NCBI GenBank assembly: GCA_038735125.1
Contig: JAVYNU010000009.1
Coordinates: 1 to 64,000 of the forward strand
Source of the DNA: Ignisphaera sp.
Lineage (GTDB): Archaea > Thermoproteota > Thermoprotei_A > Sulfolobales > Ignisphaeraceae
DNA: 64,000 nucleotides
Reading direction: 5' to 3'
Shown piece by piece: positions 1-64,000 of the stretch. The first letter of the stretch is position 1. Each line of letters begins with the position of its first letter. Position numbers and translations under genes: made by a program. The notes beneath the pieces are model-generated. The model saw only the letters and a program-made list of their open reading frames with translations, did no database searches and was not told the DNA's origin.

Positions 1-812
1 AGATTTCTGCTGTTGGTGCTAATGTTGTTATTTGTCAGAAGGGTATTGATGATGTTGCTCAGCATTATCTGGCTAAGAAGGGTATTATGGCTGTTAGAAG
101 GGTTAAGAGAAGTGACATGGAGAAACTAGAAAAAGCTACAGGTGGGAGAATAGTTACTAGTGTTAGGGATCTGACTGAGAAAGACCTTGGACAATGTGCT
201 GTTGTAGAAGAGAGAAGGGTAGGCAACGACAAGATGGTATTTGTTGAGAACTGTAAGAACCCAAGAGCAGTCACCATTTTGCTAAGAGGAGCCAATGACA
301 TGTTGCTTGATGAGGTTGAGAGAAGCTTGAATGATGCTCTCAATACTGTTAGAAATATACTTAGAGATCCAAAGATCGTCTATGGTGGTGGAGCAGCAGA
401 GGTAGAGGTGGCAATGAGGTTAAGGAAATGGGCAGAGACAGTTGGAGGGAGGGAACAGCTAGCTATAATGGCTTTTGCTGATGCGTTGGAGGAAATACCA
501 ACGGTGCTTGCCCAGACAGCTGGCATGGATGTTTTAGAGACCCTTATGGAGCTAAGAAAGCTCCACTCAGAAGGGAAAACAGCAGCTGGCATAGATGTAG
601 TTAATGGTAAAGTTGCTGAAAGCATGGAGAAACTCAACGTTATCGAACCTGTAATAGTAAAGAAGCAGATACTGAAGAGTGCAACAGAGACCGCAACAAC
701 GGTACTCAAAATAGATGATGTCATAGCAGCCTCGCCAAAGAGGGAAGAGAAAGGGAAGAAAGAAGAGAAGAAAGAAGAGGAGGAAGAATCAAAAACACCT
801 TCTCTAGACTGA
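1..812 (+). CDS. Thermosome subunit (group II chaperonin), 5'-truncated by the window edge
   Basis: C-terminal half or so of an archaeal group II chaperonin, the ATP-driven cytosolic ring complex that folds proteins. The open frame enters from base 3 without a start codon; its first visible residues ([13 protein letters not shown]) are the typical apical-domain sequence, so the true start lies upstream. Further signatures are the return to the equatorial domain ([12 protein letters not shown]) and the region AGIDVVNG near the nucleotide pocket. The last 30 or so residues are a Lys/Glu-rich tail, usual for thermosomes. The paralogue (alpha, beta or gamma) cannot be decided from this fragment. 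It is followed by a T-rich stretch and then rpoK on the same strand. Confidence 0.97.
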
Positions 813-887
813 GGACAACATTACAATAGAGCGATTGTTTTTAAACATAAGTTTACAGATTTTTAATCTAATAAAACTTTTATTCGC

Positions 888-897
888 TTTATTTAAA
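888..897 (+). promoter_or_regulatory. Probable TATA box of rpoK
   Basis: The A+T block TTTATTTAAA lies 35-44 bases before the rpoK ATG at 932. Transcription would start near 920, leaving a short leader that includes GATAAGG. Assigned by position and composition only. Confidence 0.45.
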
Positions 898-931
898 TTA
901 CAATACATGAACAACTGATAAGGTTTTTACA

Positions 932-1303
932 ATGAGTAAAGATCAGCAAGTTCCAACATTAGTAAAGTCGTTAAATGAGATTAGAATAGGGCCGAAAAGA
1001 CTAACAAAATACGAGAAGGCACGCATTATTTCTGCAAGGGCTATCCAACTAGCTCTAGGAGCACCTCCACTCATTGATGTTGCTAAACTAGAGTTGAAGG
1101 ATCCAATTATAATCGCCTATCATGAGCTATTAGCTGGGGTTTTACCGCTACTGATTAAACGAGTAAAGCCAAATGGTGAATATCAGTTAATTCCAGTACA
1201 GCTGCTGGCACGTGTAGAAAGAGATAGAATTGAAAAATTAAAAAGCTTGCTTGAGAACATTTTTTCACTTGAAGAAAAAGAGATTATGAGATATCTTATC
1301 TGA
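932..1303 (+). CDS. rpoK: DNA-directed RNA polymerase subunit K (Rpb6/omega homologue) with C-terminal extension
   Basis: Small assembly subunit of archaeal RNA polymerase, equivalent to eukaryotic Rpb6 and bacterial omega. The family signature [18 protein letters not shown] is followed by GAPPLID at about residues 24-49, and the usual end of the fold ([19 protein letters not shown]) lies near residues 68-90. The protein has 123 residues, whereas crenarchaeal RpoK is normally about 85-95. The excess is a charged, helix-prone tail of some 30 residues ([18 protein letters not shown] onward). The start is the ATG after a GATAAGG-type site. It stands as a single gene between the thermosome and topoisomerase genes. 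Confidence 0.92.
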
Positions 1304-1438
1304 GATTAAAATGATTTAAGAGCTATCTAGGATATTCCCTATTGGCCCACATACCTTATATATTAATTTAGTTAAGGTGGTATAGTCATAGATAGAATAG
1401 AAATATAATAAGCATATTTTGGTAAAGGATGTGCTAAA

Positions 1439-3520
1439 ATGAAGGATTATTTGAAACAAAAAGGTATTTCAATAAATAATTATGTTCTTGTAATAGCAGA
1501 GAAGCCAAAAGCTGCTCAAAAGATTGCAGAAGCTCTAAATGCGAGCAAAAAGATTATGATTAATGGGGTTTCTATCTGGTTTACACAATGGAATGGAGCT
1601 TTTTACGTTATAGCGCCAGCAGCAGGCCATTTATTTACCTTGGCAACAGATGATGTAGGTTACCCAACATTTAATTTTAAATGGGTTCCCAGACATGTAG
1701 TCGATAAAGAGAGTAGGTATGCAAGAAAATATTTTGAAGTCCTTAGAATTCTTTCGCAGAAAGCCGTTGGATTCATTAATGCATGTGATTATGATGTGGA
1801 AGGCTCTTTAATCGGCTACATGATTATCAAGAATTTTGGTGACATTAAGAAGGCTAAGAGAGCCAAGTTTTCTAGTTTAACTCCCGCAGATATTCGAAAG
1901 GCTTTTTCTAATCTTTCAAGCATTGACTATAATATGGTTGAAGCTGGTTATTGTAGACATGTACTGGATTGGCTATGGGGCATAAACATATCAAGGATGC
2001 TAATGGATTTGCATAAACAGGTATTTGGAAAAAAGAGCATATTAAGTGCTGGAAGAGTTCAAACACCAACACTAGTTTATGCAACTGATATGGTGCTGAA
2101 AAGACGTTTACATGTTCCTGTGCCATATGCTGTAATAGATATTTCACTAGAACTAGGCAATAAAACGCTTAAACCAGTATATGAAGGAGACCCTATAGAC
2201 TCTTTAGACAAGGCAAAGCAGATAATCGAAAAAATAAAGATGAAGCCCTATGCCACCATTAAAAAGGTTTATAAAGAAATAAAGGTTTATAACCCACCTC
2301 ATCCATTCAATCTTCCAGATCTGCAAAAAGAGGCATATAGGATCTACAGGATAAGTCCACATAAAACACAGAAGATAGCTGAAGACCTTTATTTAGATGC
2401 CTTAATAAGCTATCCGAGGACCAACAGCCAGAAGATTCCTCAAACACTAGACATTAAAAACATATTAAACATGATTGGATTAAATAAAAACTATAGAGAC
2501 CTTGTAAAGCAGATCATCAAAGAAACTAGCGGTATTTTAAAACCCAATAACGGTCCTCTAGATGATCCTGCACACCCCGCGATTTATCCTACTGGTGAAA
2601 TGCCTAAAAAGCTGGATCCTCAACATGAAAAAATATATGATATTATTGTCAGAAGATTTTTAGCTACACTCTCTACACCTTTAAAGATCATGGAATTGAA
2701 TGTAGTGTTAGACATTCACGGCTTACGATATTCTATTACCACAAATAAAGTTTTGGACCATGGATGGCTCAAATACTATCCATATTTCCACATAGTGGAG
2801 GATCAGTATTTGACTAATTACAAGTTTATTGAGGGTGAAGAGATCCCTATAAAGAGTTTTAATATAAAGATCATGTACACAAAAGCACCTCAAGCACCAT
2901 CTAAAATATCCTTATTGAAATGGATGGAAAGCATGAACATAGGTACTGAGTCGACAAGAGCCGAGATAATAGAGTTGCTTTTTAACAGAGGATACCTAAA
3001 ATCTAAGTCAAGATCTGTAGACGTATCAGACACAGGCTTTTTCGTAACTTTTCTGCTCAAGAAGTATGTAGAGGACTTGGTTAGTGTTTCACTAACTAGG
3101 AAATTTGAAGAATATTTGAGAGATATAAGGGAAGGCAAAGCCAAGTGCGACAGCGTTGTTGAGGAGGCAAAGAATGTTTTGCTGAGGTATATAAGCAATG
3201 TATTGAAAATTAAATCAGCAATAATTTACGACATATTCTCTGTGGTGCCATGTATAGATAATGTAAATTGCAAAACAATAAGCAATAAAGGAATATGTAA
3301 AGTGTGCAGGAGATTTGCAGATGAAAATGGTTTTTGCGTTTTTCATAGAGCTGCCTGGGAGAATATTCTAAGGGAATTTGAGAAATGGAGGAAGTTCGGT
3401 TTTGACTGGAGAGGTTATTTAAAAAAGATCTTATCGCTCAAATCCTCAGGACTATATGTAAAGGAGGTTGCATATTATATTCTAAACCATGAACCAGAAA
3501 AACATAGTCCTATCTCGTGA
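1439..3520 (+). CDS. topA: DNA topoisomerase, type IA
   Basis: Type IA topoisomerase that cuts one DNA strand through a 5'-phosphotyrosine to relax negative supercoils or decatenate DNA. The N-terminal Toprim domain shows the catalytic Glu in VIAEKPKAA (E21) and the acidic triad NACDYDVEGS (D117, D119, E121). The active-site tyrosine is Y325 in LISYPRTNS. A later motif, GTESTRAEIIELL, is typical of the topoisomerase core. The C-terminus carries a Cys-rich segment (CIDN..NCK..GICKVCRRF) that probably binds zinc. At 693 residues it has the size of archaeal topoisomerase I/III, and no helicase domain is present, so it is not reverse gyrase. It overlaps the convergent signal peptidase gene by 11 bases. 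Confidence 0.95.
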   Translation: MKDYLKQKGISINNYVLVIAEKPKAAQKIAEALNASKKIMINGVSIWFTQWNGAFYVIAPAAGHLFTLATDDVGYPTFNFKWVPRHVVDKESRYARKYFEVLRILSQKAVGFINACDYDVEGSLIGYMIIKNFGDIKKAKRAKFSSLTPADIRKAFSNLSSIDYNMVEAGYCRHVLDWLWGINISRMLMDLHKQVFGKKSILSAGRVQTPTLVYATDMVLKRRLHVPVPYAVIDISLELGNKTLKPVYEGDPIDSLDKAKQIIEKIKMKPYATIKKVYKEIKVYNPPHPFNLPDLQKEAYRIYRISPHKTQKIAEDLYLDALISYPRTNSQKIPQTLDIKNILNMIGLNKNYRDLVKQIIKETSGILKPNNGPLDDPAHPAIYPTGEMPKKLDPQHEKIYDIIVRRFLATLSTPLKIMELNVVLDIHGLRYSITTNKVLDHGWLKYYPYFHIVEDQYLTNYKFIEGEEIPIKSFNIKIMYTKAPQAPSKISLLKWMESMNIGTESTRAEIIELLFNRGYLKSKSRSVDVSDTGFFVTFLLKKYVEDLVSVSLTRKFEEYLRDIREGKAKCDSVVEEAKNVLLRYISNVLKIKSAIIYDIFSVVPCIDNVNCKTISNKGICKVCRRFADENGFCVFHRAAWENILREFEKWRKFGFDWRGYLKKILSLKSSGLYVKEVAYYILNHEPEKHSPIS

Positions 3521-4034
3521 TAAGACCTGTTATTTTTATTACAACGCCATTTATCTGCAAAACCTTTCCTACTACTCTCGAAACATCTATACCTCTATAA
3601 CTATCATCGATTGCTTGAAGTATGTTTTCAACAAAGACATTGTTAACACCATGCAAAATTTCTATGGTGCCTTTTCTGCATTCAATGCTAGTTCTATATG
3701 AGATGAATGTTGCTTGATCAACAAACTGATTGTTATCACCTTTTGTCATATAAAGGTTCTTGCCAGAACAATTTATTATACCTATTACTCTATGTATCAC
3801 AAATTCATTATAGTCATTTCTAAAAATAATTATGTCGCCAAGGTGTATGTTATCAGATGGAATAATTAACACAATATCACCGTCGTGAAGCAATGGATAC
3901 ATACTATACCCTTCAACAACAGCTATGGTTATTTGTTTCCATAAATAATAAGCCAAATTGGCGTAAAGCAGTAACAATATAAGCAATAAAAGCAATACTG
4001 TTTCAAGAGTTTTTAGTGTTTTGCTCATTTCCAT
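3510..4034 (-). CDS. Signal peptidase I, archaeal/ER type
   Basis: Membrane-bound peptidase (family S26B) that removes signal peptides from exported proteins. It has a Leu-rich transmembrane segment near the N-terminus, the catalytic serine in VEGYSMYP, box DIVLIIPSDNIHLGDIIIF and the catalytic histidine in VIHRVIGI. The enzyme therefore belongs to the Ser-His type of Archaea and the ER rather than the Ser-Lys bacterial type. The frame is open further upstream, but I chose the ATG at 4034. It lies two bases after the stop of the zinc-ribbon gene and behind GAGGAGG, so the two genes are probably translationally coupled. An ATG six bases later is also possible. Confidence 0.9.
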   Translation of the reverse strand: MEMSKTLKTLETVLLLLLILLLLYANLAYYLWKQITIAVVEGYSMYPLLHDGDIVLIIPSDNIHLGDIIIFRNDYNEFVIHRVIGIINCSGKNLYMTKGDNNQFVDQATFISYRTSIECRKGTIEILHGVNNVFVENILQAIDDSYRGIDVSRVVGKVLQINGVVIKITGLITR

Positions 4035-4035
4035 T

Positions 4036-4359
4036 CTACTCTTCCTCCTCATTAGAAATCTCATCTAAATCAAGTTCGATTACATTTTCGCTTCTTTCGC
4101 TTCTACCACTACCTAGAGTAATAGTTTTCTTAGCACTCTCTATCTCTACATTCTCACTACCGACTTTCATTTTCGATATAACACTACGCCATTTGTAACC
4201 GCAGTTGGGACACTCATATATTCCCATTATAGTTATAGTCACTCTTCCTGCACTATCAGGTATTGGTGCTATTAATTGCCATGTTTTGGTGGGAGAAGAT
4301 ACAACTGTTCCACACTTTGGACACTTGTTTGAGATCTTTTGACTTTCCTTTTTGGGCAT
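4036..4359 (-). CDS. Zinc-ribbon protein of unknown function
   Basis: Protein of 107 residues with two CPxCG knuckles, CPKCGTVV near residue 14 and CPNCGYKW near residue 51, separated by a short beta-rich stretch (TWQLIAPIPDSAGRVTITI). This pattern fits one four-Cys zinc ribbon as seen in archaeal transcription or RNA-binding factors. The C-terminal 45 residues are acidic and probably disordered, ending in a run of glutamates. The start is ATG 4359; a GTG two codons earlier is possible. It is the first gene of a two-gene unit with signal peptidase I. I do not recognise a named family. Confidence 0.75.
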   Translation of the reverse strand: MPKKESQKISNKCPKCGTVVSSPTKTWQLIAPIPDSAGRVTITIMGIYECPNCGYKWRSVISKMKVGSENVEIESAKKTITLGSGRSERSENVIELDLDEISNEEEE

Positions 4360-4391
4360 TCCCACTCACATGCATACCATTACTTAAGTCG

Positions 4392-4402
4392 CGTATATAA
4401 AC
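4392..4402 (-). promoter_or_regulatory. Probable TATA box of the zinc-ribbon/signal peptidase unit
   Basis: On the minus strand the sequence reads TTTATATACGC, about 35-45 bases before ATG 4359. Transcription would start close to the start codon. Enolase diverges from the same 108-bp spacer, with its own A+T block at 4418-4428. Confidence 0.45.
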
Positions 4403-4467
4403 CTTTGATAGAGGAGCAAAATATATTATGTTCTAACAATAATAATTTTAATCGCAAGTGATGAGCA

Positions 4468-5757
4468 ATGTCCAATCCATACATAATAAAATTTGTAGAT
4501 GCATTACAAGTGCTTGATTCACGTGGGGATCCTACCGTAGAGGTAGTTGTAGAAACTGTTGGTGGTGGCGTTGGTAGAGCCATTGCACCAGCAGGAGCAT
4601 CTAGAGGTAAATTTGAGGCTCTAGAGCTTAGGGATGAAGATGCGAAAAAGTTTAAAGGGCGAGGCGTAAGCAAAGCTGTTTCAAATGTTGTAAATTATAT
4701 TGCGCCAGCAATACAAGGAATTGATGCAAGAAAACAGAGAGAAGTAGATAAAATAATGATGCAGATAGATGGTACCCCCACCAAATCTAGGTTAGGTGCA
4801 AATGCAATTTTAGCAACGAGTTTAGCTGTAGCAAAGGCAGCTGCTGATACATCAAAAATTCCCCTATTTCAGTATCTAGGAGGCATGAATAGCAGAATTT
4901 TACCTGTGCCACTTTTGAATATTATTAACGGAGGTGCGCATGCAGGAAATGAACTAGCTGTCCAAGAGTTTATGATAGTTCCAATAGATTTTGATTCATT
5001 TTCAGATGCAATAAGAGCTGCAGTTGAAATATACAAGGAATTGAAATCAGTGCTAAAAAACAGGTACGGATCCTTGGCAGTCAACGTAGGTGATGAAGGC
5101 GGATATGCCCCTCCAATGAAATTTGTGAGAGAGGCTATAGAGGCTCTTTTAACAGCCATTAAAAACTGTGGCTATGATTCAGAGAAGCAGGTGAGGATAT
5201 CACTAGATGCAGCAGCTTCTCAGTTTTACGATGAGGCAAATAACGTTTATGTAGTAGATGGTAACAGGCTCAGTAAAGAAAAGCTTATTGAATATTGGAA
5301 ATCGTTAGCTACAGAATTCAACATTTTAAGCATTGAAGATCCATTCAACGAAGAGGAGTTTGAGGCTTATGCTGAGCTTAGAAAAGAGCTAAAAGATAAA
5401 ACAATTATTGTTGGTGACGATCTTACCGTAACAAACGTTAACAGACTTGAAACAGCAATCAAATATGGCTCTGTCTCTGCTGTTATTGTTAAACCTAATC
5501 AGATAGGTACACTATCGGAGACTCTAGACTTCATATCGTTAGCTAAAAACAATGGTGTCTATACAATTATAAGTCATAGAAGTGGGGAAAGCGAAGATAA
5601 TACAATAGCCCACCTTGCTGTGGCTGTGAACGGACCATTTATAAAAACTGGAGCCCCAGCAAGAGGAGAACGAACTGCCAAGTACAATGAATTGCTGAGG
5701 ATAGAAAAATACCTTGCCGGCAATGCAATATACGCTGGGAAGTTCTTAAAGTTGTAG
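4468..5757 (+). CDS. eno: Enolase (phosphopyruvate hydratase)
   Basis: Mg-dependent enzyme of the lower glycolytic/gluconeogenic trunk that interconverts 2-phosphoglycerate and phosphoenolpyruvate. Family landmarks appear in order: QVLDSRGDPTVEV at the N-terminus, the mobile loop APAGASRGKFEA, GGAHAGNELAVQEFM, the metal-ligand segments SLDAAA, SIEDPF and VGDDLTVTN, the catalytic lysine in VKPNQIGT and SHRSGESED. The length of 429 residues is normal. The start ATG 4468 gives the expected N-terminus; it follows an A+T-rich element at 4418-4428. Its product is also the product of PPDK, encoded 7 kb downstream. Confidence 0.98.
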   Translation: MSNPYIIKFVDALQVLDSRGDPTVEVVVETVGGGVGRAIAPAGASRGKFEALELRDEDAKKFKGRGVSKAVSNVVNYIAPAIQGIDARKQREVDKIMMQIDGTPTKSRLGANAILATSLAVAKAAADTSKIPLFQYLGGMNSRILPVPLLNIINGGAHAGNELAVQEFMIVPIDFDSFSDAIRAAVEIYKELKSVLKNRYGSLAVNVGDEGGYAPPMKFVREAIEALLTAIKNCGYDSEKQVRISLDAAASQFYDEANNVYVVDGNRLSKEKLIEYWKSLATEFNILSIEDPFNEEEFEAYAELRKELKDKTIIVGDDLTVTNVNRLETAIKYGSVSAVIVKPNQIGTLSETLDFISLAKNNGVYTIISHRSGESEDNTIAHLAVAVNGPFIKTGAPARGERTAKYNELLRIEKYLAGNAIYAGKFLKL

Positions 5758-5944
5758 CAATTTTGTTCAGCAAAGGGCTCTTCATCAATTTTATTCAGTA
5801 GCGCCCTAGACCTCATCATGTTGCAACGCTATAGTTAATTGAGGCACAACAATTAATTAATTTTTATACCAAAATATATCACAGTGTCTAAATTAGTAGA
5901 AAGAGAAGCATAAAACATATACTGTTTTTGCTGGGTTTGAGAGA

Positions 5945-7099
5945 ATGGTTACAAACTTACCTGCTGAAGCTAAAGCAAAATTTGCAAAATACATGGAGGC
6001 TAGAACACCTGAGGAAAAGCTTCGAGCACTAGAGGAGTTTCTTTCAGCAGTTCCAAAACATAAGGGTACAGAGAATCTTGTACGCTGGGTTAGAAAAAGG
6101 ATGGCTGAGCTTAGAGAAGAAATTGAGGAGAAAAGACAGAAGAGGTCAGGAGGTGGACTCTCCTTTTTTGTTGAAAAAGAGGGGGCCGCTCAACTGATTT
6201 TACTGGGCTTCACAAAGTCTGGCAAGAGTGCTTTACTGAGATTCTTAACTGGGGCCAAAGCCGAGGTCTCAGACGTTCCATATACTACTAAGTTCCCTGT
6301 TGTCGGTATGATGCAATATGAAGATGTACAATTTCAGATTGTTGAAGCACCTTCAATAATACCAGAAGGAGGAGGATGGAACACAAAAGTAGCTGGCCTA
6401 GTTAAGAATAGTGATGGTATCATAATAGTGTTGGATGCTTCAAAAGATTATGAGAATGATTTTAAACGTATTATCGAATTTTTGAATGACAATGGAATTA
6501 GTATTGAGAGGCCTAGAGGATTTGTGGAAATTGAGAAGAGCCATGCTGGTGGGATAAGAATAGTTAATTATGGCAGATTTTTAGGTACTGAAGAGGATGT
6601 TGTCAAACTTCTTAATAGCTATAGAATATACAATGCAATAGTTAAAATATATGGTGAAGCAAATCTAGACGATGTTGAAAAAGCAATTTTTGAAAGGGTA
6701 GTGTATAAACCAGCCCTAGTTTTATTAAATAAAATAGACCTTGTTAATGATTCAAGTAACTTACATGATAGATTCTTAAAGGAATTAAAATTGCCTGCCA
6801 TCTCTGTTTCAATAGTGAAGGGATTTAACAAAGATGTTATAGGAGATGCAATATTTAGATTGGTCAATATCATAAGAATATATACTAAACCTCCCAATGG
6901 AGAGCCATCATCTAGACCGCTAGTGCTAAAAAAGGGAGCTACAGTACTTGATGTCGCAAAAGCAATTCACAAAGATTTTGTGAGAAAATTTGCCTATGCC
7001 AGGGTCTGGGGTACCTCTGTAAAATATCCTGGGCAGAGGGTGGGTCTGGATCATATTTTGCATGATAGAGATGTAGTTGAAATAGTTCTTAGAAAATAA
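5945..7099 (+). CDS. GTP-binding protein, DRG/Obg family with TGS domain
   Basis: Cytosolic GTPase of the DRG (developmentally regulated GTP-binding) branch of the Obg family, generally linked to ribosomes and translation. The order is a charged helical N-terminus (about residues 10-70), the G domain with P-loop GFTKSGKS (88-95), switch region VPYTTKFPV, a G3 position reading EAPS where most GTPases have DxxG, and G4 NKID. The C-terminal TGS domain runs from about residue 315 to 384 (KKGATVLDVAKAIHKDF...GLDHILHDRDVVEI). The length of 384 fits archaeal DRG proteins. The gene stands alone with the ATG at 5945. Confidence 0.92.
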   Translation: MVTNLPAEAKAKFAKYMEARTPEEKLRALEEFLSAVPKHKGTENLVRWVRKRMAELREEIEEKRQKRSGGGLSFFVEKEGAAQLILLGFTKSGKSALLRFLTGAKAEVSDVPYTTKFPVVGMMQYEDVQFQIVEAPSIIPEGGGWNTKVAGLVKNSDGIIIVLDASKDYENDFKRIIEFLNDNGISIERPRGFVEIEKSHAGGIRIVNYGRFLGTEEDVVKLLNSYRIYNAIVKIYGEANLDDVEKAIFERVVYKPALVLLNKIDLVNDSSNLHDRFLKELKLPAISVSIVKGFNKDVIGDAIFRLVNIIRIYTKPPNGEPSSRPLVLKKGATVLDVAKAIHKDFVRKFAYARVWGTSVKYPGQRVGLDHILHDRDVVEIVLRK

Positions 7100-7154
7100 A
7101 TTCATAACAATTTAAATACCTTTCACATACCTAAACACTTAGAAGGTAATTAAA

Positions 7155-7466
7155 ATGAATGTTAAAAAACTAATACTAGTAACTGCAAAGCATCTTCCAC
7201 AACATAAGTACTTTGAGGCATTGGCGAAGCAGCTAGCAGAGCAGTTAAAGGTGCCTCTGGATATAATTGAAGAGGATTATGTGTTCGTAAATACATATGG
7301 TGAGAAGGACGAATTTGGTATGGCTTGGCTTCCACAATTATTCGCGGAATTGAATGGGGAAATAAAGCCTGTTCTAACAAGGCTACCAATAAGTGAAAAG
7401 ACTTTAGATGTTGATCTAGAAAAAGCGAGAAAAGAAGTACTAAATGCGTTAGGCCTTGCACAATAA
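7155..7466 (+). CDS. Small conserved protein of unknown function
   Basis: Soluble protein of 103 residues without signal peptide or membrane segment. It opens with a predicted beta-alpha-beta unit (KKLILVTAKH, then a helix of about 20 residues, then VPLDIIEEDY) and ends in an acidic/basic helix. This could be a thioredoxin-like or Rossmann-like small fold, but no CxxC or nucleotide motif is visible. The start is ATG 7155; a TTTAAATA element at about 7111-7118 is a candidate TATA box. It converges on the next gene with a gap of seven bases. I do not recognise the family. Confidence 0.7.
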   Translation: MNVKKLILVTAKHLPQHKYFEALAKQLAEQLKVPLDIIEEDYVFVNTYGEKDEFGMAWLPQLFAELNGEIKPVLTRLPISEKTLDVDLEKARKEVLNALGLAQ

Positions 7467-7473
7467 CATACCA

Positions 7474-7899
7474 TTATTCCTCTTCAGTTTCTTCTTCCTC
7501 TCTATGTTCAGGCGATGTTATTCCTTTTGCCAGTTCCTCTACTTTCTCCGAAATGAACTCATCTATATATGGTGCAACAATAAATACTTTCGAATCAATT
7601 ATATTATCGTCTATCCACTGATTCTCAAAGCTTACAAGGTAAACAATCACCTCCACAGTTGCAACATCACCTTTTCTCCTAAGATTAAGCTGTGAATAAA
7701 GATCATACTGCTCTTTTTTTATGGGCAACTTAATGTTTATTTCATGTTTATGTTTCATCACTATCAAATCAGATTTTTGTGGCTCCCAAATATTCAAAGC
7801 CTTCATTACAACGTCCTTTAAAACATTATTAAATTCTCCTTCGACTATGTTTTTCTCCTTTATTTCCCCTAATTCAGCTCTTAGAACTAGTATTCTCAA
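7474..7899 (-). CDS. Crenarchaeal conserved protein, possibly DUF2286-like
   Basis: Soluble protein of 141 residues. It begins MRILVLRAELG, has a central mixed alpha/beta region (IVEGEFNNVLKDVVMKALNIW, later EVIVYLVSFENQW) and ends in an acidic tail. The arrangement reminds me of the uncharacterised crenarchaeal family DUF2286, but I could not check it and give this as a hint only. No catalytic motif, Cys pair or membrane segment is visible. It stands downstream of a small membrane protein on the same strand. Confidence 0.65.
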   Translation of the reverse strand: MRILVLRAELGEIKEKNIVEGEFNNVLKDVVMKALNIWEPQKSDLIVMKHKHEINIKLPIKKEQYDLYSQLNLRRKGDVATVEVIVYLVSFENQWIDDNIIDSKVFIVAPYIDEFISEKVEELAKGITSPEHREEEETEEE

Positions 7900-7962
7900 T
7901 ATTCATTACCTCTCTAATTTATTCATAGAAACAATGTATGTCGGTTTAAAAAATTATATAGT

Positions 7963-8205
7963 TTATATGATCAATGAAATAGTTATGAATATTATTCCTA
8001 ACATTAATACAACCAAGCCGAGGTATTTTACATTCATTTTCCAAAAGGCTTTTGCTAGTTTTGCTATTCCCACACTAAGATAATATACTGTGACTATCAT
8101 CACTAGTACTACACCAATCCATGCAAACATCTTTGCAATATTGCTACTATTGTTTATTAATAGCGTAAAATGATTAAGCACATCAGTTAGTTCTTCTAAC
8201 CCCAT
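7963..8205 (-). CDS. Small membrane protein with two transmembrane segments
   Basis: Taken from ATG 8205 the protein has 80 residues: a short polar N-terminus (about 25 residues) and two hydrophobic helices, roughly residues 27-48 (AWIGVVLVMIVTVYYLSVGI) and 58-78 (YLGLVVLMLGIIFITISLII). They are joined by a basic loop (KLAKAFWKMNVK). The upstream in-frame extension to 8343 has no membrane-protein character and holds a candidate TATA element near 8235-8245, so I leave it out. No family recognised. Confidence 0.55.
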   Translation of the reverse strand: MGLEELTDVLNHFTLLINNSSNIAKMFAWIGVVLVMIVTVYYLSVGIAKLAKAFWKMNVKYLGLVVLMLGIIFITISLII

Positions 8206-8371
8206 ATTGATTTTCCCAAAAATTTTTGTTCCAAAATGGGATATAATAAAAGTAGTACGGCATTTGCAACTGTGATGAAGGTTAAAAGCGCTGATTAATG
8301 ATGAGAGCCCACAACTGAGTGGAAAATATACAGATATAAACAAGTCTATTCCAGGTCAAAATCATGCGCTT

Positions 8372-11188
8372 TTAACTTATTTTACCTCCTCCAACGATGT
8401 CCTCCCATGATATGTTTAAAGCTGTAAATAACTGTTCTAAAGAAGTCTTCATAGTCTCAACATATTTCTGTACATCAAGTTCTGTTATCTTTGCTAATTG
8501 TATTGGTTTTACACCTTCCTTAGACTTGGTCTTAATATATGTTATAACATCACCAGGGGATATCTGCATGCCGTATCTTTGGAGCATTAAAGCTGCTTTT
8601 ACATGTTGTGGGGTGTTCTTCTTGTATTCAGAGAGTGGTTTAGATAATGTTGTTTGAAATGCTATTTCATCTAATGTGAGGAGCTTGTACTTTAGCAATA
8701 TATAGTATTTTTCAAGTTCATTTCTTATCTCATTTATTACCTTAAAGGCATCTTCAGGTTCTTCTATTGTTGATAGCTGTTTGAGAATATAGGAAAACAG
8801 CTGTTTTATGAAATCAGGGGTATTCCTCTTTTTGCCAACCATTCCTTTAACATCTATTTCGCCTGATGATAACACCCCAACGTAGTTTTTCTTCAAGGCT
8901 GGGAAAGCAACGAATTTATAGATTTTATCTGTTTCTAATTCAAGACCAAATGTTTCCTCAACCCATTTTTTAAGCTCATTTAACTTAGATTCATCAGGAT
9001 TCCATATAAATAGTGAGTCTGTATCACCATACAGAACGATAAGTCCTAGTTCCAAGGCTTTATCTTTTGTAGCCATAATAACCCTCCTTCCAGTTGCAGT
9101 TACGCTTTCTGCAACTGATGGGGCATAGAATGAGAAGTTCTCTGCTCCGAAAACACCATAAGCAGCATTGATAAATACCTTCATAGCTCTTTGTACAACA
9201 TCATACCAGCTTCTAGTGGCATCATCAAGATTTTTGTCCTTTGCCTTCTTTTTGTATATTTTAACCCTGAAATCTCGGAGCATACCAACAATCGCTGCAG
9301 TTATTCCCGGTCTATCGAGGCATACGTGGTGTATAACTTTACCATTTTCATCTATAACATTGCTTATTTTTTTACAGACATTTGTATCTGGGTCTATAGT
9401 TTCATAGCTTAGGTTCCATCTCTTCATGATTGAAGGATATAGAGAAGCAAAATCTAGTACAATAACGTTGAAGAATATTCCTTGTGGCGGCTCCATGACA
9501 ATGGCTCCAGCATATTTCTTCCCCTTAATTATTGCTTCTGTTACCTTCTTGCTTTTTAGCCTTAATATGTCATCTTTCCTTGGAATCAAATAGCCTCTTT
9601 TTCTATGCTCCCAATAAAACATATTCTTAATCCATATCGATACCGTTGAACGTGTCAAATCCTCTAATCCAAGTTTACTTATACGCATTAGTAGCAACAT
9701 GAGTTTCCATACAAGCTCATTTGAGAATGTTGTTAATTCTAACGTTATTTGGGCATCTCTGAAGTTATATCTAATCAAATCTCCAAGGCTTACTTTACTT
9801 AAGTCTTCATCTAGTTGTACCTTTCCAATGCCTAATAATGCTTGGGCTACAGCATCTAAATTGGCCTCTTTGTAGCGTGCCTCAAATGCATATGTTTGAA
9901 TAGCTTTGTTACTGAAGAATTTATATAAATCAACATGAAGTGATGTTCTGAGTTTTGCTTCAAATTCTATTTTATTTCCTTTAACAACCTTCTTTATTTC
10001 CATACCCAGCAATTCAGCATCGATATTAAGCTTAATGGCTCTAGATAGCAAGTATCTAAAGTCAAAATTGTCTCCATTAAATGTTAATATTATTGGATAA
10101 TCTTGCAATAAATTGATGAAATCTAGAATCATATTTCTCTCACTATCATATATCTCTACCTCAACATCCTTTGGCATATCTGTAATAACCTTGAGATTCT
10201 CTCTATATAGCACAAAAACTTTTTTAAGTCCATCATTTGATGCCATAGCTATGGAAATTATTGGGTATTCTGCTGTTTCAGGAGAGGGTACTCTTCCTTC
10301 GAAAGGTGTATAAACCTCTATATCGATAGCTAATCTGTTGGGCGAGAACCATTTAGCTTCAAATAGCTTGGTGAGATGTACGGCTACATCAATTAATTCT
10401 TTGTCTTCCACACCCAAGCTTTTCTTGATATTATCAACCAAGGAATTCTCATCAATATTACTAGTATCTTTGAATTCACCTACATTTACAGAATATGGAA
10501 GGCCGGGAATAAGTAGATTGTCATATATGTAGTTGATATGATATCTTATATCAGCTTCCCATGCCTTAGCAACTCTTTCTCTAAGTGTTCTTACAGCCAA
10601 GGGATCCTTTACAACAATTTTGGTTAATACCCTCTTCATGTTGTAGAGTAAATCAATTTTTTCAACAACTTCAACATGGTCAAACGATGGGTGGGAAACT
10701 ATTCTTTTAATCACAGGATCATTCCTATCATTGAACTTATCTACGCTTATGTCTGTTAGAAAATATGGTTTATGCCCTGTCTTGTCATAAAGAAACAATA
10801 GCTTATTCGATTCTGGATCGTAGAAAACTAGAACAGCTTTTTTAGCATCTCCATCGTAGTCAACTTGAAGAAGATATGCAGAGGAGATAGAGTCTACTAC
10901 TACACGCTTTTTAAAGAATGGTTTTATTATAGGCTCATTTATGTCTAAGTTTTTTTGAACCACGATGTTTATATTAGATGATTCCATGATTTTCTGATAC
11001 TCGCTGATATTATCGATACTCGTTCTGGAAAACGTATTAGCCTCGCGCATAGTTGCAGATGTAGCTACGGAAGCATTGTTAGCATGGCTACCTGTTTCAG
11101 ATGGCTGATTAGAATCTTTGTTGGTGGATGTGGATTCTGTAGGTGGTTTTCTCGACATAAATTCTAACAATGATTTGTTTTTTCCCAT
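8372..11188 (-). CDS. polB1: DNA polymerase B1 (family B replicative polymerase)
   Basis: Main replicative DNA polymerase of Crenarchaeota with 3'-5' proofreading exonuclease. Numbered from ATG 11188 (a TTG two codons earlier is less likely), the protein has 938 residues. Exonuclease motif I is AIDIEVY (D289, E291), followed by TFNGDNFDFRYL and YNFRDAQITLEL. Polymerase motif A is LDFASLYPSIM (D589), motif B lies at VFINAAYGVFGAE and motif C is LYGDTDSLF (D722, D724). The sequence follows the Sulfolobus PolB1 type closely through the core. The first 80 or so residues are Ser/Thr/Asn-rich and probably disordered, after a short SLLEFM element that may be a sliding-clamp contact. The gene is transcribed alone. 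Confidence 0.97.
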   Translation of the reverse strand: MGKNKSLLEFMSRKPPTESTSTNKDSNQPSETGSHANNASVATSATMREANTFSRTSIDNISEYQKIMESSNINIVVQKNLDINEPIIKPFFKKRVVVDSISSAYLLQVDYDGDAKKAVLVFYDPESNKLLFLYDKTGHKPYFLTDISVDKFNDRNDPVIKRIVSHPSFDHVEVVEKIDLLYNMKRVLTKIVVKDPLAVRTLRERVAKAWEADIRYHINYIYDNLLIPGLPYSVNVGEFKDTSNIDENSLVDNIKKSLGVEDKELIDVAVHLTKLFEAKWFSPNRLAIDIEVYTPFEGRVPSPETAEYPIISIAMASNDGLKKVFVLYRENLKVITDMPKDVEVEIYDSERNMILDFINLLQDYPIILTFNGDNFDFRYLLSRAIKLNIDAELLGMEIKKVVKGNKIEFEAKLRTSLHVDLYKFFSNKAIQTYAFEARYKEANLDAVAQALLGIGKVQLDEDLSKVSLGDLIRYNFRDAQITLELTTFSNELVWKLMLLLMRISKLGLEDLTRSTVSIWIKNMFYWEHRKRGYLIPRKDDILRLKSKKVTEAIIKGKKYAGAIVMEPPQGIFFNVIVLDFASLYPSIMKRWNLSYETIDPDTNVCKKISNVIDENGKVIHHVCLDRPGITAAIVGMLRDFRVKIYKKKAKDKNLDDATRSWYDVVQRAMKVFINAAYGVFGAENFSFYAPSVAESVTATGRRVIMATKDKALELGLIVLYGDTDSLFIWNPDESKLNELKKWVEETFGLELETDKIYKFVAFPALKKNYVGVLSSGEIDVKGMVGKKRNTPDFIKQLFSYILKQLSTIEEPEDAFKVINEIRNELEKYYILLKYKLLTLDEIAFQTTLSKPLSEYKKNTPQHVKAALMLQRYGMQISPGDVITYIKTKSKEGVKPIQLAKITELDVQKYVETMKTSLEQLFTALNISWEDIVGGGKIS

Positions 11189-11294
11189 ATTCAAACCCGA
11201 TACAATTAAACATAGTAAGTTAACTATTCAGCACTACTAGGATAGATACAGTATTAACTTGGGTTATAAAGGTGTGTAGTATTAAATGAATTGA

Positions 11295-12059
11295 TTATCT
11301 CCAAGGAAATTTATTTAGAGCACCCTCATAATCTTTTTTCTTTGCCTCATATTCATCTCTTCTCATTATAGTTTTTGCAGGAACGCCAGCGACAACAGTA
11401 TAAGGCTCAATGCTTTTAGTAACTATTGAGCCTGCTGCTATTACAGCCCCTTTCCCGATTCTAATACCTGCAACTATAGTGCTATTAGCTCCTATGATAA
11501 CATCGTCCTCTACAATAGTTTCTATCAGTCTGTTGCTTGGCGGGTATCTATCATTTGTGAACACAACTCTAGGTGCTATGAAAACACGAGATCCTATAGT
11601 TACCCATGGCGGTATGTACACATTTGACTGTATGATTGTGTCATCTCCTATAGTGACGAAACCATCTATTATTGTATACGAGCCTATTTTACATCTTTTA
11701 CCTATTCTTGTATCCTCTCTCAAGAGGACATAGTGCCCAGTTTCACAGTTATCATCAATCAGAACCCTCTCATATATTATAGTACCACGCCTAATAATAC
11801 ACTGATTTCCAATTATACTACCTTCGCTCAGCTCATCAAATATGTGATCAATCTTGCTATCTACATGCTTCTCCATCATCTCAACAATCTTTCTTCTCGA
11901 AGGATAACCAACAGTAACTTCATCGTCAATAAATGAGTTTGCGCCTATTCTTGTAGGGCCATATATTGTTGCCTCATAGCCTATTTTTGATGTTCTATCT
12001 ATAGATGTCTTTTTTCCAATGAAGCCACTCAAATTTATACACCTATGTCCGAACCACAC
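11295..12059 (-). CDS. Left-handed beta-helix (hexapeptide repeat) acyltransferase
   Basis: Protein of 254 residues made largely of hexapeptide repeats, for example SKIGYEATIYGPTRIG near the start and VTIGSRVFIAPRVVF later. A long stretch around IVEDDVIIGANSTIVAG and KGAVIAAGSIV is followed by VAGVPAKTIM. The last motif is the usual end of the LbH domain in sugar N- or O-acetyltransferases (maltose, serine and UDP-sugar acetyltransferase relatives). It is expected to act as a trimer on an acyl-CoA and a sugar-nucleotide or small acceptor; the substrate cannot be read from the sequence. An inserted loop near residues 50-75 (RRKIVEMMEKHVDSKIDHIF) interrupts the repeats. It diverges from ppdK. 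Confidence 0.85.
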   Translation of the reverse strand: MWFGHRCINLSGFIGKKTSIDRTSKIGYEATIYGPTRIGANSFIDDEVTVGYPSRRKIVEMMEKHVDSKIDHIFDELSEGSIIGNQCIIRRGTIIYERVLIDDNCETGHYVLLREDTRIGKRCKIGSYTIIDGFVTIGDDTIIQSNVYIPPWVTIGSRVFIAPRVVFTNDRYPPSNRLIETIVEDDVIIGANSTIVAGIRIGKGAVIAAGSIVTKSIEPYTVVAGVPAKTIMRRDEYEAKKKDYEGALNKFPWR

Positions 12060-12121
12060 CTTCTTTTCACAATATATTTTAGCTTGTCTAATTATTCTTT
12101 ACACAGTTATAGTGAGTAGCA

Positions 12122-12129
12122 TTTATAAA
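12122..12129 (+). promoter_or_regulatory. Probable TATA box of ppdK
   Basis: TTTATAAA lies 55-62 bases before ATG 12184. The mRNA would start near 12152 and carry the ribosome binding site AGGTG at 12171-12175, eight bases from the start codon. Confidence 0.55.
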
Positions 12130-12183
12130 CTAATTCATGTAATCTTAGTCTGGTCATGAAAGCGCATTAAAGGTGTTTTTAGC

Positions 12184-15039
12184 ATGTCTGCAAGCATAAA
12201 GAAGTATGTATATCAATTTGAGGAGGCAGACGAGAAGAATAAGAAGCTATTTGGTGGTAAAGGAGTAAGCTTAATACAAATGTCAAAACTTGGCCTTCCA
12301 GTACCACCAGGATTCATAATAACCACCGATACATGTGTAGATTTCTATGCACCTAGAAAAGCTGAAATAGATGCAATAGAGGCTGAGCTTTCAAAGAACC
12401 CCCCACCAGAAGTTAGAGATAAGCTAATAGAAAAGGTTTGGGGTATTATAGATTCTTTACAGCTACCACCAGGACTATGGGATCAGGTTGTAGAACATGT
12501 AAAAATCCTCGAGAAGAAAACAGGTAAGAGGTTTGGAGACCCCAACAATCCACTACTTGTATCAGTGAGAAGTGGCGCACCAATTTCGATGCCTGGAATG
12601 ATGGACACCGTTCTCAATCTAGGTCTAAACGATCAAGTGGTTGTGGGGCTAGCGAAACTTGCTGATAATGAGTGGTTTGCATATGATGCTTATAGAAGAT
12701 TCATTAACATGTTTGGAAAGATAGTACTTGGAATTGATGAAAAATTATTTAATGCTGTATTTGATGAGCTTAATGAAAAGTTTAAGAAGGAGGTAGAAGA
12801 GAAGTTCAGCGACGAGCTTCAGAAGATTAGAGAGAGAATACCTGTTTACACACCTAGACTAGATGCACAGCCACCAAGAGATATAGCGCCGAGGCTATGG
12901 CAAAGATCTGTTGAATACATGAAGGAGCTTGTTGAAAAATACAAAGAAGTTGTCAAGAAGAACTGGGGTGAGTTTCCACAAGACCCATGGAAGCAACTGG
13001 AACTAGCTATAAAAGCAGTGTTCAGATCTTGGATGAATCCAAGAGCCATATTCTATAGAATAATGAACAAAATAACACCAGAAATAGCGCATTGCACGGC
13101 TGTTAATGTTGTCACCATGGTATTTGGCAACATGGGCTGGGATAGTGGAACTGGTGTTGTATTCAGCAGGGATGTTGCTACGGGAGAAAATGTCTTATAT
13201 GGCGAATTCTTGCCAAATGCGCAAGGAGAAGATGTTGTAGCAGGTATACGAACACCATATCCCGTATCAGAGTTAAAGAGAATTAATCCAAAGCTATATG
13301 AGGATCTCTATAATGCTGCCAAGCTATTAGAGAAAGTGAACAAGGATGTACAAGACATAGAATTTACAGTTGAAAGAGGCAAGCTATACTTCTTACAATG
13401 CAGAGATGCAAAGATGACTCCACTAGCAAGAGTTAAAACAGTTGTTGACATGGTCAAAGAGGGTATATTAACAAAAGAAGAGGCAATACTTAAGGTAAGC
13501 CCAGAGCACGTCATTCAATTGCTCTATCCAAGAATAGATCCCAAAGCGAAGGCAACCCCAATAGCAAAGGGACTTCCAGCATCCCCAGGTGCTGTGAGCG
13601 GACAGGCAGTTTTCCACCCTGATGATGCAGTTAGATGGGCTAAGGAGGGTAAGAAGGTTATACTTGTAAGAACAGAGACAAAGCCTGACGACGTTCACGG
13701 ATTCTATGCAGCAGTTGGAATATTAACAAGCAGAGGTGGTATGACAAGCCATGCAGCAGTTGTAGCAAGAGCAATAGGCAAAACAGCTGTTGTTGGAGCA
13801 GAGGCTCTGGAGGTCCATGAGGAAGAGAAGTACTTTAGAGTTGGCAACATTGTTGTAAGAGAAGGCGACTGGATTACAATTGATGGTAATTCAGGCAATG
13901 TGTATTTAGGTGTTGTTCCAACAGTTGAGGCAGGGCTTATACCAGAGCTTGCTGAATTGCTTGAATGGGCTGATAAAATCAGGAAGCTTGGTGTAAGAGC
14001 AAATGCTGATGTTCCAACAGATGCAGAAATAGCTTTGAAGTTCGGCGCTGGAGGTATTGGTCTGCTACGAATAGAGAGAATGTTTAGAAAGCCAGAGAGG
14101 TTAGAGTTACTAAGGAAGGTTATATTAGCTGAGAACACAGAAGAGAGGATCAAGCATCTAAAGCCTTTAGCTGAGATGATCAAGCAGGACTTCAAAGAGA
14201 TCTTCAAAATAATGAATGAAAAGCCTGTAATTGTTAGACTAATTGATCCACCACTTCACGAGTTCTTGCCAAAGCCTGAAGAGGTTCTAAGAGAAATCTA
14301 CGAACTTAGAATGAAGAACGCATCGGAAGAGATTATCAAGGAGAAGGAGTGGTTGTACAAGAGAGTCTCGCTCTTGCAGGAAGCAAACCCAATGCTTGGT
14401 CACAGAGGTGTTAGAGTGGGTGTATCATATCCAGAATTCTACTACTATCTCGCCACAGCCATACTAGAGGCAGCAGCAGAGCTTAAGAAGGAAGGTTACA
14501 AACCGATAGTGGAGATAATGATACCTCAGGTAGCAGAGGTAAATGAAATTAGATATGTTAAGCAAAAGGCTATACTACCTGCACTAGAAGATGTTAAGAA
14601 GAGGTATGGTATTGAGCTAGATGTTAAAATAGGCACCATGGTTGAGACGGTTAGAGCATGTCTAGTAATGGATGAGATAGCAAAAGAGGTAGATTTCATA
14701 AGCTTTGGTACAAATGATCTTACCCAAGCAACATTTAGCTTCAGCAGAGATGATGCAGAGAACAAGTTCCTACCTCTATATCTACAAGAAAAGATATTGC
14801 CAGCCAATCCATTTGAGACCTTGGATGTAAAAGGTGTTGGTAAGCTAATTGAAATGGCTGTCAAAATGGCGAGGGCAAGCAATCCCAAAATAGAGATTGG
14901 AATTTGTGGAGAGCATGGAGGCGATCCAGCTTCGATAATGTTCCTACACAAAGTGGGCTTAGACTATGTCAGTGCATCTCCATTCAGAGTGCCTGTAGCT
15001 AGGTTAGCGGCTGCTCAAGCAGCTCTGAAACACAAGTGA
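12184..15039 (+). CDS. ppdK: Pyruvate, phosphate dikinase
   Basis: Interconverts pyruvate + ATP + Pi and phosphoenolpyruvate + AMP + PPi, linking pyruvate to the enolase step. The N-terminal nucleotide-binding domain shows FGGKGVSLIQMSKLGLPVPP and SVRSGAPISMPGMMDTVLN. The swivelling domain has the phosphohistidine in GGMTSHAAVVAR (H523). The C-terminal PEP/pyruvate barrel has LLRIERMF, GTMVETVRAC, FGTNDLTQ and the catalytic Cys in GICGEHGGDP. At 951 residues it is longer than the usual 870-900. The excess sits near residues 200-250 (EKFSDELQKIRERIPVYTPR region), inside the ATP-grasp domain. A single-gene unit with a clear SD. Confidence 0.96.
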   Translation: MSASIKKYVYQFEEADEKNKKLFGGKGVSLIQMSKLGLPVPPGFIITTDTCVDFYAPRKAEIDAIEAELSKNPPPEVRDKLIEKVWGIIDSLQLPPGLWDQVVEHVKILEKKTGKRFGDPNNPLLVSVRSGAPISMPGMMDTVLNLGLNDQVVVGLAKLADNEWFAYDAYRRFINMFGKIVLGIDEKLFNAVFDELNEKFKKEVEEKFSDELQKIRERIPVYTPRLDAQPPRDIAPRLWQRSVEYMKELVEKYKEVVKKNWGEFPQDPWKQLELAIKAVFRSWMNPRAIFYRIMNKITPEIAHCTAVNVVTMVFGNMGWDSGTGVVFSRDVATGENVLYGEFLPNAQGEDVVAGIRTPYPVSELKRINPKLYEDLYNAAKLLEKVNKDVQDIEFTVERGKLYFLQCRDAKMTPLARVKTVVDMVKEGILTKEEAILKVSPEHVIQLLYPRIDPKAKATPIAKGLPASPGAVSGQAVFHPDDAVRWAKEGKKVILVRTETKPDDVHGFYAAVGILTSRGGMTSHAAVVARAIGKTAVVGAEALEVHEEEKYFRVGNIVVREGDWITIDGNSGNVYLGVVPTVEAGLIPELAELLEWADKIRKLGVRANADVPTDAEIALKFGAGGIGLLRIERMFRKPERLELLRKVILAENTEERIKHLKPLAEMIKQDFKEIFKIMNEKPVIVRLIDPPLHEFLPKPEEVLREIYELRMKNASEEIIKEKEWLYKRVSLLQEANPMLGHRGVRVGVSYPEFYYYLATAILEAAAELKKEGYKPIVEIMIPQVAEVNEIRYVKQKAILPALEDVKKRYGIELDVKIGTMVETVRACLVMDEIAKEVDFISFGTNDLTQATFSFSRDDAENKFLPLYLQEKILPANPFETLDVKGVGKLIEMAVKMARASNPKIEIGICGEHGGDPASIMFLHKVGLDYVSASPFRVPVARLAAAQAALKHK

Positions 15040-15108
15040 TTTTGAGGATAAAGTCGAATCATTTTCTACAATAATTTTTGTTCCATTCTAAAGTTTTTTA
15101 TCAAAAAC

Positions 15109-15116
15109 CTTTTATG
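15109..15116 (+). promoter_or_regulatory. Probable TATA box of the cdc48 gene
   Basis: CTTTTATG lies about 45-52 bases before ATG 15161. The leader holds GAGGGTG at 15146-15152, a good match to the archaeal anti-SD complement, followed by a leader end almost the same as that of ppdK. Confidence 0.4.
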
Positions 15117-15160
15117 CTTGTTAGAGACTTTTAATAAATGCACTTGAGGGTGTTTTTGCC

Positions 15161-17374
15161 ATGTCAGGCGATAAAGAGGTTACACTAAGAGTTGAATCTG
15201 CTAAACAACGAGATGTTGGAAAAAAGATTGCTAGGGTGCCAAGAAAAGTTTTTAAGGAGCTTGGCCTTGAGGTCGGCGACTATATTGAGATTAGAAGTAA
15301 TAAGGGAGTTACTGTAGCCCAAGCATGGCCTGCATATCCTGAGGATGAGGGTTACGAAATAATAAGAATAGATGGGTTTATGAGAGAAGCACTTAATGTG
15401 AGCGTAGGTGATGTGGTATCTGTGAGAAAAGCTAATGCTGTGCCTGCACAAAGAGTTGTCTTAGCTTTTGACGAATCTGATTTTCTTGGTGCTGATTATG
15501 ATCCTAGGTATAGGGAATATTATGCAAGGAATCTGGCACAGTATCTAAAGAGGGAGTTGCTTCAAAAGCCATTGATTAGGGGAGATATAGTTGTTCTATC
15601 ATATTTCGGTTACTTTGGAAACCCAATTAGACTTAGGGTAATATCAACAATACCTTCTCAAATAGTCTATGTTACAGAGTCTACAGATATTGTTATAAGA
15701 CCAGAACCTGTTAGAGGAGCACCTGCAGGAGTGCCAAGGGTTACATGGGAGGATATTGGTGATTTAGAAGAGGTAAAGGAAAAGATAAGAGAGATTGTTG
15801 AGCTTCCTCTAAAGCATCCAGAGCTTTTTGAGAGGCTTGGTATAGAGCCTCCCAAGGGCATTCTTCTCTACGGCCCACCAGGTGTTGGAAAAACTCTGCT
15901 AGCAAAAGCTTTGGCAAATGAGACAGGCGCTTACTTTTTGGCGATTAACGGGCCAGAGATAATGTCTAAATACTATGGAGAATCTGAGCAAAGGCTTAGG
16001 CAGATTTTTGAGGAGGCTAAAAAGAATGCTCCTGCAATAATATTTATTGATGAGATTGATGCAATAGCTCCTAAGAGAGAGGAGGTAGTGGGCGAAGTAG
16101 AGAAAAGAGTTGTTGCCCAGCTTTTAGCACTGATGGATGGTTTGGAGGAGAGAGGAAAGGTTATAGTCATAGGCGCTACCAATAGACCAGATGCTGTTGA
16201 CCCTGCACTAAGAAGACCTGGGAGATTTGACAGAGAGATTGAGGTGCCACCACCAGACAAGAGAGCGAGGAGAGAGATACTCGCAGTGCATACACGGAAC
16301 GTTCCTCTTGCAGAAGATGTTGATCTAGATAAACTTGCTGAGATGACCTATGGTTATACGGGAGCAGATCTTGCTGCACTTGTTAAGGAAGCTGCTATGA
16401 ACGCGCTCAGACGCTTCTTGAAAGAACATGCAATAGATCTTGATAAACCAATTCCTTCAGAATTGCTTCAAAAACTAAAGGTTACCATGGCAGACTTTTA
16501 CAAGGCTATGAAGAATATAGCCCCATCACTTATGAGAGAAGTGCTTATTGAGGTTCCTGAGGTTCATTGGGACGATATAGGAGGTTTAGATCTTGTTAAG
16601 CAACAACTCAGAGAGGCAGTTGAATGGCCAATAAGATATCCTCACATATTTGAACAAATGGGTATAAGACCTCCCAAGGGCATTCTTCTCTACGGCCCAC
16701 CAGGTTGCGGGAAAACCTTGTTAGCAAAGGCAGCTGCAACAGAAAGTGGTGCCAACTTTATAGCGGTGAAAGGACCTGAGGTACTAAGCAAATGGGTTGG
16801 AGAATCAGAGAAAGCAATAAGAGAGATTTTCAAAAGAGCTAGAAAAGCTGCTCCAACTATAATATTCTTTGATGAGATAGATGCCATAGCACCAATAAGA
16901 GGACATGACATATCTGGTGTTACAGATAGGATAGTTAATCAATTGCTTACTGAAATGGATGGTATTGAAGCATTAAGAGGAGTGGTTGTTATAGGCGCTA
17001 CCAACAGACCAGATCTCTTAGACCCTGCACTACTGAGACCAGGAAGATTCGACAGAATAATATTTGTTCCTCCGCCAGATCTCAAAGCGAGGTACGAAAT
17101 ATTAAAGATACATACGAGGAAGATTCCGCTGGCTGAGGATGTCGATCTAATTGAACTTGCAAAAAAGACTGAGGGTTATAGTGGAGCAGATTTAGAAGCT
17201 CTGGTGAGAGAGGCTGTGATGCTTGCGCTAAGAGAGGATCTGACTCCAAGACCAATATCATTTAAATACTTTATAAAAGCAATGGAATATGTAAAACCCA
17301 GTCTTACAAAAGATAGACTTGAGGCATACGAAAAGATTCAAGAGGAGTTGTCAAGAAGAATTATGTACATGTGA
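15161..17374 (+). CDS. Cdc48/VAT family AAA ATPase (two AAA domains)
   Basis: Hexameric unfoldase that extracts and unfolds proteins, in Archaea believed to feed the proteasome. The N domain (about residues 1-180) shows the double-psi barrel ([19 protein letters not shown]) and a second substrate-binding half. Domain D1 has Walker A GPPGVGKT near residue 240, Walker [11 protein letters not shown] and arginine fingers in [12 protein letters not shown]2 has Walker A GPPGCGKT near residue 514, Walker [11 protein letters not shown] and [11 protein letters not shown]. The length of 737 is normal. The coding DNA of the two Walker A regions is identical over 36 bases (15848-15883 and 16670-16705). 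Confidence 0.97.
15848..16705 (+). repeat. 36-bp direct repeat inside cdc48 (copies 15848-15883 and 16670-16705)
   Basis: The two copies code for [12 protein letters not shown] of D1 and D2 and agree at every base, including all third codon positions; flanking codons differ at once. Protein conservation explains the amino acids but not the identical codon choice. Confidence 0.9.
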
Positions 17375-17472
17375 AAGTATGTACTTTTTACCAAAGCTTT
17401 CATATATTTTTAAACTAGGCAAGTTTGAATTTTGAGTACGGATTCTTAAGATGTTCTCTTCAAGATTAAACA

Positions 17473-19965
17473 GTGGTGAAGATGATTAAAAGAGATGAGA
17501 TAGCAGGGCATCTCAGAAATAAGAACTATAAACAGTTTAGAGAGCATTTCTTAAATGAGCTTCGCAAAGCTATTGAAAATAGGTATAGATTGCTACTTAT
17601 ACTTGCTGGCGATGATCATAGAAAGCAGATAATAATGTTATCAGATATTGTAATAAATTTTCTAAGGGTTTTTCTTAGTTATAGAGATTATGCAAGAATG
17701 CTTTATGTATATCATGACGAATTTGATGATGCCAACCTTAGAAAAAGTGTATTCAATTCCTTGGTTAAAAGTTATATCAAGAAAAAGAAGATTAATGTAA
17801 AATTAGAGCTTGCAGTATATGAAAACTCTGATAAGTATTTGGGAACTACGTATCAAGTCTTGATAATGGATCTTACAAATAGTTTACGACCACTAGATAT
17901 TGGAAGACTTGTTGGGATAGTTGAGGGAGGTGGCATAGTCGTTTTACTAGTTCCCAAATGGGATGACTGGCACAATAGAAAAAATTTGTTTCAAATGTCT
18001 CTAACAGTTCCACAACATCCAGAGCCTAGAAAAGTTTTTGTCAAATGGTTTAAGGACATAACCTTGAATAGCCCTGGTATATTTATATATGATATTGACG
18101 TTGATGGAATCATAAAAATGGATAACATTAATCTAAATACTTCTGGGAGGAAGGAGATAAAACTACCTGTTGGGTCCAGATTTCCAGTAGAATTATACAA
18201 ACTGGCTTTAACGCAAGATCAAGTAGAGGCTGTTAAGATTTTAGAGAATTTCATTGACCCTCCTAAAAAGCCTTTTAAGAGAATTACAGCAATATACATT
18301 GCTGATAGAGGTAGGGGAAAGTCATGTGCAATTGGAATTGGGTTGGCAGGTCTCATCAACGCATTGCTGGAGGTTAAGAATAAAATAAGAATAGCTGTTA
18401 CAGCACCTTCTCTAAACAATGTCCAATCATTGATGCTATTAGCTATGAAAGCTCTCGACACTATAGGCTTGAGGTATAAGAAGTTTGAAAAAAATGGTAT
18501 GATATATGAAATAAGAGGTGATAAATTTAGTATTGAATACTGGGAGCCAGCTGTAATACCGAAACTAGATGTTGATATAGCTGTTGTTGATGAAGCTGCT
18601 GGGATACCTGTCCCCCTTCTTCATAAAATATGGAGCAGATTTAGAAGAACGATTTTTGCTACAACAATACATGGCTATGAGGGTGCTGGTAGAGGTTTTT
18701 CAATAAGGTTCTTGAAGAGAATTAGAGAAGATAGAGAGACAAATTTAATGTTATTTGAGATGGAGGAGCCTATAAGATATTCAAACAATGACCCAGTTGA
18801 GAAATGGCAGTTTAGGGTGCTTTTACTCGATGCAGAACCAGATGAACTAACAGAAGATGACATGAAGCTAATCGAGGAAAAGAGATTTGTTTACCTAAAA
18901 CTACAGCCAGAATCATTATTCACATTGGAGAACGAAAAAATCCTAAAGAGCCTTTTCGGCATATATGTATTGGCCCATTATAGAAATGAGCCAGACGACC
19001 TAGCAATGATGGCTGATGCACCACATCATAGCATAAGAGCACTAGCTCTTGAGAATGGTAAAATAGTTGCAGCAGCTCAACTTGCTGAAGAAGGCCCCAT
19101 ACCAGATGAATATATAGATTCTCTGTTGAGAGGGGGTAAGATACCAGGGAATATAATACCTGATAGATTGTTGAAACATGGTAGGATTAGGGAGATAGGA
19201 TCTGGTAAGGGATGGAGAATTGTGCGAATAGCTGTACATCCTAGTGTGCAAGGGAGGGGAATAGGTTCTTTTCTCCTAAACGAGCTTGCCAAGGAGGCTA
19301 GTGAAAGAGGCTATGATTGGATTGGAAGTGGCTTTGGGGCAACAAGTGAGCTACTTCATTTCTGGATAAAAAATGGGTTTGTGCCCCTACATATATCGCC
19401 TGATAGAAATCCCGTTAGTGCTGAATATACAGTTCTTATTTTGAAACCATTAAACGATAAATGGAAACATATTGTTGAAATAATATATGGAGAATTTGTT
19501 GAAAAACTAATTGAGAGCATGCATGACACATATAGGGATTTAGAAGTTGATGTGGCATGGCAACTTCTAAAGGCATTTAAGAAAACGGATATAAATGTTT
19601 GTAAAGAACCTTCTTTAACCCCAATTCAATTAGATAGACTACTAAGTTATGTGGAAGGATATATGACATACGAATCTTGTTGCGATGTCATAACAATTAT
19701 TATAAAGCATTATTGGAGATCTCATGAGAGTTGTAGAATGTTAGAGTCGGCAGAAGAGAAATTGACTATATTAAAAACATTGCAGGGACTGTCATGGGAT
19801 CAGTGTGCAAGTTTGCTAGGGGCTAAAAAAGCTAAGCTTCTTGATGATATGAGGAGGATAGTATCTAAGATTTTAGCCCACTTTTTCGCAATAAACGAAA
19901 ATAATATAGACAAACTTTTAGGTAAGGTGTCATTGAATGATTATACAGAAAAGAGAGGAGGGTGA
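17473..19965 (+). CDS. tmcA: tRNA(Met) cytidine acetyltransferase / RNA cytidine acetyltransferase TmcA
   Basis: ATP- and acetyl-CoA-dependent enzyme forming N4-acetylcytidine in RNA; it is the archaeal relative of bacterial TmcA and eukaryotic Nat10/Kre33. The RecD-like helicase module has Walker A ADRGRGKS (about residues 278-285) and Walker B VVDEAAGIPVP. A GNAT domain follows with the acetyl-CoA motif HPSVQGRGIGSFLLNEL near residues 590-606. The C-terminal helical part serves tRNA binding in the family. The start is the GTG at 17473 or the ATG at 17482; the GGTGAA just before the latter is too close to decide. The 3' end overlaps the next gene by four bases (GTGA). Confidence 0.95.
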   Translation: MVKMIKRDEIAGHLRNKNYKQFREHFLNELRKAIENRYRLLLILAGDDHRKQIIMLSDIVINFLRVFLSYRDYARMLYVYHDEFDDANLRKSVFNSLVKSYIKKKKINVKLELAVYENSDKYLGTTYQVLIMDLTNSLRPLDIGRLVGIVEGGGIVVLLVPKWDDWHNRKNLFQMSLTVPQHPEPRKVFVKWFKDITLNSPGIFIYDIDVDGIIKMDNINLNTSGRKEIKLPVGSRFPVELYKLALTQDQVEAVKILENFIDPPKKPFKRITAIYIADRGRGKSCAIGIGLAGLINALLEVKNKIRIAVTAPSLNNVQSLMLLAMKALDTIGLRYKKFEKNGMIYEIRGDKFSIEYWEPAVIPKLDVDIAVVDEAAGIPVPLLHKIWSRFRRTIFATTIHGYEGAGRGFSIRFLKRIREDRETNLMLFEMEEPIRYSNNDPVEKWQFRVLLLDAEPDELTEDDMKLIEEKRFVYLKLQPESLFTLENEKILKSLFGIYVLAHYRNEPDDLAMMADAPHHSIRALALENGKIVAAAQLAEEGPIPDEYIDSLLRGGKIPGNIIPDRLLKHGRIREIGSGKGWRIVRIAVHPSVQGRGIGSFLLNELAKEASERGYDWIGSGFGATSELLHFWIKNGFVPLHISPDRNPVSAEYTVLILKPLNDKWKHIVEIIYGEFVEKLIESMHDTYRDLEVDVAWQLLKAFKKTDINVCKEPSLTPIQLDRLLSYVEGYMTYESCCDVITIIIKHYWRSHESCRMLESAEEKLTILKTLQGLSWDQCASLLGAKKAKLLDDMRRIVSKILAHFFAINENNIDKLLGKVSLNDYTEKRGG

Positions 19966-20363
19966 CTAAGTTGAGGCCAAAATGGAGCGATATTGTAAAA
20001 GACGCATTTAGAAAAGGCCAAGATGTCTACATGCAGTGCCCTACATGTTCAAGTCTGAGTTACTGTACAGATGGTCTAGAACCCGAGAAGCCTATAGACA
20101 TAATCACATTAAATAGTTGTTGTGCTTGCATTCTACAAATCCTATTAGATGCCACACCAAATGTGATAGCATTGCATATGCAAAGCTTTGATGATGCTGT
20201 AGAATCAGTATATATTTTGGATGATGTTTTGCTAGATGTGACAGAGGATAGTGTGGTTGTAGTTCCATTAGACAAGTTAGAGGAATATATCGAAAGCATA
20301 GAGGAGTTAGATCTTGAAAAAGCAAGTACCATTAAAAGTGTTGTTGCTAATAAACTTGACTGA
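19962..20363 (+). CDS. Unknown small Cys-containing protein coupled to tmcA
   Basis: Protein of 133 residues starting at GTG 19962 within the tmcA stop (GTGA overlap); a TTG at 19971 is the alternative. The first half contains CPTCSSLSYC and, 30 residues on, NSCCAC, giving six cysteines that could make a zinc site. The second half is acidic and strand/helix-like (ESVYILDDVLLDVTEDSV). No named family recognised. The overlap suggests co-translation with TmcA, so a role with RNA or tRNA is a reasonable but unproven guess. Its 3' end overlaps the convergent metallophosphoesterase gene by 17 bases. Confidence 0.75.
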   Translation: MTKLRPKWSDIVKDAFRKGQDVYMQCPTCSSLSYCTDGLEPEKPIDIITLNSCCACILQILLDATPNVIALHMQSFDDAVESVYILDDVLLDVTEDSVVVVPLDKLEEYIESIEELDLEKASTIKSVVANKLD

Positions 20364-21042
20364 GATTAGCTTCAATTATATCTCCTAGTTTAACCATAGC
20401 ATAGTATCCCTTTGACATCGGGCCAGGATTAATAATTGTGGTATTGCCTATTTTATCTATACATCTTGATTCGTGTACATGACCAGAGAGTACAAGAATG
20501 GGTTTAAACCTCTCAATAATATTTCTGATAGCTGTGGATCCAATGTGCTGTCCACTGTATGCTACATCGCATTTAGAGTTGTATGGTGGGGCATGAGTTG
20601 TTAAGATAATCTTGTTTCTATTGTTAATATTCTCTAGGAGAGCAGCGAGCTTCTTTTCTATAGTATCTTCAGTATTTTCAAAGAAAGTATTGAAAGGTGT
20701 TATGTTTGATCCTCCAAAACCTACAAAGACATATTCTTTGTACATGTAGAAATTCTCATGAAGATTCATAAAAATGTCGTTGTTGATGCTGGCCTCAAAA
20801 TAATGCTTTGGGTTATCAACATTGCCAGGTACTGCAAGAATTTTGGAAATGTTAAACTTTTCAGCATAATTTATAAGCTTGGTTATGTATTTAATTGTGT
20901 CAAAATGTTGGCGATATGGGGCAATATCCCCACAATATATAATTAGATCGACTTTGTTAGAAACATTATTTAATATTTTTTCAATTGAATCGAGTTTTCC
21001 ATGTGCATCACTAAGAACAATAATGTTGATGGAGCTACTCAT
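20347..21042 (-). CDS. Metallophosphoesterase, YfcE/calcineurin-like
   Basis: Compact metallophosphatase of 231 residues with all binuclear metal motifs: LSDAHGKLDSI, YCGDIAPY, VPGNVDNP, LTTHAPPYN and LSGHVHESR, then NPGPMSKGY near the end. The family (YfcE/MJ0936 type) hydrolyses phosphodiesters such as 2',3'-cyclic nucleotides or model substrates; the physiological substrate is unknown. It is the last gene of the five-gene minus-strand operon and overlaps the preceding UPF0282 gene by eight bases. Confidence 0.9.
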   Translation of the reverse strand: MSSSINIIVLSDAHGKLDSIEKILNNVSNKVDLIIYCGDIAPYRQHFDTIKYITKLINYAEKFNISKILAVPGNVDNPKHYFEASINNDIFMNLHENFYMYKEYVFVGFGGSNITPFNTFFENTEDTIEKKLAALLENINNRNKIILTTHAPPYNSKCDVAYSGQHIGSTAIRNIIERFKPILVLSGHVHESRCIDKIGNTTIINPGPMSKGYYAMVKLGDIIEANLSQVY

Positions 21043-21961
21043 CTAAGTTATCACCATATTTCATTGTCTCTTTTAATATATCTAGACCACTTTCATTGCT
21101 TACTGTATATAAACCTTTTCTGAAGGCTTCAAGTGGTTGTGGCTCAAAACCCATTAATTCTGCTGCTGTCTTTATTTCGACGTGGGCACTATACTTTCTT
21201 AAATTTTGAACAACTGATACGTAATTGACATCTCGAAATATGTGGTGGTCAAGAACAATTTGTCTCAATGTATCAAGGTTCTTGCTAATGAAAGTTTTGA
21301 GAAAGTTTAAAGAATTATTCAACTCTTCTTCTGAAAATGAATATCCCATTAAATAGGTTGGTGGCCCATCTACGATGGCTATATATGGTCTGCAAAAGTT
21401 GTATAGAAAGGAATGCTCTCGGCTAGAACCACCTTCTATATCTGATGTGAATAGTATTTCATACTCATCTTTAATACATACAGAAATAACGAATCCTAAT
21501 TTAGTATTTGATCCATGGGGTAAGGGTTTGCTGAAACTGATTTTATTTGAGTCAATTTCAACTGTTTTATTATCGCATACTTTAATATTGTTTGCAAAAT
21601 CTTTAATCAATTTTATGAACTTATGGGCCCTAATTCTTTGCGAAAAGTTGATATTTCTCTCAAAATCTTTTACTAGGATGGTTTTCCCTCTGAATAACGT
21701 TGGATCAATGAATCTGCCAGGGTCATGATGATCATAATGATAATGAGTTATAATAATATAGTCAGAGTCTCTGAGATAATACTGTATCTTATCAAAAGTC
21801 TCCAACAGCTTTTTAGCCTCTAATCGATGTGGTGGTAAGCCATAGCGTCTTGGAGCAAGAGCTGCTGATGGATCTATAAAGATATTAGCATCTTTTATCT
21901 GAATAAATGTTGCTTGGGATCTCACACCAAGGCTTTCAAACCCAATTAAAACAAGCTCCAT
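21035..21961 (-). CDS. UPF0282-family metallo-beta-lactamase-like protein
   Basis: Protein of 308 residues with a metallo-beta-lactamase-type core. The early segment is LIGFESLGVRSQATFIQ, then the ligand motif ITHYHYDHHDP, the Asp strand ILFTSDIEGGS near residue 180 and the late histidine in LDHHIFRD. The pattern is that of the archaeal UPF0282 family (my identification from memory of the motif order), which has no established substrate. It begins two bases downstream of the hotdog gene stop and overlaps the metallophosphoesterase. Confidence 0.85.
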   Translation of the reverse strand: MELVLIGFESLGVRSQATFIQIKDANIFIDPSAALAPRRYGLPPHRLEAKKLLETFDKIQYYLRDSDYIIITHYHYDHHDPGRFIDPTLFRGKTILVKDFERNINFSQRIRAHKFIKLIKDFANNIKVCDNKTVEIDSNKISFSKPLPHGSNTKLGFVISVCIKDEYEILFTSDIEGGSSREHSFLYNFCRPYIAIVDGPPTYLMGYSFSEEELNNSLNFLKTFISKNLDTLRQIVLDHHIFRDVNYVSVVQNLRKYSAHVEIKTAAELMGFEPQPLEAFRKGLYTVSNESGLDILKETMKYGDNLDE

Positions 21962-21963
21962 TG

Positions 21964-22377
21964 CTATACACTTTCCTCTACAACAAATACCGTTAGTGCG
22001 TTTGCAAGCTCTTTGTCATTGCATGTTATAGTAGTTTGTACATGTATAATCTTACCCCCTTTCCCAATTACACATGATCTTACTTCCAAGTCTGCTAAGG
22101 CTTCTGGTTGCGAAACAAAGTTTATAGTATGGGAAATTGCTACGAGATATTCATCTCCAAAAATCTGTGTCTTGGCAACATTCTCGGCTGCCAAAATAGA
22201 TAATAATGCAAGTGCTGATCCATGTACATTATTATATTGATCAAGAAAATCAGGTGTTAACTCCTGTAGAAACTCAATGCATTTATTTGTTTTATCTTCT
22301 CTAAACTCTTTTATCTTGACGCTGTCTTTAAATGCCAATGGAACCCCTTCTAAGTTCAGATGTTCATCGACCGCCAT
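21964..22377 (-). CDS. Hotdog-fold thioesterase-like protein (PaaI type)
   Basis: Protein of 137 residues with the hotdog layout: the central helix segment NVHGSALALLSILAAENVA preceded by LTPDFLDQYN, and the closing strands EVRSCVIGKGGKIIHVQTTIT. Members of this type hydrolyse acyl-CoA or aryl-CoA thioesters, usually as tetramers. The Asn before HG is typical, while the usual Asp/Glu at the start of the central helix is not obvious. I take ATG 22377, behind AGGTTGA, rather than the TTG at 22386. It sits inside the nuclease/phosphoesterase operon. Confidence 0.75.
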   Translation of the reverse strand: MAVDEHLNLEGVPLAFKDSVKIKEFREDKTNKCIEFLQELTPDFLDQYNNVHGSALALLSILAAENVAKTQIFGDEYLVAISHTINFVSQPEALADLEVRSCVIGKGGKIIHVQTTITCNDKELANALTVFVVEESV

Positions 22378-22391
22378 AATTTTCAACCTAT

Positions 22392-23171
22392 CTACTTATA
22401 ATGTTCTCGCTCACTTTTAATATACTTATCCAGTTTTTCTATGGATCCAACATTGAATTCTTGTAGTAGTTTTCTCAAATCTATAAATTGCATGCCCTCC
22501 TTATGAAGAAGAGTAAATGCGTCAGTGGTTATCGAAGGAGCTACTAGAACTCCCTCCACCTTTAATCCTTTATCCTTGTAAAAATCGACATATCTCTTTA
22601 ATTGAAGCACTGCAGATACCCCTGCCTTTTCGTTCTTTACCTCAACAACTATCAGCGTCCCATCCTCTTTCTTAAGCAAAACATCTATCTTACCATATGT
22701 TGTTGCAACATCTGTGCCCAGGATCCTAGCATTTGAATTAATAATACTAATATTTGACAGTATCATTCTAACAATGTCGCTTTCCTTTCCTATTATCACA
22801 GGCTTTGCTGATGTCAGTTGACATGTTGTTATTAGATAAGCTCTATTAATTTCTATAAGTACTTCTTCTTGGGGATTTTTTCTAGAAGACTTAACAAATA
22901 TTCTATTGTCTCTGCATTCATACTGTATATAGGACTTTGGTGGTTGCCAATTAAGTGGCTCAACTTTTGTCGCATCATGTACTAATAGACTGCCGTCTGG
23001 TTTTGTAATTAGTAACCGAGAACCCATTTGAGCATACGATGTTGCTCTGCCAATATATTCTATAATCATTTCGCCAACAATAATTATTACATATTTGTTT
23101 TTCAGTTCGTTCAGTTTTGCGATTATATTTGGACAAGGGGTTTCAAGATCTATGCTTATGCACATGGTCAT
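22392..23171 (-). CDS. nucS: Endonuclease NucS/EndoMS
   Basis: Archaeal and actinobacterial nuclease acting on mismatched or branched DNA, working with the sliding clamp PCNA. The N-terminal half is the beta-rich dimerisation and DNA-binding domain. The C-terminal RecB-like nuclease domain shows YGKIDVLLKKEDGTLIVVEV followed by K (Asp, then Glu-x-Lys) and the family sequence LQLKRYVDFYK, with TTDAFTLL further on. The length of 259 is typical. Its ATG overlaps the stop of the upstream DHH gene (ATGA at 23168-23171), so the two nuclease-type proteins are probably made together. Confidence 0.93.
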   Translation of the reverse strand: MTMCISIDLETPCPNIIAKLNELKNKYVIIIVGEMIIEYIGRATSYAQMGSRLLITKPDGSLLVHDATKVEPLNWQPPKSYIQYECRDNRIFVKSSRKNPQEEVLIEINRAYLITTCQLTSAKPVIIGKESDIVRMILSNISIINSNARILGTDVATTYGKIDVLLKKEDGTLIVVEVKNEKAGVSAVLQLKRYVDFYKDKGLKVEGVLVAPSITTDAFTLLHKEGMQFIDLRKLLQEFNVGSIEKLDKYIKSEREHYK

Positions 23172-24178
23172 ATCTGCTTACAACAACAATACTTCTCTTT
23201 AATAAAATTTTTAACAATCGCTATAACCTCAACAAGAGATTTATCTGTTTTTATGGTCATGGAGGCAGCCTCTCTATGACCACCATAAATGATGCTCATA
23301 TTGTTTCCATGTGTCAATGCAAAGCTTTTGCAAAATTCTAATGCTTGTTCATTTAATGAGCGTACCGTTATCACAATCTTTTCCTCCTCCTCTCTTACTA
23401 TTACAATAGGTTGCTTAGTTTTTTTAATGTATTCAGATGATGCCACTCCAAATAGCCCTGCATATATAATGGATTCTGCAGCTCTAAATGTAGCAATGTT
23501 CCAATCACATACATGTTCAATCTTTTCCTCTATTCTCTTTAAAAGGGTTTGTAAAAGCCATTTAGCTTTAGAATATTTTTCATTGAATTCTTTAGAATTC
23601 CAGAATTCAACCCCCTTTATAATAGCCTCAACAGCACCTTTAATCAGATGTTCATTAGTTGGCTCAACAGCTAAAACAAGTTTTATTTTATCAGCAATTT
23701 CGCGGATATAAGGCTCGTTTGCAGAGCCACCTTCGCAAACGTTTGCCACCTTAACAAGAACTTCCTCGAATCCATTCAAATCTCTTATTATGGTATGCGC
23801 TAAGACCTCTGGTGTTGATTGAGCTTTACTCCAAAGCACCTTTACTCTAGGCTCTAGTTCTTGAAGCTCCTTCAATGCTATCATAGACGATGAATGATGA
23901 TCTATTATGACTATGTTAATATGTTCGTTTTTACCAACAATCTCTTTGATTTTGTTGGCAATATTTGTTCCTATTGCGAGATCGAGTAATACGAGAGTAT
24001 CTGCGTTTCTCAAATTCTTTAAACATCTATTTAAATCTTCTTGTAAACGCCATGGCTGTGAATATTTTAACATAATATTGTTGGGAACATAATCAAGTAA
24101 GAAATGTCTAATGTACAATCCTGCTGAGATAACACCATCACAATCGCCATGATATATTACAAATGCTTTTATGACCAT
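23168..24178 (-). CDS. DHH-family phosphoesterase (RecJ-like)
   Basis: Protein of 336 residues starting with the DHH motif I (FVIYHGDCDGVISAG), then LVLLDLAIG and IVIIDHHSSS for the DHH triad. A DHHA1 domain with IIYGGHREAASM is near the C-terminus. These proteins hydrolyse phosphodiester bonds in single-stranded DNA or RNA, or small nucleotides; archaeal relatives include RecJ-like nucleases of the replisome and nanoRNases. It is the first gene of the minus-strand operon and is joined to nucS by a four-base overlap. It diverges from taw1 across an A+T-rich spacer. Confidence 0.9.
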   Translation of the reverse strand: MVIKAFVIYHGDCDGVISAGLYIRHFLLDYVPNNIMLKYSQPWRLQEDLNRCLKNLRNADTLVLLDLAIGTNIANKIKEIVGKNEHINIVIIDHHSSSMIALKELQELEPRVKVLWSKAQSTPEVLAHTIIRDLNGFEEVLVKVANVCEGGSANEPYIREIADKIKLVLAVEPTNEHLIKGAVEAIIKGVEFWNSKEFNEKYSKAKWLLQTLLKRIEEKIEHVCDWNIATFRAAESIIYAGLFGVASSEYIKKTKQPIVIVREEEEKIVITVRSLNEQALEFCKSFALTHGNNMSIIYGGHREAASMTIKTDKSLVEVIAIVKNFIKEKYCCCKQI

Positions 24179-24276
24179 TATAGCACCTGTAGACGTTACA
24201 GCATGCCTAAAATATTATCTAATCACGAAACCTTATAAATAGTTATTATATAGAGCTCATTAACCAATATTGATAG

Positions 24277-24307
24277 TATAAATTAATTAAAAATATAAAT
24301 TAATTAA
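24277..24307 (+). repeat. Two perfect 14-bp TATA-like direct repeats before taw1
   Basis: TATAAATTAATTAA occurs at 24277-24290 and again at 24294-24307, with three bases between. Each copy could act as a TATA box, giving transcription starts about 17 bases apart near 24307 and 24324. Confidence 0.85.
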
Positions 24308-24322
24308 GCGAAATCATTATTG

Positions 24323-25408
24323 ATGCTTGTTCTGTGTGATGTAAAAATGGAGGCTATTTCATCCAGTATACTGAGTCCTTTTATGAAAGCATTTGAAGTT
24401 CTGAAAAAACAGAAATATCATATAATAGGATCGCATAGCGCTGTAAAAAAATGTTATTGGGTTCATAAAGCCCTTACAGAGAGAATGTTTTGCTATAAGG
24501 CTAAATTCTATGGTATAGAATCACATAGATGTATACAGTTCTCGCCATCTGTTCTATGGTGCTGGAATTATTGTCTTCATTGTTGGCGTTATAGATCTAG
24601 GGATCAGTGGGATGAGATATGGTTTAATTTTCCTGATCAGATAGACGATCCCAGATTTCTGGTTGAAATGGCTATAAAGGAACACAGAAGAACTGTAAGT
24701 GGGTATAGAAAGTATCCTAATGTCGATAAGAAAATGTTTGAAGAGGCGCTTAATCCAAAGCATGTAGCCATAAGCTTAACGGGTGAACCAACTCTATATC
24801 CTCGATTAGGGGAATTGATAAGGGAGTTCCATAAGAAAGGCTTGACAACATTTCTTGTAACAAGAGGTGTTAGGCCAGATGTGCTAGCAAATTTGGATGA
24901 AGAACCAACTCAGCTCTATATATCTCTAGAGGCTTATGACTATGATAGTTATAATTATTTTAATACCCCAATATCTAAAGCCCTTTGGAGAAAAACTCTG
25001 GAGACTTTGGAGCTCTTACCAAGTTTCACATCCCCTACAGTTATTAGGATAACAGTTGTTAGGAGCTTTAATATGAATGAAAAGGCTATAGATGCATGGG
25101 CCAGACTTTTGGCCATCGCACAACCAACATTTGTGGAGGTCAAAGCTTATATGCATATAGGCGCGTCCATAACCAGACTTTCTCGTAGTGATATGCCTAC
25201 GCATAGTGAGGTTAAAAAAGTTGCTTCAATGCTTGCAAATAGAATGGGATACAATGTCGTTTCTGAAAGCATTCCCAGTAGGGTTGTACTACTTTCAAGA
25301 TTAGATAAACCTGTTATTAGGTATGGCAATCCTCCTGTATCATGGAACGACATTGACATAGGTGATGAAAACTCTGGCGAATACGGAGAAGCAGATAAGG
25401 TTTTATAG
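24323..25408 (+). CDS. taw1: 4-demethylwyosine synthase Taw1 (TYW1 homologue, radical SAM)
   Basis: Radical SAM enzyme that builds the tricyclic wyosine base from m1G37 of tRNA-Phe using pyruvate. The SAM [4Fe-4S] motif is CWNYCLHC (C80, C84, C87 from ATG 24323). The protein also shows ISLTGEPTLYPRLGELI, LYISLEAYD and VEVKAYMHIG, all typical of TYW1. The start is uncertain: TTG 24320, ATG 24323, or ATG 24347, which follows GTGATG by five bases. The first 20 residues are not needed for the family match. A short gap separates it from the MBL-fold gene downstream. Confidence 0.93.
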   Translation: MLVLCDVKMEAISSSILSPFMKAFEVLKKQKYHIIGSHSAVKKCYWVHKALTERMFCYKAKFYGIESHRCIQFSPSVLWCWNYCLHCWRYRSRDQWDEIWFNFPDQIDDPRFLVEMAIKEHRRTVSGYRKYPNVDKKMFEEALNPKHVAISLTGEPTLYPRLGELIREFHKKGLTTFLVTRGVRPDVLANLDEEPTQLYISLEAYDYDSYNYFNTPISKALWRKTLETLELLPSFTSPTVIRITVVRSFNMNEKAIDAWARLLAIAQPTFVEVKAYMHIGASITRLSRSDMPTHSEVKKVASMLANRMGYNVVSESIPSRVVLLSRLDKPVIRYGNPPVSWNDIDIGDENSGEYGEADKVL

Positions 25409-25459
25409 GCTTCTCAAATCCACATTTTTGCTAGGAGTACTTGGCAGGTTTTTCTAACA

Positions 25460-26464
25460 ATGCAGGAAAGTGTTAATATTGATGTCAGTGGTGCTATCAC
25501 CTTTTTTAGCAGAATATGTGTTGATGGCCACTCAAACGGTTGTATAATAAGGGCTGTAACGCATATTCATAGTGATCATACAATAGATTTAAATAAGAGC
25601 TTGTTGCTATGCAAATACATTATTGGGACTCCAATAACTATTGAACTCCTAGATATCTTAGGATATTCCATACCCAAATTAAAGAAAAAGGCCCTAGAAT
25701 ACAATCAAACTCTAGCCTTTAATGATACAAAAATTTGGCTTCTCTATGCAGATCACATACCAGGTTCAGCTCAAGTTGTTGCTGAAAAAGATGGTGCTAT
25801 ACTTGCTTATACAGGTGATTTCAAGAACCCTGGAACAAGGACGGTTATTGTTAAAGAGCCCGACATTTTAGTTATTGATGCAACATATGGAGATCCAGCA
25901 TATGTTAGAGAAGGGGAGGAAGTTATATGGCAAAAGTTTATAGAGCTTATAAGAAAACTATTGAGTCAGGGATCGGTAGCTCTATATGCATATTACGGCA
26001 AAGCTCAAGAAGTTATGACAAGACTTAGAGAATATGGAATCGATGCTCCATTTCTTTTATCACATTCTCATTGGAAGGTTCACAAAGTTTTGGAGAGGTA
26101 TGGATATAGAATTCAGGATGTTTTTCCATCGGGGTCGAGAGAAGCTGACGAAATTAAGAAGATGGGATGGTTCATAGAAGTGAACCACATTTCATCTTCA
26201 AAAAACTATAGAAATAGTGTAAATTCTCACATAATTCTAACAGGAAGATTTGTGAAAACAATCTATAAGTTGAACTCGGGTAATATATGGATTGTTGGAA
26301 TAAGTGGTCATGGAGACTTCAATGACATTCTCTACTATGTTGATGAATCAAGACCAGAACTACTAATAGTAGATGGCTCAAGAAGCATTTATGCTGAGAA
26401 ATTCGCATCAATAGTCAGAACACAGTTGGGTATCGAGGCTGAGGTGATGCCAAAACAATTTTGA
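25460..26464 (+). CDS. MBL-fold nuclease-like protein (beta-CASP/tRNase Z relative)
   Basis: Protein of 334 residues with the metallo-beta-lactamase motif THIHSDHTID near residue 36, then DHIPGSAQVV and YTGDFKNPGTRTV, and a closing ISGHGDF. This order matches metal-dependent RNA or DNA processing exonucleases (Ysh1/CPSF-like exonuclease group), although a full beta-CASP insertion is not evident. Its role in RNA processing is inferred from family and from the RNA-modification and translation neighbours. It may be co-transcribed with taw1 (51-base gap). Confidence 0.8.
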   Translation: MQESVNIDVSGAITFFSRICVDGHSNGCIIRAVTHIHSDHTIDLNKSLLLCKYIIGTPITIELLDILGYSIPKLKKKALEYNQTLAFNDTKIWLLYADHIPGSAQVVAEKDGAILAYTGDFKNPGTRTVIVKEPDILVIDATYGDPAYVREGEEVIWQKFIELIRKLLSQGSVALYAYYGKAQEVMTRLREYGIDAPFLLSHSHWKVHKVLERYGYRIQDVFPSGSREADEIKKMGWFIEVNHISSSKNYRNSVNSHIILTGRFVKTIYKLNSGNIWIVGISGHGDFNDILYYVDESRPELLIVDGSRSIYAEKFASIVRTQLGIEAEVMPKQF

Positions 26465-26547
26465 GGCATTTATTTAGTCTAAAGATTATTTAAATTTATA
26501 AGAGTGGCTCTCTGTATAAGTCAAAGCGTAGCTATGGGGTGCATAAA

Positions 26548-26883
26548 ATGGAGTATATATATGCTGTACTCCTACTCCATGCAGCAAAAAAAGACATTTC
26601 GGAGGACAATATAAAAAGAGTCCTAGAAGCGGCAGGAATAGCAATAGACGATGTAAGGGTAAAAGCTCTTGTAGCAGCTGTAAAGGAGATAAACATAGAT
26701 GACGTTCTAAAATCCTCCTTTGCCATGCCTATAGCACCTACAGCAATGCCTGCTGGAGCTGTAACTGGCCAGCAGACAGTGGCTCAGCAGGCTCCTAAGG
26801 CTGAGGAGAAGAAAGAGGAGGAGAAGAAGGAGGGTGTTTCAGAAGAGCAGCTGGCAGAAGGCTTATCAGCACTCTTTGGCTGA
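26548..26883 (+). CDS. rpl12: Large-subunit ribosomal protein P1 (L12)
   Basis: Archaeal acidic stalk protein that recruits and activates elongation factors on the ribosome. The N-terminal dimerisation domain is MEYIYAVLLLHAAKKDISED with the typical VKALVAAVKEINIDDVL. An Ala/Pro hinge follows, then a Glu/Lys-rich segment and the invariant C-terminal GLSALFG used to bind factors. The start is ATG 26548, not the GTG at 26539, because the family begins MEYIYA and GGGGTG lies about seven bases before this ATG. alaS follows. L10, L1 and L11, its usual upstream neighbours, are absent. Confidence 0.97.
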   Translation: MEYIYAVLLLHAAKKDISEDNIKRVLEAAGIAIDDVRVKALVAAVKEINIDDVLKSSFAMPIAPTAMPAGAVTGQQTVAQQAPKAEEKKEEEKKEGVSEEQLAEGLSALFG

Positions 26884-26961
26884 TCCACTGCAGTATAGTG
26901 TAGCAATAGACCTAACTGAAAATATAGCATTTTATTGATGTTAACATTATGCAATTAATTG

Positions 26962-29715
26962 ATGGAGCTGCTTATGCAGAGAGCAATAGATCCAAGTTTT
27001 TATGTAACTCAAATGTTTAAAAATAAAGGATACAAAAGAGCTCAATGCCGTTACTGTAAGGCATATTTTTGGAGTATAATGGATAGGGATAACTGTGGAG
27101 ATGCACCATGCACTGATTACACATTTTTTGACATAACAACAAAAAGGTCTTTGGGGTATAGAGAAGCCAGAAACGCATTTCTAGAATTTTTCAAGAGGAG
27201 AGGACACGAAATCATAGAACCGAGACCTGTTGTTGCAAGATGGAGAGAGGATCTCTACCTAACTATTGCGAGTATTGTTGTATTTCAACCCCATGTTACG
27301 TCAGGTTTAGTTCCGCCACCAGCTAACCCGCTTGTAATTGCACAGCCTTGTATAAGGCTAGAGGATATAGATTCTGTTGGATATACCCTAGGGAGACATC
27401 TAACGAACTTTACGATGGGAGGCCATCACGCATTTAACTATCCAGATAAAACTGTGTACTGGGTGGACGAAACAGTTGAATTAGCCAAAGAGTTCTTTGT
27501 AGAAGAGCTTGGAGTGCCGGAAGAGGAGATAACGTTTAAAGAGTCATGGTGGGAGGGAGGAGGAAACGCTGGACCAAGCTTCGAAGTTGCTGCCGGTGGT
27601 TTGGAGCTTGCCACACTAGTCTTTATGATGTATAAAGTTGATGGCGATAACTATATAGAGTTGCCACTAAAGATAGTGGATACGGGATACGGCATAGAAA
27701 GGATAGCTTGGTTTTCTCAAAAAACACCTACAGCTTTTCATGCAATATATGGAGATCTTGTTAGAGAGTTTCACAAGGCACTAAATGTTTTAGAACCGGA
27801 TAAAGAGATTCTGTATTCTCTAGCTAGAAAAACTGGACGTTTCGACCTAACAAAAACAGAGGAGCTAGCTAATTTAGTGAGAATAATCTCAAGAGATTTA
27901 GGCATAGGCGAAAAGGAGATACAAGATCAGCTAAGAAACGTGTTTGACGTCTATGCTGTTTTAGACCATACAAAGACTATAGCATTGATGTTAGCAGATG
28001 GTATTGTACCTTCCAATAGTGGCGAGGGCTATCTTGCTAGACTAGTCATTAGAAGAACTCTGAGAAGACTAAGTAAACTAGGGTCAGAAACACCTCTTGC
28101 CGAGCTTGTTGCAAAACAACTCAACTTCTGGGGCGATATATACCCGCAAATGATAAAGTACAAAGATAGAATCCTTGAAATCATTCTTATAGAGGAAGAA
28201 AAGTTCAAAGAAATAATATCAAAAGCTTCTACAGTAATAGAAAAATATCTAAGGAAACATCTTTCAGCAGAAGATCTTATAGAGCTTTATGATTCTCATG
28301 GGATTCCTCCAGATATTGTATCACAAGAAATAGAGAAAAAACGTGGTTTAAAAATCGAGATTCCAACCAATTTCTATTCCCTTGTGGCATCACGACACAG
28401 CAGACCAAAAGCTGTTCGAGAACTAGAGGAGGTAAAACTTCCAAAGGATGTTATAGAATGGGCTAAGAAATTACCGCCAACTAAAAAGATTTTCCATGAA
28501 GAACCATACAAGAGGGCGTTTAAGGCCAGAGTCATAGATGTATATAAAAATTATGTGGTATTAGATGCTACAGCATTCTATCCTGAGGGTGGTGGCCAGC
28601 TAGGGGATTCAGGATACATAAAAACATCTGAAAATGTTTACAGAGTTATCGACACTAAGAAGGTTGGAGATGTTGTTGTGCACGTTCTTGAAAGTGTCAA
28701 AGGCTTGGAAAAGGATATGGAGGTTAGGGGAGAAATTGATTGGGGGATAAGATATAGGAGAATGAGACACCATACAGCAACTCACATAATCCTTGGGGCC
28801 TTGAGAAAGGTTCTAGGGGATCACGTATGGCAAGCAGGTGCTGAGAAGACAGAGCATAAAGCTAGACTTGATGTAACACACTACAAAATACCTTCAAAGG
28901 AAGAGATAGAAAAAATAGAAAATCTTGCTAACAGTCTTGTTGATAGTGGATTGGATGTTAACATAAGATACATGGATAGAAATGAAGCTGAGAAGACCTA
29001 TGGTTTTGTTCTATATCAAGGAGGCGTCCCAATGACTCCAATAATCAGGATTGTTGAGATACCTGACTGGGATGCTGAAGCGTGTTTTGGTACACATGTT
29101 AAGAACACTAAAGAGGTAGGGGTAATAAAGATAATAAATGTTGAGAAAATAGCAGATGGAATAATAAGATTTGAATTCGTGGCAGGAACAGCATTATCGG
29201 ATTATGTTAAGCAAATTGAAGGCAAACTTGAAAAAATTGGTGCCTTATTAGGTTCAAGCATTGAGGATCTTGACAAAAGAGCTGAAGGCATAGTTAAATA
29301 CGTTAGAGCCTTGGAAAGCACGCTCAAATCATATAGAACAATGTATGAGAACATGCTAGTTGAGCAAATTATTAGAGGTGGCGAGTTTGTAGGAAATCTT
29401 AAACTGTATATACTAAAGCCCGAGATTCAAGATGAAGAACTTGTAAAGGGTGTTATTATTAGAGCTATAGAGAAAGAACCAAGGTTACTGCTCATAGTTT
29501 TGCAGCCAAGAAATGAAAAGATATTTGTTGAAATATCGATAGGCAAAGAATCGAGCAGATACATCGATGCCAGGGAAATTGCCAAGGCACTATCTAGAAA
29601 AATTCCATTTAGAGCAGGTGGGAAAGGTGACCATGTTACAGGCATGGCAGAAGCATCAGTAAGCGACATTGAAATTGCTGTGAAAAACATAGTAAAAGAT
29701 TTAATAAAATCATAG
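26962..29715 (+). CDS. alaS: Alanyl-tRNA synthetase, archaeal type
   Basis: Class II synthetase charging tRNA-Ala. It has the archaeal N-terminal Cys cluster (CRYCKAYFW...NCGDAPCTDY) and motif 2 region (RPVVARWREDLYLTIASI). The sequence FTMGGHHAFN and motif 3 region (DTGYGIERIAW) follow. The editing domain has MRHHTATHIIL, and the late zinc ligand is in CFGTHVKNT. The C-Ala end shows FRAGGKGDHVTGMAEA, the oligomerisation and DHHA1-like part. The length of 917 fits. ATG 26962 is chosen over the TTG just before it. The gene follows rpl12 by 78 bases, an arrangement also known from Sulfolobales. Confidence 0.97.
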   Translation: MELLMQRAIDPSFYVTQMFKNKGYKRAQCRYCKAYFWSIMDRDNCGDAPCTDYTFFDITTKRSLGYREARNAFLEFFKRRGHEIIEPRPVVARWREDLYLTIASIVVFQPHVTSGLVPPPANPLVIAQPCIRLEDIDSVGYTLGRHLTNFTMGGHHAFNYPDKTVYWVDETVELAKEFFVEELGVPEEEITFKESWWEGGGNAGPSFEVAAGGLELATLVFMMYKVDGDNYIELPLKIVDTGYGIERIAWFSQKTPTAFHAIYGDLVREFHKALNVLEPDKEILYSLARKTGRFDLTKTEELANLVRIISRDLGIGEKEIQDQLRNVFDVYAVLDHTKTIALMLADGIVPSNSGEGYLARLVIRRTLRRLSKLGSETPLAELVAKQLNFWGDIYPQMIKYKDRILEIILIEEEKFKEIISKASTVIEKYLRKHLSAEDLIELYDSHGIPPDIVSQEIEKKRGLKIEIPTNFYSLVASRHSRPKAVRELEEVKLPKDVIEWAKKLPPTKKIFHEEPYKRAFKARVIDVYKNYVVLDATAFYPEGGGQLGDSGYIKTSENVYRVIDTKKVGDVVVHVLESVKGLEKDMEVRGEIDWGIRYRRMRHHTATHIILGALRKVLGDHVWQAGAEKTEHKARLDVTHYKIPSKEEIEKIENLANSLVDSGLDVNIRYMDRNEAEKTYGFVLYQGGVPMTPIIRIVEIPDWDAEACFGTHVKNTKEVGVIKIINVEKIADGIIRFEFVAGTALSDYVKQIEGKLEKIGALLGSSIEDLDKRAEGIVKYVRALESTLKSYRTMYENMLVEQIIRGGEFVGNLKLYILKPEIQDEELVKGVIIRAIEKEPRLLLIVLQPRNEKIFVEISIGKESSRYIDAREIAKALSRKIPFRAGGKGDHVTGMAEASVSDIEIAVKNIVKDLIKS

Positions 29716-29759
29716 CATGCTTTGGGCGCATTTCAGCTAAAACCTTTAAATGGTATATC

Positions 29760-30125
29760 CTATATTTCCATAAAGCTATACCTTATTCTTATATATTCAG
29801 AAAGCTTTTTGTCATTAGTCAAGGCATTAATTATTTTTGGATCATCGATCATCGTTATAAGATAATCTTCAATTCCATGTGCATGCTGCAAAGAACCTCT
29901 AATCCCTCTCTCTACTTGCACATATCCCAAGTTACTCAACTCTTTAACAGCCTTACTTACATCATCATAGCTAGGCACCTCCTCTTTTAGTGTTGAATTC
30001 ATGCCCTCTATCTCCATATGGATCTCAGTTAACCATAGCCTTCTGTATAGCCTCAGAACCCTCAGCACATCTCCCATAATTTTTTCAATACCTTCTCTTG
30101 CGTTCAAAATAGCATTTATATCCAA
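29760..30125 (-). CDS. Small winged-helix-like protein of unknown function
   Basis: Protein of 121 residues, mainly helical. The middle part (SYDDVSKAVKELSNLGYVQVERG) reads like the recognition helix and wing of a winged-helix domain, preceded by two helices (ILNAREGIEKIMGDVLRVLRLYRRLWLTEI). The C-terminus (DYLITMIDDPKIINALTND) may mediate dimerisation. A DNA-binding role is inferred only. It converges on alaS with a gap of 44 bases and borders the gene-free region. Confidence 0.55.
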   Translation of the reverse strand: MDINAILNAREGIEKIMGDVLRVLRLYRRLWLTEIHMEIEGMNSTLKEEVPSYDDVSKAVKELSNLGYVQVERGIRGSLQHAHGIEDYLITMIDDPKIINALTNDKKLSEYIRIRYSFMEI

Positions 30126-30604
30126 CTAAACCCCACCTCAAATTGTACTAGATTTAACTGGTTATTATTTTCATTGTGAAAATCAGATAAAGGTTTTGCT
30201 GCAATGTTTAAGACATCATCATTTTCCTGTACTACTGCATGGTATTCACGTCAAAAAGTTAAGGGATGATGCTAAGAAATATATTCTTAAACTTTGTTAA
30301 ACCTTGAATTACTTTGAGGCATTAATCCTTAATCATCTTAAAGTTTTTGATGTATTTTGTTGATATATTTAAATAAAATGCATTAAATGGAATAATTGCT
30401 AATACCAAGTTAGGAGCTCAATGATTGCTGCTACATGTAGCTGGTAACAAAATAAGTGTCATCATATTTAAGAGGGCTTGAGAGAGACCAACTATGATAT
30501 AGTTGTAGATGGAATGTATAGTTACATTAGGCAGTAACTGAGAAGATTTTGAAAGAATTTCCATACGAATTAGCTTGGCATTGTTTATGATAAGATTTGT
30601 TCAG

Positions 30605-30612
30605 AATATAAA
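30605..30612 (+). promoter_or_regulatory. Probable TATA box of the coupled unknown gene pair
   Basis: AATATAAA lies so that transcription would start near 30635, immediately before the palindrome at 30639-30662. Confidence 0.45.
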
Positions 30613-30638
30613 TAAAATTTATTAACCAAATTAAGCAT

Positions 30639-30662
30639 TTTTATGCAAAGATTTGCATAAAA
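30639..30662 (+). promoter_or_regulatory. Perfect 24-bp palindrome, candidate operator
   Basis: The arms TTTTATGCAAA and TTTGCATAAAA are exact reverse complements, 11 bases each, around the two-base centre GA. The site lies between the putative TATA box and the GTG start at 30666. A dimeric regulator bound there would block transcription; as RNA it would form a hairpin over the ribosome binding region. Confidence 0.7.
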
Positions 30663-30665
30663 TAG

Positions 30666-31229
30666 GTGGTTTATATATCACAAGCTCAAATAGAATCGAC
30701 TAAACAGCTAGTTGGAGATGAAGGTGAAGTGAGGAGGTCAGCAGTTTGGGAGGAGGCTTTAATACAAGAGTTTATTTACGCTATTGGTCACCTTAATCAC
30801 GTTGAGCAACATCTACTAGAATCAGATTCTTATGTTGGAGCACCAATTTTTGCTGACCTTGTTGATTCTTTCAGGGAGCAGAGAAAGGTTGTCGGCCAAG
30901 TGCTATTCCTGATAGAGAAGCTTGAGAGTATAAAAGGTGGTAGCACAGAGATTAGATCATCATGGGAAAGCATTTGGTGTGCATTAAAGCACTCTACTAC
31001 AGCACTCATCCATATAGACGAATGTATAGAGAAGTTATTGAAGAAGATGAAAGATAATGGAAATCCTGATCTAGTCGAATGTGTAAAGTCATTGTTGATG
31101 GTTCGAGAAAATGTGCTTAAGGGAATAATTAAAATGATTGAGAGAAGCAAATCAGCAGCCGATGTTCTAACTAAGGCTAGTGCGCGGTGTAGGGATGATC
31201 TATGTTTAGAAGAGGTTGAAAAGCATTGA
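30666..31229 (+). CDS. Unknown helical-bundle protein behind the palindrome
   Basis: Protein of 187 residues predicted to be almost wholly helical, probably a four-helix bundle. Possible metal-binding residues lie on the helices: H42, H45, E47 and H49 in helix 1 (GHLNHVEQHLLES), C105, H109, H116, E119 and C120 in helix 3, E138 and C139 in helix 4, C175 and C180 near the end. The start is GTG 30666, only four bases after the palindrome. A GGTGG overlaps the start, so the exact initiation site is uncertain. The stop overlaps the next gene (TTGA). No family recognised. It could be a metal-binding or sensor protein; that is a guess from residue pattern. Confidence 0.7.
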   Translation: MVYISQAQIESTKQLVGDEGEVRRSAVWEEALIQEFIYAIGHLNHVEQHLLESDSYVGAPIFADLVDSFREQRKVVGQVLFLIEKLESIKGGSTEIRSSWESIWCALKHSTTALIHIDECIEKLLKKMKDNGNPDLVECVKSLLMVRENVLKGIIKMIERSKSAADVLTKASARCRDDLCLEEVEKH

Positions 31230-31504
31230 AGTTATCCGGATATGTATTGCTAAAAATATCTCAGGATGCACCAAGAAATGTCAGGATAAGAATTTATAAA
31301 GTGATGAATGGAACTGTAGTCACTATAAAAGGGAAGAGGTATAAGTCCAAGGGATTGGTAGAACTAATGGATGGAATAAAGATAAATGGTTCTCTATATG
31401 TATTTCCATTGGAGAACATAACCAAGTTATTAAGAGAGCTATCTGGAAAGGGGTTAGACACTTTTGTAGAAATAATTAATATGTGTACATGTAAATGCGA
31501 TTAA
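31226..31504 (+). CDS. Unknown small protein with a C-terminal CxCxC tail
   Basis: Protein of 92 residues starting at TTG 31226, which overlaps the stop of the preceding gene by four bases, so translation is probably coupled. The body is beta-rich and basic (VRIRIYKVMNGTVVTIKGKRYKSKGLVELMDGI), and the last residues read INMCTCKCD, giving three closely spaced cysteines at the extreme C-terminus. No signal peptide or membrane segment. A metal- or cluster-binding tail is possible. No named family recognised. Confidence 0.7.
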   Translation: MKLSGYVLLKISQDAPRNVRIRIYKVMNGTVVTIKGKRYKSKGLVELMDGIKINGSLYVFPLENITKLLRELSGKGLDTFVEIINMCTCKCD

Positions 31505-31555
31505 CTCATAAAATTAAAATTAGACAGGAACCATTGAATCTATGGTAGCAAATCC

Positions 31556-33772
31556 ATGGATGAATCACACGGTATTGAAATACCTTTTGGTGTTGGCAAA
31601 GTCATAATAGAATTCTTTGACAGCAACATTGTGCATGTTGTGCATGTTCCACCAACGTCTCAATATAAAGACAATAGCATAGTTGTTATTGCAAAGCCTA
31701 AACATGTTGACATCAATGTATATAGATCTGGCGATATAGTTGCTATTTCATCAAGTGAGATTAGCGTCTACGTTGATATAAGTAAAAACAAAATAGATTT
31801 CAGATTCAAGGATCTCTCAATTGAGGAAATCAACAGGAAAGCTATTAAGCAAAGACTTTATGGCGAGGATTTTCATACTTTTGAGCAGGTATTTAAAATA
31901 GAGCCAGACTCACTGCTTCTAGGTCTTGGCCAGCATGCTGGTTATTCTGCTCATAATGCATTTGATTATAGGAATAGAACTGTTTACCTAGTACAGAGAA
32001 ATACTGATATTGCTGTTCCGTTTATGGTTTCTAGCTCGGGCTATGGCATTCTATGGGACGCATACTCAATGGCTGTTGTAGAGTCTAGAGGGGATATTCT
32101 TAAGGTCTGGTTTGAGGCTAGTGACTATCTTAGCTACTATGTTATCTATGGACCTGAGCTTGATAGAGTTATAGCGGGGTATAGGTGGTTAACTGGAAAG
32201 GCTGTAATGCTGCCAAGATATGCTTTTGGTTATTGGCAATCTAAAGAGAGATACGCTTCACAAGAAGAGATTGTTTCTGTTGCAAAAATGTTTAGAGAGA
32301 GAAGAATACCTATTGACATAATTGTTCAGGATTGGAGATACTGGGGGGATTATGGTTGGAATGCATTCAAATTTGATGAAAAGTACTATCCAGATCCAAA
32401 GAAAATGGTTGAAGATATACATAAGCTTGGTATTAGATTAGCTATATCGATTTGGCCTATATTTGAAAAGAAAACACATATCTATAGAGAGGCTGAGAAA
32501 ATTGAATGTATAGTTGGAGGTGGCCACGAGGGCTTTGGTCTTCTAAATGTATTTAAGGAAGAGTGCAGAGAATGGTTCTGGAGGAAGATAAATGAAGCTT
32601 TCTATAACATAGGCGTAGATGGTTGGTGGTTAGACGCCTCAGAGCCAGAGGTAGGGGCTGGTTTGGTATATTCTACTTGGCAGAAAACCCTTGATATAGG
32701 TAATGGCAAAAAGATGATAAAATTATTGAATGTTTACCCATTGTTTGAATCAGAAGCTGTTTATAAAGGACAGAGATCAATTTCAAATAAAAGGGTTCTT
32801 ATATTAACAAGATCAGGTTTTGCAGGTATTCAGAGATATGGCGTTGTTAATTGGAGTGGTGATATAACGGGTGATTGGACAACTTTTAGGGCACAAATAT
32901 GGGCAGGTCTAAACTATAGCTTATCTGGGCTACCATACTGGACAACAGATATTGGAGGGTTTTTCAGCGGAAACCCGGAAACTGATGGATATAGAGAATT
33001 GTTTATCAGGTGGTTCCAATGGGGTGTTTTCTGCCCTATATTCAGGGTTCATGGAACGTATTATCCAAAGGAGCCTTGGAGATTTGGGAAAGAAGCTGAG
33101 GAAATATTGGTCAAGTTCATTAGGCTTAGGTATAGGCTTTTACCGTACATATACACATTGGCTTGGATGGTATACGAAAATGATTATACTATTATGAGAC
33201 CTCTTGTCATGGACTTTAGAACTGATAAAACAGCAGCCATAATCGATGACCAATATATGTTTGGGCCATTTATAATGGTATCGCCTATCACATTACCTTC
33301 AACATTTGAGAGAGATGTTTATTTACCACATGGCATATGGTATGACTTTTGGACTGGCGATAGGATATTGGGAGGTAGATGGATAAGAGTTGAATCACCT
33401 CTAGATAGAATACCATTACATGTTAGAGGTGGTGCCATACTACCCCTAGCACCTATAACTATTGAAAAAGCAGATAACTATGGAAGTGAAATAGAGTTGA
33501 GAATATATAGAGGTGAAAATAGCGAATTTATGATCTATATAGACGATGGCGAAACATATGACTATGAAAAAGGATTCTATGCAATCATACCTATCAAATG
33601 GATTGAGAAAGAGAATAAGATAATTATAGACGAGAAGAAGGGAGCAATGAGCATAGGATCTATGAAGCTTAAAATCGTGTTGGTAGATAAAGGTAGGGGA
33701 ATTGGTATTGAGGAATCAAAACCTGACATAGAAGTGGAGTATACTGGTAAAAGGATAGAGCTAAAGACCTAG
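31556..33772 (+). CDS. Glycoside hydrolase family 31 enzyme (alpha-xylosidase/alpha-glucosidase)
   Basis: Retaining alpha-glycosidase of 738 residues, cytoplasmic because no signal peptide is present. The N-terminal beta-sandwich (residues 1-200) leads into the GH31 barrel. The nucleophile is D360 in DGWWLDASEPE, and the likely acid/base is D436 in NWSGDITGDW. Further family motifs are VQDWRYWGDYGWN, GIRLAISIWP, YWTTDIGGF and FRVHGTYYPKEPW. The form WWLDASEPE resembles Sulfolobus XylS and related alpha-xylosidases more than maltases, but GH31 specificity cannot be fixed from sequence alone. The ATG at 31556 is preceded by a 51-base gap after the small Cys-tailed gene. Confidence 0.92.
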   Translation: MDESHGIEIPFGVGKVIIEFFDSNIVHVVHVPPTSQYKDNSIVVIAKPKHVDINVYRSGDIVAISSSEISVYVDISKNKIDFRFKDLSIEEINRKAIKQRLYGEDFHTFEQVFKIEPDSLLLGLGQHAGYSAHNAFDYRNRTVYLVQRNTDIAVPFMVSSSGYGILWDAYSMAVVESRGDILKVWFEASDYLSYYVIYGPELDRVIAGYRWLTGKAVMLPRYAFGYWQSKERYASQEEIVSVAKMFRERRIPIDIIVQDWRYWGDYGWNAFKFDEKYYPDPKKMVEDIHKLGIRLAISIWPIFEKKTHIYREAEKIECIVGGGHEGFGLLNVFKEECREWFWRKINEAFYNIGVDGWWLDASEPEVGAGLVYSTWQKTLDIGNGKKMIKLLNVYPLFESEAVYKGQRSISNKRVLILTRSGFAGIQRYGVVNWSGDITGDWTTFRAQIWAGLNYSLSGLPYWTTDIGGFFSGNPETDGYRELFIRWFQWGVFCPIFRVHGTYYPKEPWRFGKEAEEILVKFIRLRYRLLPYIYTLAWMVYENDYTIMRPLVMDFRTDKTAAIIDDQYMFGPFIMVSPITLPSTFERDVYLPHGIWYDFWTGDRILGGRWIRVESPLDRIPLHVRGGAILPLAPITIEKADNYGSEIELRIYRGENSEFMIYIDDGETYDYEKGFYAIIPIKWIEKENKIIIDEKKGAMSIGSMKLKIVLVDKGRGIGIEESKPDIEVEYTGKRIELKT

Positions 33773-33832
33773 TCTTTCATTATACAACAGCTTTTATTTC
33801 TAAATAAAGTTGTATATATATTCGTGACTGGG

Positions 33833-35182
33833 ATGTCAAAAAATGTCGTAATAATAGGAGGCGGTGCTGCAGGAGCATCAGCTGCTTCAAGAGCCAAGAA
33901 GCTTGATCCCTCAGCCAAAGTCATACTCATCGAGGCAACTGATATGATTACACATGGACCATGCGCTATTCCTTACTATGTTGAGGGAATAGTCAAAGAC
34001 AAGAAAATGCTTGTAACATATACTCCAGAGGATTTTGAGCGCGATAGAGGCATAAAGGTTTTAACAAATACTGTTGCAAAGAGTATTGATGTAGATAAAA
34101 AGGTTGTTGCCGTAAAGAGGGATGGCAAAGAATTCACAATTGAATGGGATAAGTTGATCATTGCAACTGGTGCCACACCTATAAAGCCGAGGGTTAATGG
34201 TATTGATCTAAAAAATGTTTATACGATTAGACACCCAGTACAAGCAGATGAGCTGTCTAATGCAATTAGAAAAGCAAATAATATAGTAATTGTTGGTGGA
34301 AGCTATCTAGGGTTAGAAATAGCTGAGGCCGCTCTTTCTCTAGGCAAGAAGACAATGCTCATTGAGAAAGAAGATCAGTTGCTTCCAAAATCTCTAGATA
34401 GGGATGTGGCTGACATTGTTGCAAAAGAGGTTATGTCAAGGGGTCTCGAAATACATCTTTCTGAGCCACTAAAAGAAATTATTGGGAAGGAATTTGCAGA
34501 GGCTGTTGCAACCAGTAAAAACATTTACAAAACTGACCTAGTTATTTTAGCAACGGGTGTTAAACCAAATACAGAACTGGCTGTAAAAAGTGGTATTAAA
34601 ATAGGGGTTACTGGAGCTATAGAAGTAAATGAATACATGGAGACAAACATTGAAGGTGTGTATGCGGCTGGCGATGTGGCTGAGAAAAGACATGCGATAA
34701 CAGGTAAGAAGGTTTGGATACCACTAGCACCATCAGCCAATAAAGAAGGGCAAGTAGCAGGTGCAAATGCAGCTCTTGGAAGGATTTTAAGATTTCCTGG
34801 TGTTGTCGGAACAGCTATAACAAAGTTCTTTGATATGTACATCGCTAGAACAGGGCTAAATGAAGAAGAGGCAAGGGAGCATGGATTCAAAATAGAAAGT
34901 AAGTTGATAAGAGTTAGAACCAAAGCTCATTATTATCCAAAAGGCACATATGCATACATAAAGATGGTTATAGACGTGTCTACTGGAAGAATACTTGGAG
35001 CGCAGATAATTGGGTGGGAGGAATCAGTTGCTGAGTATATCAATGCTGTTGCAATAGCTATTGAAAAAGGAATGACTATAGAAGATCTATTCTTTGCAGA
35101 TATAGGTTATCATCCTGCGGTTGCCCCTGTCTGGCACCCCCTAATAGTTGCAGCAAGAACATTATCTCATGGTCGCTTCTGA
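33833..35182 (+). CDS. CoA-disulfide reductase / NADH oxidase-like flavoprotein
   Basis: FAD- and NAD(P)H-dependent oxidoreductase of the single-cysteine disulfide reductase class. It has the FAD motif VVIIGGGAAGASAASRAKK at the N-terminus, the redox cysteine in HGPCAIPYY (C44 from ATG 33833) and the NAD motif IVIVGGSYLGLEIAEAAL. The second FAD segment is GVYAAGDVAE, and a C-terminal dimerisation domain ends YHPAVAPVWHPL. Homologues reduce CoA disulfide, polysulfide/S0 or O2; thermophilic archaeal forms are linked to sulfur or redox metabolism. GTG 33824 is another possible start; ATG 33833 puts the cysteine at its usual position. Confidence 0.92.
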   Translation: MSKNVVIIGGGAAGASAASRAKKLDPSAKVILIEATDMITHGPCAIPYYVEGIVKDKKMLVTYTPEDFERDRGIKVLTNTVAKSIDVDKKVVAVKRDGKEFTIEWDKLIIATGATPIKPRVNGIDLKNVYTIRHPVQADELSNAIRKANNIVIVGGSYLGLEIAEAALSLGKKTMLIEKEDQLLPKSLDRDVADIVAKEVMSRGLEIHLSEPLKEIIGKEFAEAVATSKNIYKTDLVILATGVKPNTELAVKSGIKIGVTGAIEVNEYMETNIEGVYAAGDVAEKRHAITGKKVWIPLAPSANKEGQVAGANAALGRILRFPGVVGTAITKFFDMYIARTGLNEEEAREHGFKIESKLIRVRTKAHYYPKGTYAYIKMVIDVSTGRILGAQIIGWEESVAEYINAVAIAIEKGMTIEDLFFADIGYHPAVAPVWHPLIVAARTLSHGRF

Positions 35183-35239
35183 TGACAAAATAATGCTTGC
35201 TATGATACGGAGTTTTCTATTTACGAAAAGTGATGGGTT

Positions 35240-36355
35240 ATGCTCATACCACCTGTAGCAAGCTATGAGAAATGGAAACAGTTTTTTAAGAGGGATATTG
35301 GGAGAGCTCTAGGATATTGTGAAAGGATTGTTGGGTTATATAATAAACTCTCAATGACTTATTCCGATATAAATACGAAAAAGATTGTTGCAGGTATTAT
35401 AGGTAAAAATACTATAGGTCATTGGAGGGATATTCAAAAAATTTTCGAAGAATTTTTTGGTATAAAGTGTATCAGATGTTCCGAAATCGTAAAGGATATT
35501 GCAAGTGGGATACCATATGACATGGTATTACAAAAAGTCTCACTATTTTTTGGAGAACCAAGAGCTATTAGAGAGATTGAAGCATTGATGGTTATACTAG
35601 CTGAAATCTATAAGAATTCTGTTATTGCAAGACCTCCGGCAATTACTTCTAGTATTTTTAACGTGGATTATAATACCTTAACCAGTAACCCTCTTCACAT
35701 AATCAGAATATTGAGAGGCTTGTACACTTCGTTTCTGGCACTTCTACCTCTATATAATGAATTTACTTATTTTCTATTAATAACAAGAAACATGGACTAT
35801 GATTTGTTTAAAAAATACTTTAGAGATTTGGACTTAGGGTTTCTGTCAAGATTTGGCATAAAGTATAGAAAAATACATTTATGCGAAGAAACTGCGATAA
35901 TAGGTCATGAAAAGAATAGCGCTGGAGAAAAGATACAGATTTTGGTCAATAATATATATAGGTTTTTTAAGCAACAGCCATATGCTATAAGGAGATTTAT
36001 TAGGGTTATCGATGAAGAAGAGAAATTTGTAAGAAGTATGATCGCAACACTACAAGGAATATCCACGGAATTGGGAATAAAAGTTAGTCAGAGCCTCTAT
36101 AGCTCATTATATAGAAATGCTGAGAAGAGATATATTAGGGCTGGATACACTTATGTGGAGACAATTATTAGAGTAAATAGAAGAGATTGTAGTGTCAAAA
36201 TAAAGGATTTCTCAATTGCGTACAAAGATTTTGTAGGATATATGGAGCCATATATGATCACAGGGCTTTTTCAACTGGATAATATTATACCCAAAGACGA
36301 TTATATTGATATGTATGCAAAGATTTATATGAAACCAGGAAAGACTGGCATATAG
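35240..36355 (+). CDS. Unknown 371-residue helical protein
   Basis: No family recognised. The protein is basic, rich in Ile, Tyr and Lys and predicted mainly helical, without a clear signal peptide. One segment near residue 160-180 (ILRGLYTSFLALLPLYNEFTYFLLI) is hydrophobic enough to be a buried or membrane helix. A CIRC motif stands near residue 77. The C-terminal part (YTYVETIIRVNRRDCSVKIKDF) looks beta-rich. ATG 35240 follows GTGATGG at a proper distance. It may be a lineage-specific gene. Confidence 0.65.
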   Translation: MLIPPVASYEKWKQFFKRDIGRALGYCERIVGLYNKLSMTYSDINTKKIVAGIIGKNTIGHWRDIQKIFEEFFGIKCIRCSEIVKDIASGIPYDMVLQKVSLFFGEPRAIREIEALMVILAEIYKNSVIARPPAITSSIFNVDYNTLTSNPLHIIRILRGLYTSFLALLPLYNEFTYFLLITRNMDYDLFKKYFRDLDLGFLSRFGIKYRKIHLCEETAIIGHEKNSAGEKIQILVNNIYRFFKQQPYAIRRFIRVIDEEEKFVRSMIATLQGISTELGIKVSQSLYSSLYRNAEKRYIRAGYTYVETIIRVNRRDCSVKIKDFSIAYKDFVGYMEPYMITGLFQLDNIIPKDDYIDMYAKIYMKPGKTGI

Positions 36356-36401
36356 CATGTATGTTGAGCCCTGGTTAAATTACAGTTAAGTTGATGTAGT
36401 A

Positions 36402-37331
36402 TCACAACACTAAACTCCATAGTGTTAATGCCAAAACTATTGAAATAGGTGTTAATAATATTAAAAGCAATGTTATCAAATCCTCATCTAAGTGAAACAC
36501 CTTACCCAAAACTATATTTGTTACAGCAGGTGGCATAATACTTTGGAGAATAAGTCCATGAATGTATAGATTGCTACTGAAGTCGAAACCACGCAATAGC
36601 AGAAAGGATATAAATAACATTAATAAGGGTGATAATATGTATTTAATTATACATGATGTTACAACAATTTTAGCATCATTCTTCAACGTTTTTATGCTTA
36701 ACTTTCCTATTGAACCTCCAATAACAATAAACGACAAATAGAATGAGTACGAAACTAAATAATCTATGTAATTTACTGCAGTAACATCCCCCTCATATTT
36801 AACACCATACAGCATCCTTATTATTAGTGCGACAGTAAATGCAGCAAGCACAGGTAGGGACTTGAAATGAATAGCTTTTTCATGAGCTTTCCTTACGGCG
36901 ATGTATGCCAAGAACATGGTCAAAAACGGTAACACAATGTTGAAGGCAATCATATATGGCAAAACATATGTACTATTACTCCACAGTATTAAGGCCAGTG
37001 GTATTGCTAAGTAACCTGAATTTGGCATTGAAAGTGATAGAGAGGCTGAGAATGCCGTAACAGGTGTTGTAATGGATCTAAGCAATAGGAAAGAGATTAT
37101 CAAGATCAGAATTATGTGAAGTAATGATATAAATATTAGTGTAGTAAATTCATAGCCAATTTGAGTAAACCCAATTTTGATTATTAAGGTAATTGGGACA
37201 GCGATATAGAAAAGATAATTATTGAAAGCATCGATAAGCATATTACCGAATTTAGATCCCCATCTAGACAATATAAACCCTATTATCATCAGAAGCACCA
37301 TGATTAAAGGGTTATAGATGTTCGTTTGCAT
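36402..37331 (-). CDS. AEC-family permease (auxin efflux carrier type)
   Basis: Integral membrane protein of 309 residues with about ten hydrophobic segments in two five-helix halves, as in the AEC/PIN group of secondary carriers. The first half holds SLSLSMPNSGYLAIPLAL and the second QSIMPPAVTNIVLGKVF, the two broken-helix regions typical of the family. Substrates in prokaryotes are small organic anions or remain unknown. A TTG at 37349 would add six residues; I take ATG 37331. A TATA-like element lies near 37376-37386 on this strand. Confidence 0.88.
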   Translation of the reverse strand: MQTNIYNPLIMVLLMIIGFILSRWGSKFGNMLIDAFNNYLFYIAVPITLIIKIGFTQIGYEFTTLIFISLLHIILILIISFLLLRSITTPVTAFSASLSLSMPNSGYLAIPLALILWSNSTYVLPYMIAFNIVLPFLTMFLAYIAVRKAHEKAIHFKSLPVLAAFTVALIIRMLYGVKYEGDVTAVNYIDYLVSYSFYLSFIVIGGSIGKLSIKTLKNDAKIVVTSCIIKYILSPLLMLFISFLLLRGFDFSSNLYIHGLILQSIMPPAVTNIVLGKVFHLDEDLITLLLILLTPISIVLALTLWSLVL

Positions 37332-37461
37332 CACCTTTAAAGATTTCAATAGTATTTAATTAAGCATGGCAGTAACTTTTATAAATATCTGTGATGAGCC
37401 TGTGGCACACTGAAGAGATGATGTGGAACACCTAGTCTGATAAAGATACTCCTCAATCATA

Positions 37462-38238
37462 TCAGCTTTTCTTTCTGCATAGTAAGGTTGGTATATCAAT
37501 TACCCTTACAGGGGTTAGCCATTCAATTCTCCAAATTTCTTCAACTAATCTCAAGTATTCTTTACCGCCATACATTCTAACGCTGTTTGTATGCCAAAGC
37601 AAAGTGACTATCTCAATACCTTGCCTGTTGAAGTTTTCTAGAGTTTCTATAATCCTTTGATATGCTTCATCTGGTTTGACCCCCCAGTATGTAAACATAT
37701 ATGTATCCATCATTGTTATGGGCAATTCCACCACATCACCAAGTATATAACACCCTGAGCTATCAAGTGATGGCCCTATTTTCGATTTACATATACTACT
37801 ATCATATTTTATACCTATTGCACTTAACCTCTGTATTAAACTGGCATCTATTTTAAGATAGTGAACCCTCAAGCTCTTAACTTCTTGGGAATATATCTTC
37901 TCCAGCAAAGTCTTTTCTTGCCTGATTTTTTCAAGGTTTTCTCCGCTGTTTGAATGCAGACCAACTTCCCAGCTATTTCTCCTCAATTCGGATATGACAT
38001 CACTATAAAGCTCAGCAGTTGTATAATCGTCGTAGACAGTTCTAAAGAAAAATGTTGATTTAATTCCTTGGCGCTGCTCATAATCCATTATAGCTGTTAT
38101 CCCATCATATATATTTTCCCTCAAAGTAAAAAATTTATATCTATCCTCAATAGAGAATCTGTTCAAACGTGCTAGTACATGTTCTATTGTAGGACCTTTT
38201 CTACTCCAATCAACATCATGTGTTAGAACTAACAACAC
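37462..38238 (-). CDS. Polysaccharide deacetylase-like protein (NodB fold)
   Basis: Protein of 258 residues with carbohydrate esterase family 4-like motifs: LTHDVDW at the N-terminus (metal-binding Asp pair), TFFFRT, the histidine motif VGLHSNSGEN and a late LLWHTNS. The second metal histidine of the classic HxxxH pattern is replaced or shifted (HSNSG), so the chemistry may differ from peptidoglycan or chitin deacetylation. No signal peptide is visible, so the likely substrate is a cytoplasmic sugar precursor. The start is GTG 38238, with a strong GAGGTGA site at 38246-38252. It diverges from the ATP-grasp/HAD gene with only 40 bases between the starts. Confidence 0.85.
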   Translation of the reverse strand: MLLVLTHDVDWSRKGPTIEHVLARLNRFSIEDRYKFFTLRENIYDGITAIMDYEQRQGIKSTFFFRTVYDDYTTAELYSDVISELRRNSWEVGLHSNSGENLEKIRQEKTLLEKIYSQEVKSLRVHYLKIDASLIQRLSAIGIKYDSSICKSKIGPSLDSSGCYILGDVVELPITMMDTYMFTYWGVKPDEAYQRIIETLENFNRQGIEIVTLLWHTNSVRMYGGKEYLRLVEEIWRIEWLTPVRVIDIPTLLCRKKS

Positions 38239-38245
38239 TTTTATT

Positions 38246-38252
38246 CACCTCT
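38246..38252 (-). promoter_or_regulatory. Ribosome binding site fixing the GTG start of the deacetylase gene
   Basis: On the minus strand the sequence is GAGGTGA, seven bases before GTG 38238. It matches the core complementary to the archaeal 16S rRNA end. Confidence 0.7.
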
Positions 38253-38278
38253 AGACAATGTCTTTGTGGCGATAGCTA

Positions 38279-40093
38279 TTGGATAAATGTGTTGTTGTGG
38301 CTTCTATATCTTCTAGAAAATCTATAGCAATAGCAAAGTCTATAAAAAGTTTACTGAACATCAAAGTTGTCGGTGTTGCTCACAGCATTCACCCTCATCT
38401 TTTTTCTGGAATATTTGATTATAGATATTTATATAAGGTTAGAAGAGAGGGTACTGACTGGCCTTACATAGTAGCCATGGTTGCACATAAACATGGATGC
38501 GACGTTGTCGTTCCCGTGGATTATATCGATTTCGTAGGTTTTTCTAAATATGTGAAAATATTCTATGAGCTTGGGATAACAGTTGCAGCACCACGCTACG
38601 AAGATATTGTATTGGCATCGGATAGGGTTAGAATTGTTGACAAATTGGGCAAAGTTGTTGTGTTTCCAAAGCAGGTATTTGTGGGTAGCAGTCACGATGT
38701 TGGGGGTATATATGAGCTTTCTCCACCTCTCGTAGTAAAAAACCTTGGTGATGCATCTAACCCGTCTTTCCATCTAGATTCTGAATCAGCTGTTTCAGAA
38801 GCTGTTAGAAGAATTCCATGCGTTGTTCAGGAATATGTTGAAGGAATTGGGAGAGGATATTATGCATTAACATTTGAAGGCAAACCCATAATGGAGTTTA
38901 CTCATCAGAGGATAGTTGAATATCAGCCGGTTGGTGGTGCAAGTCTATATGCGAGAGGTCCTATAGAGGATCCCCAGCTCTATGCCATTGGGAGAAGGGT
39001 TGTAGAGTTATTGAGATGGAATGGGGTTCTAATGGTTGAAACAAGATATGTTGATGAGCTGGGGGCACACTATGTAATTGAGGTGAATCCCAAGTTTTGG
39101 GGGAGCATAGATTTGGCTGTGTCGCTCGGATATCATTTTCCAGGGATACTCGTAGCTGCCTATATATACGGCGAGGAGAGTGCAAGGAAACTTGCAAAAA
39201 GGTTGAAGGTACACAGAGGAGAATTTGTATGGGTTTTGGATGGGCTAAGATACCTAGCTAAGATACCATCGACTTGGATATACATGGCTAAAAAAATGAC
39301 TGCAAACCCCTTGCGAAGCGACGTCAATCTATTGGAGCCTGCAAAAAACTTGGTGCAGATTTTGAAAGCTTTAGAAAGGTTTCCTAGAGAACGCGATAGT
39401 TGGAGGACATATCTGGGGAGTTCTAGAATTGAGTTAGTTTACTGGCTTAAGAGGTTTACACAATTTTTAGAAAGTAGAAGAAGAGTCGTAATCTTTGATT
39501 TGGATGCCACATTAACTCAGCTTCCAATAGACTGGAGAAGGGTTAGACAAAAACTTGTGAAGCTTGGGCTAGTCAAAGAGTGGGAGACAATAAATAGGGC
39601 TATGGTTAGGCTTTGGAGTAGCGACAAAAAGGAGTTTGAGACTTTATCCAGCATTATAGAAGAGGTAGAACTTAGTTCCTTAAATAAGTTAAACAAGAAG
39701 GATCTCTATGTTCCTAGGCAGGTTCTGGAGCAACTCAGTAAAGAGGTTACCATATGTATCGCTACTAAACAAAGCGCGAAAGCAGCTAAAGCTATCCTCA
39801 ATAAACTTGAGATTAGTGAATTTGTCTATAAGGTGATCAGTAGAGATAGTAATGTGGGGCCAATAAAAATAGCTATGTATTTCAATTGTTTAGAGGGATT
39901 CGATGATACAAAAGCTGTTGTTATAGACGACAATATCGAGTATATTGTTGAAGCTTATAGAAAGGGTTTTGCATCGATGTTAGCATCAGATAATGTGTAT
40001 AGAATTGCTAGGGCTTCTAGGTTAGGCATTCCAGCAGCTCCCACAAAAAAGCTTGTGGAGCTTGTTCTATATGCTTTCAAATCTTTGAAGTAA
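38279..40093 (+). CDS. ATP-grasp ligase fused to a HAD-family hydrolase
   Basis: Two-domain protein of 604 residues. Residues 1 to about 320 form an ATP-grasp ligase of the carboxylate-amine ligase kind: N-terminal nucleotide-like domain, CVVQEYVEGIGRGYYAL, and the metal-binding end HYVIEVNPKFWGSIDLA. From about residue 400 a HAD domain follows with motif I VVIFDLDATLT (D407, D409), motif II CIATKQS, and motif IV VVIDDNIEY. The first activity would join a carboxylate to an amine with ATP; the second would remove a phosphate. The start is TTG 38279. The 3' end overlaps convergent atpD by 27 bases. Substrates are unknown; the divergent deacetylase suggests amino-sugar or glycan chemistry. Confidence 0.85.
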   Translation: MDKCVVVASISSRKSIAIAKSIKSLLNIKVVGVAHSIHPHLFSGIFDYRYLYKVRREGTDWPYIVAMVAHKHGCDVVVPVDYIDFVGFSKYVKIFYELGITVAAPRYEDIVLASDRVRIVDKLGKVVVFPKQVFVGSSHDVGGIYELSPPLVVKNLGDASNPSFHLDSESAVSEAVRRIPCVVQEYVEGIGRGYYALTFEGKPIMEFTHQRIVEYQPVGGASLYARGPIEDPQLYAIGRRVVELLRWNGVLMVETRYVDELGAHYVIEVNPKFWGSIDLAVSLGYHFPGILVAAYIYGEESARKLAKRLKVHRGEFVWVLDGLRYLAKIPSTWIYMAKKMTANPLRSDVNLLEPAKNLVQILKALERFPRERDSWRTYLGSSRIELVYWLKRFTQFLESRRRVVIFDLDATLTQLPIDWRRVRQKLVKLGLVKEWETINRAMVRLWSSDKKEFETLSSIIEEVELSSLNKLNKKDLYVPRQVLEQLSKEVTICIATKQSAKAAKAILNKLEISEFVYKVISRDSNVGPIKIAMYFNCLEGFDDTKAVVIDDNIEYIVEAYRKGFASMLASDNVYRIARASRLGIPAAPTKKLVELVLYAFKSLK

Positions 40094-40699
40094 TAACGAT
40101 TTTACCTTCAAGCTTCTAATCTTCTCTTCTCTCTCCATTTCATCAAACTTCATCATGAGATATCTTATAGTTGTGATAAGCCTTGGTATCAAAACCTTTT
40201 CTAGCATCATAACAATTCTTTTTACTCTTGAAATCTCCATAGCCAGCTCGATTAACTCTTTCTCGTATTCGGCAACGGAAACAAGCATCTCTAAAAACTC
40301 CTTGCGTTTTACCTGGATATCTGCAACCTCGATTGGCAATACAGGAGAGTGCATGGGTATAGAAGATAGTTCCATAGATGGCGCCACAACGCCCATAACA
40401 TTTCTTGTACCCGCCACAACCTCTACGGTCTCACTAATAGTGTTTGCTCCCATATTGAGGGTCTCAAGACCGTGTATGGCGACAGCATACGAGTAGCTGT
40501 TATAGATTTCATTGAGCATTTCATGTAGTCTGCGTCTAGATTCATATGCCTTTCTGTAAACTGTGTAGAACTCCTGCATCAGAAAAGTTAGTCTATCTCT
40601 CAAAATCCTATGTATTCTTCTACTTAGCGCAAGTCTTCTTCTAAGTCTTATGAGTTCTATTTTAGTTGGTCTTGGAAGCCTTATTATTTCACTACTCAA
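40067..40699 (-). CDS. atpD: A-type ATP synthase subunit D
   Basis: Central rotor shaft subunit, 210 residues, two long antiparallel helices forming a coiled coil. The N-terminus [19 protein letters not shown] is the family signature, and the middle [19 protein letters not shown] starts the globular head. The C-terminal helix ends [19 protein letters not shown]. It starts at TTG 40699, which overlaps the atpB stop (TTGA) behind GGGAGG, showing translational coupling. Last gene of the operon. Confidence 0.94.
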
Positions 40700-42111
40700 G
40701 TCTTGCCTCCCCTATACTTTGGATGATACTTCTTGATAGTCTCTGGTCTTATTTGCCTAAGTTCATCTTCTGGTAGCATTGAGAGAAGCTCCCATGCGAT
40801 ATCAAGTGTTTTCTCTATTTCTCTTCTTTCATACTCTCCTTGATTGATAAATCTTCTTTCAAATTCATCAGCAAATTCTAGATATTTCTTATCTCTTTGA
40901 GACAGAGATTCAATTCCAACAATTGTAACAAGTTCTCGCAGGTATGTGCCTTCAGAGTAAGATGTCATTAGCTGTGCAAAAACTTCTCTATGATCCTCTC
41001 TAGTTTTGCCGGGCCCTATACCTTCCTTCATTAATCGAGATAGTGAGAGGAAGATATCGACAGGTGGGTATATACCCTTTCTCCACATGTCTCTAGATAA
41101 AACAATTTGTCCTTCTGTTATATACCCTGTTAAATCGGGAATCGGATGTGTAATATCATCATCAGGCATTGTTAAAATTGGCATTATAGTCATGCTACCC
41201 TTTTTACTTGAAACCCTACCAGCTCTTTCATACATTGTTGCAAGATCTGTATACATATATCCTGGGTACCCCCTTCTACCTGGGACCTCTTCTCTAGCAG
41301 CAGAAATTTCTTTCAAAGCCTCACAATAATTAGTCATATCAGTTAAAATTGTTAGAACATGCATATCATATTTCCATGCAAAGAATTCTGCTGCTGTCAG
41401 AGCTGTTCTAGGTAGTGCTAGCTTTTCAACTGTTGGCGCTGAGGCGGGTGCTATAAAAGCTATTGTCCTGTCTAGTGCACCCATAGCCTTTAACTCATTT
41501 AGGAAGTACATAGCCTCTTCATGTGTAACTCCAACAGCTCCAAATACAACAGCGAATTTCTCACCACTTCCTCTTACAGCAGCTTGTCTAACTATCTGCA
41601 TAGCTAATCTGTTGTGAGGTAGACCAGAACCTGAGAATATGGGTAGCTTCTGCCCTCTAACAAGGGTTAGCATACCATCTACTACAGAAACCCCTGTCTC
41701 TATAAACTCTGAAGGTGGGACTCTTATGGCGGGATTCAGAGGCTCTCCATGAATATCTAAATAGTCTTCCGGAATTATTGGAGGCCCTCCATCAATTGGT
41801 CTTGCAAGCCCGTCGAAAATCCTTCCAAGCATATCAGAAGATACAGGAATTTTTAATGTTTCTCCAAGGAATTTCACAACAGTCTTACCTGCTGTGATCC
41901 CAAGAGATGAGCCAAACACCTGAACTACTGCAACATCCTTGCTAACATCTATCACTTGCCCTAATCTAACATCCCCATCAACATCTATTTCGACAAGTTC
42001 CCCATAGCTTATACCACCTAACGCCTTTACAAATATTAGTGCACCTCTTGTGCCAAGTATTTGCTTGCTTGCTTTTGAAGTTAGCCTTGGAGTTTCAATA
42101 GCCTTTGGCAT
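40696..42111 (-). CDS. atpB: A-type ATP synthase subunit B (regulatory/non-catalytic)
   Basis: Non-catalytic nucleotide-binding subunit of the A3B3 hexamer, 471 residues. Landmarks are [15 protein letters not shown], the segment [21 protein letters not shown] in two parts, and [12 protein letters not shown] at the place of a P-loop, which lacks GKT as expected for this subunit. [17 protein letters not shown]-like sequence and [20 protein letters not shown] follow. The ATG 42111 shares one base with the stop of atpA (TAATG). Confidence 0.97.
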
Positions 42112-43886
42112 TATTGTTTCGCCACAGTGCCAAATTCCTGGTTTAGTATTTCAAAATATTGTGGAATAACTTTCTTGAGGTCTTCAAGTGAATAGAACTT
42201 CATTTGATAAAGCATATACTTACTCTTAAATTCTCTTATTTTAGCAACAGTCAAACCCTTTGCTACAGCCTCTAAAGCTCTTCTATAGAACTCCATTATG
42301 GCCTCCATAATTATAATTCCTTTTTCGGGAGGTGAATAAGCGTCAAAGGGGTCTAAAGCACTTTGCTGCAAAAAGCCTTCTCTAATTATCCTAGCCACCT
42401 CTAATATAAGCTTATCTTCCTCTGGAAGTGCTTCAGGCCCTACAAGTCTGACTATATCACTTAATTCAGATTCTCTTTGAAGTATTCTCAATATTGTTGA
42501 TCTATACTTGCCCCATTTGCCATCTGTTACCTTATCCCAATACTCCTTAACAAAGTCTACATACATGCTATAACTTGTAAGCCAGTTAATAGCTGGGAAA
42601 TGCCTTCTTGTTGCAAGTCCATAGTCTAATGCGTAAAAGCTTTGGACATATCTTACAGTATTTCTTACTACAGGCTCGCTAAAGTCTCCGCCAGGCGGCG
42701 ATACAGCTCCAAATATGGTTACACTTCCAAATCTCTCAGGTCTTCCAAGTGCTTTAATTCTTCCGGCCCTCTCATAGAATTCTGATAGTCTGCTAGCTAG
42801 ATACGCCGGGAATCCTTCTTCACCTGGCATCTCCTCCATTCTACCACTTATCTCTCTCATAGCCTCAGCCCATCTACTAGTAGAATCGGCGACCATTATC
42901 ACATCATAGCCCATATCTCTAAAGTATTCAGCAATTGTAATACCTAGGAAAACACTTGTTTCTCTTGCTGCAACAGGCATATTACTTGTGTTTGCTATGA
43001 AGACCGATCTTTCCATCATTGGCCTCCCTCTTCTAACGTCAATAAGCTTTAGAAAACTTGTTAAAGCATCTGACATCTCGTTACCTCTTTCACCACATCC
43101 AACATATATTGCTATATCAGTATGACTCCATTTTGTTATCTCTTGAAGTATAACAGTTTTCCCTGTTCCAAAACCTCCTGGAACAGCTGCCTTCCCACCT
43201 TTTGCAATTGGAAAAACATGGTCTATAACCCTAATACCTGTGATCAGAGGCTCTATTGGGGTTAGCTTCTCGGTGTATGGTCTTGGAATTCTAATTGGCC
43301 AAACATGATATAACTTGACATTGTATTCTTGATGACCAGAAGAGACGGTGGCTATAGTATCCTCAACTGCATAGTCACCTTCATCAGCAATCCACTTAAG
43401 CTCGCCTTTGACATTTGGCGGAATCATGATATAGTGCTTTACAAGGGGGGTCTCATCAACATATCCTACTATGTCACCTGGGTAAACCTTGTCACCAACA
43501 TTGATATTCTTCTCCCTTACAAAATGCCATCTCTTACTTCTATCGAGTGGGGCAACCTTAGCCCCTCTCCTAATGAATATATCATTAAATAGCTTTGCAA
43601 TTTCTTTTTCAGGTCTCTGAAGACCGTCATATATGGATCCTATCAACCCAGGTCCAAGCTCTGCTGACAAAGGCTTACCCGTTGCCTCCACCTTTTCCCC
43701 AACAGTAAGACCTGCTGTCTCCTCATAGACTTGTATATATACCTTCTCTCCCCTAACAGCTATAACCTCTCCAATAAGCCCCTCTTTACCAACATAAACA
43801 ACTTCATACATCATTGGACTAGGTATGTCAGTAGCAATAACAAGTGGACCAGCAATTCTATATATTTTACCTGTTCTAATACTCAT
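42111..43886 (-). CDS. atpA: A-type ATP synthase subunit A (catalytic)
   Basis: Catalytic subunit of 591 residues. P-loop GGFGTGKT lies at residues 237-244. The archaeal/vacuolar-specific insertion between residues about 115 and 190 (non-homologous region) is present. The catalytic glutamate region reads [11 protein letters not shown], and [20 protein letters not shown] follows. No intein interrupts the P-loop region. In the operon it follows atpF by five bases. Confidence 0.98.
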
Positions 43887-43891
43887 AAAAA

Positions 43892-44236
43892 TTACCCTAA
43901 ATGAATTTCATAGCCTATATATTTTCGGATAAGCTCTCCATAAAAAGTTTGTAGTGATGCAGATAAACTTATTTTATCGTCAGGTATAATTACAACTATC
44001 GGATATAACCTATACAAATTCAAGTCAATGAAACTCTTCCCATCGGGAACCAAACTTTTTTGGATAAGGATGATAGCCACATCGTTCTGCACCAAGAGTT
44101 TATCCAGTATACCTTTGGCATCATTCCAATTCTCTGCTACATAAACATCTTTAATGCCGAGAATCTTCATAAGTGGTTCAAACTCTTTTCTGACTATAGC
44201 ACAAATCTTTTTGATTAAATCTCTTGGCAAACTCAT
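43892..44236 (-). CDS. atpF: A-type ATP synthase subunit F
   Basis: Small rotor-associated subunit of 114 residues with the family's Rossmann-like layout: NWNDAKGILDKLLVQNDVAIILIQ, then LYPIVVIIPD and a C-terminal LIRKYIGYEI. I take ATG 44236 because it forms an ATGA overlap with the stop of atpC; the ATG at 44248 would add four residues. Identity rests on this pattern plus operon position, since F subunits are poorly conserved. Confidence 0.88.
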   Translation of the reverse strand: MSLPRDLIKKICAIVRKEFEPLMKILGIKDVYVAENWNDAKGILDKLLVQNDVAIILIQKSLVPDGKSFIDLNLYRLYPIVVIIPDDKISLSASLQTFYGELIRKYIGYEIHLG

Positions 44237-45102
44237 TTGAATACCCAAGAAACTGAAAATACATACTTTAATACGTATACTTCGTAATACCTGTTAATTA
44301 GGTATAGTGTTAGCAAATCTATGACCTGGGGAGATAACGCTAGCAATTCTCTGCATTTGCTATATACATATTGGGCTTCGTATATAGTTGCTTTAGCAGG
44401 ATGTGATACAATGATATTATAGAGATACTTTGCGGAATTCTCTAATTGATGCTGAACTACACCATCTATATTAGTAGCTGAAATAATTTGCTTGGTGAAA
44501 CTCTCTATGGAGTTCGCTGTTGTAAAACCAAGCCTCTCTAAATTAGATATGTATTTCAAATACTTTGAAACAGCCAGGAGACTCACACAACCAAGGGCTC
44601 TAGAATAACTCTCTCTAGGTGTTTTTTGATGTTCTGCCATCTTTAAATCTGTTTTGAGCTGCTTTAGAAATGTTAATAAGAGGCACTCATAGGTCTTTTC
44701 TTTTGTACAATACATGTAAATATTCATGTCTTTAGGCTCTAAAAATCTTGGTTTCATCTCATTGAAATGTTTAGAGGACATAATCGAAGTATAGATCAAA
44801 TCAAGTTCATATATCGTTAGAAATGTCCTAAAGAATTTTGAATAGAGTTCGGGAAGAAGGTTATAAACATAATTCAGCTCATTTTTTATTAACCCAATTA
44901 AATTTTCTTCCAGTTCATGTATAGTCTTTGCTGATGCTAGTTTGAGATAATCCATTCTCGAATTATATCTGGACAGCACCGATGGGAGGTCTATGAACTG
45001 ATTTTCTAATGCTATCTGGATAGCCTCTTCGAGTTTTGGATTTTTATCTAGATGGGTTATCAATAGTGTTTTCAGCCCATACCTACTCATCTTATACGTC
45101 AT
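44233..45102 (-). CDS. atpC: A-type ATP synthase subunit C (V-type subunit d homologue)
   Basis: All-helical, funnel-shaped connector between the central shaft and the membrane ring, 289 residues. Sequence conservation in this family is low; support comes from the helical pattern, TIYELDLIYTSIMS-like repeats typical of the three-fold repeated d/C fold, size and operon position between E and F. A second ATG at 45090 (MSRYGL) is an alternative start. Confidence 0.85.
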   Translation of the reverse strand: MTYKMSRYGLKTLLITHLDKNPKLEEAIQIALENQFIDLPSVLSRYNSRMDYLKLASAKTIHELEENLIGLIKNELNYVYNLLPELYSKFFRTFLTIYELDLIYTSIMSSKHFNEMKPRFLEPKDMNIYMYCTKEKTYECLLLTFLKQLKTDLKMAEHQKTPRESYSRALGCVSLLAVSKYLKYISNLERLGFTTANSIESFTKQIISATNIDGVVQHQLENSAKYLYNIIVSHPAKATIYEAQYVYSKCRELLALSPQVIDLLTLYLINRYYEVYVLKYVFSVSWVFK

Positions 45103-45107
45103 TTACA

Positions 45108-45704
45108 TCACAAACCAATTTTTGCTAGTTGGGGCATCATATTTCTGAGTACCTTCTTCAATCTTTCCTCATAGCTATTATCAATGATTATTTCCCCATT
45201 CATGCACTCTACTATCACACCACCAATAATATTTGTTGTATATATACCTTCAATTCTTATATTATAAGATTCTTCAACATATCTTTTAATTGCATCAATG
45301 AAGTCTATGTCTTTAGACGAAACTCTAATTGTAATACTATTTACTTTGCCAACTGAATTTAAAACCTCTTGTATAGACTCATCAATAAGTCTTTTTATTG
45401 ACTCAAATCTTATGTTTTGTGGTAGAGAATTTAAAATACTGTTAACATGAATTACAACCTCTCTAATTATAGAATCTTTTGCCTCAGCAAGAATAAGTCT
45501 TGCCCTATACTTGGCTTCTGCTATTCTAGCGTCAGGATTTAGCTTAGCTACTATCTCTTTCTTCTTTTCCTCAATGAGCATCAACTTCTTCTTTTGAGCC
45601 TCCTCTATAATATTTTTCGCTTCTTCTTCAGCTTTCTTTAAAATATGTTCCGCCTCTATCTTGGCTTTCTCTAAAACAGCTCTTTTAAGTTCTTCAACAC
45701 TCAT
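45108..45704 (-). CDS. atpE: A-type ATP synthase subunit E
   Basis: Peripheral stalk subunit of 198 residues. The N-terminal half is a charged coiled-coil (AKIEAEHILKKAEEEAKNII onward) that pairs with subunit H, the C-terminal half a mixed domain that contacts A3B3 (IIGGVIVECMNGEIIIDNSY is the family signature). It starts six bases after the atpK stop. Confidence 0.94.
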   Translation of the reverse strand: MSVEELKRAVLEKAKIEAEHILKKAEEEAKNIIEEAQKKKLMLIEEKKKEIVAKLNPDARIAEAKYRARLILAEAKDSIIREVVIHVNSILNSLPQNIRFESIKRLIDESIQEVLNSVGKVNSITIRVSSKDIDFIDAIKRYVEESYNIRIEGIYTTNIIGGVIVECMNGEIIIDNSYEERLKKVLRNMMPQLAKIGL

Positions 45705-45710
45705 ATACGC

Positions 45711-46193
45711 TTACCAACTGGTAATAATAGACATAAACATTATGCCAAAAACCATGCCAAGAATGCCAAACAACTCCTCATACGCGGCCAAAATTATTGT
45801 GGGGCCAAATATCACTCCACGCGTTTTTATCAATTGTGCCGCTCCATCTGCACAAACCTTTCCTTGCGCATATGCTGAATAGAGTTCTACTAAGCCAACG
45901 AACATGCTTATGCCAAATACGGCTGCTGCAATATGAGGTGGTATTGAAGAGTACTTTTTGAGTAGAGATGGTAAGAAAGCGCTATAGCTCATCAGCATAT
46001 AGATAAAACCGTAGACTAGTGTTTGGGTAGCAGGGAGAAAAGCTAGAGCAAATATCCTACCTCTTTGAGCAGGATCCTCACTTATTACTGGAATCCCTGC
46101 TGAAATTGCTATGTAAATTCCTAGTGTAGAGCCCACAGATGCAAGCCCTTCTGCTAGCCCAGGACCTATAAATGCAAGTATATCACTGCTCAT
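45711..46193 (-). CDS. atpK: A-type ATP synthase proteolipid subunit K (duplicated, four-helix c subunit)
   Basis: Membrane ring subunit of 160 residues with four transmembrane helices, that is, two fused hairpins. The first hairpin lacks the usual ion-binding carboxylate and instead reads FLPATQTLVYGF (T56, Q57, Y61). The second hairpin has YSAYAQGKV (Q110) and the carboxylate in AAYEELFGILG (E139/E140). This set resembles the Na+ ligands of Enterococcus hirae NtpK, with the tyrosine shifted by one residue. One carboxylate per two hairpins means fewer ions per turn, as in V-type rings. It lies between atpI and atpE. Confidence 0.95.
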   Translation of the reverse strand: MSSDILAFIGPGLAEGLASVGSTLGIYIAISAGIPVISEDPAQRGRIFALAFLPATQTLVYGFIYMLMSYSAFLPSLLKKYSSIPPHIAAAVFGISMFVGLVELYSAYAQGKVCADGAAQLIKTRGVIFGPTIILAAYEELFGILGMVFGIMFMSIITSW

Positions 46194-46291
46194 CTTGATT
46201 CAATCCCTCGGTCTAAAATAAGTGATACTGGATTAAAAGTTTTTGGATCCAGTTGTCCTCTTCAATACCTTAACCTTATTATTTTGTTGGT

Positions 46292-48307
46292 TTAAATCAA
46301 TTCTTTTGTTGACCCAAGTTTCACTGGACCCAGCACAACTCTTAGTGGTGCAATTCTTTTTCCGCTTCCTTCATAGAATTTCGTAGCCATTTCATATGTT
46401 ATCAATCGAAGTGAGTGTATGTAGGGACCCAAAACAGAGGCGCCAAGTATGAATAAATGCAGTATGAAAGTCATTATAAGTCCCACCACAATCCCTACAG
46501 CTATATTTATAGTCGATGCGCTCTGAAAAGCTGAGTATATAAATACATTGAAAATTTCTGCTAGTAAAGCTGAGCCAGCACCTATTCCAGCAATTCTAAT
46601 AAACGACATGTTATCAGCCAAGATGCCAATAACATCAAAGATCCAGAAAAACATTCCCATAAGACCCGATGTTTTAACCTTGGACAGTATGAATACAGCT
46701 AATGTTGCATAAACCGTGCACTCTATTATATTAGCAGGTATTATCCTACCTAATTTGAATATATCAACATCCATTCCTAGAAACGAGACCTTGTATGTTA
46801 TAAGCGGCGGCCCAAATATTATGAATAAGACCATGCAAACTTCTAGTATTGCCGTCCATAGATCATGTGTTTTTGTAACAGCCTTTGCTATTGCGACTAT
46901 GTGTGCTATTAATATGCTTATATATCCTATTAGCAACGCCAATTTAATTGATGATAGCATATACGTTACCGTAGCTTCAACATTTAAAAGTCTTGGTGGC
47001 GGAGATGGGAGGATAGGAGACAGTACAAGAGATATGTATTGGCCTATAAGCGAGCCTAGAAAGCTTCCAGAGAGGAGTCCGGTTACCATGGCGCTAAAAG
47101 CCGTTATATACACTATTTTTCTAAGCTTTTGGAGGGTTTCAGGGTTTTGGACAAAATAGGGTAGGACATACTTGGAACCTATTAGCAGACCTATTGCATA
47201 GCCTATGTCTGGAAACATTAGAGCGAAGTAAATTCCGTAGAAATATGTAAGTAGGGGTGTCGGATCCCATTCCCTAGGCAATGGATAGCCATTCAACTCT
47301 GTAAACATTTCAAAGGGTTTGAACGGCTTCAAATTGTTAAATTCCACAGGGGGCTCGGGAGAATCCTCGAATATTATCTGGGATGGTACTTTGCTCAACT
47401 CCTTTAGAAACTCTTCCTTTCTAGACCTTAAAACCCAGCCGCTAAGCAACACCAGGTACTTCGACTCTAAAGCCGTTTTCAATAACTCAATTTTGCCATA
47501 TTCGATGTCTACAAGAGTCTTCAACAAGGCAATATCATATGCGTTACCCTTTATAATTTCGTCAATTCTATTCTCAATGTTTCTTAACTCTGCTTCTACG
47601 TTCAACTTCTCTTTATAAATAGCCTCAACAATTTTTAGAAGAGGAACATATCCATATACTTTTGAAAACTCTACAATTTTAACATTCCTTTGCTCAACTT
47701 CCTTTAGGATGCTCTCCAGCAGGTTTGAATCAAAAACAATTGTGGCCAAAGCGTTTTGTTCGTCGAAGACAGTCTCTCCCAATACATGTTTCGCTTTCTT
47801 CTTCAATAACTCAATTTCGTTTTTAGAACCTAGAAACGTTTTTACAGCAATTAGAGCACCATCATAGTCTAGAACACTTATATCAGCGTTGCTATACATA
47901 CTCGATATTTGGTCAAGATATTTTCTTATCATATTGAGTTCTCTTAGCTTCTTAACATTCTCAAGCCTCTTCTTATCGAGTTCTCTAAGTATTTCTACCA
48001 CATTGCCAAGTTTTTTATATAGACTCTGAAGAGCCTGCTTGGTACTTGTTGGCATCTCCTCAATTTTTATAGTTAATGGCTTTTCTATAAATGAGTTAAT
48101 TGAGTCAAATAACTTTTTGCAGTTCTCAACTAAGGTAATGTATTCTTCAATTTCTCTAGCTTTTTCTTTCTCCTCCAACGATATAGGCTCAAAAGCACCT
48201 AGCTTCACTACCTTTTCCAATGTCATATCAGCATAGTCGCGTGGAACAATCACATAGGCTTTTAATGCTATATCAGGGTCGCTGAGAATAGCATATCTTA
48301 TATTCAT
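46292..48307 (-). CDS. atpI: A-type ATP synthase subunit I (membrane a subunit)
   Basis: Stator subunit of 671 residues. The N-terminal cytoplasmic half (about residues 1-330) has coiled-coil arms that hold the peripheral stalks. The C-terminal half carries about eight membrane helices forming the ion half-channels. The signature PTPLLTYFYGIYFALMFPD-like region begins the membrane part. The essential arginine is expected in YIHSLRLITYEMATKFYEGS near the C-terminus. It starts nine bases after the atpH stop. Confidence 0.95.
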   Translation of the reverse strand: MNIRYAILSDPDIALKAYVIVPRDYADMTLEKVVKLGAFEPISLEEKEKAREIEEYITLVENCKKLFDSINSFIEKPLTIKIEEMPTSTKQALQSLYKKLGNVVEILRELDKKRLENVKKLRELNMIRKYLDQISSMYSNADISVLDYDGALIAVKTFLGSKNEIELLKKKAKHVLGETVFDEQNALATIVFDSNLLESILKEVEQRNVKIVEFSKVYGYVPLLKIVEAIYKEKLNVEAELRNIENRIDEIIKGNAYDIALLKTLVDIEYGKIELLKTALESKYLVLLSGWVLRSRKEEFLKELSKVPSQIIFEDSPEPPVEFNNLKPFKPFEMFTELNGYPLPREWDPTPLLTYFYGIYFALMFPDIGYAIGLLIGSKYVLPYFVQNPETLQKLRKIVYITAFSAMVTGLLSGSFLGSLIGQYISLVLSPILPSPPPRLLNVEATVTYMLSSIKLALLIGYISILIAHIVAIAKAVTKTHDLWTAILEVCMVLFIIFGPPLITYKVSFLGMDVDIFKLGRIIPANIIECTVYATLAVFILSKVKTSGLMGMFFWIFDVIGILADNMSFIRIAGIGAGSALLAEIFNVFIYSAFQSASTINIAVGIVVGLIMTFILHLFILGASVLGPYIHSLRLITYEMATKFYEGSGKRIAPLRVVLGPVKLGSTKELI

Positions 48308-48316
48308 GAACGATAC

Positions 48317-48646
48317 CTAGCCAATTTCAACTCCTATGACATTTGATACAATATTTTTAACAATCTCATTAATGTTCTTCTTATATGCTCTAGCTATTTC
48401 TTCTGCTTTTTTCTTAGCCTCTTCAACTATATTATGGTACTCCTTATTCACATCCTCCTCTAATTCCCTTGCAAACCTGTTCAAATCATCAATATAGCTT
48501 GTATCATTTAAAATCTCGCTAGCCTTTTTCTTAGCCTCTTCAACTATCTTCGAAGCTCTCTCTTCAGCTTCTCTAATAATTCTCTCAGCCTCAGACTCTA
48601 TCTCCTTCATAATACTGCTTGCACTACCCAAAGAAAAAAACACCAT
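48317..48646 (-). CDS. atpH: A-type ATP synthase subunit H (peripheral stalk)
   Basis: First gene of the operon: 109 residues, nearly all a right-handed coiled-coil helix rich in Glu, Lys and Ala (ESEAERIIREAEERASKIVE, later EEAKKKAEEIARAYKK) as in subunit H, the partner of E in the peripheral stalk. I start at ATG 48646 because a TATA box (48677-48684) lies about 34 bases upstream. The longer frame to 48703 would include that promoter. Confidence 0.85.
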   Translation of the reverse strand: MVFFSLGSASSIMKEIESEAERIIREAEERASKIVEEAKKKASEILNDTSYIDDLNRFARELEEDVNKEYHNIVEEAKKKAEEIARAYKKNINEIVKNIVSNVIGVEIG

Positions 48647-48676
48647 TCTAAGCTGTAATAGTAATTCGAGGGCGGA

Positions 48677-48684
48677 TATAAAAA
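48677..48684 (-). promoter_or_regulatory. TATA box of the ATP synthase operon
   Basis: The minus strand reads TTTTTATA at a distance that places the transcription start a few bases before ATG 48646, giving an almost leaderless mRNA for the nine-gene operon. Confidence 0.6.
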
Positions 48685-48730
48685 CTTTGAATAAAAGCTT
48701 CAATATAGTGTTTTGGGATAATCAAAAAGT

Positions 48731-48738
48731 TTTATATA
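48731..48738 (+). promoter_or_regulatory. Probable TATA box of the sugar nucleotidyltransferase gene
   Basis: TTTATATA on the plus strand, about 60 bases before ATG 48798, back to back with the ATP synthase promoter. A second A+T element near 48751-48759 is an alternative. Confidence 0.4.
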
Positions 48739-48797
48739 GTTATGTTAACGTTAATTATAAGAGTAGTTGTATTGTATACAATATTATAGTGGTTTTC

Positions 48798-49547
48798 ATG
48801 CAGCTGGCAACTCAGGAGAATGTCGTCGCTGTTATTTTGGCAGGTGGTGAGGGAACGAGGTTTAGGCCGTACACAGAAATTGTTCCCAAGCCGATGTTTC
48901 CCATTGGCTGTGAAGAAAAACCTCTTCTAGAGCATATAATTTGCTGGCTTCACAGGTTTGGCATAAAAGAGTTTGTTCTTCTTGTTGGATACAAGTGGAA
49001 GCAGATAAGAAACTATTTTGGCGATGGATCTAGACATGGAGTTTCGATTAGATATAGTCTAGATGATGAGGGGCATCGTGGGACTGGAGGTGCACTCTTA
49101 AAAGCATTCAAAAATGGTTTATTTAAGGATAACACGATTATTATTTGGTATGGAGATATAATAGCGCCTATTAACATCTACGACCTATTATCCTTTCACA
49201 GAAATAGAAAATCGGATGTCACCATAGTTCTTGCTGACAGATATCAAGTACCTGTTGGCGTCGCCAGGGTTAGTGATGATGACAGTGTTGTGGAGTTGGT
49301 TGAAAAGCCATGGCTAAACCTATATGTTTCAATAGGTGTGATTGTGTTGGAATCTCAGATACTGAATAATGTTGAATATTCTTTGGGAAAGTCATTTGAT
49401 ATAATGGGTGATCTAGTGCCATGGATTATTAAGAGGGGACATAAGGTGAAGGCCTATATTCACAGAGGTGTTTGGTATGATGTTGGAAGTCTGGAGAGAT
49501 ATGTTAAGATAAATTATGATGCTATAAAACAGTTTCTATGTGAGTAA
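48798..49547 (+). CDS. Sugar nucleotidyltransferase (NDP-sugar pyrophosphorylase family)
   Basis: Protein of 249 residues transferring a nucleotidyl group to a sugar 1-phosphate. It opens with the signature VVAVILAGGEGTRFRPYTEI, VPKPMFPIG and continues with WYGDIIAPINI (metal Asp) and VELVEKPWLNLYVSIGV. There is no C-terminal beta-helix, so it is the short form, similar to mannose-1-phosphate guanylyltransferase or glucose-1-phosphate thymidylyltransferase; the sugar cannot be told. The longer upstream frame crosses the promoter region, so I start at ATG 48798. Confidence 0.9.
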   Translation: MQLATQENVVAVILAGGEGTRFRPYTEIVPKPMFPIGCEEKPLLEHIICWLHRFGIKEFVLLVGYKWKQIRNYFGDGSRHGVSIRYSLDDEGHRGTGGALLKAFKNGLFKDNTIIIWYGDIIAPINIYDLLSFHRNRKSDVTIVLADRYQVPVGVARVSDDDSVVELVEKPWLNLYVSIGVIVLESQILNNVEYSLGKSFDIMGDLVPWIIKRGHKVKAYIHRGVWYDVGSLERYVKINYDAIKQFLCE

Positions 49548-49562
49548 GACAATGAGCTTAGT

Positions 49563-50474
49563 CTAATGTCTAAGTAGAGGTGCGCAAACATCTAACCGTG
49601 GCTCTATCTCCTCATCGCCTCTGATTATCATACCATCTTCTGAGACCTTATCATCTATGTTGGCACACATTCTAGCTTTTCTAAGCATCCTAGCTCTTTG
49701 CTGAATTGAGTCCTTGAATTGCGCTGGGCATAAATGGATTGGGATGGATATGTCGCTTTGTATTGCCTTAGCTAAGATTCTCTTAGCTGTTTCCATGCTT
49801 CCAACAACTGTTTTCCCATTCTCGGCTATCCCATACCCTCTAAACAGGATTCTATCTAGGTTAGTCTCGCTAACCTCCATCTCATTCAGGTTAATGAATT
49901 TAACACCTATGCTATCAGCTTTTAGCACAACTCTCCAGATCTCCTCATCATTTCTGGGTATAGCTGGAATCTCTATCCCAACATCCATCGCAGTATTCTT
50001 TACAGCATATTCGATGAGTTTCCATATGGAATCGTTAACTATGTGGAATCTTATCTCGTCAAGACCAACAATATCGAGATACTTTATAGCATTTTTTGTT
50101 GCGCCAAGACCAGATGTATAGAGGTGTATGTGGAAGCTCTGGCCAAACACATCTTTAAGTAGCTGGATGGTCTTGACTGTTAGGTCGTATCTCTGCATAG
50201 GTTCGCCACCTGTTATAGATGCACCTTCGGCTCTCACCATAGATGCCTCGTCAATGATTGTGGTCATTCCACAGATCTTCTCTTCGTCTACATAAAAAGC
50301 TTCTGAAGATCTTCGCTCTCTGCTAATTGGACAATAATAGCAGTCCATTCCACAAATGCCTGTTACAAATATAACTATTTTCAATCCTTTCATGCAAAGT
50401 CTGCAGCCCTTCGAGAGCTCTTTGTACCAATAGCCAATAATATCGTTTCCCTCTACTCTATATACAGAGCCCAT
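49563..50474 (-). CDS. Radical SAM protein related to pyruvate-formate-lyase activase (COG2108-like)
   Basis: Protein of 303 residues with SAM-cluster motif CGMDCYYC (C41, C45, C48) and, before it, a CxxC pair (C24, C27 in GCRLCMKGLK). GASITGGEPMQRYDLT is the SAM-binding GGE motif. Further cysteines near the C-terminus (HLCPAQFKDS, ARMCANID, LDVCAPLL) may hold a second cluster. The pattern resembles the uncharacterised archaeal group COG2108 (from memory). It overlaps the 3' end of the upstream nucleotidyltransferase gene by 17 bases, so both are likely made and used together. Confidence 0.85.
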   Translation of the reverse strand: MGSVYRVEGNDIIGYWYKELSKGCRLCMKGLKIVIFVTGICGMDCYYCPISRERRSSEAFYVDEEKICGMTTIIDEASMVRAEGASITGGEPMQRYDLTVKTIQLLKDVFGQSFHIHLYTSGLGATKNAIKYLDIVGLDEIRFHIVNDSIWKLIEYAVKNTAMDVGIEIPAIPRNDEEIWRVVLKADSIGVKFINLNEMEVSETNLDRILFRGYGIAENGKTVVGSMETAKRILAKAIQSDISIPIHLCPAQFKDSIQQRARMLRKARMCANIDDKVSEDGMIIRGDEEIEPRLDVCAPLLRH

Positions 50475-51171
50475 AGTCTCTTACCCTATCTCTAAATAGA
50501 CTATTTTCTCTACAGAGAAACTCTATATAGGCTTCTGTATCTGTGTTAATCGGCACCTCATACTCGATGAAAAGACCTGTATGACCCTCTCTAACCCTCT
50601 TTGTCAACGCCTCTACTCTATCAAGAACAACCTCTATAGACACCCTCAATTTTTTCGCGACATAGCCTTCATTACCAACAACAGGGGTCTCTACATGACC
50701 ATCTTCAACAGGCTCTATAAGCATGAGCCTCTTATCAACACCTACCACTCTAACATCTCTCAAAAGATCATTGTACTCGACCATTCCACTAAATTTGTAA
50801 AACTCCACCTCAATTGGAAACAACTCTGCCAGCGGATCTGAAATGATAAGCTCTTCGAATGGGTCAAGATAGATGTATAGCTTGGGTGTGTGGATTGGCG
50901 TTGGCATAACAATTTTCTTGCTGTATATGCTGTAGCCTTGTCTCTCAATACACAGTTCTAGCAGACTGGGTGAATAAGGTCTAAGCAAAGCAACATCAAC
51001 ATCGCTGCGCTCGTTAACATCTCCTCTAGCAACGCTACCATGAACAATAGGGTTTATTATTCCACAGGAGGAAAGGGTCTCTAGCATTTTTATTGCTGAG
51101 GATCTCTTCTTCCTAAGAATATTCCACCTACTCTCATCATATACAACCCTTCTCCTATAACCATAAGACAT
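50458..51171 (-). CDS. Nucleotidyltransferase-domain protein (DNA polymerase beta fold, COG1665-like)
   Basis: Protein of 237 residues with the minimal nucleotidyltransferase motif VHGSVARGDVNERSDVDVAL, giving the GS and two metal-binding Asp residues of the pol-beta superfamily. The rest (TPIHTPKLYIYLDPFEELII, FPIEVEFYKFSGMVEY) has no known small partner. A C-terminal region may recognise the substrate. I take ATG 51171; TTG 51189 is possible. It resembles archaeal COG1665. No HEPN antitoxin-type partner stands next to it, which speaks against an ordinary MNT/HEPN toxin pair. Confidence 0.85.
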   Translation of the reverse strand: MSYGYRRRVVYDESRWNILRKKRSSAIKMLETLSSCGIINPIVHGSVARGDVNERSDVDVALLRPYSPSLLELCIERQGYSIYSKKIVMPTPIHTPKLYIYLDPFEELIISDPLAELFPIEVEFYKFSGMVEYNDLLRDVRVVGVDKRLMLIEPVEDGHVETPVVGNEGYVAKKLRVSIEVVLDRVEALTKRVREGHTGLFIEYEVPINTDTEAYIEFLCRENSLFRDRVRDYGLCI

Positions 51172-51272
51172 TTCATTAGACCACAACAACGTTTAATTGT
51201 ATTCGACACAATATTTAATGTGTGTAACAAGCTAATTAATGTTTAAAACTAGGGAGAATTTATATCTAACCA

Positions 51273-52499
51273 TTGTTGAAGCAACTTGAGGGGCATCAAT
51301 TGGAAGCAATACTGTATATAATGCTGGCATGGATAATAATCTTCACTATCTTACCCATTTTCTTTGGGGATAAAGAGGTTAGACTAGCGTCGGCAAAAGC
51401 CAAGCTTGTTCTCGGAGGCTTTTTGCTTTACATCGGAAAAGAAGTTAAGTCGAGCAAAAAGATGTCAGTCATAAAACCAATAAGAATTGCTGTAATTTTA
51501 TCGATGCTTGTAGGCATGGCTCTATTCTATATATTTTTTGTCCCAATATTTATTGGAATGATTAGAGACTTTATCATGTTTTCAGCAGGAGTCTCAAACA
51601 ATCCTCCACAACCTGTTGCAGTTCCTGTCCCAATATTATTCACATTCACATCAATACTAAAATACCTAGTGGTATCTATAGCAATTGGGGCTGCATTCCA
51701 CGAGCTTGCTCATGCAATTACTGCTCTGAGAGAAGGTGTCGATATTAGGAGCTGGGGAATTGGAATAGCCTTTTTAATACCGTTGGCTTTCGTTGAACTA
51801 GACGACGACTCCTTTAAGAGCGCATCGTCGTTGACAAAAGCGTTGATAGCCTCGGCAGGCCCGCTAGCAAATGCCATAATAGCTTTGATGGGCATAGCAT
51901 TAATAGCATTATTGCCATTTACCGGCATCTCATTTTCTCAAGCTGTTACTGTTACATCAATTGATTGTAGTATATGTAGCAATGTGGTGTGTCCAGCAGA
52001 AAAAATTGGTCTTAGAGGAGGTGATATACTCTACTCTATTAATGGCTCATTAATAAGAAGTGTCGATGATGTTGGCAATGTTCTAAAGAGGCTTAAGGTC
52101 GGAGAGAATGTAACATTTACTATATGTAGAAATGGCATCTGCAAAAATGTTTCAGCGGTTATAGATACATATAACAAGAAGCTTGGCAATAATACACCAT
52201 GTATAGGCGTGTCAATGGAGAATAACTTGGTGGTGCTGAAAGGTGGAGCTCCCTATAACAATCCAATGCTAGTTGATATTCTAAATTACATTAATTTTGT
52301 GGTAATGGTTAATCTAAGCCTCTATGTGTTCAATGCAATACCACTTTTCATTACAGATGGCTCTGTGTTTCTATCATCCATCATACCGAATACAACTATG
52401 CTAAGGATTGTTGTGGACAAGAGGCTTCTAGACATTGTAAATATCATTGTGATTGCCATTGCAGCTGGAATATCAACTTACATTCTGTTAAGTGGTTGA
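51273..52499 (+). CDS. Site-2 protease family membrane metalloprotease (M50) with PDZ domain
   Basis: Intramembrane zinc protease. The zinc motif is HELAH (residues 143-147 from TTG 51273), the third ligand lies in NAIPLFITDGSVF, which corresponds to the NxxPxxxxDG motif, and a PDZ domain stands between (IGLRGGDILYSINGSLIRSV). At least five further membrane segments are visible. The PDZ region has several cysteines (CSICSNVVCPAEK, ICRNGIC) that could form disulfides outside the cell. The start is TTG 51273 or TTG 51300, the latter after GAGGGG. It is joined to the GNAT gene. Confidence 0.9.
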   Translation: MLKQLEGHQLEAILYIMLAWIIIFTILPIFFGDKEVRLASAKAKLVLGGFLLYIGKEVKSSKKMSVIKPIRIAVILSMLVGMALFYIFFVPIFIGMIRDFIMFSAGVSNNPPQPVAVPVPILFTFTSILKYLVVSIAIGAAFHELAHAITALREGVDIRSWGIGIAFLIPLAFVELDDDSFKSASSLTKALIASAGPLANAIIALMGIALIALLPFTGISFSQAVTVTSIDCSICSNVVCPAEKIGLRGGDILYSINGSLIRSVDDVGNVLKRLKVGENVTFTICRNGICKNVSAVIDTYNKKLGNNTPCIGVSMENNLVVLKGGAPYNNPMLVDILNYINFVVMVNLSLYVFNAIPLFITDGSVFLSSIIPNTTMLRIVVDKRLLDIVNIIVIAIAAGISTYILLSG

Positions 52500-52501
52500 T
52501 A

Positions 52502-52951
52502 ATGATAGTGATTAGAAGGGCTGAGAGGAATGATATAGAAAGCATTTACGAATTAGAGAAAAAATGTTTTAAAGATCCATATCCAGAAATTGTTCTAAGA
52601 ATGCTCTATGAGCTTTATCCAGAGCTGTTTTTTGTAGCTGAAGAGAACGATACAAAAACTATAGTAGGGTATGTATCAGGTATGATAAGAATTGATGGGT
52701 TTGGTCACATAGTCTCGATATGCGTTGACCAGAGATATAGGGGGAGAGGTATTGGAAGGAAATTGATGGAAACAATAGAGAATGCTATGCGTACATTATT
52801 CAGCGTATGCAGATATCGGCTAGAGGTTAGGGTCAGCAACACAAATGCAATAAATCTTTATAAATCTCTTGGATATAGAATAGAAGCAATCTTGAAGAAG
52901 TATTATCTTGATGGCGAGGATGGTTATCTAATGATAAAAAACTCTTGCTAG
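52502..52951 (+). CDS. GNAT-family N-terminal acetyltransferase (RimI/Ard1-like)
   Basis: Protein of 149 residues with the acetyl-CoA motif VDQRYRGRGIGRKLMETIE and the Ard1/RimI signature LEVRVSNTNAINLYKSLGY followed by KKYYLDGEDGYLM. In Archaea this type acetylates protein N-termini after initiator Met removal or at Met itself. An in-frame TTG at 52496 overlaps the S2P stop as TTGA; ATG 52502 gives a more regular N-terminus. Co-expression with the S2P protease is likely. Confidence 0.88.
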   Translation: MIVIRRAERNDIESIYELEKKCFKDPYPEIVLRMLYELYPELFFVAEENDTKTIVGYVSGMIRIDGFGHIVSICVDQRYRGRGIGRKLMETIENAMRTLFSVCRYRLEVRVSNTNAINLYKSLGYRIEAILKKYYLDGEDGYLMIKNSC

Positions 52952-53050
52952 GAAACGGACATTTGACATAATCATCTCTATAAAGCTACGGTCATCTACA
53001 CAAAACTTAAAATATGTTTTCGGTAATCTTTGATTTAAGGCGATATATAT

Positions 53051-54196
53051 ATGGTTTTTACACTGAGATATGCCTCAACAACACTGCATTTCGGGGTTAA
53101 TGCGTTAGAAAATGCAAAAGATTTTATATCTAAACATGAGAAAGTTGTTATAGCAGCTGGAAAAACATCAGCGAGAGTCAGCGGAGCTCTGGGGGATGTT
53201 GAAAAGATTTTGAAGGAATTTGGGACAAACTATGTGATCTACGACAATATATCTGCAAATCCGTGGGCGAGCCAGGTGGAGGAACTAGCGAAGATGATAT
53301 GGAACGAGGGTGCAGATCTCGTTATAGCAATTGGCGGAGGCAGCCCTATCGATGCAGCAAAGATGGCATCTGTAATAGCGTTGAGTGGTGGAAGTGTTAA
53401 GGAGTATGCGGAAGGTGTTAGAAAGCCCAAGAGAAGTGTTCCACTTCTTGCGATAAACCTTACTCACGGTACTGGAACAGAAATTGATAGATATGCTGTG
53501 ATCACTCTTGACGATACTAAGGAGAAACATGGGCTAAGCCCCAAGTACCCAGAGGTTTCTATAGACGATCCTCGATATACACTCACACTTGATAAGAGAC
53601 AAACAATGTACACAGCGCTAGATGCATTTTACCATGTTTACGAATCTGCAACCTCAAAAGTTAGGAGCCTGCTCATAGAAACTCTTGCAAAAGAGGCTAC
53701 AATGCTAATATCAGAAAATCTTCCAAAGCTTGTTAACGATTTAAGAAATATTGAGTTGAGAGAGAAGCTGTTGTATGCCTCAATGATAGCTGGAATAGCG
53801 ATAGACTCTGGATCAACACATATAATACATGCAATCGAACATGCTCTCAGCGGTTTACAGCCAAAATTAGCACATGCTTGCGGCCTTGCATTACTTGGGC
53901 CTAGATCAGCTTTCTACACACATAAAGCGGTTCCAGAGTACTCTGCTATCATACTGAAAATCCTAGATCCAACAATAAAGCCGATAGCTGAAGATGCTGA
54001 AAAGGCTCAAAAAGCTATCGAGAGATTCCAGCAAGGGATAGGATTCAATGAGAGGCTAAGTGACTACGGTTTTACAGAGAGAGATATAGAGAAGATAATT
54101 GAATATACATTAACAAGACTCAACTATATGCATAACAACTCTCCATTTCCGCTAACAGCCGATATAATAAAAGACATAATGAAATCAGCCCTATAA
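53051..54196 (+). CDS. Iron-dependent alcohol dehydrogenase family protein
   Basis: NAD(P)-dependent group III alcohol dehydrogenase of 381 residues. It shows the nucleotide-binding GGGSPIDAAKMASVI, the signature NLTHGTGTEIDRYAVIT and metal-ligand histidines in STHIIHAIEHALSG and LAHACGLALLG. Substrates range from simple alcohols to glycerol-type compounds; not decidable here. The ATG follows A+T-rich TATATAT. It is monocistronic by spacing. Confidence 0.92.
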   Translation: MVFTLRYASTTLHFGVNALENAKDFISKHEKVVIAAGKTSARVSGALGDVEKILKEFGTNYVIYDNISANPWASQVEELAKMIWNEGADLVIAIGGGSPIDAAKMASVIALSGGSVKEYAEGVRKPKRSVPLLAINLTHGTGTEIDRYAVITLDDTKEKHGLSPKYPEVSIDDPRYTLTLDKRQTMYTALDAFYHVYESATSKVRSLLIETLAKEATMLISENLPKLVNDLRNIELREKLLYASMIAGIAIDSGSTHIIHAIEHALSGLQPKLAHACGLALLGPRSAFYTHKAVPEYSAIILKILDPTIKPIAEDAEKAQKAIERFQQGIGFNERLSDYGFTERDIEKIIEYTLTRLNYMHNNSPFPLTADIIKDIMKSAL

Positions 54197-54301
54197 CTAT
54201 TTTTAACTCAAACACTGTTTTATTTTCTTAGAAAAATCAGCTAAACATATTAATCTAATAGTGTTTTTAATCAGAGGATGATTCAATAGATGTGTTGATA
54301 T

Positions 54302-55438
54302 ATGCCCAAGGAGGCTATGCTTTATAGGGTTATTGATTCCTCAAAAAAGATTGTAGAGTGCACAGCTTGTCCAAGAAGATGCAAGTTGAGGGATGGCCAG
54401 TATGGATTTTGTGGCATTAGATGGAATTTTGATGGAAAGCTTTACCTGGCATCTCATGGCCTTGCTATAGCTGTTGCTATCGACCCTATAGAGAAAAAAC
54501 CACTTTACCATTTCAATCCAGGTTCAATGGTGTTCTCCCTATCCACAACAGGGTGTAGCTGGGCTTGCAGTTTTTGTCAAAACTGGGATATTAGTCAGAG
54601 AAGAGTTATAGCTGGTTGGAGGCTTCCACCAGAGCTTGCAGTTGAGCTGGCCCTTAGCTATGGTGCCCAGGGTATTACCTATACATACAATGAACCTGTA
54701 GTCTTCATAGAGTACGCCTATGACATAGGAATCTTGGCTAAGAAGCAAGGACTGTTTAACACTATGGTGACAAATGGTTATATGACTGATAATACTATAG
54801 ACCTAGTCTCAAGGTTTATTGATGCTACAACAGTCGATTTAAAGGGTAATGGCGATAAAGAATTTGCAAGAAAGTTTAGCCTCGTTCCTGATATAGAGTC
54901 TGTTTTCAATGCTATGGCTGAGCTAAAGAGAAAGGGAGTATTCATAGAGGTCACAGATCTTGTTGTACCAAAATATGGAGACAATATTGAAATGGCTAAA
55001 AAATTGGCTAGATGGATTGTAGAGAACCTTGGCCCTGAAACCCCTGTACATTTCCTCAGGTTCCATCCAGATTACAAGCTTTTGGACGTGCCATCCACAC
55101 CTCTTACAACACTCGAGAGACACGCTCAAGTAGCAAAAGATGAGGGTCTGAAATATATTTATCTAGGCAATGTGCCAGGGCACAAACTGGAAAGCACTTA
55201 TTGTCCAAATTGTGGAAGGATGTTGATAAGAAGATTTGGTTTCGATATTTTAGAGGTTAATCTGACACAGGATATGAGGTGTCCATTTTGTGGATATAAA
55301 ATCAATGTAACTGGGAAGGTGCATCCAACCTATAAACTGGATAGATTTGTTTATATACCACTTGAAAACTTTACAGAGTTTGTACATGTCAAACATGATC
55401 AGGTTAGAAAGTTTGTGCTAGAGAATGCATCAAAATAA
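54302..55438 (+). CDS. AmrS-like radical SAM enzyme (AmmeMemoRadiSam system)
   Basis: Protein of 378 residues. The N-terminus has a Cys cluster (VECTACPRRCKLRDGQYGFCG) split from the SAM motif CSWACSFC (C85, C89, C92). GAQGITYTYNEPVVF, VDLKGNGDKEF and LHFLRFHPDYKL-type segments match the AmmeMemoRadiSam radical SAM component, a relative of PFL activase. A C-terminal zinc-ribbon pair (CPNCGRM, CPFCGYK) follows. The MEMO1 and AMMECR1 partner genes are not in this window. The reaction is unknown in prokaryotes; a glycyl-radical activase-like role is inferred. Confidence 0.9.
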   Translation: MPKEAMLYRVIDSSKKIVECTACPRRCKLRDGQYGFCGIRWNFDGKLYLASHGLAIAVAIDPIEKKPLYHFNPGSMVFSLSTTGCSWACSFCQNWDISQRRVIAGWRLPPELAVELALSYGAQGITYTYNEPVVFIEYAYDIGILAKKQGLFNTMVTNGYMTDNTIDLVSRFIDATTVDLKGNGDKEFARKFSLVPDIESVFNAMAELKRKGVFIEVTDLVVPKYGDNIEMAKKLARWIVENLGPETPVHFLRFHPDYKLLDVPSTPLTTLERHAQVAKDEGLKYIYLGNVPGHKLESTYCPNCGRMLIRRFGFDILEVNLTQDMRCPFCGYKINVTGKVHPTYKLDRFVYIPLENFTEFVHVKHDQVRKFVLENASK

Positions 55439-55463
55439 GGTACATGGTTGAAAGGGGAAAGTA

Positions 55464-56231
55464 GTGCATATGATTGGCCAAGAAGAGCTATCCATACCTT
55501 TTGTAGATTCTCATATACATTTGCATGAATATGATAAAGATGTTGAAGATCTTTGTAAAGACAGCTACGTATTCCTGGCCGTTTCAGATGATATGGGAAG
55601 CAGTGTGAAAACCATAGAGGTTGCAAGAAGATGCCAAAATGTTGTTCCAGCTATAGGTTACCATCCATGGAATATAAAAAATTTTGCAAACGTTGATATG
55701 GAGTTCTTTGAGGATATAGCAAAGAAAAACAATGTTAGATTCTTTGGCGAAATAGGTTTAGACAAAAGATTTGTTTTCAACACATTTGATATACAATATC
55801 AGTTATTCATAAGATTTGTTGATATTGCTCAAAGAAATAACATGGGTTTGTCTATCCATGCACCAGATGCATGGAGAGAGGCCCTAGAGGTTGTAAAGAA
55901 AAGCAATATAAAGGTGGCTATATTCCACTGGTATACAGGTCCAATAGAGCTTCTAAAGGAGATTGTTGATAATGGTTATTACATAGGAATTAATGTAGCA
56001 GCAAAGATACAGAAGAAACATCTAGATATAATAAGAAATGTACCATTAGAGAATATTGTGACGGAGTCTGATGGACCATATAGATACAGAGGACTGCTAC
56101 TAGGGCCTAACATGATACCTGAGCTTATCTCTATTATTGCTAGTATTAAGAATATTGATGCAGAGATTGTCAAGGAGGTTATATGGAAAAATTTTCGTAG
56201 AATTTTAAGAGAGGTAGGAATACCAATATGA
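55464..56231 (+). CDS. TatD-family metal-dependent hydrolase (putative DNase)
   Basis: TIM-barrel hydrolase of 255 residues with the metal motif VDSHIHLHEYD, GEIGLDKRF, IHAPDAWREAL, FHWYTGPIELL and the closing ESDGPYRYRG. TatD proteins act as 3'-5' exonucleases or deacylases; the true role here is open. GTG 55464 sits at good distance behind AGGGG; ATG 55470 is the alternative. It follows the AmrS gene by 25 bases and is probably in the same transcript. Confidence 0.9.
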   Translation: MHMIGQEELSIPFVDSHIHLHEYDKDVEDLCKDSYVFLAVSDDMGSSVKTIEVARRCQNVVPAIGYHPWNIKNFANVDMEFFEDIAKKNNVRFFGEIGLDKRFVFNTFDIQYQLFIRFVDIAQRNNMGLSIHAPDAWREALEVVKKSNIKVAIFHWYTGPIELLKEIVDNGYYIGINVAAKIQKKHLDIIRNVPLENIVTESDGPYRYRGLLLGPNMIPELISIIASIKNIDAEIVKEVIWKNFRRILREVGIPI

Positions 56232-56311
56232 TAGTTTTTTTAAAGTTTACAAGAATTCAAAATTAATGCAAGCTTCGTTCGTCACTAATTGCTATAAAGA
56301 TATTTAAATTT

Positions 56312-56974
56312 ATGGCTACTAATACAACATATTGTGGGTGTTCAAATATAAAAGCCCTTCATGATTATGCACAAAGAATATTGTCTCTCTCCTTACCATC
56401 GAATTATCCTGAGGTAGATATTGTTAGATTGGTAAACTACAGAACTTTTGAAAATTGTATAAAGAATGAGATTAGATGTGCAATAATATCTCTAATGGCG
56501 CGAGGCATTACTACGGCAGCTGAAATAGCCTCTTCGCTTGGTATTTCAAGAACAGCGATATACAGACATTTAAATACTCTCAAAAGAAATGGCCTAATTG
56601 TATATAGAGATGGCCGTTTTTATGTTGCTGCACGATTATTTTTAGTTTATGATGTCGACATTGATGAGAAAGGGTCTATTAGAATGATAATATTTCCTAA
56701 TAAGGGGGGGTTTGTCGATGAAACTATAGGATTTGCATTTGTCAAGGGGGAGTACTGCAGATGTGATGTGTGCATTGCAAGAGAAAAATGCTTGACAGCT
56801 GTTAAGAATCTTGCTAAGAAGCTTGATGTAAAGATAAGATCTGAGAATCCGCTTGATGGATTCAGAGAAGTGGTTGAGGAAATAACGAGGAGAGATCTTG
56901 TTAAAATACTTCGGGAAGGTTTTTTGATAGTGAAGCTGCCTGAGGAAATAGGTGAAGAGGTTTCTGAAGAGTAG
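56312..56974 (+). CDS. HTH transcriptional regulator with C-terminal Cys cluster
   Basis: Protein of 220 residues. Residues about 50-100 are a winged helix-turn-helix (TTAAEIASSLGISRTAIYRHLNTL then GLIVYRDGRFYV), of ArsR/MarR-like appearance. The C-terminal domain has C149, C151, C154 and C160 (CRCDVC then AREKC), and the N-terminus C8 and C10; together they could bind an Fe-S cluster or zinc and sense redox or metal. Targets unknown. The gene follows a 80-bp spacer with TATA-like sequence and is followed by the ASCH gene. Confidence 0.82.
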   Translation: MATNTTYCGCSNIKALHDYAQRILSLSLPSNYPEVDIVRLVNYRTFENCIKNEIRCAIISLMARGITTAAEIASSLGISRTAIYRHLNTLKRNGLIVYRDGRFYVAARLFLVYDVDIDEKGSIRMIIFPNKGGFVDETIGFAFVKGEYCRCDVCIAREKCLTAVKNLAKKLDVKIRSENPLDGFREVVEEITRRDLVKILREGFLIVKLPEEIGEEVSEE

Positions 56975-57003
56975 ATGTTTGAAGTGTAATAATGTGAATA
57001 GAG

Positions 57004-57321
57004 ATGAAGAAACTTGTCTTTAAACTCGATTACGCTGGGAAAATACTTTCAGGAGAGAAGAGAACAACAATAAGATTATCAACCGATCTGAAAGAAAACG
57101 AAATTGTAGAAATTTATGTTGGTCATGTAAGAATAGGAAAAGCCATTGTTAAGAAGGTTCAGAAGAAAAAACTAAGTGAGCTCTCAGATGCTGAAATAAA
57201 AGCTGATGGCTTCAACACTAGGGAAGAACTACTAAAGGCCCTTGCAAAAATATATGGCAGCAAAAGAGTTCATTCGGACCCAACAGTCTATATCATAGAA
57301 TTTCAACTAATGGAATTGTAA
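57004..57321 (+). CDS. ASCH-domain protein
   Basis: Protein of 105 residues, a PUA-like ASCH fold expected to bind RNA. The family opening is LVFKLDYAGKILSGEKRTTIRL, with the segment IYVGHVRIGKAIVKKV and the closing VYIIEFQLM. ASCH proteins are linked to RNA processing or coactivation. It is 29 bases downstream of the HTH gene and just upstream of tRNA-Leu. Confidence 0.88.
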   Translation: MKKLVFKLDYAGKILSGEKRTTIRLSTDLKENEIVEIYVGHVRIGKAIVKKVQKKKLSELSDAEIKADGFNTREELLKALAKIYGSKRVHSDPTVYIIEFQLMEL

Positions 57322-57385
57322 AACTTATGCAATATACAACAAAAATTATTAACCTCAAACACAGTTAAAAATAAGTGAAAATTGT

Positions 57386-57473
57386 GCGGGGGTGCCCGAG
57401 CCAGGTCAAAGGGGTCGGGCTTAGGCCCCGATGGCGTAGGCCTGCGTGGGTTCGAATCCCACCCCCCGCACCA
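57386..57473 (+). tRNA. tRNA-Leu (anticodon UAG)
   Basis: Full cloverleaf, type II. Acceptor GCGGGGG 57386-57392 pairs with CCCCCGC 57463-57469; discriminator A and encoded CCA end at 57473. The D stem is CCC/GGG. Anticodon stem TCGGG 57415-57419 pairs with CCCGA 57427-57431, with loop CTTAGGC, anticodon TAG at 57422-57424. The long variable arm has GGC/GCC, typical for Leu. The T arm is GTGGG/CCCAC around TTCGAAT. No intron. It reads CUA (and other CUN) codons. Confidence 0.96.
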
Positions 57474-57608
57474 ACAAACCTTATCTCTATTGATGCACAC
57501 GCCCTACAATATCTCTACTTTGTGTAATGTCTATAGATAAACAGTTAAATCCATTAATCGAGAACTCTTTTTGGTTAAGAATAGCATCAAGTCTGTTTTT
57601 CATAATGT

Positions 57609-58976
57609 TTACATCTTTATGTATTTTATAATTTGTGATAGGAATAGCGTAAACATTGTCACAAGCTTTCTAGCCTGCTCGTTTGTATGGACAATTGATG
57701 GCATTAGATGGGGCATACCGGCAGTCATATACACAATACCATTGATTGTCATGTACATATGCAACGCTTTGTATATTTTTTCACTCAATCTATTCATATA
57801 TGCCTCTGCAATGTTTCGCGGTTTATTCAATGTGAAGTGTATGCCCATCATACTTCCTACAGAAGTTATCCAACAAATTCTGTCGAATTCTTGACAAACT
57901 TTGTCCAAGTCCTTGGCCGCTGAACTCCATCTGTAATTGAATTCGTTGTATATATATCTGTTCTCATACAAATACTTAATGGTGGCATAGCCTGCAACCA
58001 TTGTTATTGTATTGCCTGTAAATGTTCCTCCATGAAAAACTCTTTGGCGAGGATTTGGATACTTTAGATGATTTAACAGCTCCATATATTCGCTGGATCC
58101 AGCAAAAGCGCCTGCCCCAGGATATCCACCTCCAACTATCTTTCCCAGTACAACTAAATCAGCTTTAACATTGAAATACTCCTGGGCTCCTCCCAAGGCA
58201 AGTCTAAAACCAGTTATAACCTCATCAAATATTAGTAGTGCTCCATGAGCATCCGCAAGCCTTCTAACCTCCTTTAAATAGTTAGGCCCAGGTTCTATAC
58301 ATCCACCAGAGCCTGGAACTGGCTCAATAAGAATTGCTGCAACATCAAAATTTCTAAGCGCATTTTCAAGTTTGTTCAAGTCATTGTATGGAACAGCAAT
58401 GGTGTATTTAATGAATTCCTCAGGAATACCAAGGGACTCTGTACCATGGAATGGAGGTGTAACAGCAACATGTAGTTGATCAAGAGACCCATGCCACCCA
58501 CCCTCTATCTTAACAACATATCTTCTTTTGGTATATGCACGAGCAAGTCTAACAGCATACATATTGGCCTCGGTGCCACTGTTACAGAAACGCACCATTT
58601 CAACATTGGGTATGGCCCTCGTCAAAAGTTCTGCATATTTGACTGCATACTCATTCTCAAAGCCCAGATGGGTACCGTTTCTCGAAGCCTCACTAACAGC
58701 TTCAACAACGAAATCTGGGGCATGACCCAGTACATGTGCCCCATGCCCCATCCAATAATCGTCAAATTCATTACCATCAACATCCCAGATCTTTGAACCC
58801 TTAGCCTTTGATACATAAAGAGGGTAGGGAGAAAAGTATCTGATATGATATGTCACACCCCCAGGTAACACCCTTTGAGCACGCTCAAACAGTTCTCTAC
58901 TTCTTCTTGATCTAGCCATGTATATCGATGCTAAAGAAGATATGACTTCTTCTATTTTACTTTCATCAATTCTCAT
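57609..58976 (-). CDS. Class III aminotransferase, glutamate-1-semialdehyde aminomutase-like
   Basis: PLP enzyme of 455 residues with all the fold-I class III features. These are PGGVTYHIRYF and GSKIWDVDGNEFDDYWMGHG near the N-terminus, RFCNSGTEANMYAVRLARA, and GGWHGSLD. The PLP aspartate is D251 (FDEVITGFR) and the PLP lysine K279 (LGKIVGGGYPGAG). This order is that of HemL and close relatives; several archaea carry a second GSAM-like paralogue of unknown substrate. No heme biosynthesis gene is nearby, so HemL function is not proven. An AGGAG site precedes ATG 58976. Confidence 0.88.
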   Translation of the reverse strand: MRIDESKIEEVISSLASIYMARSRRSRELFERAQRVLPGGVTYHIRYFSPYPLYVSKAKGSKIWDVDGNEFDDYWMGHGAHVLGHAPDFVVEAVSEASRNGTHLGFENEYAVKYAELLTRAIPNVEMVRFCNSGTEANMYAVRLARAYTKRRYVVKIEGGWHGSLDQLHVAVTPPFHGTESLGIPEEFIKYTIAVPYNDLNKLENALRNFDVAAILIEPVPGSGGCIEPGPNYLKEVRRLADAHGALLIFDEVITGFRLALGGAQEYFNVKADLVVLGKIVGGGYPGAGAFAGSSEYMELLNHLKYPNPRQRVFHGGTFTGNTITMVAGYATIKYLYENRYIYNEFNYRWSSAAKDLDKVCQEFDRICWITSVGSMMGIHFTLNKPRNIAEAYMNRLSEKIYKALHMYMTINGIVYMTAGMPHLMPSIVHTNEQARKLVTMFTLFLSQIIKYIKM

Positions 58977-59140
58977 AATAAGACTCCTATCGTAGGTAAT
59001 GAATTGAGATAATATAAACCTTTATGGGAGAAGAATAAAGATCTGGAAATACTCAAGGAAAATTCAAAATAATCATTGGAGAAAGAGCTATACGTGTATT
59101 TAAGCTTTATATTTTCCTAGGTAGTTATTGGTGCAAGATA

Positions 59141-59407
59141 TTGTTATCACATGTACTATACAATCTCCAGATGAGATTGCGTTGCAAACCAGTTTTAGAC
59201 CATGCGATTTGCAATCAATGTCTATTATGTGTTTCTAAGTGCCCTTACAAAGTATTTTATATTGGATCTGACGGCTTTGTAAAAATAGATCATACCAAAT
59301 GTGTGGGTTGTGGAGTATGCGCTATGATGTGCCCATATGGTGCTATAGATTGTCAGTGGGTGCCGACATCATCACATTCTCAGAGCGGACTGAAACAATC
59401 ATCATGA
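59141..59407 (+). CDS. 2x[4Fe-4S] ferredoxin-like protein
   Basis: Protein of 88 residues with two CxxCxxCxxxCP cluster motifs: CNQCLLCVSKCP and CVGCGVCAMMCP. Each holds one [4Fe-4S] cluster; electron carrier in the cytosol. TTG 59141 lies seven bases after GGTG; ATG 59171 would shorten the protein by ten residues. The end overlaps the convergent lhr gene by six bases. Partner enzyme not evident nearby. Confidence 0.85.
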   Translation: MLSHVLYNLQMRLRCKPVLDHAICNQCLLCVSKCPYKVFYIGSDGFVKIDHTKCVGCGVCAMMCPYGAIDCQWVPTSSHSQSGLKQSS

Positions 59408-62125
59408 GTTTATGAATACACCCATTTCTTGTGTTTGCATAGCTGAGCTCTTTAAATTTTGTCTTACCTCATTCTCTAAAACCTTTTTAACCATGTCCTG
59501 AAGCCTTGCAATAAGTTTTCTCCTGTCCTCCATCAAAACAACATCACTATATCCGTAAGCAACAATATTGTGTGCAAATGGACTTGGAGCATAGAAGCTC
59601 TCAATTATTTCTATCTTTATCTCACCACTTTCAATCTTTCTCAAAACTTCCTTTGCATGTGCTAGATCCATGAAATCTTCCAAAATCTCTCTATATGTTT
59701 CTTCAATTATTGGGAATTTTTCGTATTTCTCAACAGCTTGAATAATCTTCTCTGCATTGATTTGTCTCCTAGCAATCGATACATCAACACCTTTGTAACG
59801 TCTTAGCAACATAAATGCTCTTTCGGCACAGTGTCTAAACCTCTTCTTGAATAGCTCTGTTTTTCTAACAGCTTTTCTAACAATCTCTTCAACATTTAGG
59901 CTAGATACACTATTAATAGCTTTTCTGATTTGATGGATAGACACATGCCCGGGTATGGTTAGCATGAATCCGTTGTCAGTCACGGATATTTTAACATTTT
60001 CTTTCATAATATCTGCAAGTACATAGGCATGCGCTCTTGAAAGTACGTCATTGACTCTTCTACCGAATAGGCTATGGAATATGATGTTTGTGGCCATCTT
60101 CTCTCTATCAGGCCATATCTCGACCAATATAAGCTTATCCGAAGGAATTTTGCCTTTCGTGAACAAAAGTTGCTGATAGATATAGTCATAGATGTACTCT
60201 GCAGCATGGGGTTCAATTCCATACTCTTTAACTAACCATTCAATAACATAATCCTTAGGCATAGTATTGATCATTTCGGCTACAACCCTTCTAAATTTGC
60301 CCACCTCTAAAGCTGAGTCATAGGCTAGTGGAAGCATTTCAGAGAACCAAGAGGGAACAGTAGGCCTCTCGCCTTTAGCTGGCTCTACAACTACATGTGT
60401 TGGATGTATGGCTAAGACTCTATACGTTTTACCGCCTAGTACAAATATGTCACCTGGTGTAAGTATCTCCACAAAACCCTCTTCTAAATCGCCGATATAC
60501 CTCTTCTTATTATCAATAACAGCAAAGACTGCAACCTTAGCCTCATCGGGGATAGCACCTACATTGAGTTGGTATATCATTCTCGCTCCTCTTCTCCTAC
60601 TAACAGTCTTTGTATCTTCATCGTATCGTATCTTGGCATAAACATTATAGTCCTCTAAACCAGGATACCTACCAGCCAGATAATTTATCACGGTCATCAA
60701 TTCATCCTCTGATAAATCGTGATATGTGTAGCTCCTTCTAACTATTGCTAGAATTTCGTTAATTGTTCGAGGTTTTTCAATAGCCATCCCGACTATGTGT
60801 TGGGCTAGGATATCAAGTGGTTTTCTAGGTATCTTAACCCTATCTATTTTCCTTTCTAGGGCAAGCTTTGAAAGAACAGTGCATTCGATTAGATCATCTC
60901 TATCAACAACAATGATAACACCCTTACTGACCTCATATGCATTATGCCCTGCTCTCCCAACTCTTTGCAAAAGTCTTGTAACACTTTTTGGACTGCTAAG
61001 CAAAGCAACAAGGTCTATATAGCCAATGTCTATGCCAAGCTCGAGGCTTGTGGAAGATACAACAGTTCTTAGTAGCCCCTTCTTAAGTTTATCCTCTACC
61101 TCGAGTCTGACATCCCTGCTCAAACTACTGTGGTGGGCTTCAATTTCATCAGCGTCAACAACACCATTGGAGCTGAGATTCTTCTTCAACTTATAGACCA
61201 CACTTTCCGTGGCACTACGGGTATTTGTGAAAACAAGTGATGTTCTATGCTGTAGAACCAGCTTTGTAAGTTCTTCATATATCGCCTCATTTAATACATT
61301 AGCTGGTGTATACACAAGATCAAGGCGAGGTGTTACAACCCTTATATCGAGTGGCTTAGAGAACCGGGCATCAGCTATCACAATTGGCCTTGGAGAACCA
61401 TCGCTATTGAAGCCAGCTAAGAATCTTGCCACATCCTCTAGAGGGGATATAGTGGCACTTAATCCAATCCTTTGAAAATCTTTGCCGACAAGGTCAACCA
61501 ATCTTTCAAGTGATAGAACTAGATGTGACCCCCTCTTGCTCGAGGCCATCTCATGAACTTCATCAACGATAACCCACCTGACGGTGGCAAGTTTTTCTCT
61601 GAACTTCGGTGCATTTAGAGCCAGTGCTAGGCTCTCAGGGGTTGTAATAAGTATGTGTGGAGGGTTTCTAAGCATTCTCGATTTTTCATTTGGCAATGTA
61701 TCGCTGGTTCTGACTGCAACTCTTATATCTACTTCGATTCCAAGCTCATTTCTTACATATTCTCTGGTCTCTGACAAGGGTTGTATAAGATTTTTCTGCA
61801 TGTCATTGTTAAGTGCTCTGAGAGGAGATACATAAACTACGTAGATTTGATCTTTCAATTCATTATTTAGAGCCAGTCTATATAAGTCATCTATTATTGG
61901 AAGAAAAACAGCAAGTGTCTTACCTGTACCTGTAGGACTCGATATCAGTATATTATAACCGCTCTTAATATATGGAATAGACATTTTTTGTGGAGGTGTA
62001 AGAGAACCGTACCTATTCTTAAACCAATTCACAATAGGCGGAATAAGAAAACTATACACAGCATCATCATTAAACTCACGAGCATATGCGAAGCCGTCGT
62101 TTGAAAAAACTATGTCTAAACCCAA
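59402..62125 (-). CDS. Lhr-type DEAD/DEAH-box helicase
   Basis: Superfamily 2 helicase of 907 residues. Motif I SSPTGTGKT is at 62-70, motif Ia VVYVSPLRALNND, motif II VDEVHEMA, motif III GLSATI, motif V SSTSLELGIDIG and motif VI LLQRVGRAGHNA. A winged-helix and Lhr C-terminal domain follow. The DEVH box and the size fit archaeal Lhr (aLhr2 class), used in replication-coupled repair or RNA metabolism. It starts at TTG 62125 behind a AAGGTGTAAGG site. Confidence 0.93.
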   Translation of the reverse strand: MGLDIVFSNDGFAYAREFNDDAVYSFLIPPIVNWFKNRYGSLTPPQKMSIPYIKSGYNILISSPTGTGKTLAVFLPIIDDLYRLALNNELKDQIYVVYVSPLRALNNDMQKNLIQPLSETREYVRNELGIEVDIRVAVRTSDTLPNEKSRMLRNPPHILITTPESLALALNAPKFREKLATVRWVIVDEVHEMASSKRGSHLVLSLERLVDLVGKDFQRIGLSATISPLEDVARFLAGFNSDGSPRPIVIADARFSKPLDIRVVTPRLDLVYTPANVLNEAIYEELTKLVLQHRTSLVFTNTRSATESVVYKLKKNLSSNGVVDADEIEAHHSSLSRDVRLEVEDKLKKGLLRTVVSSTSLELGIDIGYIDLVALLSSPKSVTRLLQRVGRAGHNAYEVSKGVIIVVDRDDLIECTVLSKLALERKIDRVKIPRKPLDILAQHIVGMAIEKPRTINEILAIVRRSYTYHDLSEDELMTVINYLAGRYPGLEDYNVYAKIRYDEDTKTVSRRRGARMIYQLNVGAIPDEAKVAVFAVIDNKKRYIGDLEEGFVEILTPGDIFVLGGKTYRVLAIHPTHVVVEPAKGERPTVPSWFSEMLPLAYDSALEVGKFRRVVAEMINTMPKDYVIEWLVKEYGIEPHAAEYIYDYIYQQLLFTKGKIPSDKLILVEIWPDREKMATNIIFHSLFGRRVNDVLSRAHAYVLADIMKENVKISVTDNGFMLTIPGHVSIHQIRKAINSVSSLNVEEIVRKAVRKTELFKKRFRHCAERAFMLLRRYKGVDVSIARRQINAEKIIQAVEKYEKFPIIEETYREILEDFMDLAHAKEVLRKIESGEIKIEIIESFYAPSPFAHNIVAYGYSDVVLMEDRRKLIARLQDMVKKVLENEVRQNLKSSAMQTQEMGVFINS

Positions 62126-62212
62126 ATACCTTACACCTTAAAACTAAAGTTTTTCCAACAGGAAAACTTCAATGCCTAAAAGCTTTATTAAGCATCAGCT
62201 TCGTGAAAAATA

Positions 62213-62458
62213 TCATATATTTATCTTTGAAAGGGCTTCTCTCACGTTTTTGGGCAAGGACATGTAATCTATTTCTTCTGCTTCTTTTTCTGGATATTCC
62301 CATTCCTTCTCAGTTCCATCAGATAATGTGTAAACATGTCTTGTAATAAGTATTGGAACAGCGAAGAGTTTACCATCTTGGGATCTGCAGAGTTCAACAA
62401 TTATTCTTTTATCACCTTTTTTTACAATGTATCTTTTCTCAATGCTTACCCTATACAT
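62213..62458 (-). CDS. Small unknown protein coupled to the DUF2192-like gene
   Basis: Protein of 81 residues starting at ATG 62458 within the last codons of the upstream gene; GTG 62467 is another possible start. It is beta-rich and charged (VSIEKRYIVKKGDKRIIVEL, then GTEKEWEYPEKEAEEIDYM). No family recognised. It lies between the upstream gene and lhr on the same strand. Confidence 0.65.
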   Translation of the reverse strand: MYRVSIEKRYIVKKGDKRIIVELCRSQDGKLFAVPILITRHVYTLSDGTEKEWEYPEKEAEEIDYMSLPKNVREALSKINI

Positions 62459-63197
62459 TATCCTCACTTTTCTGCTCTTTTTTACTATTCGATATAAGGA
62501 TATTTTTAACTATATTATCTGGTAGGGTAAAAAAGTGTTTACTTACCTCAATTATGTAGCTTGTTGATGGTATTGCCTTTGGTATTCCAATTTCAAGTGC
62601 TATAATATTCTTTGACATGTTGATATCCATTTGACTTTTTATCTGACCAGAGGCTATTCTAGATCCAACCTCATATGCTATAACAAATTTGGCAAACCTT
62701 CTTACAGTTTCTTGTAGTGGTTCAAAGAAGTTATACAGCTTTCTCATTATCATCGCTAGATCTTCGAATTTCGCAAACCCAAAATAATACAATGTGAAGA
62801 CAAATCTGAGAAACCTTGCAATAAACGAATCGCTTAACCTTGAGCACAGATCTCCCATGGCTTCACAAAAACCTTCTCTAGATGTTGTTATGCTGAGTGT
62901 CTTCATCATTGTTTCAAACACCATCTCTGTTGAGAACAAAGATTTCAAGGTCTCGTCATCTAGCTCTTTATCTATTCCAAGACCCCATTTACCAATTATA
63001 TAAAGCGATGCCATTTCTTTATCGTATAGATCAGGAGGGCTGCTAGAACCCCTTATAGGCTCCACTCCCATACTGCTATAAACACTCTTTAGTATATCAA
63101 TTGCTTCTTCTCTTCTTTTGGCGGGCTTAGATACTATAATGCTCCATGCTGTTGTTATAGCCTCCACTCTCTTTCTTCTCAAATTCAACCTTGGCAC
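62451..63197 (-). CDS. Crenarchaeal conserved protein, possibly DUF2192-like
   Basis: Helical soluble protein of 248 residues starting at GTG 63197. Features: basic N-terminal helix (RLNLRRKRVEAITTAWSIIV), the segment SSPPDLYDKEMASLYIIGKWGLGI, and long helices. The pattern recalls the uncharacterised crenarchaeal family DUF2192; this is from memory and not checked. No catalytic motif. It forms a unit with the 81-residue protein and may be transcribed with lhr. Confidence 0.65.
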   Translation of the reverse strand: MPRLNLRRKRVEAITTAWSIIVSKPAKRREEAIDILKSVYSSMGVEPIRGSSSPPDLYDKEMASLYIIGKWGLGIDKELDDETLKSLFSTEMVFETMMKTLSITTSREGFCEAMGDLCSRLSDSFIARFLRFVFTLYYFGFAKFEDLAMIMRKLYNFFEPLQETVRRFAKFVIAYEVGSRIASGQIKSQMDINMSKNIIALEIGIPKAIPSTSYIIEVSKHFFTLPDNIVKNILISNSKKEQKSEDNV

Positions 63198-63255
63198 CCT
63201 AGCAATAGATAATCCATGGAATTTCTAAAAGCTCTCATATTTTCTAATGGTGACT

Positions 63256-63269
63256 AGGTATATATACCT
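63256..63269 (+). promoter_or_regulatory. Perfect 14-bp palindromic TATA-like element
   Basis: AGGTATATATACCT is its own reverse complement and lies in the divergent spacer, about 52-65 bases before ATG 63321. It may be the TATA box of the plus-strand gene or a shared regulator site. Confidence 0.5.
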
Positions 63270-63320
63270 TCCTATGTCATATGTAAGAATAAATCACTTT
63301 AGCTACAAGGTTTTGATTAT

Positions 63321-64000
63321 ATGAGTAGACTTAATGCTGAGATAATTATAACCACTGATAGAAGCATGATGACAAATCATCATGGAAGAGAATTTATAGG
63401 CTTTCTAGCCACAGGTCCTGCTATTGGTATTCCAGAATCGCTATGGATGTATCTTTGCTGTCCTAAACCGAAGGTTGATGAATTTGGTAGACCGCGTGAG
63501 GCTCCCTATGGTCTGCGAAAAATTGAGGCAGCTCTGCAAGATGCTGGGCTAGAGGCTTACATCATAGATCCAGATTACTTGGATAGATATGTGGATACAG
63601 CCAAAATTCTAATGATAGGACACCATGACTTCTTCGCTTTTGGGCCTCCAAGTTCTGAATGGTGGCTTATAACAGGTAAGGAACCTGTCAATAGAAAGAG
63701 TTTCTTCAAGCTCATGAATAGCGAAGCTGTGCAGAAGATGAGAAGTAAAAACGTAAAAATTGTAGTTGGAGGGCCGGCAGCTTGGCAATGGCTTTGGGTA
63801 CCAGAGTATGTAGATAGATGGGGGATAGATATTATTGTTGAGGGAGAGGCTGATGAAATTATTGTTGACATTGCTAAGAGGATTTTGAATGGAGAGAAGC
63901 TACCGAGATATATATCTGTTGGCGCTCATGAATCACCTTCGATAGATAAAATACCTTTGATCAAGGGCGCAAGTGTCAATGGATTGGTAGAGATTATGAG
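63321..64000 (+). CDS. B12-binding/radical SAM-type protein, 3'-truncated by the window edge
   Basis: The frame is open from ATG 63321 to the end of the window (226 codons). The N-terminus (EIIITTDRSMMTNHHGREFI) and the region IVVGGPAAWQWLW with IIVEGEADEIIVDIAKRI resemble the cobalamin-binding-like N-terminal domain of archaeal proteins that carry a radical SAM domain afterwards. The SAM Cys motif itself would lie outside the window, so this is inference. Confidence 0.75.
   Translation, partial: MSRLNAEIIITTDRSMMTNHHGREFIGFLATGPAIGIPESLWMYLCCPKPKVDEFGRPREAPYGLRKIEAALQDAGLEAYIIDPDYLDRYVDTAKILMIGHHDFFAFGPPSSEWWLITGKEPVNRKSFFKLMNSEAVQKMRSKNVKIVVGGPAAWQWLWVPEYVDRWGIDIIVEGEADEIIVDIAKRILNGEKLPRYISVGAHESPSIDKIPLIKGASVNGLVEIM

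Follow-up and report, generated by a model that had tools for sequence, protein, structure and literature searches.

Two overlapping genes in a 64,000-nucleotide stretch of DNA from Ignisphaera sp. (the window) form a real and probably self-regulated archaeal unit, in which the second gene would encode a DNA-binding autorepressor with a cysteine tail as its sensor and the first a metal or redox effector. This reading, to which a probability of about 0.6 is given, turns on gene 2, which probably represents a previously undescribed family of archaeal DNA-binding domains; that domain, more than the proposed metal module, is the probable newest component of the pair.

The gene pair and its occurrence

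Gene 1 (30666..31229, + strand, GTG start) encodes a helical protein of 187 aa, and gene 2 (31226..31504, + strand, TTG start) a protein of 92 aa, proposed as an autorepressor from its AlphaFold2 (AF2) model, its co-occurrence with an operator, and its homology to the C-terminal domain of MNT antitoxins. As the sequence-only reading had described, the genes overlap by the four bases TTGA and follow a palindrome, and the 4-bp overlap is repeated in most Ignisphaera loci. Gene 1 is present as a single copy in 11/11 Ignisphaera genomes, ten of which carry the whole cassette. Because gene 1 is found throughout the genus, has 37 invariant columns in an alignment of 18 sequences, and recurs with the same overlap, both ORFs are considered real genes. 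Neither has a significant match in Pfam, NCBIfam, PHROGs, PADLOC, or the PDB sequences, which agrees with the earlier view that the cassette belongs to no assignable family, and no relatives of either gene were found in viral contigs and a plasmid collection. The same reading had called the neighbouring region possibly decayed, a description that is not supported: the 540-bp gap upstream shows no signs of decay, has no repeat elsewhere in the genome, and is merely longer than its counterpart in two relatives (about 180-290 bp). An RNA element in this gap was rejected, as there is no Rfam match. Two genes 3' of the pair, the window encodes a CoA-disulfide reductase family protein (33824-35182).

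Outside Ignisphaera, gene 1 occurs in one copy per genome in S. marinus, T. pendens, and four other Thermofilum, the names S. marinus, S. hellenicus, and T. pendens being those that we assume for the compared genomes. The palindrome precedes the gene 1-gene 2 pair in Ignisphaera, Staphylothermus, and Thermofilum pendens. I. aggregans and the four other Thermofilum have gene 1 but neither gene 2 nor the palindrome. Eight Desulfurococcaceae genomes show the reverse, an operon of gene 2 and a thioredoxin-like gene that is preceded by the palindrome and does not include gene 1. The sequence-only reading had held that separate occurrence of the genes in other genomes would speak against a joint module; the genes do occur apart and are not an obligate pair, but by the distribution their separation is coherent by clade. 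The gene 1 tree divides into a gene 2-bearing and a gene 2-less side with branch support of 100/99. T. pendens groups in this tree with S. marinus and not with the other Thermofilum, which indicates joint transfer of the operator and both genes. Loss is seen as well, the S. hellenicus locus (L047:7807-8000) having kept the operator, with gene 1 decayed and containing stops and gene 2 gone, and this sequence is read as a natural loss of the cassette. In Thermofilum, the gene-1-only loci L043:7744-9161 and L046:5174-6514 adjoin tatC, with a 4-bp overlap in L043, a linkage found at gene-1-only loci only.

The palindrome and the gene 2 domain

The palindrome TTTTATGCAAAGATTTGCATAAAA (30639..30662) has 24 bp with perfect 11-bp arms and a 2-bp spacer, and contains the core TTTATGC-N8-GCATAAA (30640-30661). 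It is the sole palindrome of such quality in the 64 kb, six Markov shuffles having given 0, 0, 0, 2, 0, and 0, and its core has a single match with up to one mismatch in the genome of the window. A candidate TATA box, TTTATTAA (30618..30625, + strand), is recognised by consensus match only, lies with its centre about 19 bp 5' of the palindrome core, and is weaker than the TTATAA boxes of relatives. Across 15 loci, candidate TATA boxes, several of them weak, put the transcription start inside the palindrome or at its edge, a predicted placement that is the position of a repressor site.

The sequence TTATGC-N8-GCATAA, with at most one mismatch, lies upstream of the first gene of the operon at 20/20 stand-alone gene 2 loci from six genera, with nine positions identical throughout, the half-sites nearly invariant, and the spacer drifting. 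Searched as a 14-mer with at most one mismatch, the motif is essentially single-copy per genome, the sites of G329 and G401 differing at the outer base pair and being found with the 12-mer, not with the 14-mer. There are no such 14-mer sites in the gene-1-only genomes G161, G072, G165, and G153, nor in genomes that have only fused gene 2 domains; the decayed S. hellenicus locus is the exception, an operator in a genome without stand-alone gene 2. When the exact 14-mer was searched for in 214 genomes of the order, 17 matches were obtained, 14 of them at stand-alone gene 2 (including five previously unseen loci), one at the decayed S. hellenicus locus, and two unrelated. Extra one-mismatch palindromes in G214, G179, G329, and G321 do not lie at any gene 2-like gene, and these pattern searches gave no sign of a shared regulon among them. 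Beside a divergent gene 1/gene 2 pair, an operator variant, TTATGTCATTTAAGACATAA (L007:3262-3281; TTATGT...ACATAA), carries a symmetric change in both half-sites. The palindrome is most likely the operator of gene 2, to judge from this co-occurrence; it follows gene 2, not gene 1, since it is also present before the operons of gene 2 and the thioredoxin-like gene that lack gene 1.

The AF2 model of gene 2 (pLDDT 90) shows a ferredoxin-like fold with an inserted hairpin and a beta-alpha-beta arrangement. This confident model contains no helix-turn-helix, gene 2 has no Pfam match, and Foldseek comparison of the model with the PDB and BFVD gave nothing at E <= 0.001. Surfaces that could meet DNA are nonetheless apparent from alignment and modelled secondary structure: in helix alpha-1, RNVRIRIYKVMN (31274..31309, + strand), for which a DNA contact is proposed, residues 17, 20, 22, and 25 are Lys or Arg in almost every member, and the inserted hairpin is basic. 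The protein ends in CTCKCD, as noted earlier. Within this terminus, CTCKC (31484..31498, + strand) is the proposed sensor, in which C87 is invariant and the CxCxC pattern is kept in most stand-alone members; conservation is not strict, as G474 and G476, which end in CIFS, have only one Cys in the tail, and the T. pendens protein has C-x3-C. The tail is absent from the forms of the domain fused to MNT.

These fused forms connect gene 2 to antitoxins. Homologues of the gene 2 domain form the C-terminus of MNT antitoxins and of nucleotidyltransferase (NTase) partners (hhalign 99.1%, E 7.9e-19), and a genome-wide search with gene 2 reached E values of 7.7e-8 for G337:C26 and 2e-5 for G369. In two HEPN-MNT operons, L120 in G337 and L202 in G369, which belongs to another order, the domain is part of the MNT protein, and each operon has two TTATGY-N7/8-RCATAA palindromes flanking a TTTAAATA TATA box (L120:4366-4416 and L202:5854-5916); the fused domain is likewise listed, with paired palindromes, for L120 and L100. 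The MNT-fused relatives have a nucleotidyltransferase domain. The wide pattern TTATGY-N7/8-RCATAA has 26 sites in 675 kb, where 1.6 would be expected, and three of the 26 lie away from any operon with a gene 2 domain. Seven loci of this set had been picked by the motif; without these it has 19 sites, one off target. Palindromes with TTATGY half-sites thus stand at the operon promoter of 20/20 stand-alone loci, of L007, and of the two HEPN-MNT loci in which the operon start is covered, and were not found at the NTase-pair loci L116 and L117. The latter (L116:4195-5391 and L117:5170-6350) are unannotated two-gene modules of a nucleotidyltransferase, DUF2204-like in L117, and a protein of about 205 aa in which Cys is conserved and the gene 2 domain lies at the C-terminus. 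By analogy they are possibly AbiE-like, the pairing of a nucleotidyltransferase with a regulator gene recalling AbiEi/AbiEii, of which AbiEi autoregulates; gene 2, in contrast, stands alone, and the likeness to AbiEi is one of architecture only. The distant HEPN-MNT operons L098 (near 2443) and L099 (near 2416), from G194 and G001, have a common, different palindrome, TTGTTAATWATTAACAA, of the form TTGTTAAT(A/T)ATTAACAA, at the HEPN start.

From homology, basic surfaces, and operator co-occurrence we strongly infer DNA binding by gene 2. It is on balance probable that gene 2 is a ferredoxin-like DNA-binding domain without helix-turn-helix that recognises TTATGY half-sites and serves both as a free Cys-tailed redox or metal repressor of one target operon and as the DNA-binding part of some archaeal HEPN-MNT antitoxins. 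In Shewanella, the MNT antitoxin SO_3165 (S. oneidensis SO_3165/SO_3166) represses its own promoter by binding there, in the presence of two palindromes, and does so without a recognised DNA-binding domain (PMC4621449), and a survey of 2009 had suspected a missing DNA-binding component for MNT antitoxins (PMC2701414). With some of these type VII systems gene 2 has the MNT C-terminal domain and promoter palindromes in common; it differs in lacking NTP_transf_2, in having a Cys tail on its 92 aa, and in being partnered by gene 1 or a thioredoxin-like gene instead of HEPN.

The gene 1 protein and its redox context

Among the 37 columns of the gene 1 alignment that are invariant in the 18 sequences are E35, H42, H45, E47, H49, E52, R70, R73, E101, W104, C105, K108, H109, H116, and E119, together with a C-terminal R-C-R-x-D-x-C that includes Cys175 and Cys180. 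In the window this flexible tail of low pLDDT, with the pattern C-x4-C, reads R-C-R-D-D-L-C-L-E (31185..31211, + strand), and the protein ends in RCRDDLCLE followed by EVEKH. The AF2 model is a helical bundle of only moderate confidence (pLDDT 76.5) with predicted helices H26-57, H63-83, H99-131, and H135-163, on which His, Glu, and Cys are placed much as the sequence-only reading had predicted, at positions that prove conserved. The spacing of seven in E35-H42-H49, Y38-H45-E52, and H109-H116-K123 means that these residues could, in the model, face one core. Foldseek comparison with the PDB and BFVD gave nothing at E <= 0.001 and no known metalloprotein fold; the weak matches to HMA, Cas2, and ferritin (E > 0.001) from the Foldseek searches with the two proteins were left out of the evidence. 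Ferritin-like and rubrerythrin proteins are likewise helical bundles, with which the Glu/His stripes of gene 1 at i, i+7 may be compared, but gene 1 has no significant sequence or fold match to them, no canonical ExxH pair was found in it, and it has in addition a conserved W-C-x2-K-H motif and the C-x4-C tail. The conserved residue pattern suggests a metal or redox site. Four remote relatives, on the 31.5-kb replicon of the T. pendens genome and in G351, G236, and G427, retain E35, E47, H49, W104, C105, K108, and H109. The first of these lies at L083:1285-1887, and that of G236 (L126) adjoins a membrane protein resembling one on the T. pendens replicon. Weak matches in G045, G075, G104, and G369 were judged to be chance.

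The neighbourhood of the pair offers a second indication of function. Thioredoxin-like genes, of which there are one to three per genome, adjoin gene 2 in eight genomes and lie within about 1-7 kb of gene 1/2 in 6/11 Ignisphaera, in three arrangements and from two paralogues; in the genome of the window they are on other contigs than the pair. In G329 and G401 the pair is flanked by a CcdA-like membrane protein and a CPHC thioredoxin-fold protein. All of these assignments (thioredoxin-like, CcdA-like, and CPHC) come from motifs and weak PDB matches, Pfam having given no match. A thioredoxin-like CPHC protein (L077:1111-1617) ends in QCLEDICIE, similar to the gene 1 tail RCREDLCLE, a resemblance that may be due to chance. 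The thioredoxin-fold neighbours support a thiol or metal function of the cassette, and a redox or metal role of the pair is moderately supported by residue patterns and gene context.

Proposed regulation and its alternatives

The sequences show the genes, the operator, its conservation and co-occurrence with gene 2, the domain homology, the clade structure, and the co-transfer; from these comparisons we infer gene 2 itself as the binder of the site, repression as the result, what the tail senses, and the chemistry of gene 1. A gene 2 dimer would sit on TTTATGC-N8-GCATAAA, overlapping the predicted transcription start, where it would block RNA polymerase and so repress its own operon. The flexible CxCxC tail would sense thiol redox state or a thiophilic metal, and oxidation or metal at the tail would release gene 2 and lift repression, so that gene 1, or elsewhere the thioredoxin-like protein, would be made. 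The effector would be gene 1, whose helical bundle would hold conserved Glu, His, and Cys in a polar core and which carries a C-terminal C-x4-C tail; it would most likely bind metal or be redox-active, together with thioredoxin-fold proteins dedicated to the task. This regulator and its operator would, in other Desulfurococcaceae, govern the thioredoxin-like gene instead. Counterpoints are that gene 1 persists without gene 2 or the operator in two lineages, and that a separate regulator in the same genomes could be the binder of the site. The nearest working likeness is SurR of the Thermococcales, an archaeal thiol-switch regulator tied to thioredoxin-fold proteins, disulfide reductases, and its own promoter (PMC12162507). 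SurR, however, is a winged-helix protein of the ArsR type whose CxxC is internal and whose GTTn3AAC regulon spans the genome, whereas gene 2 is without helix-turn-helix, has a C-terminal CxCxC tail, and has essentially one site per genome.

The pair might instead be toxin-antitoxin-like, with gene 1 as an all-alpha toxin and gene 2 as an autoregulating antitoxin as in HEPN-MNT. The architecture is alike (an alpha-helical first gene, an overlapping DNA-binding second gene, and a promoter palindrome), the gene 2 domain has its homologue in MNT antitoxins, the cassette is patchily spread, was transferred to T. pendens, and has decayed in S. hellenicus, and remote relatives of gene 1 sit on the small T. 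pendens replicon and short contigs. This is nevertheless an unlikely account, given that gene 1 was rejected as a HEPN protein (hhalign probability 0.2%, E 0.39; no Pfam HEPN match), has no PADLOC match, is single-copy in every Ignisphaera genome, and lacks gene 2 as a partner in I. aggregans and in four Thermofilum, and that gene 2 also partners a thioredoxin-like gene. Doubtful too, and slightly more so, is the metal or redox protein pair of the earlier proposal, in which gene 2 would be a metallochaperone or electron carrier by means of its Cys tail and an unrelated host regulator would bind the palindrome. Both proteins are Cys-tailed, gene 2 has a ferredoxin-like fold, and there are thioredoxin neighbours. 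Yet the operator, practically single-copy, accompanies gene 2 exactly from genus to genus and where genes have been lost, a matching half-site occurs at operons that have the domain as part of an MNT antitoxin, and the winged-helix-like gene beside the pair (29760-30125), rejected as a general regulator, is limited to three alaS-context genomes. A metal or redox module as such stays plausible from the conserved His/Glu/Cys, the Cys tail, and the thioredoxin-fold links, but gene 2 is likelier its autoregulator than a redox partner.

It is highly improbable that gene 2 controls translation by binding the palindrome as an RNA hairpin of the 5' leader. The palindrome lies near the start codon, could form a 7-bp stem, and would meet a ferredoxin-like protein, a fold that often binds RNA. 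The half-sites, however, hardly vary and do not covary, some sites (G337: TTTATGCCACTAGTGGCATAAA) form perfect dyads that leave no loop, and at most loci the predicted transcription start falls inside the palindrome, so that the RNA would not include the left arm.

To our knowledge, archaeal regulators are mostly helix-turn-helix or ribbon-helix-helix proteins. If the autorepressor reading is true, a small domain that lacks a helix-turn-helix and has a practically single-copy operator of almost invariant sequence would recognise DNA in a new way, and would explain how some archaeal MNT antitoxins locate their own promoters. Two hypothetical proteins would thereby become a unit open to testing, in which the operator is defined, the tail is a candidate sensor, and gene 1 is a candidate effector acting through metal or redox chemistry.
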